Assembly (NCBI RefSeq): GCF_000153185.1
Contig: NZ_CH724150.1
Coordinates: forward strand, 551,223 to 588,008
Origin: Reinekea blandensis MED297
GTDB lineage: Bacteria; Pseudomonadota; Gammaproteobacteria; Pseudomonadales; Natronospirillaceae
Length of the DNA stretch: 36,786 nucleotides
Direction: 5' to 3'
This document shows, piece after piece, positions 1-36,786 of this stretch; position 1 is the stretch's first letter; every line of letters starts with the position of its first letter. The position numbers and the translations under genes are program-made. Below the pieces are notes generated by a model. It saw nothing but the letters and a program-made list of their open reading frames with translations, was not told where the DNA came from and did not search any database.

Positions 1-267
1 GTTTGGCCGGGCTTCAAGCAGCACATCACCATCTTCCAGAGACATGGTGCGGATTTCAGGGCCTTTAGTATCCAGCAAAACGGCAACTTTCTTGCCCAGT
101 TCTTTGGATACTTCACGGATGTTTTGGATGCGAGCACCGTGCTCATCGTAATCGCCATGGGAGAAGTTTAAACGCATGACGTTCATGCCAGCCTGAACGA
201 GCTTAGCTAACATGTCTTTTGATTCAGAAGCAGGTCCGATCGTACAAACAATCTTGGTCTTTCGCAT
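1..267 (-). CDS. pyk: Pyruvate kinase, N-terminal part (cut by window edge)
   Basis: The first 89 codons of a pyruvate kinase are present; the rest lies beyond position 1. The start is the ATG at 267-265. The protein begins [14 protein letters not shown] and continues with [14 protein letters not shown] and [11 protein letters not shown], which are the substrate and nucleotide-binding signatures of the family's (beta/alpha)8 barrel. The enzyme converts phosphoenolpyruvate and ADP to pyruvate and ATP, the last step of glycolysis, in the cytoplasm. It is transcribed away from the nsrR-like gene, from an intergenic region that carries a perfect HexR-type palindrome at 544-558. HexR control of pyruvate kinase is known in several gammaproteobacteria, so sugar-phosphate-dependent repression is a reasonable inference. 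Whether this is the PykA or PykF type cannot be decided from the fragment. Confidence 0.95.
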
Positions 268-430
268 CTTGGGAGGCCCCTCGTGTGTGCAGATAAATCC
301 GAAGTATGGATCATTACTCAATAATCGGTGCAGAACACTACCATATTTTCTCATTTTTTCACTACGCCAAGTCAATATTTTGGTAAAACTACTACTTGAC
401 AGGCTTTTTGTTAGCGAATGAATTTGAATA

Positions 431-452
431 TGTAGCCGTCATGCTGGCTACA
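431..452. repeat. Inverted repeat in the pyk leader
   Basis: TGTAGCC (431-437) and GGCTACA (446-452) are perfectly complementary around an 8-nt loop. There is no T-run on either side, so it is not an intrinsic terminator. It may be an operator or a structured element of the pyk 5' leader. Confidence 0.45.
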
Positions 453-467
453 AATTCGACAAAATAA

Positions 468-510
468 CCGTAAAATCCTCTTATTTCGGGTAATTGTCCA
501 TAAAATCCTC
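468..510. repeat. Direct repeat in the pyk/nsrR-like intergenic region
   Basis: TAAAATCCTC occurs at 471-480 and again at 501-510. With the three preceding bases, 12 of 13 positions match. The copies are exactly 30 bp apart, close to three helical turns, so both would face the same side of the DNA. This suggests a regulator or paired binding site, but no known protein is recognised from the motif. Confidence 0.4.
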
Positions 511-543
511 AGTTGTTCTCTTGGGGGCGGTTGCTGGCAAAAA

Positions 544-558
544 TGTAATTTAATTACA
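544..558. promoter_or_regulatory. Candidate HexR operator
   Basis: TGTAATTTAATTACA is a 15-bp palindrome, perfect apart from its central base. It matches the published HexR consensus of gammaproteobacteria (TGTAATT-W-AATTACA). HexR is an RpiR-family repressor of central carbon metabolism that is released by KDPG, and pyruvate kinase genes are among its known targets. The site lies about 277 bp upstream of the pyk start. The identification is by motif only; no hexR gene is in the window. Confidence 0.7.
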
Positions 559-637
559 TAATTTAGTAACGAGAGTCGGGTTCGACCTCGTGGCCGCCTG
601 TGAGTGGGTGACGAATGCTGGAACCCGGCCGATAAAA

Positions 638-656
638 TGCGTATTTTAAATGCGTA
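638..656. promoter_or_regulatory. Candidate NsrR-type operator (autoregulation)
   Basis: TGCGTATTTTAAATGCGTA is an imperfect palindrome with AAATGC-type half sites around a central T. It resembles the NsrR consensus of two ATGCATTT-like arms separated by one base. It ends 77 bp before the ATG of the adjacent NsrR-like gene, a suitable position for autorepression. The left arm deviates from the E. coli consensus, so the regulator assignment is tentative. Confidence 0.45.
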
Positions 657-733
657 AATATGGCTTGGGAGCCTCAATTCCGCTAAGGTGTGACGTTGCC
701 CATTCCAATAATTATATCGACGGCAAGCGACCT

Positions 734-1198
734 ATGAAGATCAACAGTTTTACCAACTATTCGTTTCGTATTCTGATTATGCTGGGGGCTAACCCGGGTC
801 GGACCATTCCATTGTCAGAAATCGCCAGCGCTTATGGGATCTCCATTAATCACCTGAAAAAGGTCGCTGCGCGCCTGATTGAACAGTCTCTCGTGGATAC
901 CGTACGCGGGCGCAGTGGTGGTCTGGTGTTGAAAAAGGCACCTGAGGATATCCGGTTGGGCGAGATTTTCAGGATTTCACAGACAGACACGGCGTTTGTT
1001 GAGTGTATGGATGCAAGTTCGGAAGGGTGTGTCATATCACCCGTGTGTCGCTTGCAGGGGATCTTCCAGAAGGCACTGGCCCAGTTTATCGACACCATGG
1101 ATGGGTACACGCTGGCAGACCTGGTCGAAAATAAAGACGATATTAACGTCCATCTGAATCTTATTCCTGTCGTTGATGCCAGTCAGAACGCATCCTGA
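734..1198 (+). CDS. nsrR: Rrf2-family transcriptional regulator, NsrR-like
   Basis: This 154-residue protein has the Rrf2 layout: an N-terminal winged helix (MKINSFTNYSFRILIML; SINHLKKVAARL as recognition helix; wing VRGRSGGLVL), a dimerisation helix, and three cysteines at 91, 99 and 105 spaced C-X7-C-X5-C. The third lies in SPVCRL, and TLADLVE follows; both are typical of NsrR. In NsrR these cysteines hold an iron-sulphur cluster that nitric oxide destroys, releasing repression of NO-detoxifying genes. An upstream in-frame ATG at 650 would add 28 residues unlike any Rrf2 N-terminus and would start inside the candidate operator, so 734 is chosen. No NO-detoxification gene (hmp, ytfE, nor) is adjacent, so targets are elsewhere. 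A neighbouring Rrf2 type such as RsrR cannot be excluded. Confidence 0.8.
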   Translation: MKINSFTNYSFRILIMLGANPGRTIPLSEIASAYGISINHLKKVAARLIEQSLVDTVRGRSGGLVLKKAPEDIRLGEIFRISQTDTAFVECMDASSEGCVISPVCRLQGIFQKALAQFIDTMDGYTLADLVENKDDINVHLNLIPVVDASQNAS

Positions 1199-1371
1199 CG
1201 CGTCGCTTGTCTGGCGCAGAATGGAACCGTTCGTATCAAACCGGTCCGGTAATTGAGCAACCGATCACGTTTTTGAAATCCCCGAACGGGAGATGGGCGA
1301 TGCAAAATGCCAGTGTTCAGCTTACTATGGGCCATTAGAAGAGTTTGACGCAATCGGGAGTAGCGCAGTCA

Positions 1372-2697
1372 ATGAAAAAGTTTTTAGCGGTCGTGTTGGT
1401 CGGTGGTCTGTTGGCCGTGGTTGCCGGCTATTTTGGGATGCAATGGCGAGTGCAGAAGGTCGCTGACGATGTGTTGAGCTCGTTATTTTTTGTCGATGCA
1501 TCCTATCAGGACGTCGGAATCGATCTGAATGGCAACATCAACGTTAATAATCTGGAAATCTTTGTTCCGGCTACTCAGACCAATATCAGTATTGCAGGAA
1601 TCCGGTTCAGCACCGGCAGTTTGCTGAACACAGTGCTGCTAGAAAAACGTTTTAACGATGGCAAGCTGCCTGAAAACCTCAGTCTGACCATCAACAGCTT
1701 TTCAGCACCCCTCGATCGATCGATGATGTCGTCACTTGATGCGTTTTACGAGCCCGATGTCGCCTCTCAGATACAAGCACTGGGCTGTGGCCGAACGGTG
1801 GCGTTTGGCCCTGAAGCCTTGTATGACATGGGGCTGGGCTATCTGACTTTCGATCTGACCATGGGCTATCAATATAACCCGGGGTCTGATGAGTTGACGA
1901 GTACGACCGATCTTTACATCGATGGTGTCAGTAATCTTCGGATGGATCAGACCTATATTGGGTTTGGCAGTGTCATGTCAGATTATCGCAATGTGCTCAC
2001 TGGCTTTAATCCGGAGTCATTGACGCCGGTAAGCCTGTCGGTCGATCTGGTTGATTTGGGCTTTAATGCCTTGCGCAATGACTACTGTGCCGAACAGGCG
2101 GGACTGTCCGTCGCAGAATGGCAAGATCTGCATTTAGGGATGGTTGCCGAAGCGATGGATCAGGTCGGATTGTCGTCAGATGTTGATCTGTTAAAACTGT
2201 ACTCCGATTTAACGGCGCAGCGGGTCAGGGCGTCGTTGAGTTTGCGACCGTTGCCAGGTTTCAATATGGCAGACTTGGCCTTCTACGATACCGCACAGTT
2301 GCTGAATGTGCTGGATCTGGTTTTGGTCGTGAACAACGAAGAAGTGGCCGTTTCCGAGTTGTCCTGGACCGATGGCGGGCTGGAAAATCTCGATCTGGCT
2401 GAGTTGCGCCGGGCGTTCCGGGTCGGCACAGAAGATGAGGTGTCCACGACCGCTGAGTCATCCGAACCGGCATCGTCACCTCGGCGTATCTTAACGGAAG
2501 TGCCGGTGTCATCACTGGAACAACATGTGAATCGGAATATCCTGATCGAACGTCGTGATGGGCAAACCTTTTCGGGTGAGCTGATTCAGGTGAATGGTAA
2601 CCGAGTTGTGATTCGGACCCGTTTCTCATCCGGTTACACCGATCTGCCATTGAATCGAAGTGAGTTTTCAACGGCTAAGCTTTACCCGGAAGACTGA
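1372..2697 (+). CDS. Exported or membrane-anchored protein with Sm-like C-terminal domain, function unknown
   Basis: This is a 441-residue protein not recognised as any named family. The N-terminus (MKKFLAVVLVGGLLAVVAGYFGM) is a signal peptide or membrane anchor. The body is soluble-looking with many beta strands. It starts with a segment (VDASYQDVGIDLNGNINVNNLEIF) that resembles repeats of large periplasmic AsmA/lipid-transfer-like proteins, only as an impression. There are two cysteines in the middle (CGR and YCAEQ) and a low-complexity E/S/T linker near residues 360-375. The last 55 residues (ILIERRDGQTFSGELIQVNGNRVVIRT) look like an Sm-like or SH3-type small barrel. The ATG at 1372 is preceded by GGGAG at 1356-1360; a TTG at 1345 is in frame but lies before that site. 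A strong terminator follows, so it is probably monocistronic. Confidence 0.75.
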   Translation: MKKFLAVVLVGGLLAVVAGYFGMQWRVQKVADDVLSSLFFVDASYQDVGIDLNGNINVNNLEIFVPATQTNISIAGIRFSTGSLLNTVLLEKRFNDGKLPENLSLTINSFSAPLDRSMMSSLDAFYEPDVASQIQALGCGRTVAFGPEALYDMGLGYLTFDLTMGYQYNPGSDELTSTTDLYIDGVSNLRMDQTYIGFGSVMSDYRNVLTGFNPESLTPVSLSVDLVDLGFNALRNDYCAEQAGLSVAEWQDLHLGMVAEAMDQVGLSSDVDLLKLYSDLTAQRVRASLSLRPLPGFNMADLAFYDTAQLLNVLDLVLVVNNEEVAVSELSWTDGGLENLDLAELRRAFRVGTEDEVSTTAESSEPASSPRRILTEVPVSSLEQHVNRNILIERRDGQTFSGELIQVNGNRVVIRTRFSSGYTDLPLNRSEFSTAKLYPED

Positions 2698-2730
2698 TCC
2701 GGGCTGAGTGCTATCAGTCTCTTTTGTATA

Positions 2731-2753
2731 AGCCCGGATTGCCGGGCTTTTTT
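2731..2753 (+). terminator. Rho-independent terminator
   Basis: AGCCCGG (2731-2737) pairs with CCGGGCT (2742-2748) around ATTG, followed by a run of Ts. It lies 34 bp after the stop of the 1372-2697 gene and separates it from cmoM. Confidence 0.9.
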
Positions 2754-2854
2754 GTGTTTGTGTATAGAAAAGACGATTAACCTGATTGTTTCAATGTCAG
2801 TCGTCGATCCGGCAGTTAGTTTTTGCTGAGTAGTGTTGGAATAGGCTGAAGAGC

Positions 2855-3622
2855 ATGGCGTACGTGAGTTTTGATGGGTTGGTAGAGCGCTTTCGCGGAC
2901 AAATTTATGGGTCGCGAAAAGGGCGATTGCGGATGCGGCTGGTGGATGCGTTGTATCGAAAGGTTTTGCCGCTCGATCAGCTGGAAAACTGGAAGGTTTT
3001 GGATGCCGGCGGCGGTCTGGGGCAGATGAGCCATTGGTTTCTGGAGCAGGGCGTGACTTCGGTCGATTACCTGGATGTTTCCGAACAAATGGTGACCGCG
3101 GCCACTGAGTCACTTCAGGAATATTATGAGGCTGGGCAGTTAAATGCGTCCGTTGGATCTGTGACCGATCTGAGCGAATGGCCGTCTGACTATGACTTCG
3201 TTAATGTGCATGCCGTCCTTGAATGGTTGGAAAAACCTGAAACGGTGGTTCCGATACTGTGCGATCGGGTTCGGCCCGGTGGCTATCTGGGGTTGATGGT
3301 TTATAACCGACACATGTTAATGATGCGGCACATGATGAGAGGTACGCTGAAGCGGGCGATGTCGGGCAACATGGCGGGCGATAAACGCGGACTGACGCCT
3401 ATTTCACCGATGGACCCGCAAGCCGTAGCGAAAGACCTGCAGGCTTGTGGTATGACCATTCTCTGCCAAGCCGGTATTCGCAGCTTTTCGGATCTGACCG
3501 AGAAGGCAGTCTTAGAATGGTACACCGAAGAGGCAGTTTTTGACGCCGAGCAGGCGTTATGTGAGCAGCGGCCTTATTGCGATCTGGGACGTTACACCCT
3601 GTTTATTGCCCGGAAAAGCTAA
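2855..3622 (+). CDS. cmoM: tRNA 5-carboxymethoxyuridine methyltransferase CmoM
   Basis: This 255-residue SAM-dependent methyltransferase matches E. coli CmoM (SmtA) along its whole length. The N-terminal FDGLVERFRGQIYGSRKGRLR corresponds to the CmoM start. LDAGGGLGQMS at 49-59 is the SAM-binding motif I. VHAVLEWLEKPE, VRPGGYLGLMVYNRH and the end LGRYTLFIARKS are also characteristic. CmoM methylates the carboxyl of 5-carboxymethoxyuridine at the wobble position (U34) of certain tRNAs, forming the methyl ester mcmo5U and widening decoding. It completes the CmoA/CmoB pathway, whose genes are not in this window. The gene stands alone between two terminators. Its 3' terminator is shared with the convergent acnB. 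Confidence 0.92.
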   Translation: MAYVSFDGLVERFRGQIYGSRKGRLRMRLVDALYRKVLPLDQLENWKVLDAGGGLGQMSHWFLEQGVTSVDYLDVSEQMVTAATESLQEYYEAGQLNASVGSVTDLSEWPSDYDFVNVHAVLEWLEKPETVVPILCDRVRPGGYLGLMVYNRHMLMMRHMMRGTLKRAMSGNMAGDKRGLTPISPMDPQAVAKDLQACGMTILCQAGIRSFSDLTEKAVLEWYTEEAVFDAEQALCEQRPYCDLGRYTLFIARKS

Positions 3623-3633
3623 TACTCGGGCAT

Positions 3634-3665
3634 AAAAAAGCCCTGCAGTGGCAGGGCTTTGTTTT
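3634..3665. terminator. Bidirectional terminator between cmoM and acnB
   Basis: A 10-bp perfect stem (3637-3646 with 3651-3660; AAAGCCCTGC and its complement) closes a 4-nt AGTG loop. An A-run precedes and a T-rich tract follows, so it can terminate both converging genes. Confidence 0.9.
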
Positions 3666-3682
3666 GTCAGCTCAGTTCAGCA

Positions 3683-6268
3683 TCAGGCTGAGGCGATTAC
3701 CGAACTGGCAGCATCGGTGAACTCTTCCATCTGATCAAAGTTCAGATAACGGTAGATTTCACCGGACATGCTGTTCAGGTTATTGGCGTACTCAAGGTAC
3801 TCTGCCGGAGTTGGCAGTTTACCCATCACGGCAGCGACCGAAGCCAGTTCCGCGGAGGCCAGGTAAACGTTAGCACCGGCACCCAGGCGGTTCGGGAAGT
3901 TACGGGTGGACGTTGAAACCACCGTCGACTTATCCGCCACTCGTGCCTGGTTCCCCATGCACAGTGAGCACCCTGGCATCTCAGTACGTGCACCGGCACG
4001 ACCGTAGATGTTGTAGTAGCCTTCTTCCATTAACTGGTGTGCATCCATCTTCGTTGGTGGTGCAATCCACATGCGAGTTGAGATCGACCCTTTGTGGTTA
4101 TCCAGCAGTTTACCCGCGGCACGGAAGTGACCGATGTTGGTCATACAAGAACCGACAAAGACTTCATCGATCTTGTCGCCGGCAACCTCAGACAGCAGTC
4201 GGGCGTCATCCGGGTCATTCGGTGCGCACAGAATCGGCTCTTTGATGTCGGCCAGATCAATTTCGATGACGTGTTTGTACTCGGCATCGGCATCGGCTTT
4301 CATCAGGCTTGGGTTTTCCAGCCATTCTTCCATGGCCTTAGCCCGACGCTCCAGCGTTCGCTCATCGCCGTAGCCGTTCGCAATCATCCAGCGCAGCATG
4401 ACGATGTTGGATCGCAGGTACTCAGCGACTGAATCTTCTGACAGAGAAATGGTACAACCTGCGGCAGAACGTTCCGCCGACGCATCAGACAACTCAAAGG
4501 CTTGTTCAACAGTCAGGTGTTCCAGACCTTCAATTTCCAGAACGCGACCAGAAAACTCGTTCTTCTTACCGGCTTTCTCAACGGTCAGCAGGCCTTCTTT
4601 GATGCCGTAATACGGAATCGCATGAACCAGATCCCGCAGCGTAATGCCCGGCTGCATTTCGCCTTTAAAGCGCACCAGAATTGACTCTGGCATGTCCAGT
4701 GGCATCACGCCCGTGGCCGCTGCGAAGGCAACCAGACCGGAACCGGCCGGGAATGAAATGCCCATTGGGAAGCGGGTGTGAGAGTCACCACCGGTGCCGA
4801 CAGTGTCCGGCAGCAGCATGCGGTTCAACCAGCTGTGAATGATGCCGTCACCAGGACGCAGTGAGACACCGCCACGGTTCATGATGAAGTCTGGCAATGA
4901 ATGCTGCGTATCGATGTCGACTGGCTTCGGATAAGCGGCGGTGTGACAGAACGATTGCATGACCAGATCGGCCGAGAAGCCGAGGCAGGCGAGGTCTTTC
5001 AGTTCGTCCCGGGTCATAGGACCGGTCGTATCCTGAGAGCCGACGGTGGTCATCTTAGGTTCGCAGTACTGGTTTGGACGTACACCTTCGACACCGCAGG
5101 CTTTACCGACCATTTTTTGAGCCAGTGTGTAGCCTTTGTCGCTTTTCTCGATATCGCCTGGTCGTTTGAAGACTTTGGAAGGCTCAAGCCCCATGGCTTC
5201 ACGCGCACGGTCGGTCAGACCACGACCGATGATCAGCGGGATACGGCCGCCGGCACGAACTTCGTCAAGAATAATGGTGGTTTTCAGTTGGAACTCGGAA
5301 ATGACTTCGCCGTCCTTTTCCACTTTACCTTCGTGTGGGTACAGATCGATGACATCGCCCATTTCCATTTTGGAAACATCCAGTTCGATCGGCAGCGCAC
5401 CGGCGTCTTCCATAGTGTTAAAGAAGATGGGCGCGATTTTACCACCGAGGCAGAAGCCGCCAAAACGTTTGTTCGGTACGTTTGGAATGTCCTGGCCGGT
5501 GTACCACAGAACGGAGTTGGTGGCCGACTTACGGGAGGAGCCGGTACCGACCACATCGCCAACCAGTGCCAGCGGATGACCTTTTTCTTTGAGCTTGTCG
5601 ATCTGAGCGATCGGGCCGATTTCGCCATCTTTGTCAGGCGTCAGGCCGTCACGTTCCATTTTGTACATCGCCAGCGCGTGCAGCGGAATGTCGGGACGAG
5701 ACCAGGCATCCTGTGCGGGTGACAGGTCATCGGTGTTGGTTTCACCAGAGACTTTAAAGACGGTCAGGGTGATTTTTTCAGGGACTTCCGGCTTGTTCAG
5801 GAACCACTCGGCGTCTGCCCAGGACTGCATGACGGTTTTTGCCGCGCTGTTGCCGGCATCGGCTTTTTCTTTCACGTCGTGGAACGCATCGAAGACCAGC
5901 AGCGTGTGCTTCAGTTCTTCGGCAGCCAGATCGGCCAGGTCAGCATCGTCCAGCAGGCCGATCAGGGTTTCGATGTTGTAACCGCCCTGCATGGTGCCGA
6001 GAAGCGCGACAGCTTCTTTACGGTCAATCAGCGGGCAGGTTTCTTCGCCTTTGGCGATGGCAGACAGGAAGCCGGCTTTCACATAGGCGGCTTCGTCCAC
6101 ACCCGGTGGTACACGATTGACCAGTAGGTCTTTGATGAAGGCTTCTTCACCCGCTGGAGGGTTTTTCAGTAGCTCAACCAGTTCAGTAACCTGTTCTGCC
6201 GTCAGTGGCTTTGCAGGAATACCCTGTGCAGCGCGTTCTTTTTCGTGAGTACGATAAGCTTCTAGCAC
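3683..6268 (-). CDS. acnB: Aconitate hydratase B
   Basis: This is a full-length AcnB of 861 residues (E. coli 865). It isomerises citrate to isocitrate in the TCA cycle and in many gammaproteobacteria also hydrates 2-methyl-cis-aconitate. The AcnB-specific N-terminal HEAT-like domain (residues 1-160) is followed by the swivel domain ([13 protein letters not shown]) and the catalytic core ([27 protein letters not shown]). The 4Fe-4S cluster ligands are C708 (GSCMTNIG), C767 and C770 (CSLCMGN). AcnB can also act as an iron-responsive RNA-binding protein after losing its cluster. The start codon is GTG at 6268-6266, preceded by GGAG about 9 nt upstream. The 350-bp leader carries an 8-bp inverted repeat at 6331-6362. 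It is separated from queE on the same strand by 351 bp, so it probably has its own promoter. Confidence 0.97.
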
Positions 6269-6619
6269 GTTTGGATCTCCATTGTCGTTATCAGGTGGTC
6301 TGGCAACACGGTAATGGGTGATGTATTGGTCTGGTTATGATCAGGTCTTCTTGTATAACCAGCGGAAATATCCCATTGCCGCATTGTTGAAAAAATGGGT
6401 CGACCTCTATTGCTCTCTCTATGGTCGGGTAACCGTGTCTGCGTAAAAAAAGCAGAGACCTTTACTGATGTTGGAGTTTAGTGAATGCGACGCGGAAAGT
6501 TAAGGAAAGTGGGGTAAATCTGGCCGATAGTTGTTATTTATTTGGTGAATGTTTTCGCAGCGATTATTCATTTGTGTGAATTTTGCACGCAGTCTCAAGA
6601 ATCAGCGAATGGGCGTGGT
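6269..6619. other. Intergenic region upstream of acnB
   Basis: This 351-bp stretch follows queE and precedes acnB, both on the minus strand. It holds no plausible gene; the ORF at 6542-6898 runs antisense into queE and is unlikely. It contains the inverted repeat at 6331-6362 and an A7 tract flanked by TCTGC/GCAGA near 6440-6460. No clear terminator for queE or sigma-70 promoter for acnB was found by eye. Confidence 0.6.
6331..6362. repeat. Inverted repeat in the acnB leader
   Basis: CTGGTTAT (6331-6338) and ATAACCAG (6355-6362) are perfect 8-bp arms with a 16-bp spacer. The centres are 24 bp apart, which fits a dimeric regulator site or a leader hairpin. It lies 63-94 bp upstream of the acnB GTG. 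The cognate protein is unknown. Confidence 0.4.
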
Positions 6620-7273
6620 TTAATCGATGTTAAGCACCTTATGAGTTTGCAGTGTCAGCCGCCATTGCGGATGTTCAAGACAGTACTGGACGCAGGCTTG
6701 AGTATTGTTGTTTTGTGCCGGGCTCAACTGTGCTTGAGTCCAGTCATTCAGCGGGCTCAAAAAGCGGTGCTGGGCATGGATGTGGCTGAACCGTTCCGGT
6801 TGGGCGTCAGCCTGAGGAAACACCAGTTTGAGTTCGTCGCAGGCCTCAATCACAACCTCGGCAGAGCCTTTTGGGCTGATGCAAACCCAATCCAATGAGG
6901 GTGGCAAAGGCAGCGTACCGTTTGACTCCACCGCGCATTCAAAGCCGACATCGTGCAGCGCAGCGATCAGCGTTTCATCGAGCTGCAGAGCCGGTTCACC
7001 GCCGGTAAAAACAACGAACCGATGCGCCTGATCCGCTGGCCAGAAATCAGCAATCCGCTGCGCCAGTTCACGAGCCTCGCGGAACTTGCCGCCATTTTGA
7101 CCGTCTGTACCGACAAAATCGGTATCGCAAAAACGGCAGATTGAGGTCGCTCGGTCTTTTTCACGACCATTCCAGAGATTGCAGCCAGAAAAACGACAAA
7201 AAACGGCCGGACGCCCGGTATGGAATCCTTCGCCCTGAAGGGTATAAAACATCTCTTTTACGCTGTAGGTCAT
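6620..7273 (-). CDS. queE: 7-carboxy-7-deazaguanine synthase QueE
   Basis: This 217-residue radical-SAM enzyme converts 6-carboxy-5,6,7,8-tetrahydropterin to 7-carboxy-7-deazaguanine in the queuosine/preQ0 pathway. It starts YSVKEMFYTLQGEGFHTGRPAVFCR, the QueE hallmark. Its cluster loop is C31-X14-C46-X2-C49, the modified CX14CX2C spacing of Burkholderia/Pseudomonas-type QueE, not classical CX3CX2C. FTGGEPALQ is the SAM-binding GGE motif, and VESNGT and SPK are substrate-site motifs. The start ATG overlaps the stop of the upstream PAS-GGDEF-EAL gene by 4 bp (7270-7273), so the two are probably translationally coupled. No queC, queD or queF is adjacent in this window. Confidence 0.95.
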   Translation of the reverse strand: MTYSVKEMFYTLQGEGFHTGRPAVFCRFSGCNLWNGREKDRATSICRFCDTDFVGTDGQNGGKFREARELAQRIADFWPADQAHRFVVFTGGEPALQLDETLIAALHDVGFECAVESNGTLPLPPSLDWVCISPKGSAEVVIEACDELKLVFPQADAQPERFSHIHAQHRFLSPLNDWTQAQLSPAQNNNTQACVQYCLEHPQWRLTLQTHKVLNID

Positions 7274-9843
7274 TCTGGTTCGCTGATTTGAGTTTTCAGA
7301 AGGGAGGCGAATTCTACATTTTTAAGCGGGGGAGAGTACAGATAACCCTGAAAAACCTGGCAACCCAGCTCGCGCAGCAGGGTGAGCTGATCTTCGGTTT
7401 CTACCCCTTCTGCGACGGTGTTCAGCTTGAGTTGGTCAGCCATGGCAATGATGGTGCGGACGATGGCGGTATCGTTGGCATCATGTTCGATGTCGCGGAC
7501 AAAGGACTGGTCGACCTTGAGCACATCCAATGGCAATCGTTTGAGATAGTTCAGATTGGAGTAGCCGGTACCGAAGTCATCAATTGAAAAGTGAATGCCC
7601 ATTTCGCGCAGCTCTTTCATGGCCGCCACTGTGTGATCGATGTTATCAATGATCATGCCTTCGGTGATTTCCAGATCAATCAGGTAAGCTGGAAGATCAT
7701 GTTCGTCCAGTACGGTACGTACTGTGCTGACGAAGTCGGCTTGCCGGAACTGCTGTGGGCTGACATTCAGGCTCAGGCGAAAATCCTCCCGGATCAACCC
7801 TTCTTTGCGCCAGTCTGCCAGCTGAGCGGCGGCCAGCTCGATGACCTTCTGCCCGACCAGCGGCATCATTTCACCGTCTTCAAGTAGCGGGATGAATTCG
7901 CCGGGTGAGACCATGCCACGAGAGGGGTGGGTCCAGCGCAGCAACGCTTCGGCGCCCAGTATTTTTCGGTCCCGGGCATCAACCTGTGGCTGAAAGACCA
8001 GATGAAACTCATCTCGGCGCAGCGCGTTGCGGGAGTCTTCTTTGAGTTCCAGTAACCGCTCGCTGGCTTCGGCCATTTCTTCTTGGAAGAGGATGATCCG
8101 GTTTTTCCCGGTTTCCTTCGCCCGATACATGGCCATGTCAGCATGGCTGAGCAGTTCAGAGGCGGTAAGGCTGTGATCATGGAAAAAGGCTAACCCCAAG
8201 CTGGCACTGACGATCAGTTGGTCACCCTGAGTCTGAAATGGCCGTTTCATGGCGTCCATCAGTTTAACGGATCGATCGTGTGCGATGTCGTACGCTTCCT
8301 GTTCTGTTCTTCCCAGATCTGTCATGCAGATGACAAACTCATCCCCGCCCAGTCGGGCAACCGTGTCCACTTCCCGGAAGGCATGTTTCAGGCGCTCTGC
8401 TACATCGGCCAGGACGGCATCGCCGGCGAGATGGCCTTTGGTGTCGTTAATGGTTTTAAAATTGTCCAGGTCCACAAAAATCAGTGCACCATACTGTTTG
8501 CTGCGCTGGGTTCGCAGCAGTGCCTGGTCCAGCCGATCCAAAAACAGGTGTCGGTTTGGCAAATCAGTCAGGGCATCATGGTAGGCAAGGTGTTGGATGT
8601 GTTCCTGATGCAGTTTGCGTTCAGTAATGTCGACCCCCACGCTGAGAATCGCTGGCTGGCCCTTGTACTGGATGCTGAGTTTGCGCATTTCCAGTGACAG
8701 ATGATGACCATCTGGCAGACGCCAGGATATTTCCGGCAGTAGAACGGCCTGGTTGGATTCCACCGCTTCCTGATCGGCTTCTTCCAGTAATTGTCGCGTT
8801 GCTGGCGATAGGGAGTCGAAAATGACGTTGTAGTGTTCCGGCTTTAAGTAGTCATCGGGGCTCAGACGATAGCTTTTCAAAAACGCCTGATTCGCCAGCA
8901 GCGGAACACCGTCCAGCGTTTTTACGTTAATCAGGTGTGGCAGGCTTTCAACCAGCGTGTTCAGGTTCTGGTAAGACTGTTCGGCCTCCTCAAGCGCCAG
9001 TTCGTTTTCTTTAATCAGAGTATCGAGCTGTTGCAATTGATGATTAATGGTGTCGGTCAGTGAGCCAATCTCATCGTCCCGATGGGCATAGATCAGCTGG
9101 AGACGCTGACCTTCCGTGGGTGATGTCTCAATAGCTTCCAGCTGTTGGGTTAGATTCGCCACCGGTTGAGTGACGACCCGATTAAACAGGTACACCAGGA
9201 CGGAGGTTAGCAGGCTCACCTCAATGACGTTCAGTATGAGTCGCATCCAGGTTGACTGCATCAGATCTTCAAATGGCAGGTGGTAGTTATAACGGATGGC
9301 TAACTGGCCGGTCAGGTCCGGAGTTTTGTCGGACAGCGGCAAAGGTATGTTGATGGTACGGATCGGATCGCCGAGCAATGGCTGCAGGTAAGTATGTCCC
9401 CGCTCGGTCATCTGGCTTCGCTGACCGTTTGCAATGACGGTACCGTGTTCATCAAGCAGTTGAACCTGCTGCACATAGCTATTTAACAGCAGGCTTTCGA
9501 CCAGTTGATCGGCAAGGCCATAATCGTAAGTGAAGACAGCATTGGCGGCTGGCAACCGAGTGGAAGTGATCATGCGTTCTAGGTCAAGCGCAACCGTGTC
9601 TTTATGTTGCTGGATTTCCAGCGTTAACTGAACACCAGTGACCAACACGCTCAGCAACAGCGCGGTTAGCAGGCCGGCCGTGGCAAGTCGGACCGACAAC
9701 CGGCTGGATGTCAGTTTTTTTAGGGAGCGGGTGGCTTTCATTCGGCGCTCTGATTCGGGTTCCGGAAATTGGGACTGCTTTTTCACCAACGCACTACCGG
9801 GAGCTGCCGGGGTCTGCATGGTCAGTTCGTTGTCTCGGAGCAT
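7270..9843 (-). CDS. Membrane PAS-GGDEF-EAL cyclic-di-GMP protein
   Basis: This is an 857-residue bifunctional-looking c-di-GMP enzyme. Order: cytoplasmic N-terminus; TM1 about 52-74; periplasmic sensor of about 125 residues; TM2 about 202-222; HAMP-like linker 222-280; coiled coil; PAS about 290-410 ending VDITERK; GGDEF domain about 415-585; EAL domain about 600-850. The diguanylate cyclase site GGDEF (499-503) is intact, with the inhibitory RxxD site (REVD 490-493) five residues before it. The phosphodiesterase site is also intact: EAL at 632-634 inside GAEALLRW, IDDFGTGYS and EGVET. Net activity cannot be told from sequence. Start is uncertain: ATGs at codons 9 and 35 are alternatives and none has a good ribosome site. 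It is upstream of queE with a 4-bp overlap. Confidence 0.93.
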   Translation of the reverse strand: MLRDNELTMQTPAAPGSALVKKQSQFPEPESERRMKATRSLKKLTSSRLSVRLATAGLLTALLLSVLVTGVQLTLEIQQHKDTVALDLERMITSTRLPAANAVFTYDYGLADQLVESLLLNSYVQQVQLLDEHGTVIANGQRSQMTERGHTYLQPLLGDPIRTINIPLPLSDKTPDLTGQLAIRYNYHLPFEDLMQSTWMRLILNVIEVSLLTSVLVYLFNRVVTQPVANLTQQLEAIETSPTEGQRLQLIYAHRDDEIGSLTDTINHQLQQLDTLIKENELALEEAEQSYQNLNTLVESLPHLINVKTLDGVPLLANQAFLKSYRLSPDDYLKPEHYNVIFDSLSPATRQLLEEADQEAVESNQAVLLPEISWRLPDGHHLSLEMRKLSIQYKGQPAILSVGVDITERKLHQEHIQHLAYHDALTDLPNRHLFLDRLDQALLRTQRSKQYGALIFVDLDNFKTINDTKGHLAGDAVLADVAERLKHAFREVDTVARLGGDEFVICMTDLGRTEQEAYDIAHDRSVKLMDAMKRPFQTQGDQLIVSASLGLAFFHDHSLTASELLSHADMAMYRAKETGKNRIILFQEEMAEASERLLELKEDSRNALRRDEFHLVFQPQVDARDRKILGAEALLRWTHPSRGMVSPGEFIPLLEDGEMMPLVGQKVIELAAAQLADWRKEGLIREDFRLSLNVSPQQFRQADFVSTVRTVLDEHDLPAYLIDLEITEGMIIDNIDHTVAAMKELREMGIHFSIDDFGTGYSNLNYLKRLPLDVLKVDQSFVRDIEHDANDTAIVRTIIAMADQLKLNTVAEGVETEDQLTLLRELGCQVFQGYLYSPPLKNVEFASLLKTQISEPE

Positions 9844-10004
9844 CAGCGTCTGCAGACAGCCACTGACAATCCCCGTTATTTAAGCAGTGTTTGCCTTTTA
9901 TTTCCAATGCCGACGGCTATTCATGACGGCAAACTGACGTTAGTCGCAGCATTAGAGCAAGTCGATGGGTCTGAAGGGGTTGGGCGGTTTGCCCATTGCG
10001 TCGC

Positions 10005-10742
10005 TTATTGAGCCTTCGCCGGGGACGTTAGTGTGGTCGCTCCGGAAATCATGTTTTCCGGGTACTGATAGGTGATCACGGCGTTGTACAACTTGCCGTC
10101 GCCATCCGGAACGTTGGTTAAGCCTTCATAGCTGACCAATTGCAGGGTTGGAATGTCATACGTTAAAACAATGGGGTTAACGAGTCGGGACAGTAAAAAG
10201 TTTTGTAACCTCAGCTCCAGGGTCAGCCGGTTTTGGGATTGGTCTACCGGAACGATCGTCAGGGGAATAAAGGTAGCGCGTCCGGCGGACAAAAATTGGA
10301 AATCGACGTCGGACCCTGAAACCAAGGTGTCGAAATGCTGCTGAATGAAGTAATGGAAGCCGCCATCGATCGCAAAAGATGCTTCTGGTAACGCCAGCTG
10401 AGTCTGTTGTTGTCGATCAATGACGATCTGATCGCTGATGATCCGGACTTTTTCTGTGTAAGGGCGCTGACGAAAGTCGACCACATAATCTGGCTGGCTC
10501 AGCCGATTGTACGTCAGTGTCTTCTCACCCAGCAGTTCACGGTCGGCACTTACATATTCGACGATTTCGGATAGGGGTTGGCCGTCATCGTCGAGCGTCA
10601 GACGATGAACTTCCTGATAAAGCGCCTGGCCGGTTTCAGGGTCAGAGGCCTGTCCGTAAAAGGTCAGAGTATCGGCAATGACGACCCCGCCGGTGGTCAT
10701 TGCAATCAGAAATACCACGATCTTTTGCCATCGCGCGTTCAT
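10005..10742 (-). CDS. Exported protein of unknown function, last gene of the light/lipid operon
   Basis: This 245-residue protein has a signal peptide (residues 1-23, WQKIVVFLIAMTTGGVVIADT). The mature part is rich in beta strands, has no cysteine, no transmembrane segment and no recognised catalytic motif. Its content (GQALYQEVHRLTLDDDGQPLSEIVEYVSAD; NPIVLTYDIPTLQLVSYEGLTNV) suggests a periplasmic beta-barrel or lipocalin-like fold, but this is only an impression. It starts 9 bp after the stop of the CFA-synthase-like gene on the same strand, so it is very probably co-transcribed and may bind, carry or process the modified lipids. No terminator is evident in the 161 bp between it and the GGDEF-EAL gene. 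Confidence 0.75.
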   Translation of the reverse strand: MNARWQKIVVFLIAMTTGGVVIADTLTFYGQASDPETGQALYQEVHRLTLDDDGQPLSEIVEYVSADRELLGEKTLTYNRLSQPDYVVDFRQRPYTEKVRIISDQIVIDRQQQTQLALPEASFAIDGGFHYFIQQHFDTLVSGSDVDFQFLSAGRATFIPLTIVPVDQSQNRLTLELRLQNFLLSRLVNPIVLTYDIPTLQLVSYEGLTNVPDGDGKLYNAVITYQYPENMISGATTLTSPAKAQ

Positions 10743-10751
10743 GTCAGTAAC

Positions 10752-11984
10752 TCAGTAATTAAACGATTTTTTGGCACCGGACTTACTGAAGACAACCTGA
10801 GATGTGCCAATGGCTCGCTCACGAAAGCCACCCTCACAGTAAGACAGGTAATAGCGCCACAGCCGGAAGAACTGTCGGTTATATCGCTCATGCGGAAGAG
10901 TCGGATAAGCGGCGATAAAACGTTCGTGCCAGTCTTTCAGAGTACGGGCGTAATGCTGCGTTATGTCTTCAAAATGATTGACCGTCATCTGAGTTTGATC
11001 GGCAATCTGTCGGGTGATCAGACTGATGCTGGGCAAGTGACCACCGGGAAAGATGTATTTGCGAATGAAATCGACCGATTTACGGTACTGATGATAGCGT
11101 TGATCTGGCATGGTGATGCACTGCAGTAGCGCAATACCGTCATCGCTCAGTAACTCGTTGATTTTACGAAAATACCCGGGCAGGTAGCGATGGCCAACAG
11201 CTTCGATCATTTCAATGGAGACCAACCGATCAAATTGACCGGTCAGTAAGCGATAATCGGTTTTTAACAGGGTGATCCTGTCGTCAAGGTTTTCGTCGCG
11301 TATGCGTTGCTGCGCATAGCGATACTGTTCTTCTGAAATGGTTGTTGTGGTTACCTTACAGCCGAAATGCTTTGCAGCATATATGGCCAGCGAGCCCCAG
11401 CCAGTGCCGATTTCAAGCAGGTGATTGTCAGGCCCCAGATGCAGTTTTTCACCGATCCGCTGCAGACGAAACTGCTGGGCCTCTTCCAGCGTACTGTCGT
11501 TAGAAGGGTAGATGGCTGACGAATACATCATGCTCTCATCGAGGAACCCTTCGAATAGATCATTACCGAGATCGTAATGTGCCTGAATGTTTCGCCGAGA
11601 GCCTTTGATGGTATTCCGGTTCAGCCAATGGGCCACAGACATTCCGGTTTTACGCAGCCACTGTAAAGGCGCGCTTTGAGATTCGCCCAGGTTGGCCGCG
11701 AATACCTGAACGACCTTGGTTAAATCGGGAGAGTCCCAGTCGCCTTCAATAAAACTTTCCGCAGCGGCCATGTCACCGCCCGTCAGCATCTCTCGGAATA
11801 CCCGACCATTGTGGACGGTGACTTCAGCGTGAGGACCTTGACCTTCGGGCTCGCCAAAGGTTTGTGAGGTTTCCTGAAAATTAACTTTGAGGCTGCCATG
11901 GCGAAGATGTTTCAGCAGGCTTGAAGCAGCTTTCCAGCTCAGGGTGTACTGTTCCTGGCGGCTGGTGGTGTTGGCAGTCGTCAT
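10752..11984 (-). CDS. Cyclopropane-fatty-acid-synthase-like lipid methyltransferase
   Basis: This 410-residue SAM-dependent enzyme of the CFA synthase family acts on double bonds of phospholipid acyl chains. Seen: N-terminal lipid-binding region; HYDLGNDLFEGFLDESMMYSSAIYP; SAM site LEIGTGWGSLAIYAA; VSIEMIEAVGH; KYIFPGGHLPS; YLSYCEGGFRERAIGTSQVVFSK. Two residues that bind the catalytic bicarbonate in E. coli Cfa differ: the Cys of YSCAY is Ser (YSSAIY), and the His of LLHTI is Gln (LLQCI). The Glu (EMIEAVG) is kept. Such variants sit beside FAD-oxidoreductase and DUF1365 genes in ChrR-type singlet-oxygen clusters. Relatives there include UfaM of furan fatty acid synthesis, which makes methylated and not cyclopropane chains. 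The start is ATG 11984, overlapping the DUF1365 stop by 4 bp; an upstream ATG at 12095 would lie deep inside DUF1365. Confidence 0.88.
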   Translation of the reverse strand: MTTANTTSRQEQYTLSWKAASSLLKHLRHGSLKVNFQETSQTFGEPEGQGPHAEVTVHNGRVFREMLTGGDMAAAESFIEGDWDSPDLTKVVQVFAANLGESQSAPLQWLRKTGMSVAHWLNRNTIKGSRRNIQAHYDLGNDLFEGFLDESMMYSSAIYPSNDSTLEEAQQFRLQRIGEKLHLGPDNHLLEIGTGWGSLAIYAAKHFGCKVTTTTISEEQYRYAQQRIRDENLDDRITLLKTDYRLLTGQFDRLVSIEMIEAVGHRYLPGYFRKINELLSDDGIALLQCITMPDQRYHQYRKSVDFIRKYIFPGGHLPSISLITRQIADQTQMTVNHFEDITQHYARTLKDWHERFIAAYPTLPHERYNRQFFRLWRYYLSYCEGGFRERAIGTSQVVFSKSGAKKSFNY

Positions 11985-12811
11985 GATGTCTTTTCCTTTT
12001 TCTTTTTGTTGGGGTGCGAATAGAACGGCACCCCTTTCAGCCATAACTTGAGGGCATTCCAATAAATACCGCTTGCAACAGTTACGGTCATCCACGGAAA
12101 GCGGATGAGTGTGCTGCGTACCGATGACGGTGTGATTGGCTTTGGTTTGAGCATCAAAGTGGCGTCAAACACCTTCTTGCCATGCTGCCAGTTCTCCAGG
12201 TGGATAAGGTTGTCTGGCTGCTCGGGAGTTTTAAATCGCCAGTCGTATTGCATGTTCATCGGATGGAACGGCGAGATGTGGAAATGCTTGTCGAGTTGAA
12301 ACCGAAAGCGTCCGCGACCCATTCGAAACGGGTTAATTCCGCCTTCGGCGGTGCCGGTGTTCAGAACGTATTGAAAGCGCTCGCTCCAGGGAGTGTTGGT
12401 AATTTCCGGCATGATCGCGATCAGTTCATCATTATGGTTAAAGGCATAATAAAAAGTGACAGGATTCATGATGTAGCCGAGCGTGCGCAGGTTTGTCAGC
12501 ATGCAGACGCGCGAAATTTCTGCGGGTGTGAGTTTGGTTTGTGCGCATATGCGATCGATGACCGCCTCTTTTAAGGGCCGGTCAGGTGGGCCGAAATAAT
12601 CGGCTCGTTTAAAGGTGCACCAGCCGCGTTTTTCTTGCGTTAATAAACGAGACCGGATACTGATTTCGGCCAACTCATCGAGGTCGAGATACCACATGAA
12701 CAGCGGGTACTTCAGTACATGCGGTTTAGGGCTGTAGCGTCGATGCCGAACCCAGCCGACCATCAGGCGGCTGTGTTCTTTGGGGGCCGGTATCTCATAG
12801 TTCTCAGGCAT
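11981..12811 (-). CDS. DUF1365 family protein
   Basis: This 276-residue DUF1365 protein shows the family signatures: WVRHRRYSPKPHVLKYPLFMWYLDLDEL at the N-terminus, NLRTLGYIMNPVTFYYAF near the middle, and FHISPFHPMNMQYDWRF. The C-terminus ends in a lysine run (NKKKKEKTS). The biochemical role is not established. The family almost always sits between an FAD oxidoreductase and a CFA-synthase-like gene, and is inferred to act in acyl-chain modification. Here it overlaps the FAD gene by 8 bp and the Cfa-like gene by 4 bp, so the three products are made in a coupled way. Confidence 0.9.
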   Translation of the reverse strand: MPENYEIPAPKEHSRLMVGWVRHRRYSPKPHVLKYPLFMWYLDLDELAEISIRSRLLTQEKRGWCTFKRADYFGPPDRPLKEAVIDRICAQTKLTPAEISRVCMLTNLRTLGYIMNPVTFYYAFNHNDELIAIMPEITNTPWSERFQYVLNTGTAEGGINPFRMGRGRFRFQLDKHFHISPFHPMNMQYDWRFKTPEQPDNLIHLENWQHGKKVFDATLMLKPKPITPSSVRSTLIRFPWMTVTVASGIYWNALKLWLKGVPFYSHPNKKKKEKTS

Positions 12812-14105
12812 GGGCTGACTCAGATTCCTTTAGAGGTTTAACCGATGCGGTTTTTTGCACATCGTCGACGACACGTAATGCTGAGTTGACGCCGTCTTCA
12901 TGGAAGCCATTAAACCAGTAAGCGCCACAGAAATGTGTCCGGTTTTTGTTTCCAATGCGATGATATTGCTGCTGCGCGGCCACGCTGCCCTGACTGAAGA
13001 TTGGATGGCCATAGTTGAACCGCGCGATAATTTTGTCTTTATCGATTTTTTCAGTTCGGTTCAGCGTAACGCAAAAAGTTACGGGTGCATCGTCAAAGCG
13101 CTGCAGGATGTTCATGTTGTAAGTCAGGCTGGCCGGTGCGTTTTTGTCATCGGACAGGTGATAGTTCCAGGCCGCCCAGGCTTTGCGACGTTTTGGTAAC
13201 AGGCGTTCGTCGGTGTGTAAAACCACTTCGTTTTTAGAGTAGGGCAGAGCCCCGAGGATGGCGTGTTCGTCTTCAGTTGGGCTGTCGAGCAAGGCTAAAG
13301 CCTGATCGCTGTGACAAGCGAAAATCACTTCGTCGAACGTTTCTTCGGGTTTGTCCTCGAACTGCACAATCACATGTTCGGGATTACGCACGACGCTGCT
13401 GATCCGGGTGTTGGTATGGACTCGATCCCGAAACGGCGCTATCAGTGGGTCGACATAGGCGCGAGAGCCCTGGTCCAGTACATACCATTGCGGACGGTCT
13501 TTAACTGAAAGCAAACCATGGTTTTTAAAGAACCGAACGAAGAACAGAGCCGGAAAGTCCAGCATGTCAGCTTCACCACTGGACCAGATGGCCGCGCCCA
13601 TGGGAACAATGTATTTGTTGATAAACATGGAACCCATGTTGAGCTGTTTAAAATAATCTCTTAACGTCAGCGAGTCGTCTAACTTGCCTTGCTCCAGATC
13701 TTCAAGACTTTGTTTATTGAACTTCAGAATATCCCGGATCATGCCGTAAAAACGCGGAGAAAGGAGGTTGCTTCGCTGGGCAAAAAGGGTATCGAGATTG
13801 TGACCGTTGTACTCAAGGCCGGTTTGCTCATCGGTGACTGAAAAGCTCATTTCAGTCGGTATGCGCTTAAGGTTCAGCGGCTCGATGAGTTTATTGAAGT
13901 TGTGATAGACCCAGTCGTTGTAGACAATAAAGCCGGTGTTGACGGGGAAAGTTTTTCCGTCAATGACGACGTCATGAGTATGAGTGTGACCGCCAATGTA
14001 ATCATTGCTTTCATAGAGCTCTATGTCGAAATCTTTATGGAGATAACGGGCGGCGGTCAACCCGGAGATGCCGCCACCGATAATGGCGATACGTTTTTTG
14101 GTCAT
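12804..14105 (-). CDS. FAD-dependent amine-oxidase-like oxidoreductase
   Basis: This 433-residue protein belongs to the NAD(P)/FAD-binding, amine-oxidase-like group (COG2907 type). The Rossmann dinucleotide motif GGGISGLTAARYL is near residue 9-21, followed by ESNDYIGGHTHT and the family-typical FPVNTGFIVYNDWVYHNF. The C-terminal FAD motif lies in CGAYWFNGFHEDGVNSALRVVDD. The substrate is not known. Given its partners, it probably oxidises or desaturates membrane acyl chains modified by the Cfa-like enzyme. The start is ATG 14105, preceded by AAGGA 10 nt upstream, which decides against the in-frame ATG at 14141 that would overlap phr. The gene is 22 bp downstream of phr. Confidence 0.88.
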   Translation of the reverse strand: MTKKRIAIIGGGISGLTAARYLHKDFDIELYESNDYIGGHTHTHDVVIDGKTFPVNTGFIVYNDWVYHNFNKLIEPLNLKRIPTEMSFSVTDEQTGLEYNGHNLDTLFAQRSNLLSPRFYGMIRDILKFNKQSLEDLEQGKLDDSLTLRDYFKQLNMGSMFINKYIVPMGAAIWSSGEADMLDFPALFFVRFFKNHGLLSVKDRPQWYVLDQGSRAYVDPLIAPFRDRVHTNTRISSVVRNPEHVIVQFEDKPEETFDEVIFACHSDQALALLDSPTEDEHAILGALPYSKNEVVLHTDERLLPKRRKAWAAWNYHLSDDKNAPASLTYNMNILQRFDDAPVTFCVTLNRTEKIDKDKIIARFNYGHPIFSQGSVAAQQQYHRIGNKNRTHFCGAYWFNGFHEDGVNSALRVVDDVQKTASVKPLKESESAHA

Positions 14106-14127
14106 GTCGTCAGTGTCCTTGTCTGCG

Positions 14128-15525
14128 CTAGGTTGCCGCATGACTGCCCAGCGCTTTAAATTTATCTAGCGTGTCCTGCCGAGCCTTAGAATAGTCTGTC
14201 AGCGGTTTTGGATAAGAGCTGACTGATAAAGCACGTTTGTGATCGTGTAGCAAGGCAGGCTTTACATCATTCAGTTCTGTTACAAAAGTAAGGATAAACT
14301 GGCCATTCGGATCAAAGCGCTTGCTTTGCTGATACGGATTGAAAATCCGGAAGTAAGGCACTGCATCAACCCCGGTCGACGCGACCCACTGCCATCCGCC
14401 ATTGTTAGCGGCAAAGTCAAAATCAGCGAGATGTTCTGCAAACCAGGCTTCACCTTGTCGCCAGTCCTGTTGCAGAATCTTGACCAGATACATGCCGGTT
14501 ACCATGCGCAACCGGTTGTGCATCCAGCCTGTTTCACGCAGTTGGCGCATGGCGGCATCAACAATCGGGACGCCCGTTTTTCCTTCCCGCCAACGTTCCA
14601 GCCAGGTTTCGTTTTTCTGCCACGGAAATGCGTCCCACTTTTCATTGTACGGTTCACCGAGACAAAGGCGGGGCGTATGGAAGAGCAGGTACTTATAAAA
14701 GTCGCGCCAGATGATTTCTGAAAAAAATGTGTCCGACGCCAGTGAAATATGGTGGCGATGCAGAGTATGAGCAACCTGACGAGAACTGGTGCAGCCAAGC
14801 GCCAATGCCGCAGACAGTTGGGAGGTGCCATTGTCGGCTGGAAAGTCACGACGGTCAGCATAGTCCCGGACTTCTTCGCAAAATGCGTCTAATCGGGTTA
14901 GTGCCTGATCTTCGGTCACGGGTAGCTGCAAAGGATTCTGCCAGTTCGGAAGGTCTTTCATTGCCAGTGGAGAGACCTTCAGGGCCGGACCCGCCTTGCG
15001 AGGTGGGAACGTTGCCAGGTGGTCGATCGAGAACTGACGTAACAGCGATTTTTTGTAAGCCGTAAATACCTTATAAACCTGACCTTGCTGAGTCAGGTGG
15101 TGTGCCGGGTCGATAAAGTACAGGTCATGATAGCGATGCAGTTCAACGCTCTTTGAAAGTTGCTGTGCAACACGGTCATCGCGGCGCAATTCATTCCATC
15201 CGGGTTCGGTGTGATAATGGATGGCTGTTATCTGATGAGATTGGCAGTAGTTCACCATCTGCTCGGCGCATTCAGTCCACCACGATACGGATAACACATC
15301 GAGTGGTATACCCAGCTTTGCAAGTTTTTGATGCAGTGCCTGCAAAGCGCTGAAGGTGGCCGCAATCTTTGCATCGCCAGCCCCATGAGATCGCCACTGT
15401 GCATCACTCCAAAAGAAAAGGGCCCGGACAGGCGTCTGTTGTTGCTTGGCACGGTTCAGTGCCTGGAACAGAGCCTCATGATCCGAAACCCGAAGGTCAT
15501 TGCGAAACCAAACCAGCTGGGTCAT
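14128..15525 (-). CDS. phrB: Deoxyribodipyrimidine photolyase (class I CPD)
   Basis: This 465-residue photolyase uses blue or near-UV light to split cyclobutane pyrimidine dimers in DNA. The N-terminal antenna domain begins LVWFRNDLRVSDHEAL. The FAD domain has NGTSQLSAALALGCTSSRQV, SEIIWRDFYKYLL, the highly conserved TGVPIVDAAMRQLRETGWMHNRLRM, and FDFAANNGGWQWVASTGVDAVPYFRIFNP. These contain the electron-transfer tryptophans and dimer-contact residues of class I enzymes. It is the second gene of the operon and overlaps the DUF523-DUF1722 stop by 4 bp (ATGA at 15525-15522). E. coli also carries a DUF1722 gene (ybgA) next to phrB, so the pairing is conserved. Confidence 0.96.
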   Translation of the reverse strand: MTQLVWFRNDLRVSDHEALFQALNRAKQQQTPVRALFFWSDAQWRSHGAGDAKIAATFSALQALHQKLAKLGIPLDVLSVSWWTECAEQMVNYCQSHQITAIHYHTEPGWNELRRDDRVAQQLSKSVELHRYHDLYFIDPAHHLTQQGQVYKVFTAYKKSLLRQFSIDHLATFPPRKAGPALKVSPLAMKDLPNWQNPLQLPVTEDQALTRLDAFCEEVRDYADRRDFPADNGTSQLSAALALGCTSSRQVAHTLHRHHISLASDTFFSEIIWRDFYKYLLFHTPRLCLGEPYNEKWDAFPWQKNETWLERWREGKTGVPIVDAAMRQLRETGWMHNRLRMVTGMYLVKILQQDWRQGEAWFAEHLADFDFAANNGGWQWVASTGVDAVPYFRIFNPYQQSKRFDPNGQFILTFVTELNDVKPALLHDHKRALSVSSYPKPLTDYSKARQDTLDKFKALGSHAAT

Positions 15526-16493
15526 ACGACATTCTTATATTGATTAAGGTTTTCCGGGTAGGGGAACCACACACTTTGTTGCCACAGGTACTCGTTATTG
15601 TCGCTGTGAATGCGGGCGTAGTGGCGAATAAGCGACAGCGGGACGACGTAAGGCGTGGTGCCCTGCTGGTAAAGCTTGATCTGGTCAACAATCGATTGTT
15701 TTTCTTCGGTTGAAATGTGGGTCTTGAGAAAACCGAGTAAATGATAAAGGGCGTTTGCGCGTTGGCCGGTGGAGCTGACTTTTTTCAGCGCCATCATGAC
15801 AGTCTGTATGTACTGCGATGCGTTGCGTTGCAGCTTTTCGCGAGTACCAAGATCGGACAGGAGTTTGCCGGAGTCTTTGTAGCCCTGATAGCTGTGCAGC
15901 ATGATCAGGAACTTGTGACGTGAGTGAAACTCAATCAATGATTTTGCCGACTCAAAGGGTCGTTGCGTACGCCATTCATGGTAAAGGTAGAGCCGGGTCA
16001 AAAAGCTTTCCGCGAGCGGTGCATCGCTTAAGCGGCCAGCTTCCTCAACAGGCAGTAAAGGATTGTGCTTGATCAGCTCATTGGCAAAAATCCCCACACC
16101 ATTTTTTTCCGGCACAGGCGATTGGCTGCCGTAAACCTTAACGCGCTCCATTCCGCAACTTGGTGAACCCTGCATCAGAATAAACCCATCGAGTTCAGCA
16201 ATAGCTTCAGCATTCCGGGAAAAGTAGTCTTTCAATGGTTCGGTGACATCGTCTTCCTGGCGGTCTGAATCCAGCGCCAATATCTGGTCGTCGCGTTCGA
16301 CCAGGCGTAATGTAGGCCGGGGTACCGGCAGTCCGATCCCGACCTCTGGACAGAATGATTTGAAGTCCGCGACCGAAGCCAGTTCAGAATTTATCCATTG
16401 ATGTTTTTTGTGACCGCCGTTGAACCTTACAGGCTCACCAAGCAGGCATGCACTGATGCCGATTGAGAGTTTGTTCGTCATAGAGTTGGGCAT
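15522..16493 (-). CDS. DUF523-DUF1722 protein, RudS/TudS-type thiouridine desulfidase
   Basis: This is a 323-residue fusion of an N-terminal DUF523 (about 8-165) and a C-terminal DUF1722 (about 185-310). DUF523 proteins are now known as TudS [4Fe-4S] desulfidases of thiouracil; the fused DUF523-DUF1722 form (RudS) removes sulphur from 4-thiouridine in tRNA. The three cluster cysteines are C16 (ISACLLGE), C48 (FCPEVG) and C113 (GSPSCG). PLRP-like GLPVPRPTLRLV and FHSRHKFLIMLHS are the other signatures. s4U8 absorbs near-UV and crosslinks tRNA, so pairing with photolyase makes functional sense. It is the first gene of the operon. ATG 16493 or ATG 16481 could be the start; neither has a clear ribosome site. 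Confidence 0.88.
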   Translation of the reverse strand: MPNSMTNKLSIGISACLLGEPVRFNGGHKKHQWINSELASVADFKSFCPEVGIGLPVPRPTLRLVERDDQILALDSDRQEDDVTEPLKDYFSRNAEAIAELDGFILMQGSPSCGMERVKVYGSQSPVPEKNGVGIFANELIKHNPLLPVEEAGRLSDAPLAESFLTRLYLYHEWRTQRPFESAKSLIEFHSRHKFLIMLHSYQGYKDSGKLLSDLGTREKLQRNASQYIQTVMMALKKVSSTGQRANALYHLLGFLKTHISTEEKQSIVDQIKLYQQGTTPYVVPLSLIRHYARIHSDNNEYLWQQSVWFPYPENLNQYKNVV

Positions 16494-16503
16494 AATCTGC
16501 AGT

Positions 16504-16534
16504 AGTCAGAATTTACGTTTGTATGAGTCAGAAT
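16504..16534. promoter_or_regulatory. Direct repeat upstream of the light operon, candidate operator
   Basis: AGTCAGAAT occurs at 16504-16512 and 16526-16534, 22 bp apart and so on the same face of the helix. It lies 11-41 bp upstream of the first operon gene on the minus strand, where it reads ATTCTGACT twice. This overlaps the expected promoter. It may bind a regulator or form an unusual promoter. It does not match a LitR/CarH, OxyR or known ChrR-sigma site. Confidence 0.45.
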
Positions 16535-16636
16535 AGTCGTTGTTGAACGAGTGTCTTGTTTGTTTTTACGGTAGCAGGTTCCGGTCGGATGATTGCCGGA
16601 AGTGATAAAAAATCCGAGATTCCCTGATTTCTACGG

Positions 16637-16664
16637 TTGCCTTGAGAGGCGATATATGGATAAT
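16637..16664 (+). promoter_or_regulatory. Promoter of the 4.5S RNA gene
   Basis: TTGCCT (16637-16642), a 16-bp spacer and GATAAT (16659-16664) form a sigma-70-type promoter. It would start RNA near 16671, where the conserved SRP RNA region begins. Confidence 0.55.
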
Positions 16665-16670
16665 GCGCCA

Positions 16671-16797
<127 letters not shown>

Positions 16798-17029
16798 TCT
16801 CTCTCTTCTTTCCGTTACCCTGTTTTAAAATCTGTTCGCCAAGCCCGCGTGTTTTGCTCTCGTGGAGATTTATACCGTTATCTTCATGGTCTGGCGCGGT
16901 TTTTTACCTCGTCGGATTGCTAAGAGGTTGTTTTTAAAGCATTTTTACTCAGCCTCGGCATTCAGCACTGGCAGCAGTGGGCAATCAAAGTTAGGATAAG
17001 CGCCTTTCTTTCCGAGTAATACGAGTCTT

Positions 17030-19063
17030 ATGTCCTATCAGGTATTGGCCAGAAAATGGCGTCCGGGAACCTTTGACGAGATGGTGGGTCAGGTGCATGT
17101 GCTGAAGGCCCTGGTCAATGCCCTTGATCAGGAGCGGTTGCACCACGCTTATCTGTTTACCGGAACCCGAGGGGTCGGCAAAACCACCATCGCACGGCTG
17201 CTCGCGAAAAGCCTGAACTGTGAGCAGGGCGTCAGTTCCAAGCCCTGTGGTCAGTGTGCGTCGTGTCGCGAAATCGCTGAAGGTCGGTTTGTGGACCTGA
17301 TCGAAGTGGATGCGGCCAGCCGAACCAAGGTCGAGGACACCCGCGAGTTGCTGGAGAATGTCCAGTACGCGCCAACCCGGGGTCGTTTTAAGGTCTATCT
17401 GATCGACGAAGTGCACATGCTGTCAACCAGCAGTTTTAATGCTCTATTAAAAACGCTGGAAGAGCCACCGCCGCATGTGAAGTTCCTGCTGGCGACCACC
17501 GATCCACAAAAACTGCCGGTCACGGTCTTATCTCGCTGTCTGCAATTTAATCTTAAAAACATGAGTCGTGAGCATATTGTTCAGCATTTGAACCACATTC
17601 TGACTGTGGAGCAGGTGCCGTTCGATGAACCATCTCTTTGGGCGATCGCCGAGGGTGCTCAGGGTTCTATGCGCGATGCGTTGAGCTTGACCGACCAGGC
17701 CATCGCTTTTGGTCATGGTGCGCTGGCAGAGCAGGAAGTGGCGGCCATGCTGGGTACGGTCGACCTCAAGCGGGTTCTGAACCTGGTGCGAGCGCTCTTG
17801 CAAAAGGACGCCGACGGATTATTGGCCATGGTCAGTGAGCTGGATGAGCACACCCCGGACTACCAGACCTTGCTTACTGAGTTGATGTCGACCTTGCATC
17901 GGGTTGCCATTGCTCAGGCCGTCCCGTCGGCCATCAGTAATCATAAGGGCGATCGGGATGCCATTATGGCGCTGGCCAAAGCGGGCTATGCAGAAGATAT
18001 TCAGCTGTATTACCAGATTGCCGGTAAATCGAAGGGTGAGCTGAGTTTGGCACCGAGTGAGCGTGCCGGTTTCGAAATGACGCTATTGCGTATGCTGGCG
18101 TTCAGTCAGACACCACCTTCGTCAATTGATACACTGCCACCGTTAACAACACAGGCCCCAGAAACAACACAGCCTTCAGCAGCGCCTGTGAAACCGGCCG
18201 TATCGACTCCTGAGCCCGTCTCTATACCCGCTTCTGAGGAAGTGGCGCCAGACGTTGGGCCCTCAGAAACAACCTCTGAAGCGGCGGTGCCGTCTGAGCC
18301 CGTTAACGCCGCGGAGACTCCGGTAAAAAAGACCCCAGCTGAGTCCGTAGACGCGGCCGAAGTGCTGACTCAGCCAGCCAGTCAACCGGAACCAGCGACT
18401 GTACCTGAACCTGTATCAGAACCGGAACCTGAACCTGAAATCACAGTACAGGAAGACCCACATCCGGCAGGAGCCGTGGACACAACGTCGATGCTTGAGC
18501 CGGTTGCTGAACAACCGCCGATAGAAACACCGACCGAGGAAAATCTGCTCAGTGAGCCTGACAGTGCCTCTGACCCCGAGAGTAAGGTTGTTGAAACCGA
18601 ACCTCAGACCGCCGCAGAGCTCAGTGATGTCGCTACCTGGCCGGATACAGACCTCGATGCCGACCCGGTATTCTGGTGGCAGGTGACATTGCATCGACTG
18701 GGGTTGTCCGGCATGACCAAAACCCTGTTTGCGCACAGTCAATGGCGGGGCTATGAAAATGGTCAGCTGAGCCTTGTGATTTCGCCAAACTACCGCAAAA
18801 TTATGAATGACAGTCACCAACAATATCTGCTGCAGGCCATTACCGATTGGCTGCCAGATTGTCAGTCGTTGACTTACGAGTTTGGTGCTGTCGATAAAAC
18901 CCCACAGCTGTGGCTCGACCAGTTGGTGCAGGCCGCGAATGATCGTGCCTATCAGCACCTGAAAGCCGATGCTTTCGTTGAGACACTGATAAACGAATTT
19001 AAAGGCGAGCTCATTCAGGAGTCCGCCGTTCCTAACAACAGTCCGATTCCTTCAGGAGCTTAA
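17030..19063 (+). CDS. dnaX: DNA polymerase III subunits tau and gamma
   Basis: This 677-residue tau subunit is the clamp-loader ATPase and the organiser of the replisome. Residues 1-370 are the AAA+ core: Walker A GTRGVGKT (45-52), zinc cysteines C64, C73, C76 and C79, Walker B LIDEVHM (124-130), and SRC sensor (168-170). A Pro/Glu-rich linker of about 160 residues follows. The C-terminal domain (about 540-660) binds the polymerase alpha subunit and DnaB. A frameshift signal at 18325-18374 would also give gamma of 437 residues (434 in frame, then D-P-S and a stop); E. coli gamma is 431. It is first in the dnaX-ybaB-recR operon; ybaB starts 2 nt after the stop. Confidence 0.97.
18325..18374 (+). 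promoter_or_regulatory. Programmed -1 ribosomal frameshift signal in dnaX
   Basis: The slippery heptamer A-AAA-AAG (18325-18331) is in the zero frame as GTA-AAA-AAG, the arrangement of the E. coli dnaX site. Six nucleotides later comes a perfect 8-bp stem, GCTGAGTC (18338-18345) with GACTCAGC (18367-18374). A purine-rich GCGGAGA lies about 8 nt upstream and can act as the stimulatory anti-16S pairing site. After a -1 slip the codons read GAC CCC AGC TGA, stopping at 18340-18342. This cassette makes the shorter gamma protein alongside tau. Confidence 0.9.
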
Positions 19064-19064
19064 A

Positions 19065-19391
19065 ATGATGAAAGGCGGTATGGGCAATATTATGAAGCAA
19101 GCCCAGAAAATGCAGGAAGAAATGCAGAAAATGCAAGAAGAAGTCGCCAACATGGAGGTGACCGGAGAAGCCGGAGCCGGCATGGTCAGTGTGGTGATGA
19201 ATGGCCGTCACGACGTGAAGAAAGTGTCGGTTGATGATTCTGTCATGAGTGAAGATAAAGACCTGCTGGAAGACCTGCTGGCAGCCGCCGTCAATGATGC
19301 GGTCCGTAAAATTGAAAGCGCCAGTCAGGAGAAAATGTCGTCCGTAACATCCGGTATGGGCCTGCCGCCCGGGATGAAACTTCCGTTTTAA
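19065..19391 (+). CDS. ybaB: YbaB/EbfC family nucleoid-associated protein
   Basis: This 108-residue protein has the YbaB fold: the N-terminal helix [45 protein letters not shown], a central strand region, and a helical end finishing [12 protein letters not shown]. It forms a tweezer-shaped dimer that binds DNA and is co-expressed with dnaX and recR. The exact role (nucleoid, gene control, or coupling to RecR) is not settled. A strong AGGAG precedes the ATG at 19065; the second ATG is directly adjacent. The gene begins 2 nt after the dnaX stop and ends 9 bp before recR, so it lies in the same transcript. Confidence 0.95.
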
Positions 19392-19400
19392 GGCATTCAA

Positions 19401-20012
19401 ATGGCATTTACCCCGGCAACTGAAAAACTGATTCAAGCGCTGCAGGCACTACCTGGTGTCGGCGTTCGTTCCGCTCAGCGCATGGCGCTGCAGTTATTAG
19501 AACGAGAACCCGAAACCGGACAGCGACTGTCGTCAGCGTTGTCCGATGCTCTGACGTTGGTACACAAGTGTCCGCAGTGCCGTACCCTGACCGAAGACGA
19601 CCTCTGTGGTGTTTGCGCCAATCCGGATCGCGACGCCAGTGTCATCTGTGTGGTTGCCAGTGATGTGGATCGTGCAGGCATTGAAATGAGTGCGGCCTTT
19701 CAGGGGCGGTATTTTGTGTTGCATGGGGTCTTGTCGCCTATCGACGGAATCGGGCCGGAAACACTGGGGTTGGTTGAGTTAGTTGAGCTTGCTCGTTCTG
19801 GTGAGGTTTCCGAAATCATGCTGGCCCTGGACGATCGATTGGAGTCCGAAGCCACGGTGCACTTCATCAAAGAACAGTTCAAAGAATCAGGTCTGACGGT
19901 GACTCGGGTACCTTTTCATCAGATGAAAAGTGGGGCGCTGGATCAGGCCGACAGCCGGGTGATTGAACAAGCCTTAACACAGAAGCAAACCCTCGGATTT
20001 GAGCATGACTGA
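19401..20012 (+). CDS. recR: Recombination protein RecR
   Basis: This 203-residue RecR acts with RecF and RecO to load RecA on SSB-coated gaps. The N-terminal helix-hairpin-helix is LIQALQALPGVGVRSAQRMALQLL. The four-cysteine zinc site is CPQCRTLTEDDLCGVC near residues 57-72. The TOPRIM domain starts VICVVASDVDRAGIE and includes GPETLGLVELVELA. Size and order match the family. The last 8 bp overlap the start of rnd, so RNase D is translated from the same message. Confidence 0.97.
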   Translation: MAFTPATEKLIQALQALPGVGVRSAQRMALQLLEREPETGQRLSSALSDALTLVHKCPQCRTLTEDDLCGVCANPDRDASVICVVASDVDRAGIEMSAAFQGRYFVLHGVLSPIDGIGPETLGLVELVELARSGEVSEIMLALDDRLESEATVHFIKEQFKESGLTVTRVPFHQMKSGALDQADSRVIEQALTQKQTLGFEHD

Positions 20013-21147
20013 TCAATTTCAATGGATTGATAATAATGCTGCCTTAGCTCAGGTCGCTGATGAATGGGCGGCTGCGTCTGTCATTGCACTCGACACTGAG
20101 TTCGTAAGAACCGATTCCTTTTACGCTCATCTCGGGCTGATTCAGGTGGGTATTGAAGATCAGGTTTGGCTGATCGATCCGCTTCAGATTAACGATTGGG
20201 CCCCTTTGGTTCGCGTGTTATCAGACCCGGCCATCGTGAAGGTGCTGCACGCTTTGTCTGAAGACGCCGAGGTCCTCGCGCATCATTTGGGTGTGGAACT
20301 GCAAAACGTTTTCGATACCCAGATTGCCGCTGGATTTCTGGGTCATCCGGTACAAATGAGCTACGCCAGACTGGTTGAAGCTATTTGCGATGTTGAGTTA
20401 CCGAAAGAAGCCACCCGCAGTGATTGGTTGCAACGGCCTTTAGCTGACGAGCAGTGTTTTTACGCCGCCGCTGATGTGCTTTGGCTGTATCGCGTTTATC
20501 AGCATTGTGCAGCTCAGCTTAAAGAACAGAACCGCTACGCCTGGGTTGCCGAAGACAGCCAGCGTATGGTGAGCAATAACCGACCCGTGCCGCCTCAGTC
20601 TTATTATCAGAAGCTTCGCGGCGCCTGGAAACTTAAAGGCGAAAGGCTGCTGGTGTTGCAGCTTTTATGCGAATGGCGTGAAAACCTGGCGCGAGCTACC
20701 AACAGTAATCGCGGTCGGATTCTGCAGGATAAAGATCTTATTACCCTTGCTGAAAAAATGCCGACGAGCCGGTCAATGCTGCAAAAGCAGGTCAATATTC
20801 CGTCTCGGAAAATCCGTCTCTATGGTGACGAGCTGATTGCTATGATTGAACGCGCTCGGGATTCCCGTCGAGAAGATTGGCCGGAGCGGATCGACAGCCC
20901 ATTGCCGGCCGATCAAGCTCAATTATTGAAAGACGTTCGTCAGGTGGTGAACACGGTTGCAGAGCAACTGAACTTGCCGGCAGAGATTCTGGCCCGGCGA
21001 AAATCGTTGGAAGCCTGGTTACGCAGCGGTGCGCGTACTGGTGATTATGAAGTGCCGGACATTTTCACGGGTTGGCGTCAGGAGTTTCTGGTCGACCCGA
21101 TAAGTCAATGCATTCGGACACAGTGGGAAGCTACGCATGAAACGTGA
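20005..21147 (+). CDS. rnd: Ribonuclease D
   Basis: This 380-residue 3'-5' exoribonuclease trims tRNA precursors. The DEDDy exonuclease domain (about 1-200) shows D and E in IALDTEFVRTDSFY, D in LHALSEDAEVLAHHL, and Y and D in FYAAADVLWLYRVY. The HRDC domain follows (about 210-300, SYYQKLRGAWKLKGERL), and a second HRDC-like helical domain fills the C-terminus. Start: the ATG at 20005 is used; a TTG two codons earlier (19999) is an alternative. It overlaps recR by 8 bp and ycgL by 11 bp, giving a tightly coupled block. Confidence 0.95.
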   Translation: MTDQFQWIDNNAALAQVADEWAAASVIALDTEFVRTDSFYAHLGLIQVGIEDQVWLIDPLQINDWAPLVRVLSDPAIVKVLHALSEDAEVLAHHLGVELQNVFDTQIAAGFLGHPVQMSYARLVEAICDVELPKEATRSDWLQRPLADEQCFYAAADVLWLYRVYQHCAAQLKEQNRYAWVAEDSQRMVSNNRPVPPQSYYQKLRGAWKLKGERLLVLQLLCEWRENLARATNSNRGRILQDKDLITLAEKMPTSRSMLQKQVNIPSRKIRLYGDELIAMIERARDSRREDWPERIDSPLPADQAQLLKDVRQVVNTVAEQLNLPAEILARRKSLEAWLRSGARTGDYEVPDIFTGWRQEFLVDPISQCIRTQWEATHET

Positions 21148-21430
21148 AATTGTCCGGATTTATCGCTCCTCCAAACGCAGTGAAACCTATTTGTATCTGC
21201 GTAAGACGGATGCGTTTGACGACTTACCCGATGCATTGCGCGAGCTTTTCGGTCGGCCGATCCAGGTTATGGATATGCTCTTGACCGAAGATAAAACCCT
21301 GGCACGGGCCAAAGCCGCCGATGTCCTGAGAGACATCGATGACAAAGGCTTTTACCTGCAAATGCCACCGCCTAAAGAAGACTACATGCTTGATCTGCAT
21401 CGGGATAAGGCTCGTTCGGATCATGGCTGA
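21137..21430 (+). CDS. ycgL: YcgL domain protein
   Basis: This 97-residue protein carries the YcgL domain signature: CxxY-like start MKREIVRIYRSSKRSETYLYLRK, LPDALRELFGRPIQVMDMLLT, LARAKAADVLRDIDDKGFYLQMPPP and the C-terminal LDLHR. The fold is a small alpha/beta unit of unknown biochemical role. It overlaps rnd by 11 bp and the next gene by 8 bp. The rnd-ycgL-ycgN order is seen in many marine gammaproteobacteria; in E. coli ycgL and ycgN are near the min locus. Confidence 0.93.
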   Translation: MKREIVRIYRSSKRSETYLYLRKTDAFDDLPDALRELFGRPIQVMDMLLTEDKTLARAKAADVLRDIDDKGFYLQMPPPKEDYMLDLHRDKARSDHG

Positions 21431-21863
21431 TCGGGTGTTCTGGCAGAAAAAGGCGCTCTCCGAGATGACTACCGAAGAGTGGGAGTCCCTGTGCGATGGC
21501 TGTGGTAAATGTTGTCTGCAGAAGCTCGAAGACGACGAAGATGGTACCGTTTACTATACCGATGTGGTCTGCCAATACATGACTGATGAATGTCGTTGTT
21601 CGATCTACCCGAAACGACATGAAACCGTACCAAACTGCGTCTGGCTGAAGCCGGAAGATGTCGATCAGTTTTACTGGTTGCCCTCGACCTGCGCCTATCG
21701 CTTGTTAGCCGAGGGCCGGGATCTGCCGTTATGGCATCCCTTGGTCAGTGGCGATCCTCAATTGATCCACGCGGTGAATGTCTCCGTCAACCATATGGAC
21801 CTGGTTCCGGATAATCAGGTGCCTGAGGAAGAATGGGAAGATCACATCATTGATAACGTTTAA
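21423..21863 (+). CDS. ycgN: YcgN family cysteine-cluster protein
   Basis: This 146-residue UPF0153/UPF0260-type protein has a cysteine-rich N-terminal half: CDGCGKCCLQKLEDD, VVCQYMTDECRCSIYPKR and PNC. This pattern resembles CxxCxxCC metal- or iron-sulphur-binding proteins. The rest includes WLPSTCAYRLLAEGRDLPLWHPLVSGDP and the HMDLVPD end, both typical of YcgN. The function is unknown. The ATG at 21423 overlaps ycgL by 8 bp; an upstream in-frame start at 21339 would add 28 residues lying inside ycgL and is rejected. Confidence 0.93.
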   Translation: MADRVFWQKKALSEMTTEEWESLCDGCGKCCLQKLEDDEDGTVYYTDVVCQYMTDECRCSIYPKRHETVPNCVWLKPEDVDQFYWLPSTCAYRLLAEGRDLPLWHPLVSGDPQLIHAVNVSVNHMDLVPDNQVPEEEWEDHIIDNV

Positions 21864-21874
21864 CTGGAAGTAGC

Positions 21875-22261
21875 ATGATTTACGAAGAACTTTACCGTAA
21901 TGCCGCCATTGTTTATTTGTTGGGTGTGCTCGGATTCTGGTTGGTCGTCTGGAAAGTCGGTACCAAAATTCGTTGGCGACCCCTGCGCTGGTGGCTGACC
22001 TGGTTGTATCTGTGCGTGGTGCTGACACCTTGGCAGGGGACTGATCCGGAAGCCTACATTGCGCCGGTCATCATCGTCGCTGCATTCGACTTTTTGGATC
22101 TTGGCTTGGCGTCTGCACTGGAACTGCTGCAGCCCATGATCATGGCCTTGGTGGTTGGGACCGTGGTGATTGTCTTCGCGGCCATTGCCCTGAGGTTGCG
22201 ACAGATGAAACGAGGTCAAGCCGATCAGGCTGATCATCCGGAAGCAGCCGACGCGAGCTGA
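21875..22261 (+). CDS. Small multi-pass membrane protein, function unknown
   Basis: This 128-residue protein has about four hydrophobic stretches: residues 10-28, 37-53, 63-79 and 84-108. A short basic and acidic tail (RLRQMKRGQADQADHPEAADAS) should be cytoplasmic. No catalytic motif is seen. It starts 11 bp after the ycgN stop and is probably the last gene of this operon. A similar small membrane gene follows ycgN in related genomes, as far as memory allows. Confidence 0.75.
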   Translation: MIYEELYRNAAIVYLLGVLGFWLVVWKVGTKIRWRPLRWWLTWLYLCVVLTPWQGTDPEAYIAPVIIVAAFDFLDLGLASALELLQPMIMALVVGTVVIVFAAIALRLRQMKRGQADQADHPEAADAS

Positions 22262-22291
22262 TCTGCTGGGTTTGCCAACTGACGTAACAAT

Positions 22292-22321
22292 TTGTAAGTC
22301 AACTTAAAGCGTTACTATACA
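22292..22321 (+). promoter_or_regulatory. Candidate sigma-70 promoter
   Basis: TTGTAA (22292-22297), an 18-bp spacer and TATACA (22316-22321) form a plausible promoter. It lies about 100 bp before the start of the three-TM/winged-helix gene at 22422. Confidence 0.4.
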
Positions 22322-22421
22322 TTGCGCGACTAACTGGCTAGTCTTAATCCCTTCATGACACTGTGAATACGGCAAACGGCGCGCTTGCGTCCGGTTGCCA
22401 CTGAAAGAGGAATGAACTTCC

Positions 22422-23087
22422 ATGGCCAATCATATCTTTGCGCTGGTCGCTATTATGCTGATGGCGGGCGTATTCGGTGGTCTGCTGAACTATTACATGC
22501 AAGCCCAGGTGGACTCTGACAACACCAGTATGCCGCGTTCCTTGGTTGGGGGCCTGGCTGCGTCTTTTCTGGTGCCGCTCATTCTTTTCCTGGTGTCCAG
22601 CGATTTGGTTGTCGAGAGTCAGGGCAACCCCAGTGGGATGCTGATCTTTGCCGGCTTCTGCCTGATCGCCGCCTGGGCAAGCCGTTTTGCGATGACAACC
22701 GTCACCAAGCGGATCATGCAAGAATCTCAGCACGTTCGTGAACGTACCGATGAACTGTTGACTGAAATACGTTTGTTGCAACGTGAACTGGAACCTTTGC
22801 TGGAAATGGAAACCGAAAGTGACGAGGGAAATGCACCGGTGGTACTGGCGCCCGAAGACGAGCTCGACGTGACCACCGCAAATGTCCTCACCGCTCTGGG
22901 CAACGGTCGCTACATTTTCCGCAGTTTGAAAGGGCTGGCCGGTGAGACCGACTTGGATGAGCATACGTTGAATAAGACCCTGGGCATCATCGTCGCTCGA
23001 GATCTGGGTGGCAAAATCCTGAGTAAAAAAGGCACGCGCTGGTACATCACACAAAAAGGCCGGCAGCACCTCGCAGCGTCTTCGTAA
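22422..23087 (+). CDS. Three-TM protein with a winged-helix-like C-terminus
   Basis: This 221-residue protein has three transmembrane segments (about 5-27, 41-60 and 71-90), then a helical stretch (IMQESQHVRERTDELLTEIRLLQRELEPLL) and an acidic linker. The last 75 residues look like a winged helix: LTALGNGRYIFRSLKGLAGETDLDEHTLNKTLGIIVARDLGGKIL followed by the wing KKGTRWYITQKGRQHL. This resembles the three-TM proteins described beside bacterial YEATS-type domains, but no YEATS domain is seen here. Function is unknown. AGAGGA precedes the ATG at 22422. The next gene begins 214 bp later and may form a pair. Confidence 0.7.
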   Translation: MANHIFALVAIMLMAGVFGGLLNYYMQAQVDSDNTSMPRSLVGGLAASFLVPLILFLVSSDLVVESQGNPSGMLIFAGFCLIAAWASRFAMTTVTKRIMQESQHVRERTDELLTEIRLLQRELEPLLEMETESDEGNAPVVLAPEDELDVTTANVLTALGNGRYIFRSLKGLAGETDLDEHTLNKTLGIIVARDLGGKILSKKGTRWYITQKGRQHLAASS

Positions 23088-23301
23088 GTTTTCCTTCCTT
23101 GTTCAATGCGGTCCGCCCGGGCCGCAGAAAAATCCATTTCACTGGTTTTCCCGCTTGAGACATCTCCACGTCCGCATTGATGAGGTCCTTCCTTTCATTA
23201 CTTTCGCTGATTGTCAGTGAAAACCAAAAATCATCCTTCAGTTGAAGCCATGTCAGCCGATGATAGAGTGTGATAAGTCCAGATAAATCGGAAACTGAAA
23301 C

Positions 23302-25503
23302 GTGCGGAACCTGATGCTTGTAGTTGCGAACTGTCGAAGGGCGGCATTGACTGTGTTGCTGACCATCTTGCTGCCGGCCGTGTCGGCCGATGTCAGGGTG
23401 CTTTGGGATGTCTCGCAGAGCATGGCGCAGAACGATCCGGAGAACTACCGCGAGGATGCGTTACTGCTGATGCTGGAAGCCATTCCCCAAGGCGAGCGAG
23501 CGGCTGTCTGGACGTTTGGTCAGTACGTGAACCTGTTAGTGCCGCACGACACCATTGATGCCGAATGGCGAGCGCTTGCGCGGACGCGTATCCAACAGCA
23601 GGGCGCACCGGCCACTCGCACGAATCTTGGTCGTGCCCTGGACGAAGCCGCCTACGATTTTGCCTACTCGACCTATACCGGGCCCACTCACGTGGTATTG
23701 ATCACGGATGGTCAGGTTGATATCGCACCCAACGCCGATGTGAATCAGGTCGAACGGGGTCGCATCCTGAGTCAGCTGGTGCCGCGTTACAACTCGGCTA
23801 ATGCGAGAATCCACACCATCGCGTTGTCGGACGATGCCGATCACGCCTTGTTGCGCCAGTTGTCAGAACAGACGGGAGGTCAGTATCTGCGCGCGAACCA
23901 GGGCGCCGATTTGTTGCCTCTGCTGACCTCGCTGGGTAACGAAGTCGCGCCTGTGTCGCAGCTTCGTGTTCGTGACAGCAGCTTTCAGGTAGATCGCGCG
24001 GTTCGCGAAGTGACCGTACTCATGTACCACTCTCAGGGGGCTGTTGGGCTAAGGTCTCCCGATGGTCAAACCAGCAGTGCACTGAACCCTGGCGATCAGC
24101 GCTGGAGGGTTGGCCGCGGCTATACTCAGGTAACCGTCAGCAATCCAATGACCGGCACCTGGCGGGTGACCGGCGATATGGAAGATCCCACCCGGTTACG
24201 TGTGCTCTCGGACATCAACATCCGTTGGCAATCACCGGATAGCACGGCGGTTGCTGAAGGCTCCAGAGTCTCGATTCGCGCGACACTGACCGACGCCGAA
24301 GGCGAGCGCCTGAGTGGCGACCTTCGAGACCTGGTGGAAGCTCAGGTTCTGGTGAACGGATCGCCGGTTGAGAGCCGGGTTCTGGAAGACCGTATCGTTG
24401 CTGATATCCGGGTTGGTGATCGCGGTCAGCAGTTAAATGTCACCGTAACCGTCAATGGCGGGACCTTTAACCGTTTGGCTGAAAGGCAGTTTCAGGTTGT
24501 GGCTCCCTATGTTTCCGAAGTGCTGATGACCGAAACCGCCTATGAGTGGCGTTTGTATCCCAATCGACGCCTGTCACCCGGAATGTCATTGGCGGTGAAT
24601 GCGGAGTACACCGTGAATGAAGACGAGATGTCCGAACCCTTTGAACAGGCAGAAGCCGGTTATTGGGTCTGGGCGTTCCCTTACGATCAGCCCGATGGTG
24701 ATTATCAGGTTCAATTACGCGGTTTGATGATTGATGGTGAAGGGCGTGCCTTGCCAGTCAGCGGTGAGTCGATTCAACTGACCTTGCCGATTCAGGGTGC
24801 GGCTGGCATGGCTATGACACCGGCCGTGGCGGAAACACTTGAGCCGGAATCGCCGATGTCGGCGACGGAACCGGCCGGAGATTTTGTGAAAGATCCGATG
24901 CCGGACTTTGCCGAACTGCAGGCCGACATTATCGTCAGTCAGGACGGCGATGATTGGAGCGATGAGCCGCTCGCAGAGTCTGACGGCAACGCTGAAGGCA
25001 TCAATTGGTTAACCTACATCCTGTTGTCGATACCCGGTGTACTGGTGCTGGCGGGCGGTTACCTGGTTTATCGGCGATTGGAGAATCGTGCCAAACCCGC
25101 AGAAGAAGAATCTGCGCCGATTCTGGGTGGCGATGAGTTTGCCAGTCTGGATGATGTCGAGAACCTGCCGCCCGATGACGAACTCGACATTTCCCGGCTT
25201 GATGACGACTTTGAAGAAATGCCAGCCGTGGCTGAAGACGAAGGGGATCTCACCGATATGTTGGATGATTTACCAACCCCCGAGCAGACCGAAGCCCCAT
25301 CGCCCGCCGTTGAAGATATGCTCGATGATCAGCCGCCGACATTGGAAGCCGAGGCCGCGCCGGACACCGGTGAAACCGACCCGGAAGAGGAGTTGTTTGA
25401 CATCAGCAGTATCGATGATGATCTGGCTGATCTGGATCTGGCATTGGACGGCGATGATCCGTTTGCCGATGAAGACGATGACGAGACGGATAACCGCAGC
25501 TAA
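23302..25503 (+). CDS. Membrane-anchored VWA-domain protein
   Basis: This 733-residue protein has a signal peptide (1-29) and a von Willebrand factor A domain at about 30-215. Its metal-binding site is intact: DVSQS (36-40), T107 (TRTNLG) and D136 (LITDGQ). A long periplasmic beta-rich region follows, including Ig-like segments near 300-500. One TM helix sits at about 567-593 (LTYILLSIPGVLVLAGGYLVYRR). The 140-residue cytoplasmic tail is very acidic. It resembles a conserved gammaproteobacterial VWA family of unknown function (TIGR03503-like, from memory). The GTG at 23302 is used; the ATG at 23314 is an alternative, and no good ribosome site decides between them. Confidence 0.85.
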   Translation: MRNLMLVVANCRRAALTVLLTILLPAVSADVRVLWDVSQSMAQNDPENYREDALLLMLEAIPQGERAAVWTFGQYVNLLVPHDTIDAEWRALARTRIQQQGAPATRTNLGRALDEAAYDFAYSTYTGPTHVVLITDGQVDIAPNADVNQVERGRILSQLVPRYNSANARIHTIALSDDADHALLRQLSEQTGGQYLRANQGADLLPLLTSLGNEVAPVSQLRVRDSSFQVDRAVREVTVLMYHSQGAVGLRSPDGQTSSALNPGDQRWRVGRGYTQVTVSNPMTGTWRVTGDMEDPTRLRVLSDINIRWQSPDSTAVAEGSRVSIRATLTDAEGERLSGDLRDLVEAQVLVNGSPVESRVLEDRIVADIRVGDRGQQLNVTVTVNGGTFNRLAERQFQVVAPYVSEVLMTETAYEWRLYPNRRLSPGMSLAVNAEYTVNEDEMSEPFEQAEAGYWVWAFPYDQPDGDYQVQLRGLMIDGEGRALPVSGESIQLTLPIQGAAGMAMTPAVAETLEPESPMSATEPAGDFVKDPMPDFAELQADIIVSQDGDDWSDEPLAESDGNAEGINWLTYILLSIPGVLVLAGGYLVYRRLENRAKPAEEESAPILGGDEFASLDDVENLPPDDELDISRLDDDFEEMPAVAEDEGDLTDMLDDLPTPEQTEAPSPAVEDMLDDQPPTLEAEAAPDTGETDPEEELFDISSIDDDLADLDLALDGDDPFADEDDDETDNRS

Positions 25504-25538
25504 CGTCATGAAACGCATGGTTTGGCACGGTAAGACGC

Positions 25539-25804
25539 TAGTGTCCTGAGTCAGAAGTTCGTCTGCTTTCAGCGTGCCATTCAAGCCCTCTGGCAAGGCG
25601 TGTCTGGAAGGTAATGGTTGCTCCATTGGCAAGAGACAGAACGAAGCCAGAGGGCTTGAATGACGCGCCCGCAGGGAGCTCATGGAAAGCGCTATTACGG
25701 TGTTGCTCTTCTTGAAAAGATCATAATATTTCCTGCGAAGTGCGCCTTGTACTAGACCTTTCCATGAACTCTGAAGCTCGACGAACTACTTACTCAGGAC
25801 ACTA
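25539..25804. mobile_element. MITE-like element with terminal inverted repeats
   Basis: The ends are 26-bp inverted repeats (25538-25563 and 25780-25805) that match at 24 positions; both begin CTAGTGTCCTGAGT. Each end abuts a TA, consistent with TA target duplication of IS630/Tc1-mariner type elements. The element is about 266 bp and has no transposase. Inside are two nested inverted repeats: a perfect 17-bp pair (25578-25594 and 25646-25662) and a 13-of-14 pair (25676-25689 and 25758-25771). It lies 35 bp after the VWA gene and 63 bp before the glutamine amidotransferase gene. It may terminate or alter transcription between them. Confidence 0.8.
25578..25662. repeat. Internal 17-bp inverted repeat of the MITE-like element
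   Basis: CATTCAAGCCCTCTGGC (25578-25594) and its exact complement (25646-25662) flank 51 bp. As RNA this forms a strong hairpin. Smaller nested complementarity (TGTCT at 25601 and AGACA at 25634) extends it. Confidence 0.85.
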
Positions 25805-25867
25805 GCAATCTGTCAGGGCCTGTAGTGAAATAAAGCATTGATTGAATAACAGGGTTTAGTGCCGAGC

Positions 25868-26671
25868 ATGTGTGAATTGTTGGCGATGAGCGCCAAACTG
25901 CCCACCGATATCTCTTTCAGTTTTACCGGTTTTGTCGAGCGAAGTGGTCGGACCGGACCACACAAAGACGGGTTCGGGATCTGCTTTTATGAAGGCAAAG
26001 GGGTTCGGTTGTTTAAAGACCACCTACCGGGCTGCGAGTCACCGGTAGCGTCCTTTCTGCAAGGTTATCCCATAAAGTCGACGGCGGTCATCAGCCATAT
26101 CCGGCAGGCCAATGTCGGTCAGATTTCACTGGAAAACACCCATCCGTTTCAGCGGGAAATGTGCGGACGGATCTGGACGTTTGCTCACAATGGACAAATG
26201 AAGATCGAAGACATTCCAGAGCCCCGGCATTACCGGCCTGTGGGCCAAACCGACAGTGAAAAGCTGTTCTGCTGGTTGCTCGGAGAGTTGCGCGACAGTT
26301 GCAATAACCAAGGACGCATGCGCGATCACATCGATACGCTTGAGAAGCATTGCAACAGGATCAATCAGTATGGCGTGAGTAACATCATGATGAGCGACGG
26401 TGACAGCATTTTTGTCTACTGTTCAACTAAGCTTAGCTGGATTACCCGGCGCGCGCCTTTCGGCAAAGCACATTTAACGGATGCCGACCTGACCATTGAT
26501 TTCGCGGAAGTCACGACCGAAGACGATGTGGTGACGGTGATCGCCACGCAGCCGCTGACGGATGATGAGACCTGGCACCAGATGCGGCCCGGAGAAAGTC
26601 GCATCTTTGAGTTCGGGGATTGTGTCCAGACTCGATACGGGCCGGAAATTATTCATCACTCTCACTCATAA
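25868..26671 (+). CDS. Class II glutamine amidotransferase (YafJ-like)
   Basis: This 267-residue Ntn-type amidotransferase resembles E. coli YafJ. The start must be the ATG at 25868, because the product begins M-CELLAMS and removal of Met exposes the catalytic Cys2; the in-frame GTG at 25859 would put three residues before it and inactivate the enzyme. SHIRQANVG is the glutamine-binding motif, and HPFQREMCGRIWTFAHNGQM carries the NG oxyanion motif. GQTDSEKLFCWLL completes the site. Which ammonia acceptor is used is unknown, since there is no synthase domain. The MITE-like element ends 63 bp upstream, so its promoter may have been displaced or replaced. Confidence 0.9.
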   Translation: MCELLAMSAKLPTDISFSFTGFVERSGRTGPHKDGFGICFYEGKGVRLFKDHLPGCESPVASFLQGYPIKSTAVISHIRQANVGQISLENTHPFQREMCGRIWTFAHNGQMKIEDIPEPRHYRPVGQTDSEKLFCWLLGELRDSCNNQGRMRDHIDTLEKHCNRINQYGVSNIMMSDGDSIFVYCSTKLSWITRRAPFGKAHLTDADLTIDFAEVTTEDDVVTVIATQPLTDDETWHQMRPGESRIFEFGDCVQTRYGPEIIHHSHS

Positions 26672-26746
26672 GTAGCGGTCTGCAATGGCATAATCCGCGT
26701 AAATTGTGAGCATTGTTCATGAAAGAGTTGAAGTCATGGAATTGAC

Positions 26747-26785
26747 GCGCCACAATTGGCGCCCAAATTATCAAACGACCGTTTT
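26747..26785. promoter_or_regulatory. Candidate PsrA-type operator upstream of fadD
   Basis: CAAAC-N4-GTTTT at 26772-26785 is one base from the PsrA consensus (C/G)AAAC-N2/4-GTTT(G/C). PsrA is the TetR-family fatty-acid-responsive repressor of beta-oxidation genes in pseudomonads and relatives. A perfect inverted repeat GCGCCA-CAAT-TGGCGC lies just upstream at 26747-26762, and GGCCCGCGGGCC is at 26809-26820. Assignment is by motif only. Confidence 0.4.
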
Positions 26786-26863
26786 AATTCGGTCGGTCAA
26801 CAGATGAAGGCCCGCGGGCCAATCTTGCTGAATATACAATAACAACACTGAAAGGGAGGCCGT

Positions 26864-28528
26864 ATGACCGAGAGCTACCGGCATGAGAATTACCCCGAAG
26901 ATATGCAGGCAATCATCGACGCAGATTCCTACGAAACTGTCCTCGACCTGTTCGATGCGAAAGTTAAGCAATTCGCGGATAAGCCCGCGTTTACCTGCAT
27001 GGGCAAAACCATCACTTACAAAGACCTGGACGCGCTGTCGTCTGACTTTGCTGCTTACTTGCAGAATGAGACAGACCTGAAACCAGGCGACCGTATCGCC
27101 CTGCAAATGCCCAATATTGTTCAGTTTCCAATCGCCGCCTGGGGTGCGTTACGAGCCGGGCTGGTGGTGGTCAACACCAATCCACTCTATACCGAGCGGG
27201 AACTGGAGCATCAGATGAATGACTCTGGCGCCAAAGCGATGGTGGTATACGCCGGCATGGCGGCACAGGCACTCAAAGTACAGCCTCGTACCCCGGTTGA
27301 GAAAATCATCGTCACCGAAATTGCTGACTTGCATCCGCCGCTGAAGCGGGCGCTGGTCAACACGGTCGTAAAACGTGTTAAGAAAATGGTGCCGGACTTT
27401 GATGCGTCCAAAACCGTACCGTTCCGCACTGCACTTCGTCAGGGGCAGAACTTCAGCTACCGTCCTGTTCGTACCGGTCACGATGATCCAATTGTGCTGC
27501 AATATACCGGTGGTACCACCGGCGTAGCCAAAGGGGCCATGCTGACCAACCGCAACCTGATTGCCAACATGCTGCAGTGTTATGAATACTTTAAGCTGGC
27601 ACTGAAAGACGGCGAAGAAACCCTGATTACCCCGTTACCGCTATACCACATCTACGCCTTTACCGTGCATTGCATGGTCCTGATGTACACTGGTAATCAA
27701 AGCGTGTTGATCCCGAATCCGCGTGATATTCCAGGCTTCGTTAAAGAGTTGAGCAAACATCGGTTCACCGGCTTTGTTGGTCTGAACACCTTGTTTGTTG
27801 CCTTGTGTAACAACGACGATTTCAAAAAGCTCGACTTCAGCGGCCTGAAACTGACCATTTCCGGTGGTATGGCGCTGACGCATGCCGCAGCCGATACCTG
27901 GAAAGACGTTACCGGCTGCTTGATTAACGAAGGTTATGGCATGACTGAGTCTTCTCCGGTACTAAGCTTTAACCCTCCGGGTCATGCGCAACTGGGTACT
28001 ATTGGTGTTCCGGCACCGAGTACCGAAGTGAAAGTCATCAACGATGATGGCGTTGCTCAGCCCATCGGAGAACCTGGCGAACTGTGCGCTCGAGGGCCGC
28101 AGGTGATGAAAGGTTATTGGAATCGCCCTCAGGACACGGCAAAAACCATCGACGAAGATGGCTGGTTGAAAACCGGTGATGTCGCTGTACTGCAGGAAGA
28201 CGGTTATCTGAAGATTGTTGATCGTAAGAAAGACATGATTGTCGTATCCGGGTTTAACGTCTATCCGAACGAAATCGAAGATGTGTTGGTCGGTCATCCG
28301 AAAATCGTTGAATGCGCCGCGGTGGGCGTGCCGAGCGAAAAAACCGGTGAGGCGGTTAAAGTCTTCATTGTAACCAACGATGAAGTGTCCGATGAGGATC
28401 TGATCGCTTACTGCCGTGAACATCTGACGGCCTACAAGGTTCCGCGTCAGTTTGAACGTCGCGACGAGCTGCCCAAAACCAATGTGGGTAAGGTTCTGCG
28501 TCGCGAACTGCGAACGGAACAGGCTTGA
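26864..28528 (+). CDS. fadD: Long-chain fatty-acid-CoA ligase
   Basis: This 554-residue AMP-forming ligase activates free fatty acids to acyl-CoA at the inner membrane, the entry step to beta-oxidation. The ATP/AMP signature YTGGTTGVAKGAML is at 214-227. TPLPLYHIYAF, GYGMTESSP and the FACS-type motif DGWLKTGDVAVLQEDGYLKIVDRKKDMIVVSGFNVYPNEIED are intact, as is the final catalytic lysine region (LPKTNVGKVLRREL). Size is standard. AGGGAGG precedes the ATG. Upstream lies a PsrA-like operator and a GC-rich palindrome; a strong terminator follows. Confidence 0.95.
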   Translation: MTESYRHENYPEDMQAIIDADSYETVLDLFDAKVKQFADKPAFTCMGKTITYKDLDALSSDFAAYLQNETDLKPGDRIALQMPNIVQFPIAAWGALRAGLVVVNTNPLYTERELEHQMNDSGAKAMVVYAGMAAQALKVQPRTPVEKIIVTEIADLHPPLKRALVNTVVKRVKKMVPDFDASKTVPFRTALRQGQNFSYRPVRTGHDDPIVLQYTGGTTGVAKGAMLTNRNLIANMLQCYEYFKLALKDGEETLITPLPLYHIYAFTVHCMVLMYTGNQSVLIPNPRDIPGFVKELSKHRFTGFVGLNTLFVALCNNDDFKKLDFSGLKLTISGGMALTHAAADTWKDVTGCLINEGYGMTESSPVLSFNPPGHAQLGTIGVPAPSTEVKVINDDGVAQPIGEPGELCARGPQVMKGYWNRPQDTAKTIDEDGWLKTGDVAVLQEDGYLKIVDRKKDMIVVSGFNVYPNEIEDVLVGHPKIVECAAVGVPSEKTGEAVKVFIVTNDEVSDEDLIAYCREHLTAYKVPRQFERRDELPKTNVGKVLRRELRTEQA

Positions 28529-28546
28529 TCTGATTGCTTGCTCACC

Positions 28547-28572
28547 AAAGCCCTCCTGCGGAGGGCTTTTTT
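28547..28572 (+). terminator. Rho-independent terminator after fadD
   Basis: A 10-bp perfect stem (28547-28556 with 28560-28569, AAAGCCCTCC and complement) closes a TGC loop and runs into six Ts. Confidence 0.92.
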
Positions 28573-28661
28573 ATGCCCGTCCGAATCTCTCTGAGTCTGT
28601 CGACTTACCTTTTTTTTCGCCGACAATTGCCAATATGAATACTTAGCCGAATGGTGTTAAA

Positions 28662-30317
28662 GTGGCCGGCTTGTCATCATTTGAGGGTGGTCTCTTGGCG
28701 TTGCTGTTGGCTCTGTATCGGGAAAATCGTGTATTTGTTTGTTTGGGCACCTTATTGGTGATGCTCAGTGCCGGTTCCAACATCCTTACATTAAACTTCA
28801 TTAATGAAACCATCGCCTCACAAGGTGTTTTTCTTCGCCAGCATACGTTGTTGATTGTTGGGGTTCTGATGGGCGCGTTCGCCTTTGGCGCGGGTGCGCA
28901 AATGATGATGACTCAGCTTGGTTTTCGTGTCATTCATCAGATGCGTGGGCGTCTGCTGCGGCAGGTGCTGAACACAGACTACGAGTCGTTGATGACAGAA
29001 GGCAATGAAAAAGTGTATGCCGCCATCACCAAGGACATCGCTTCATTGCAGGCCGGTTTTACTCTGATCAGTTATGTTCTGTACGCCTTTACCTTAATCG
29101 TCGCGGGTGTCGCTTACATGTTCTGGATGCAACCGGTGCTGGCGTCCGTGGTCGTCTCACTTCTGGCCTTGACGACGGCGATCACGCACCGACTGTTGTT
29201 TCGGTTTAATCGCAACCTGCGCGAAGAAAGGGATCTGGAAGACGATCTGTTTCAGGGGTATAACCAGATTCTGTCCGGCCATAAAGAGCTCCTGCTGAAC
29301 GAGCCGCGAGGGGACAGCCTCTGGCGTCAGGTCATGAATGGACCGGCACATCAGGCAATGCGATTGCGGATTACCGCCGATCGCTACCTGATTACCAACA
29401 TTCATATGATGACGACTGTTGTACTTTTTCAGATCCTGCTGGTGTTCTGGCTGGTTTACCGTTTTGAGTTGGGATCACTGGCGCTGGCGTCTTCGTTTGC
29501 CTTAACACTGATGTTCATACGACAGCCTATCAACATGTTTCTCAATAACATCGGTCAGGTGATGATTGCCCGGGTGGCGTTAAAAAAGTTGCAGTCTTTG
29601 CAGTTGGCCGAAGTCCATCGAGAACCACTGGAGCCGCCTTTAGTCTGGCAATCGTTGGTGCTCGACGAGGTTTATTATCGCTATCCAAATGACCGTTCCG
29701 GCTTTGAGCTCGGCCCGATCAGCTTAACCATTCGCCAAGGAGAACTGGTATTTTTAGTCGGCCACAATGGCGCCGGTAAAACGACCCTGCTGCGCTTGAT
29801 TCTAGGCCTATTGTCACCAACCAAAGGCTCAATCAAGGTGGACGGGCGAACATTGCAGCCAGAGCAGTTGCGTCGCTATCGTCATGGTTACTCGGCGGTG
29901 TTGGCCGACTTTCATTTGTTCGGCGAAGCGGCGGTTCAGGAAGTGGATGAAACGACCTTGTCCTACTGGCTCGACCGGTTGGCGTTATCGTCAAAAGTCA
30001 CGCTGAACGATGGTGTCTTCAGTACCGTATCGCTCAGTACAGGGCAACGAAAACGACTGGCCATGGTCTCGGCCATTGCCGAAGGGCGGAAAATCATGGT
30101 TCTGGATGAATGGGCTGCCGATCAGGACCCGTCGTTTCGGGAGTTGTTTTATCGAGAACTCTTGCCGGAGTTAAAAGCGTTAGGCTACACCCTTCTGGTC
30201 GTCAGCCACGATGATCGTTACTACGATGTGGCCGATCGCCTGATTTCCATGGAGCAGGGGCACCTTGAGGTTTCCCGGTCTGAGTTCGCAGGCTCCGGAG
30301 TCGGGGATTTCAAATAA
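28662..30317 (+). CDS. Cyclic-peptide/siderophore-type ABC exporter, YojI/SyrD/PvdE family
   Basis: This 551-residue half-transporter fuses six transmembrane helices (about 25-310) to an ATPase. Walker A is GHNGAGKTT (377-385), the ABC signature LSTGQRKR starts at 468, and Walker B VLDEWAADQDP is at 490-500. WAADQDP and the following FYRELLPELKALG are hallmarks of the YojI/SyrD/PvdE exporters, which move microcin J25, syringomycin or pyoverdine precursors out of the cytoplasm. No peptide or NRPS gene is nearby, so the substrate is unknown and may be a general one, as for E. coli YojI. Start GTG 28662 has no clear ribosome site. It sits between the fadD terminator and the hrpA promoter. Confidence 0.88.
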   Translation: MAGLSSFEGGLLALLLALYRENRVFVCLGTLLVMLSAGSNILTLNFINETIASQGVFLRQHTLLIVGVLMGAFAFGAGAQMMMTQLGFRVIHQMRGRLLRQVLNTDYESLMTEGNEKVYAAITKDIASLQAGFTLISYVLYAFTLIVAGVAYMFWMQPVLASVVVSLLALTTAITHRLLFRFNRNLREERDLEDDLFQGYNQILSGHKELLLNEPRGDSLWRQVMNGPAHQAMRLRITADRYLITNIHMMTTVVLFQILLVFWLVYRFELGSLALASSFALTLMFIRQPINMFLNNIGQVMIARVALKKLQSLQLAEVHREPLEPPLVWQSLVLDEVYYRYPNDRSGFELGPISLTIRQGELVFLVGHNGAGKTTLLRLILGLLSPTKGSIKVDGRTLQPEQLRRYRHGYSAVLADFHLFGEAAVQEVDETTLSYWLDRLALSSKVTLNDGVFSTVSLSTGQRKRLAMVSAIAEGRKIMVLDEWAADQDPSFRELFYRELLPELKALGYTLLVVSHDDRYYDVADRLISMEQGHLEVSRSEFAGSGVGDFK

Positions 30318-30336
30318 CCCCGGTCCCGCCTATAAT
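30308..30336 (+). promoter_or_regulatory. Candidate hrpA promoter
   Basis: A perfect -10 TATAAT (30331-30336) lies 17 bp after a weak -35, TTTCAA (30308-30313). It is 32 bp before the hrpA ATG and begins just before the end of the exporter gene. Confidence 0.55.
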
Positions 30337-30367
30337 CGCGGCACTTTCATAAAATACTGTTGGATTC

Positions 30368-33300
30368 ATGTCGTCATCGGTCAATCCCGCCGACGTTCTG
30401 GCACAGCTGGATCAGTGTCTGGTTAAAGATCGTCATTTTCTGAAAACCCGTTGTCATAAGGCACAAGCCCTGCAACGGGATGGCAAAGAAGCCAGTAAGT
30501 TACTGTCAACCATTACGCATGTCTTTGAGAAGTCCAAAGCGGCTGTAACTGCGCGTGATCGGGCATTGCCTGAGGTGACACTGGCAGACGACCTGCCGGT
30601 GTCTGAACATGGCGAGGCCATTCGAGCCGCTATCCGTGATCATCAGGTTGTAGTCGTGGCCGGTGAGACCGGGTCCGGTAAAACGACACAGATCCCTAAG
30701 CTCTGCCTGATGGAAGGGCGCGGTCGTGCCGGCATGATCGGTCATACGCAGCCACGACGATTGGCCGCCCGGTCGGTCGCAAGCCGGATTGCTGATGAAC
30801 TCAAAACCCCGCTCGGACAAACGGTCGGGTTTCAGGTGCGATTCACCGATCAGTCATCCGACAGCACCGCGATCAAGTTAATGACCGATGGTATTCTGCT
30901 GAATGAAATTCAGCATGATGCCTTTTTGAGTCGTTACGACACCATCATCATCGACGAAGCACACGAACGCAGCCTGAACATTGATTTCCTGTTGGGCTAT
31001 CTGAAGCGGCTGTTACCCAAACGCCCGGATCTTAAAGTCATCATTACTTCGGCCACCATCGATGTGGATCGTTTCTCCGCCCATTTTGACAACGCACCGG
31101 TCATTGAAGTCAGTGGCCGATCGTATCCCGTGGATGTGTTGTATCGTCCGATGTCTAAAGAGGAAGAGGATTATTCCGCCGACTTACCCGGTGCCATTCT
31201 CGACGCGGTGAATGAGATCGAACAACTCGAACGCCGGGGTGAGACGCACAGCAAAGGTGGCGATATTCTGGTGTTTCTGCCGGGTGAGCGGGAAATCCGT
31301 GAGGCGTTTAATACGCTGAAACAGGCTAACTTGCGCGGTACCGAATTGCTGCCGCTCTATGCGCGATTGAGTGCTTCTGAACAGCAACGTATCTTTGCCG
31401 GACACAGTGGTCGACGCATCGTGCTGTCAACGAACGTGGCGGAAACTTCACTGACGGTGCCGGGCATTCATTATGTGATTGACAGTGGTCTCGCCCGGAT
31501 CAGCCGCTACAGTTATCGGTCAAAAATTCAGCGCTTGCCGATTGAACCGGTTGCTCAGGCGTCGGCGAATCAGCGCGCCGGTCGCTGTGGACGTATCGCG
31601 CCGGGTTTGTGCATCCGGCTCTATGATGAAGACGATTTTATCAGTCGCGATGAGTTTACCGACCCGGAAATTCTGCGAACTAATCTGGCCTCAGTCATTC
31701 TTCAGATGCTGCACATGCGTCTGGGTAAGATCGACGATTTCCCGTTTGTCGAACCACCCGATACGCGGATGATTCGTGACGGCTATACACTGTTAAACGA
31801 GTTGGCGGCGGTAAATGATCGGGGCAATCTGACGCCGGTGGGTAAAGAACTGGCGCGCCTACCCGTGGACCCTCGCATCGGTCGCATGATCATCGCTGCG
31901 AATCGCCACAAAGCCCTTCATGAAGTCTTGATCATCGCCAGCGCGCTTTCCGTACCCGATCCACGTGAACGGCCTCAGGATAAACAACAGGCTGCGGCCG
32001 AAAAACACGCGCAGGATAAAGACAAAGAATCCGATTTTATGGCGTTCTTTAATCTCTGGCAGCGCTATGAAGAGCAGCGTCAGGAACTGACGCAGAACAA
32101 ACTGCGTAAATATTGTAAAACCGAGTTCCTGAACTATCTGCGGATGCGTGAATGGCGCGACATTCATCGTCAGTTGCATCTGATGTGTCAGGAACTGGGT
32201 TTTAAGGAAAACAAAGAACCCGCCGGATATGAAGATATTCATAAGTCGCTCATGGCCGGCTTGCTCAGCCACATTGCGGCTCACAAAGAAGAGCGGACCT
32301 ATACCGCAGCGCGAGGCAAAAGCTGTGTGATACATCCATCATCGGTGTTTCGTCGTCGCGGACCAAAATGGTTTGTCGCTGCTGAACTCGTCGAAACCAC
32401 AGCCGTGTTTGCCCGAACGGTGGCGAAGATAGAACCTGCTTGGGTCGAACCGCTGGCGATGCACTTGGTGAAGCGCAATTACTCTGAACCGCATTATGAG
32501 AAAAAGCGGGGTCAGGTAGTCGCCCAGGAAACGGTACTGCTCTATGGTCTGCCGATTGTTGCCAATCGAACGGTTAACTTCGGCCGTATCGACGAAGCCC
32601 TGTCGCGTGAGATTTTCATTCGCCGCGCGCTGGTGGAAGGCGAGCTGGTGACCAAGGCTGGTTTTTTTGCGCACAACCAGGGGCTGCTGGATGATGTACT
32701 CGAGCTGGAAGACAAAGCACGACGCAAAGACATTCTGGTCGATGAAGAAACGCTTTTTGCCTTCTACGATGAAAAAATTCCATCAGACATCGTTAACAGC
32801 AAAGGCTTCCATGCCTGGTTGAAGAAACAACCGGATGATCTGTTACATTTCGATCCCGACGCGCTGAAATCCGATCGTGCCAGTGAGGTTGGCGCTCAGG
32901 CGTATCCGGACTCCTTTGAGACCAATGGCATGGTGTTGCCACTGAGCTACCGTTTTGAGCCGGGTCACGATGCCGATGGCGTGACGTTAAAGGTACCGGC
33001 TGCGGCGCTCTCCCAACTGCCGGAAGGGCGCTTACAGTGGCTGGTGCCGGGTCTGCTAAAAGAGAAAATCACTGCATTGCTGAAAGGCTTGCCGAAAGCC
33101 TACCGGAAAAACTTTGTTCCGGTGCCGAACTACGTCGACAGCCTGCTCGAAGCTCTGGTGCCGAGTGATACACCCTTGCACAAAGCCATTGGTGAAAAAC
33201 TCTTCCGTATGACCGGTATACGGGTACCGGAAGATGAATGGCCGCTGGATCGTATCGACTCGCATCTGCAACTGCGTTACGAAGTGGTCGATGACCACGG

Positions 33301-34267
33301 CAAGGTGGTCGCCACCGGGCGTCACCTGGAATCGTTGTTACAGCCAGCGAATAAAACCGCACAGCAGCAAGCAAAACAAACACAGAAAAAAGCCGAAAAA
33401 ACCAGCAGCGACACGCGCTGGAGCTTTGGTGAACTCCCTGAGTTTGAACACCGCATGCAGGCAGGGATTCAAGTCCGTATGTATCCGGCACTGGTCGATA
33501 AGGTGAACGCGGTGTCCCGCGAATCCTTTACCGGTGAGGCCTGGGCGTTAGAGCAACATGCCCGGGGTCTGTGGCGACTGGCGTCTTTTTATTGGCACGA
33601 CCAGGTTCAGTATCTGGGTAAGCGCTTTCCGGCCTTTAAAGAAAGTGCCTTGCTGTTTGCGCCCTATGGCAAAGCCGAAGACCTTCGTCAGGATCTGATT
33701 TGGGCGACTTTGCGTCGAACCTTACCCGTTGAAGGGCATGGGCCGCGCTCAGAGTCTGAGTTTGAGCAATGGTTAGAACGTCATCGTGCGGAGTTTGTTG
33801 AGCAAGGGGAGGTGCTGGCACGGCTGACTCACGCTATCCTGCTGGCGCACCACACCGTGCGTAAGCAACTTAAAGGTAAAGTCTCGTTCACCACGGCGTT
33901 CATGTACGCCGACGTCGCAGCCCAATTGGACCAGCTGGTCTATCCCGGGTTTCTCAGCGCAACGCCGGATCGTTGGCTCAGTGAGTTACCGCGCTATCTG
34001 GAGGCGGCTGATAAACGTTTGAATCGAACCTCCGGTATTCCGGCGTCTGAAAACATGTTGGTGGACGAATTGCAGGATTTCTGGCAACGTTTCTCCAACC
34101 GTTCGGCTTTACTGCATGAAACTCAGCAGACCTCTGAGGAACTGACTGAGTTCCGGTGGATGCTCGAAGAATACCGGGTTTCTCTGTTTGCGCAGACACT
34201 CGGAACACGTTTCCCGGTGTCGGCGAAACGTCTCGAAAAACAATGGCAAAAGGTTATTGCTGAATGA
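30368..34267 (+). CDS. hrpA: ATP-dependent RNA helicase HrpA
   Basis: This 1299-residue DEAH-box helicase matches E. coli HrpA (1300). Walker A GETGSGKTT is at 99-107, DEAH at 196-199, and SATID, NVAETSLTVPG and QRAGRCGR are motifs III, V and VI. The winged-helix/ratchet and OB-like domains follow (to about 700), and the long C-terminal HrpA-specific region (about 750-1299) is present. HrpA is linked to mRNA processing and, in E. coli, rescue of stalled or collided ribosomes. Its stop overlaps the next start by 4 bp (ATGA at 34264), which begins a four-gene coupled series (hydrolase, FetB-like permease, SGNH). Confidence 0.96.
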   Translation: MSSSVNPADVLAQLDQCLVKDRHFLKTRCHKAQALQRDGKEASKLLSTITHVFEKSKAAVTARDRALPEVTLADDLPVSEHGEAIRAAIRDHQVVVVAGETGSGKTTQIPKLCLMEGRGRAGMIGHTQPRRLAARSVASRIADELKTPLGQTVGFQVRFTDQSSDSTAIKLMTDGILLNEIQHDAFLSRYDTIIIDEAHERSLNIDFLLGYLKRLLPKRPDLKVIITSATIDVDRFSAHFDNAPVIEVSGRSYPVDVLYRPMSKEEEDYSADLPGAILDAVNEIEQLERRGETHSKGGDILVFLPGEREIREAFNTLKQANLRGTELLPLYARLSASEQQRIFAGHSGRRIVLSTNVAETSLTVPGIHYVIDSGLARISRYSYRSKIQRLPIEPVAQASANQRAGRCGRIAPGLCIRLYDEDDFISRDEFTDPEILRTNLASVILQMLHMRLGKIDDFPFVEPPDTRMIRDGYTLLNELAAVNDRGNLTPVGKELARLPVDPRIGRMIIAANRHKALHEVLIIASALSVPDPRERPQDKQQAAAEKHAQDKDKESDFMAFFNLWQRYEEQRQELTQNKLRKYCKTEFLNYLRMREWRDIHRQLHLMCQELGFKENKEPAGYEDIHKSLMAGLLSHIAAHKEERTYTAARGKSCVIHPSSVFRRRGPKWFVAAELVETTAVFARTVAKIEPAWVEPLAMHLVKRNYSEPHYEKKRGQVVAQETVLLYGLPIVANRTVNFGRIDEALSREIFIRRALVEGELVTKAGFFAHNQGLLDDVLELEDKARRKDILVDEETLFAFYDEKIPSDIVNSKGFHAWLKKQPDDLLHFDPDALKSDRASEVGAQAYPDSFETNGMVLPLSYRFEPGHDADGVTLKVPAAALSQLPEGRLQWLVPGLLKEKITALLKGLPKAYRKNFVPVPNYVDSLLEALVPSDTPLHKAIGEKLFRMTGIRVPEDEWPLDRIDSHLQLRYEVVDDHGKVVATGRHLESLLQPANKTAQQQAKQTQKKAEKTSSDTRWSFGELPEFEHRMQAGIQVRMYPALVDKVNAVSRESFTGEAWALEQHARGLWRLASFYWHDQVQYLGKRFPAFKESALLFAPYGKAEDLRQDLIWATLRRTLPVEGHGPRSESEFEQWLERHRAEFVEQGEVLARLTHAILLAHHTVRKQLKGKVSFTTAFMYADVAAQLDQLVYPGFLSATPDRWLSELPRYLEAADKRLNRTSGIPASENMLVDELQDFWQRFSNRSALLHETQQTSEELTEFRWMLEEYRVSLFAQTLGTRFPVSAKRLEKQWQKVIAE

Positions 34268-35178
34268 ACCCCACAATCCGAGAAGAACGACTGAAAGTAG
34301 CGACGGTTCATGGTGGTCAGATTTTCCTGCGGCATTTGCAGCAAAAAGAGACCCATGCGGCCGTGTTAATGCTGCACGGTTTGGGGTCCAACGGAGATGC
34401 CTTCATCAAGGAAGGGCACGGTTTAGCGAACTACCTCAGTGAAATGGGGTTTTCCTGCTACGTTCCCGATCTGATCGCGCACGGACACAGTTGGCCGCAC
34501 ATGAGTCGCCATCTGGAACATGGTGTTCACGATCTGATCAACAGTGATATACCAAGAATTGTCGAAGAAATCAGCCGCAAGCTTGATGGCAAACCGCTTT
34601 TCCTGATCGGGCAGGGGTTTGGCTCTGTGCTATTATTGTCTGCCTACGCGCGGTCAGAGGAGATGCAGACGCTGAGCCAGGGCTTTGTGCATTTCAATGC
34701 CCGACGCAGTGTGACCATCAGTGGGGTTCGGCATAACGCGCTGTCCAGACTGCTTTGGCGACAGGTAATGCCGGTGCTCGGAGCGGTTCGGGGGGATGTT
34801 CCCATGCACTGGTCCCGACACGGTAATCAGCCTGAGCTGATGAGTTGGTACCGGACTTTCCTGAATTGGTCCGAAGGCAGCTGGCAAGATGAACAGGATC
34901 AGTTTAATTACAGCGCGGCTCTGCGAGAGCTGAGTTTGCCGCCGAGCCTTTACTTTGCCACACGCAGCCAAGGCTATCTGACGCACGTTGCCGACGTTCG
35001 CGAGTTCATGCGTGAGTTAGGCACGCACAACGGACGCATGCTGATTCTAGCCAAAGGCGATGGCAATTTGCGCAACTACCATTCGCAATCGATGCTGCAG
35101 CACGACGACGCCTGGGTCGATCATTTTCCGGTGGTGCTCGACTGGCTGAATGAACGCATCCGGCAGCTACGTGCATGA
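34264..35178 (+). CDS. Alpha/beta-hydrolase-fold protein lacking the usual nucleophile serine
   Basis: This 304-residue protein has an alpha/beta hydrolase layout: the oxyanion-hole region LMLHGLGSNGDAF (35-47), YVPDLIAHGHSWPHMS, and the nucleophile elbow LFLIGQGFGS (112-121). In the elbow, the normal GxSxG is G116-Q-G118-F-G120; glycine replaces the catalytic Ser. Ser121 is one position past the elbow and would not be placed for catalysis. The histidine candidate is NYHSQSML near 268-275. It may therefore be a catalytically inactive, binding or regulatory member, unless another residue serves. It overlaps hrpA and the next gene by 4 bp each. Confidence 0.85.
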   Translation: MNPTIREERLKVATVHGGQIFLRHLQQKETHAAVLMLHGLGSNGDAFIKEGHGLANYLSEMGFSCYVPDLIAHGHSWPHMSRHLEHGVHDLINSDIPRIVEEISRKLDGKPLFLIGQGFGSVLLLSAYARSEEMQTLSQGFVHFNARRSVTISGVRHNALSRLLWRQVMPVLGAVRGDVPMHWSRHGNQPELMSWYRTFLNWSEGSWQDEQDQFNYSAALRELSLPPSLYFATRSQGYLTHVADVREFMRELGTHNGRMLILAKGDGNLRNYHSQSMLQHDDAWVDHFPVVLDWLNERIRQLRA

Positions 35179-35879
35179 TTGTCCTGGGCCTCGGTGATGT
35201 TGCGCTGTCGCTGTTGCCATTGTCTGTCGCGCTTATTCTATATGGCCTGAGTGTTCGGGATTGGCGCTCCATCGGCTGGGCAACCCTGCGGATGGTGGTG
35301 CAACTACTGACCATCGGTTTTGTACTCACGGCCATATTCGACGTTGATCAACCGCTGTGGATTCTTCTGGTCATGCTCATCATGTCGTTGGGTGCCGGCT
35401 GGATTGCCACGCGGCCCATCGCCCGGTTAGATGTTCTCAAATGGCCCGTCTTTGTGGCGGTGTTTGCCTCGGGCAGTCTGTTACTCATCTGGATCATCGG
35501 CGTCGTGATTCGCCCAGACCCCTGGTTTCGACCGGCCATCGTCATTCCGATCACCGGCATGGTGATGGCGAATACTATGAATGCCGTCAGTCAAAGCGCT
35601 GAGCGACTCTGGTCAGAGCGGGCACAGGGTAATGACTGGGCTCAGGCGGTCGAAAAATCGATGACCGCCGCCATGATTCCACAAATCAATTCTTTTATGG
35701 CCGTCGGACTGGTGTCGTTGCCTGGCATGATGACGGGGCAGATCCTCTCGGGTGTCTCGCCGTTGATTGCCGTGCGGTATCAGATTGTGATCATGGCCAT
35801 GATTCTGTCGACGGCCGCCATCGGTTCTTACCTGTATCTGCAACTGCAGCGTCGGCTGTCAGCAACGGAGGTTTCGTGA
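35175..35879 (+). CDS. fetB: FetB/YbbM-like (UPF0014) ABC permease
   Basis: This 234-residue membrane protein belongs to UPF0014, the YbbM/FetB family. About seven hydrophobic helices are visible. The family signature runs LRMVVQLLTIGFVL, PITGMVMANTMNAVSQS, and SLPGMMTGQILSGVSPLIAVRYQIVIM. In E. coli FetB works with the ATPase FetA (YbbL) as an iron exporter that lowers oxidative stress. No FetA-like ATPase is next to it here; the neighbours are a hydrolase-fold protein and an SGNH hydrolase. The ATPase would have to be encoded elsewhere, or the protein works otherwise. It overlaps both neighbours by 4 bp. Confidence 0.9.
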   Translation: MIVLGLGDVALSLLPLSVALILYGLSVRDWRSIGWATLRMVVQLLTIGFVLTAIFDVDQPLWILLVMLIMSLGAGWIATRPIARLDVLKWPVFVAVFASGSLLLIWIIGVVIRPDPWFRPAIVIPITGMVMANTMNAVSQSAERLWSERAQGNDWAQAVEKSMTAAMIPQINSFMAVGLVSLPGMMTGQILSGVSPLIAVRYQIVIMAMILSTAAIGSYLYLQLQRRLSATEVS

Positions 35880-36526
35880 GTCATTGGATCTTTCTCGGTG
35901 ATTCGGTCACCGACTGCCAACGTAAACGGGCTCGTCGTTATCAAGGGCAGCCCGAAGCACTGGGGCAGGGGTGGGTCCGCTATGTTGCCAACAAACTCGC
36001 AGCGAACGGCCAGGCCGTTGACGTTTGGAACCGGGGCTACAGCGGTGCGATGACGCAAGAGTTGATGCAACAGGTAGACTGGTGGCCCGACCAGGAAGGT
36101 GAGCCGATCACCGCTGACTTAGTCTCGTTGATGATTGGCATTAATGATATCTGGCACCCGTTCTGGAAAGGAACGGGTCATGCCATCGATGACTCGCTGA
36201 AGGCCTACGAACGGCTGATCGGCGAACTGAAAAACCGTACTCGACGGCTCGTTTTGGTTGAACCCGTCGCCTTGCCCTGTGGTGAGGTCACTCAGGACTG
36301 GAGGGCTCCATTGAATGAGCTTACCGCCGGACAACAAAAACTGGCCGACGCTGCAGGGTGTTTGTGGGTGCCGATGCAGGAGGCATTGATGCACGATGCT
36401 CGCGGACACAATGCCGAGTATCTGCACGACGGTGTTCACCCGACCGATCTCGGGCATCGGTGGCTGTCGATTCGATGGTTAAGGGCGTTAGAAAACGCTG
36501 GTTATCTGTCGGAATCGCACCCATAA
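35876..36526 (+). CDS. SGNH/GDSL-type hydrolase
   Basis: This 216-residue esterase-like protein has all four SGNH blocks: GDSVTD (Ser10), WNRGYSG (Gly54), GIND (Asn90), and DGVHPTD (Asp185, His188). It lacks an N-terminal signal peptide, so it is probably cytoplasmic. Family members hydrolyse esters, thioesters, or carbohydrate acetyl groups; the substrate is unknown. The GTG at 35876 is preceded by GGAGG and overlaps the fetB-like stop by 4 bp. A strong terminator follows, ending the hrpA-led series. Confidence 0.9.
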   Translation: MSHWIFLGDSVTDCQRKRARRYQGQPEALGQGWVRYVANKLAANGQAVDVWNRGYSGAMTQELMQQVDWWPDQEGEPITADLVSLMIGINDIWHPFWKGTGHAIDDSLKAYERLIGELKNRTRRLVLVEPVALPCGEVTQDWRAPLNELTAGQQKLADAAGCLWVPMQEALMHDARGHNAEYLHDGVHPTDLGHRWLSIRWLRALENAGYLSESHP

Positions 36527-36527
36527 A

Positions 36528-36554
36528 AAAAGCCCCGCAAGTTGCGGGGCTTTT
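36528..36554. terminator. Bidirectional terminator
   Basis: A 12-bp stem (36528-36539 with 36543-36554, AAAAGCCCCGCA and complement) closes an AGT loop. Poly-A precedes and poly-T ends it, so it can serve both the SGNH gene and the converging YeeE/YedE gene. Confidence 0.93.
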
Positions 36555-36573
36555 CAGTCATCAGAAGCGATGG

Positions 36574-36786
36574 TTAGCCAACACAGGCTTCATCGGCCTT
36601 GTGTTTGAGATGACGGGCTTCTTCAATTTTTGCCAGCGTCCATTTTGTGGCAAAGGTACCGACCACATAGGCGGCCACCACGGTAACAATGCTCATGTCT
36701 GCGAAGCTCAGGGAGGTAATCATCGGTCCCGGACAGTAACCGGCCAGGCCCCAGCCGATACCGAACAGAACCCCGCCACCCACAAT
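36574..36786 (-). CDS. YeeE/YedE (DUF6691-type) transporter, C-terminal part (cut by window edge)
   Basis: The last 70 codons of a membrane protein are present; its start lies beyond 36786. [26 protein letters not shown] is the characteristic repeat of the YeeE/YedE family, whose GYCPGP cysteine belongs to the thiosulphate/sulphur-compound channel studied in YeeE (TsuA). A further hydrophobic helix ([19 protein letters not shown]) and a charged tail follow. In many marine bacteria the transporter is split into two adjacent genes; the one shown here would be the second half. Which sulphur species is moved is unknown. Confidence 0.85.

Follow-up and report, generated by a model that had tools for sequence, protein, structure and literature searches.

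Six genes of Reinekea blandensis MED297 (positions 10005–16493, minus strand) probably constitute a photo-oxidative stress operon in the RpoE–ChrR (ECF11, singlet-oxygen) regulon, judging from sequence and gene order, with the regulator genes located elsewhere in the genome. Positions refer to the window, by which we mean the entire 36,786-nucleotide stretch that was analyzed. An earlier sequence-only reading of this DNA had proposed one light-damage program acting on three macromolecules. The single program stood: it is supported by the conserved gene order, an RpoE–ChrR-type promoter, a matching rpoE–chrR pair in the genome, and a congener cluster that unites these regulator genes with the cassette. 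In Shewanella, the equivalent operon has been published to be under the control of RpoE2 (PMC4336711), and we consider this part well supported. The action on three targets is what we infer.

Operon Architecture and Conservation

Recomputation of the open reading frames bore out all six genes and reproduced the previously described junctions (in transcription order a 4-bp overlap, a 22-bp gap, an 8-bp overlap, a 4-bp overlap, and a 9-bp gap), with ATG as the start codon of every gene. Two genes were given internal ATG starts (14105 and 11984), a choice that determines the 22-bp gap and the latter of the 4-bp overlaps; the longest ORFs begin instead at 14141 (ATG) and 12095 (GTG). The Pfam domains in gene order are 2-thiour_desulf and DUF1722; DNA_photolyase and FAD_binding_7; Amino_oxidase/NAD_binding_8; DUF1365; CMAS; and none for the last gene. 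Between 9700 and 17100, terminator-like matches were about as frequent as expected by chance (9 versus 8.8), and a sigma-70 promoter scan returned nothing above chance (2 found, 5.5 expected).

The gene order is not a product of chance, as the cassette recurs in relatives. RudS and ufaO lie within 10 kb of each other in 30 of 145 genomes of the order, or in 30 of the 80 genomes that encode both proteins. RudS, Phr, and the UfaD/O/M trio share one direction in many relatives.

RudS and Photolyase

The first gene (15522–16493, minus strand) encodes a RudS-type TudS–DUF1722 protein, a predicted tRNA 4-thiouridine (s4U) desulfidase. Both Pfam families of the TudS (DUF523)–DUF1722 fusion exceed their cut-offs, and the protein matches TudS 6z92. 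RudS employs three cluster cysteines, a catalytic Glu, two Ser, and an Arg (PMC11417400). The corresponding residues (C16, C48, and C113 for the cluster; E50, S110, S112, and R59) are present and invariant across 14 relatives. At the DUF1722 contact site, Ser241 is present and is followed by Thr242, as opposed to Arg in 11 of the 14 relatives. In the characterized homologue RudS_KT, Ser243 and Arg244 contact tRNA; matched by motif, the Arg of the relatives is probably Arg244, and Thr242 in its place may make tRNA binding weaker. ThiI, the maker of s4U, is encoded in the genome. One operon with RudS, PhrB, and LitR has been stated to exist (PMC11417400).

The second gene (14128–15525, minus strand) codes for a class I CPD photolyase with Pfam photolyase and FAD domains. 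Its residues 2–458 align with E. coli photolyase 1dnp over the full length (E = 8.8e-98); the score against NCBIfam PRK10674 is 431.6 bits, under the cut-off of 506.

The Lipid Trio and the Exported Protein

The next three genes, also on the minus strand, form a contiguous set of flavoprotein, DUF1365, and CMAS genes. They encode a UfaD-like FAD oxidoreductase (12804–14105; Pfam Amino_oxidase), predicted to be a fatty acyl desaturase and adjoining ufaO in relatives; a UfaO-like DUF1365 protein (11981–12811; Pfam E = 1.2e-73), predicted to be a fatty acyl monooxygenase; and a predicted UfaM-like SAM-dependent fatty acyl methyltransferase (10752–11984; Pfam CMAS). L033 and L034 have the same set. 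A UfaO scan of the genome contigs returned two loci with 44–45% identity.

The last gene (10005–10742, minus strand) encodes an exported protein of an undescribed family, with a signal peptide recognized by inspection. Searches of Pfam, NCBIfam, PADLOC, and profiles against the PDB gave no usable match, and an AlphaFold2 model from single-sequence input has a mean pLDDT of 49. Of the 145 genomes of the order, 50 have the family, and in 43 of these its gene and ufaO are no more than 10 kb apart. It was not found in 57 of 106 UfaO genomes, a figure that is an upper bound because a single-protein query may miss divergent homologues. At class level, a profile search detected the family in 16 of 274 genomes, 6 of these 16 without a UfaO match. 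This uncharacterized family, linked to the ufaO cassette, is a target for deletion.

Promoter and Regulator

A pattern search located a predicted RpoE–ChrR (ECF11-type) promoter, TCATCC-N16-CGTA, at 16567–16592 on the minus strand, 73 nt before the RudS ATG. It agrees with the consensus TGATCC-N16-CGTA at 9 of 10 positions, with one mismatch (shuffle P = 0.001). Four family relatives carry a motif with one or two mismatches and exact CGTA and N16; across the window and these relatives, 8–9 of 10 consensus positions agree (shuffle P = 0.0006 to 0.01). The 36.8-kb window contains four further matches that keep CGTA exactly and agree at 9 or more of the 10 positions; because of these and the imperfect −35 element, the motif alone proves little. 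The pattern search missed the rpoE promoter of G084 (L097), and in six cassettes (L045, L046, L052, L070, L113, and L114) neither the RpoE motif nor a LitR box was found ahead of RudS. L035 and L036 are congeners and hence not independent in the promoter-motif comparison.

The statement that no ChrR, RpoE, or LitR gene is adjacent proved correct for the window, but the accompanying caveat falls at the genome level. The genome search for chrR that had been suggested along with it uncovered an rpoE–chrR pair on another contig. The ChrR protein scores 143.2 bits against the curated TIGR02451 cut-off of 124.5 and carries a cupin domain and an HxxxCxxC motif; its gene adjoins an ECF sigma gene, and the pair is preceded by TGATCC-N16-CGTA. 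In congener G138, rpoE-chrR-RudS-SnoaL-UfaD-UfaO-UfaM lie on a single strand. This cluster contains neither photolyase nor the exported gene, so that membership of the operon is not fixed. In L109, rpoE–chrR and a RudS-Phr-SnoaL-UfaD-UfaO-UfaM cluster are divergently oriented, and the motif precedes RudS. Overall, ufaO and chrR are at most 10 kb apart in 45 of 145 genomes. ChrR counts comprise 72 of the 97 genomes matching at E 0.001, with best matches up to about 2e-15, and also took in one weaker second place in G047. Matches in the other 25 genomes look like other cupins. Furan fatty acid genes belong to the core RpoE–ChrR regulon (PMC6852236).

Alternative Readings

The operon could instead be controlled by LitR/CarH, through light sensing linked to adenosyl-B12 or LOV as in Pseudomonas, with the RpoE-like motif arising by chance. 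P. mendocina provides a precedent (PMC9758184), and RudS adjoins a LitR-type gene at 15 of its 31 non-redundant loci, with a TGTACA-N12-TGTACA-like box ahead of RudS in 9 of these 15, where the box often takes the place of the RpoE motif. (The 31 loci derive from 32 rows with complete RudS after dropping L116, which is from the same genome as L044; L117–L119 replace L037–L039, in which RudS is cut; L053 is included with no ufaO in its stretch; the loci were grouped after the output had been seen, and the Fisher values calculated take no account of relatedness.) We consider this reading very unlikely here and rejected LitR control for the window, as no LitR gene was found in or beside it and no TGTACA-N12-TGTACA box matching 9 or more of 12 positions precedes RudS; in a genome search covering LitR proteins that carry the B12-binding domain, the sole B12-binding_2 match sits in a MetH-like (methionine synthase) frame. 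Slightly less improbable, though still unlikely, is a division into at least two units, RudS-phr for photoprotection of DNA and tRNA and ufaD-ufaO-ufaM-exported gene as a separate lipid unit. RudS and UfaD/O/M do also occur apart, as the genome counts above indicate, and a second TCATCC-N16-CGTA at 12083–12108, inside ufaO and before ufaM, recurs in L035 and L036. Against such a division stand the short or overlapping junctions, terminator-like matches at chance level, and the common direction of RudS, Phr, and the trio in many relatives. The inner motif falls on conserved UfaO codons, and protein constraint may explain the match; an expression for these codons fitted 9 of 37 sequences. We do not claim this inner promoter, even though the motif recurs in L071 as well.

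The CMAS enzyme could also be an ordinary cyclopropane synthase, with the trio yielding no furan fatty acid. E. coli CFA synthase 6bqc is indeed its best PDB match, Cfa tops its NCBIfam matches, and E. coli overexpressing Halomonas UfaM also showed cyclic acids (PMC12089945). Yet the Cfa and CfaB scores are below cut-off (303 of 400 and 215 of 650 bits). The bicarbonate ligands of CFA synthase are Glu239, His266, and Tyr317 (PMC11387697); the window protein keeps Glu261 and Tyr345 but has Gln288 at the His266 position. Gln occupies this column in all 34 ufaO-linked relatives and in 34 of 35 relatives overall, the exception not being beside ufaO. Its gene also stands next to ufaD and ufaO, an arrangement shared with R. 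palustris RPA2569–2571 (PMC7380195). We therefore rejected a canonical CFA synthase and regard an ordinary cyclopropane-forming trio as quite unlikely: what had been called a Cfa-like methyltransferase looks UfaM-like instead. The Gln/His difference could separate UfaM from CFA synthases, a testable prediction.

Proposed Function

For the RpoE–ChrR reading we propose the following course of events. Light and a photosensitizer would generate singlet oxygen or organic hydroperoxides, which would inactivate the zinc anti-sigma factor ChrR and release RpoE. RpoE would then transcribe its own operon and, from TCATCC-N16-CGTA, RudS-phr-ufaD-ufaO-ufaM and the exported gene. RudS would strip 4-thiouridine, a near-UV chromophore, from tRNA, and the photolyase would mend pyrimidine dimers. 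UfaM, UfaD, and UfaO would turn acyl chains into furan fatty acids by methylation, desaturation, and oxidation; following the R. sphaeroides precedent, these products may be consumed by singlet oxygen and aid ChrR turnover. The exported protein may be an accessory periplasmic factor tied to this lipid branch. What the sequence itself shows is the gene order and its conservation, the domains and active-site residues, the promoter motif, and the presence of rpoE–chrR and thiI; that the genes are co-transcribed and induced, and that each enzyme is active in R. blandensis, is inferred from it.

The basic design is already published in Shewanella (PMC4336711) and Pseudomonas (PMC9758184), which limits the surprise. 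Less familiar features are the erasure of s4U as part of a singlet-oxygen regulon, the swapping of regulators on a single cassette, and the family of exported proteins. Tentatively, and with more doubt than confidence, we suggest that s4U erasure from tRNA is built into the RpoE–ChrR response in this order, that control of the cassette has been exchanged between two unrelated regulators of light stress, RpoE–ChrR and LitR, by promoter replacement, and that the exported proteins represent a new periplasmic element involved in handling furan fatty acids or in ChrR signaling. The operon unites three subjects that were published independently of one another (RudS, furan fatty acids, and RpoE–ChrR), and RudS as a singlet-oxygen regulon enzyme and two regulators alternating on one cassette are predictions that can be tested.

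Comparison with Known Systems

The P. mendocina pmlR1 and P. putida pplR1 regions are light-inducible and contain phrB, an FAD oxidoreductase, ufaM, and hypothetical genes (PMC9758184). They are controlled by class II LitR via TGTACA-N12-TGTACA and include an SDR, whereas the window operon has no LitR, box, or SDR. R. sphaeroides ufaM/ufaD/ufaO, which belong to the ChrR regulon, and R. palustris RPA2569–2571 likewise encode a furan fatty acid methyltransferase, a flavoprotein, and a DUF1365 protein (PMC7380195). These systems are alphaproteobacterial, R. sphaeroides ufaM lies apart from ufaD/ufaO, and the relevant text of that report names no RudS or exported protein. P. syringae PSPTO_1121–PSPTO_1114 (phrB-SDR-flavoprotein-RSP1090 homologue-cfa) is induced by an RpoE–ChrR-type sigma factor from aGATCC-N16-CGTA, likewise with one −35 mismatch (PMC5507510). 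This locus differs by its SDR and by a promoter site before phrB, and the relevant text names no RudS member. S. oneidensis SO_3386–SO_3374 (PMC4336711) contains more genes, the likeness of its leader being drawn from the ybgA annotation and that of the methyltransferase from the cfa label, and the window differs from it by one mismatch in the −35 element. Nevertheless, this operon begins with a ybgA-annotated (DUF1722) gene, includes phrB and cfa, and has the promoter TGATCC-N16-CGTA, with rpoE2–chrR at a separate locus. RpoE2 raises the SO_3386 transcript, and the operon is part of the RpoE2–ChrR regulon (PMC4336711).

Operon Architecture and Predicted Promoter

Recomputing the ORFs and junctions of the operon (10005–16493, minus strand) returned the same six genes, strand, and spacings as the sequence-only reading. 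In order, the products match TudS plus DUF1722 (RudS), two photolyase domains, Amino_oxidase/NAD_binding_8 (UfaD-like), DUF1365 (UfaO), CMAS (UfaM-like, Cfa-like), and no Pfam family (the exported protein). By sequence, this set is well resolved as a putative photo-oxidative stress operon of the RpoE–ChrR regulon, with RudS first and an unstudied exported protein last; its kind is already familiar and ordinary. Since a small bacterial SRP RNA (16688–16784, plus strand; Rfam RF00169, 76.1 bits) lies upstream in divergent orientation, followed by a DnaX-like ORF of 677 residues (17030–19063), the control region is confined to about 190 nt. Downstream of the operon, a HAMP-PAS-GGDEF-EAL protein is encoded at 7270–9843 (minus strand), and a similar 822-residue protein follows the operon in loci L035 and L036.

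A predicted promoter, TCATCC-N16-CGTA, is located 73 nt upstream of RudS (shuffle P = 0.001). Four other family operons, two of them from members of a single genus, carry TAATCC, GAATCC, AGATCC, or AGATCT with N16-CGTA ahead of RudS (shuffle P = 0.001, 0.003, 0.0006, and 0.01, respectively). As evidence against the predicted promoter, the window contains five sites at its score, counting both strands. In P. syringae, a phrB promoter that has one mismatch in the −35 element is responsive to singlet oxygen (PMC5507510). Across the genome, TSATCC-N16-CGTA occurs 14 times versus 5 for the reversed control. Six of these sites fall outside ORFs longer than 110 residues, and four of the six are no more than about 100 nt from the start of an ORF, namely those of RudS, rpoE, an RpoH gene, and a metallo-β-lactamase-fold protein. 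At locus L086, the rpoH gene (1400–504, minus strand) has TGATCC-N16-CGTA (1526–1501) roughly 101 nt upstream, and its product scores above the NCBIfam cutoff for RpoH; this arrangement is reminiscent of the RpoE to RpoHII cascade described for R. sphaeroides (PMC6852236).

A second TCATCC-N16-CGTA lies at 12083–12108 (minus strand), at the 3′ end of ufaO ahead of ufaM, and recurs in L035 and L036. This inner site falls on conserved UfaO codons, with Val encoded by GTA in the window, L035, L036, and the L071 locus. At locus L076, a 338-residue membrane-like protein (457–1473, minus strand; no match in Pfam or NCBIfam) follows, at a distance of 28 nt, a TGATCC-N16-CGTA site that is itself inside an overlapping antisense ORF.

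RpoE–ChrR or LitR

Published work assigns RudS to operons that respond to light and also contain photolyase and LitR genes (PMC11417400). A LitR-type gene adjoins RudS in 15 of 31 nonredundant RudS loci; nine of these 15 carry a LitR box (at least 10/12) and none the ECF motif (at least 8/10). Of 13 loci lacking this neighbor, seven carry the ECF motif, none the box, and six neither; in the remaining three, RudS immediately follows rpoE-chrR. Shuffle rates per region were 0.011 (ECF) and 0.008 (box), and Fisher P values were 0.0014 and 0.0008, for a grouping that is post hoc and ignores kinship.

The genome search for chrR and litR that the sequence-only reading proposed recovered chrR, above the curated TIGR02451 cutoff, and no B12-type LitR, because the only B12-binding_2 match falls in a MetH-like frame. 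ChrR has a cupin domain and HxxxCxxC, and its gene adjoins an ECF sigma gene; TGATCC-N16-CGTA precedes the pair. Loci L094 and L095, which come from two relatives, show the same neighbors. A study of V. cholerae reports the motif TGATC-N16-18-CGTAW as well as ChrR-dependent regulation by blue light (PMC5241685).

Encoded Enzymes

RudS matches the TudS structure 6z92. Residues C16, C48, C113, E50, R59, S110, and S112, equivalents of which are required for RudS_KT activity (PMC11417400), are kept and invariant across 14 aligned relatives. F24 occupies the position of Tyr25, where the Phe mutant is fully active (PMC11417400). Judged by motif, Thr242, which is Arg in 11 of the 14 relatives, probably corresponds to Arg244 of RudS_KT; when Arg244 was changed to Met, roughly half of the s4U remained (PMC11417400). 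The genome also contains ThiI, and the photolyase aligns over its full length with that of E. coli.

In R. sphaeroides, furan fatty acid arises by methylation (UfaM), desaturation (UfaD), and addition of O2-derived oxygen (UfaO, a DUF1365 protein), and R. palustris RPA2569–2571 suffice for the same outcome (PMC7380195). The Cfa-like enzyme scores below the NCBIfam cutoffs of both Cfa and CfaB. No second strong CMAS match occurs in the genome; the runner-up reaches 38.9 bits over half of the model. Aligned with E. coli CFA synthase, the Cfa-like enzyme has Gln288 in place of His266 and keeps the Glu and Tyr bicarbonate ligands (assigned from PMC11387697). Gln occupies this column in 34 of 35 aligned relatives, and these 34 all adjoin ufaO, including one without detected ufaD (L067); the sole His-bearing relative (L049) is not beside ufaO. 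Bicarbonate is thought to accept the proton whose loss closes the cyclopropane, and we therefore infer that the change from His to Gln fits an enzyme yielding a methylated olefin.

Gene Linkage and the Exported Protein

Among the 145 genomes of the order, UfaO occurs in 106, RudS in 91, strong ChrR in 72, and the exported protein in 50. UfaO lies within 10 kb of ChrR in 45 genomes, of the exported protein in 43, of RudS in 30, and of both RudS and ChrR in 6. One congener (G138) has the cluster rpoE-chrR-RudS-SnoaL-UfaD-UfaO-UfaM, without photolyase or the exported gene. In the other family genomes examined (G048, G111, G005, and G084), rpoE-chrR is separate from the cassette, and three of these four pairs carry the strict promoter (exception: L097). 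Operons of sister genera include SnoaL-like and DUF2878 genes (in L035, 13457–13882 and 9630–10154, both minus strand) that are missing from the window operon.

UfaO is present in 49 of the 50 genomes of the order with the exported protein (Fisher P = 9.5 × 10−8), whereas at class level the count is 10 of 16 (P = 0.0036; within about 5 kb in 5 of 16). The exported protein is thus linked to the lipid trio yet not dependent on it. It matched no PDB sequence at E values up to 10, and no Pfam family was common to more than one of 30 family members. Invariant residues include G30, E44, K74, P84, D126, G128, F129, Y195, and G207; a single-sequence structure model of poor quality is β-rich.

Comparison with Known Systems

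Furan fatty acid genes belong to the core RpoE–ChrR regulon (PMC6852236), and a LitR-linked phrB-SDR-FAD-ufaM region has been described (PMC9758184). The RudS paper (PMC11417400) does not contain the terms "ChrR" or "singlet oxygen". Among the papers listed by a literature search that covered few subscription journals, none mentions 4-thiouridine and none joins RudS by name to the RpoE–ChrR regulon. S. oneidensis SO_3386–SO_3374 includes "ybgA", phrB, and cfa behind an RpoE2 promoter, and the SO_3386 transcript is RpoE2-dependent (PMC4336711). If SO_3386 is a RudS, this Shewanella "ybgA" result would in effect be the link between RudS and RpoE–ChrR.
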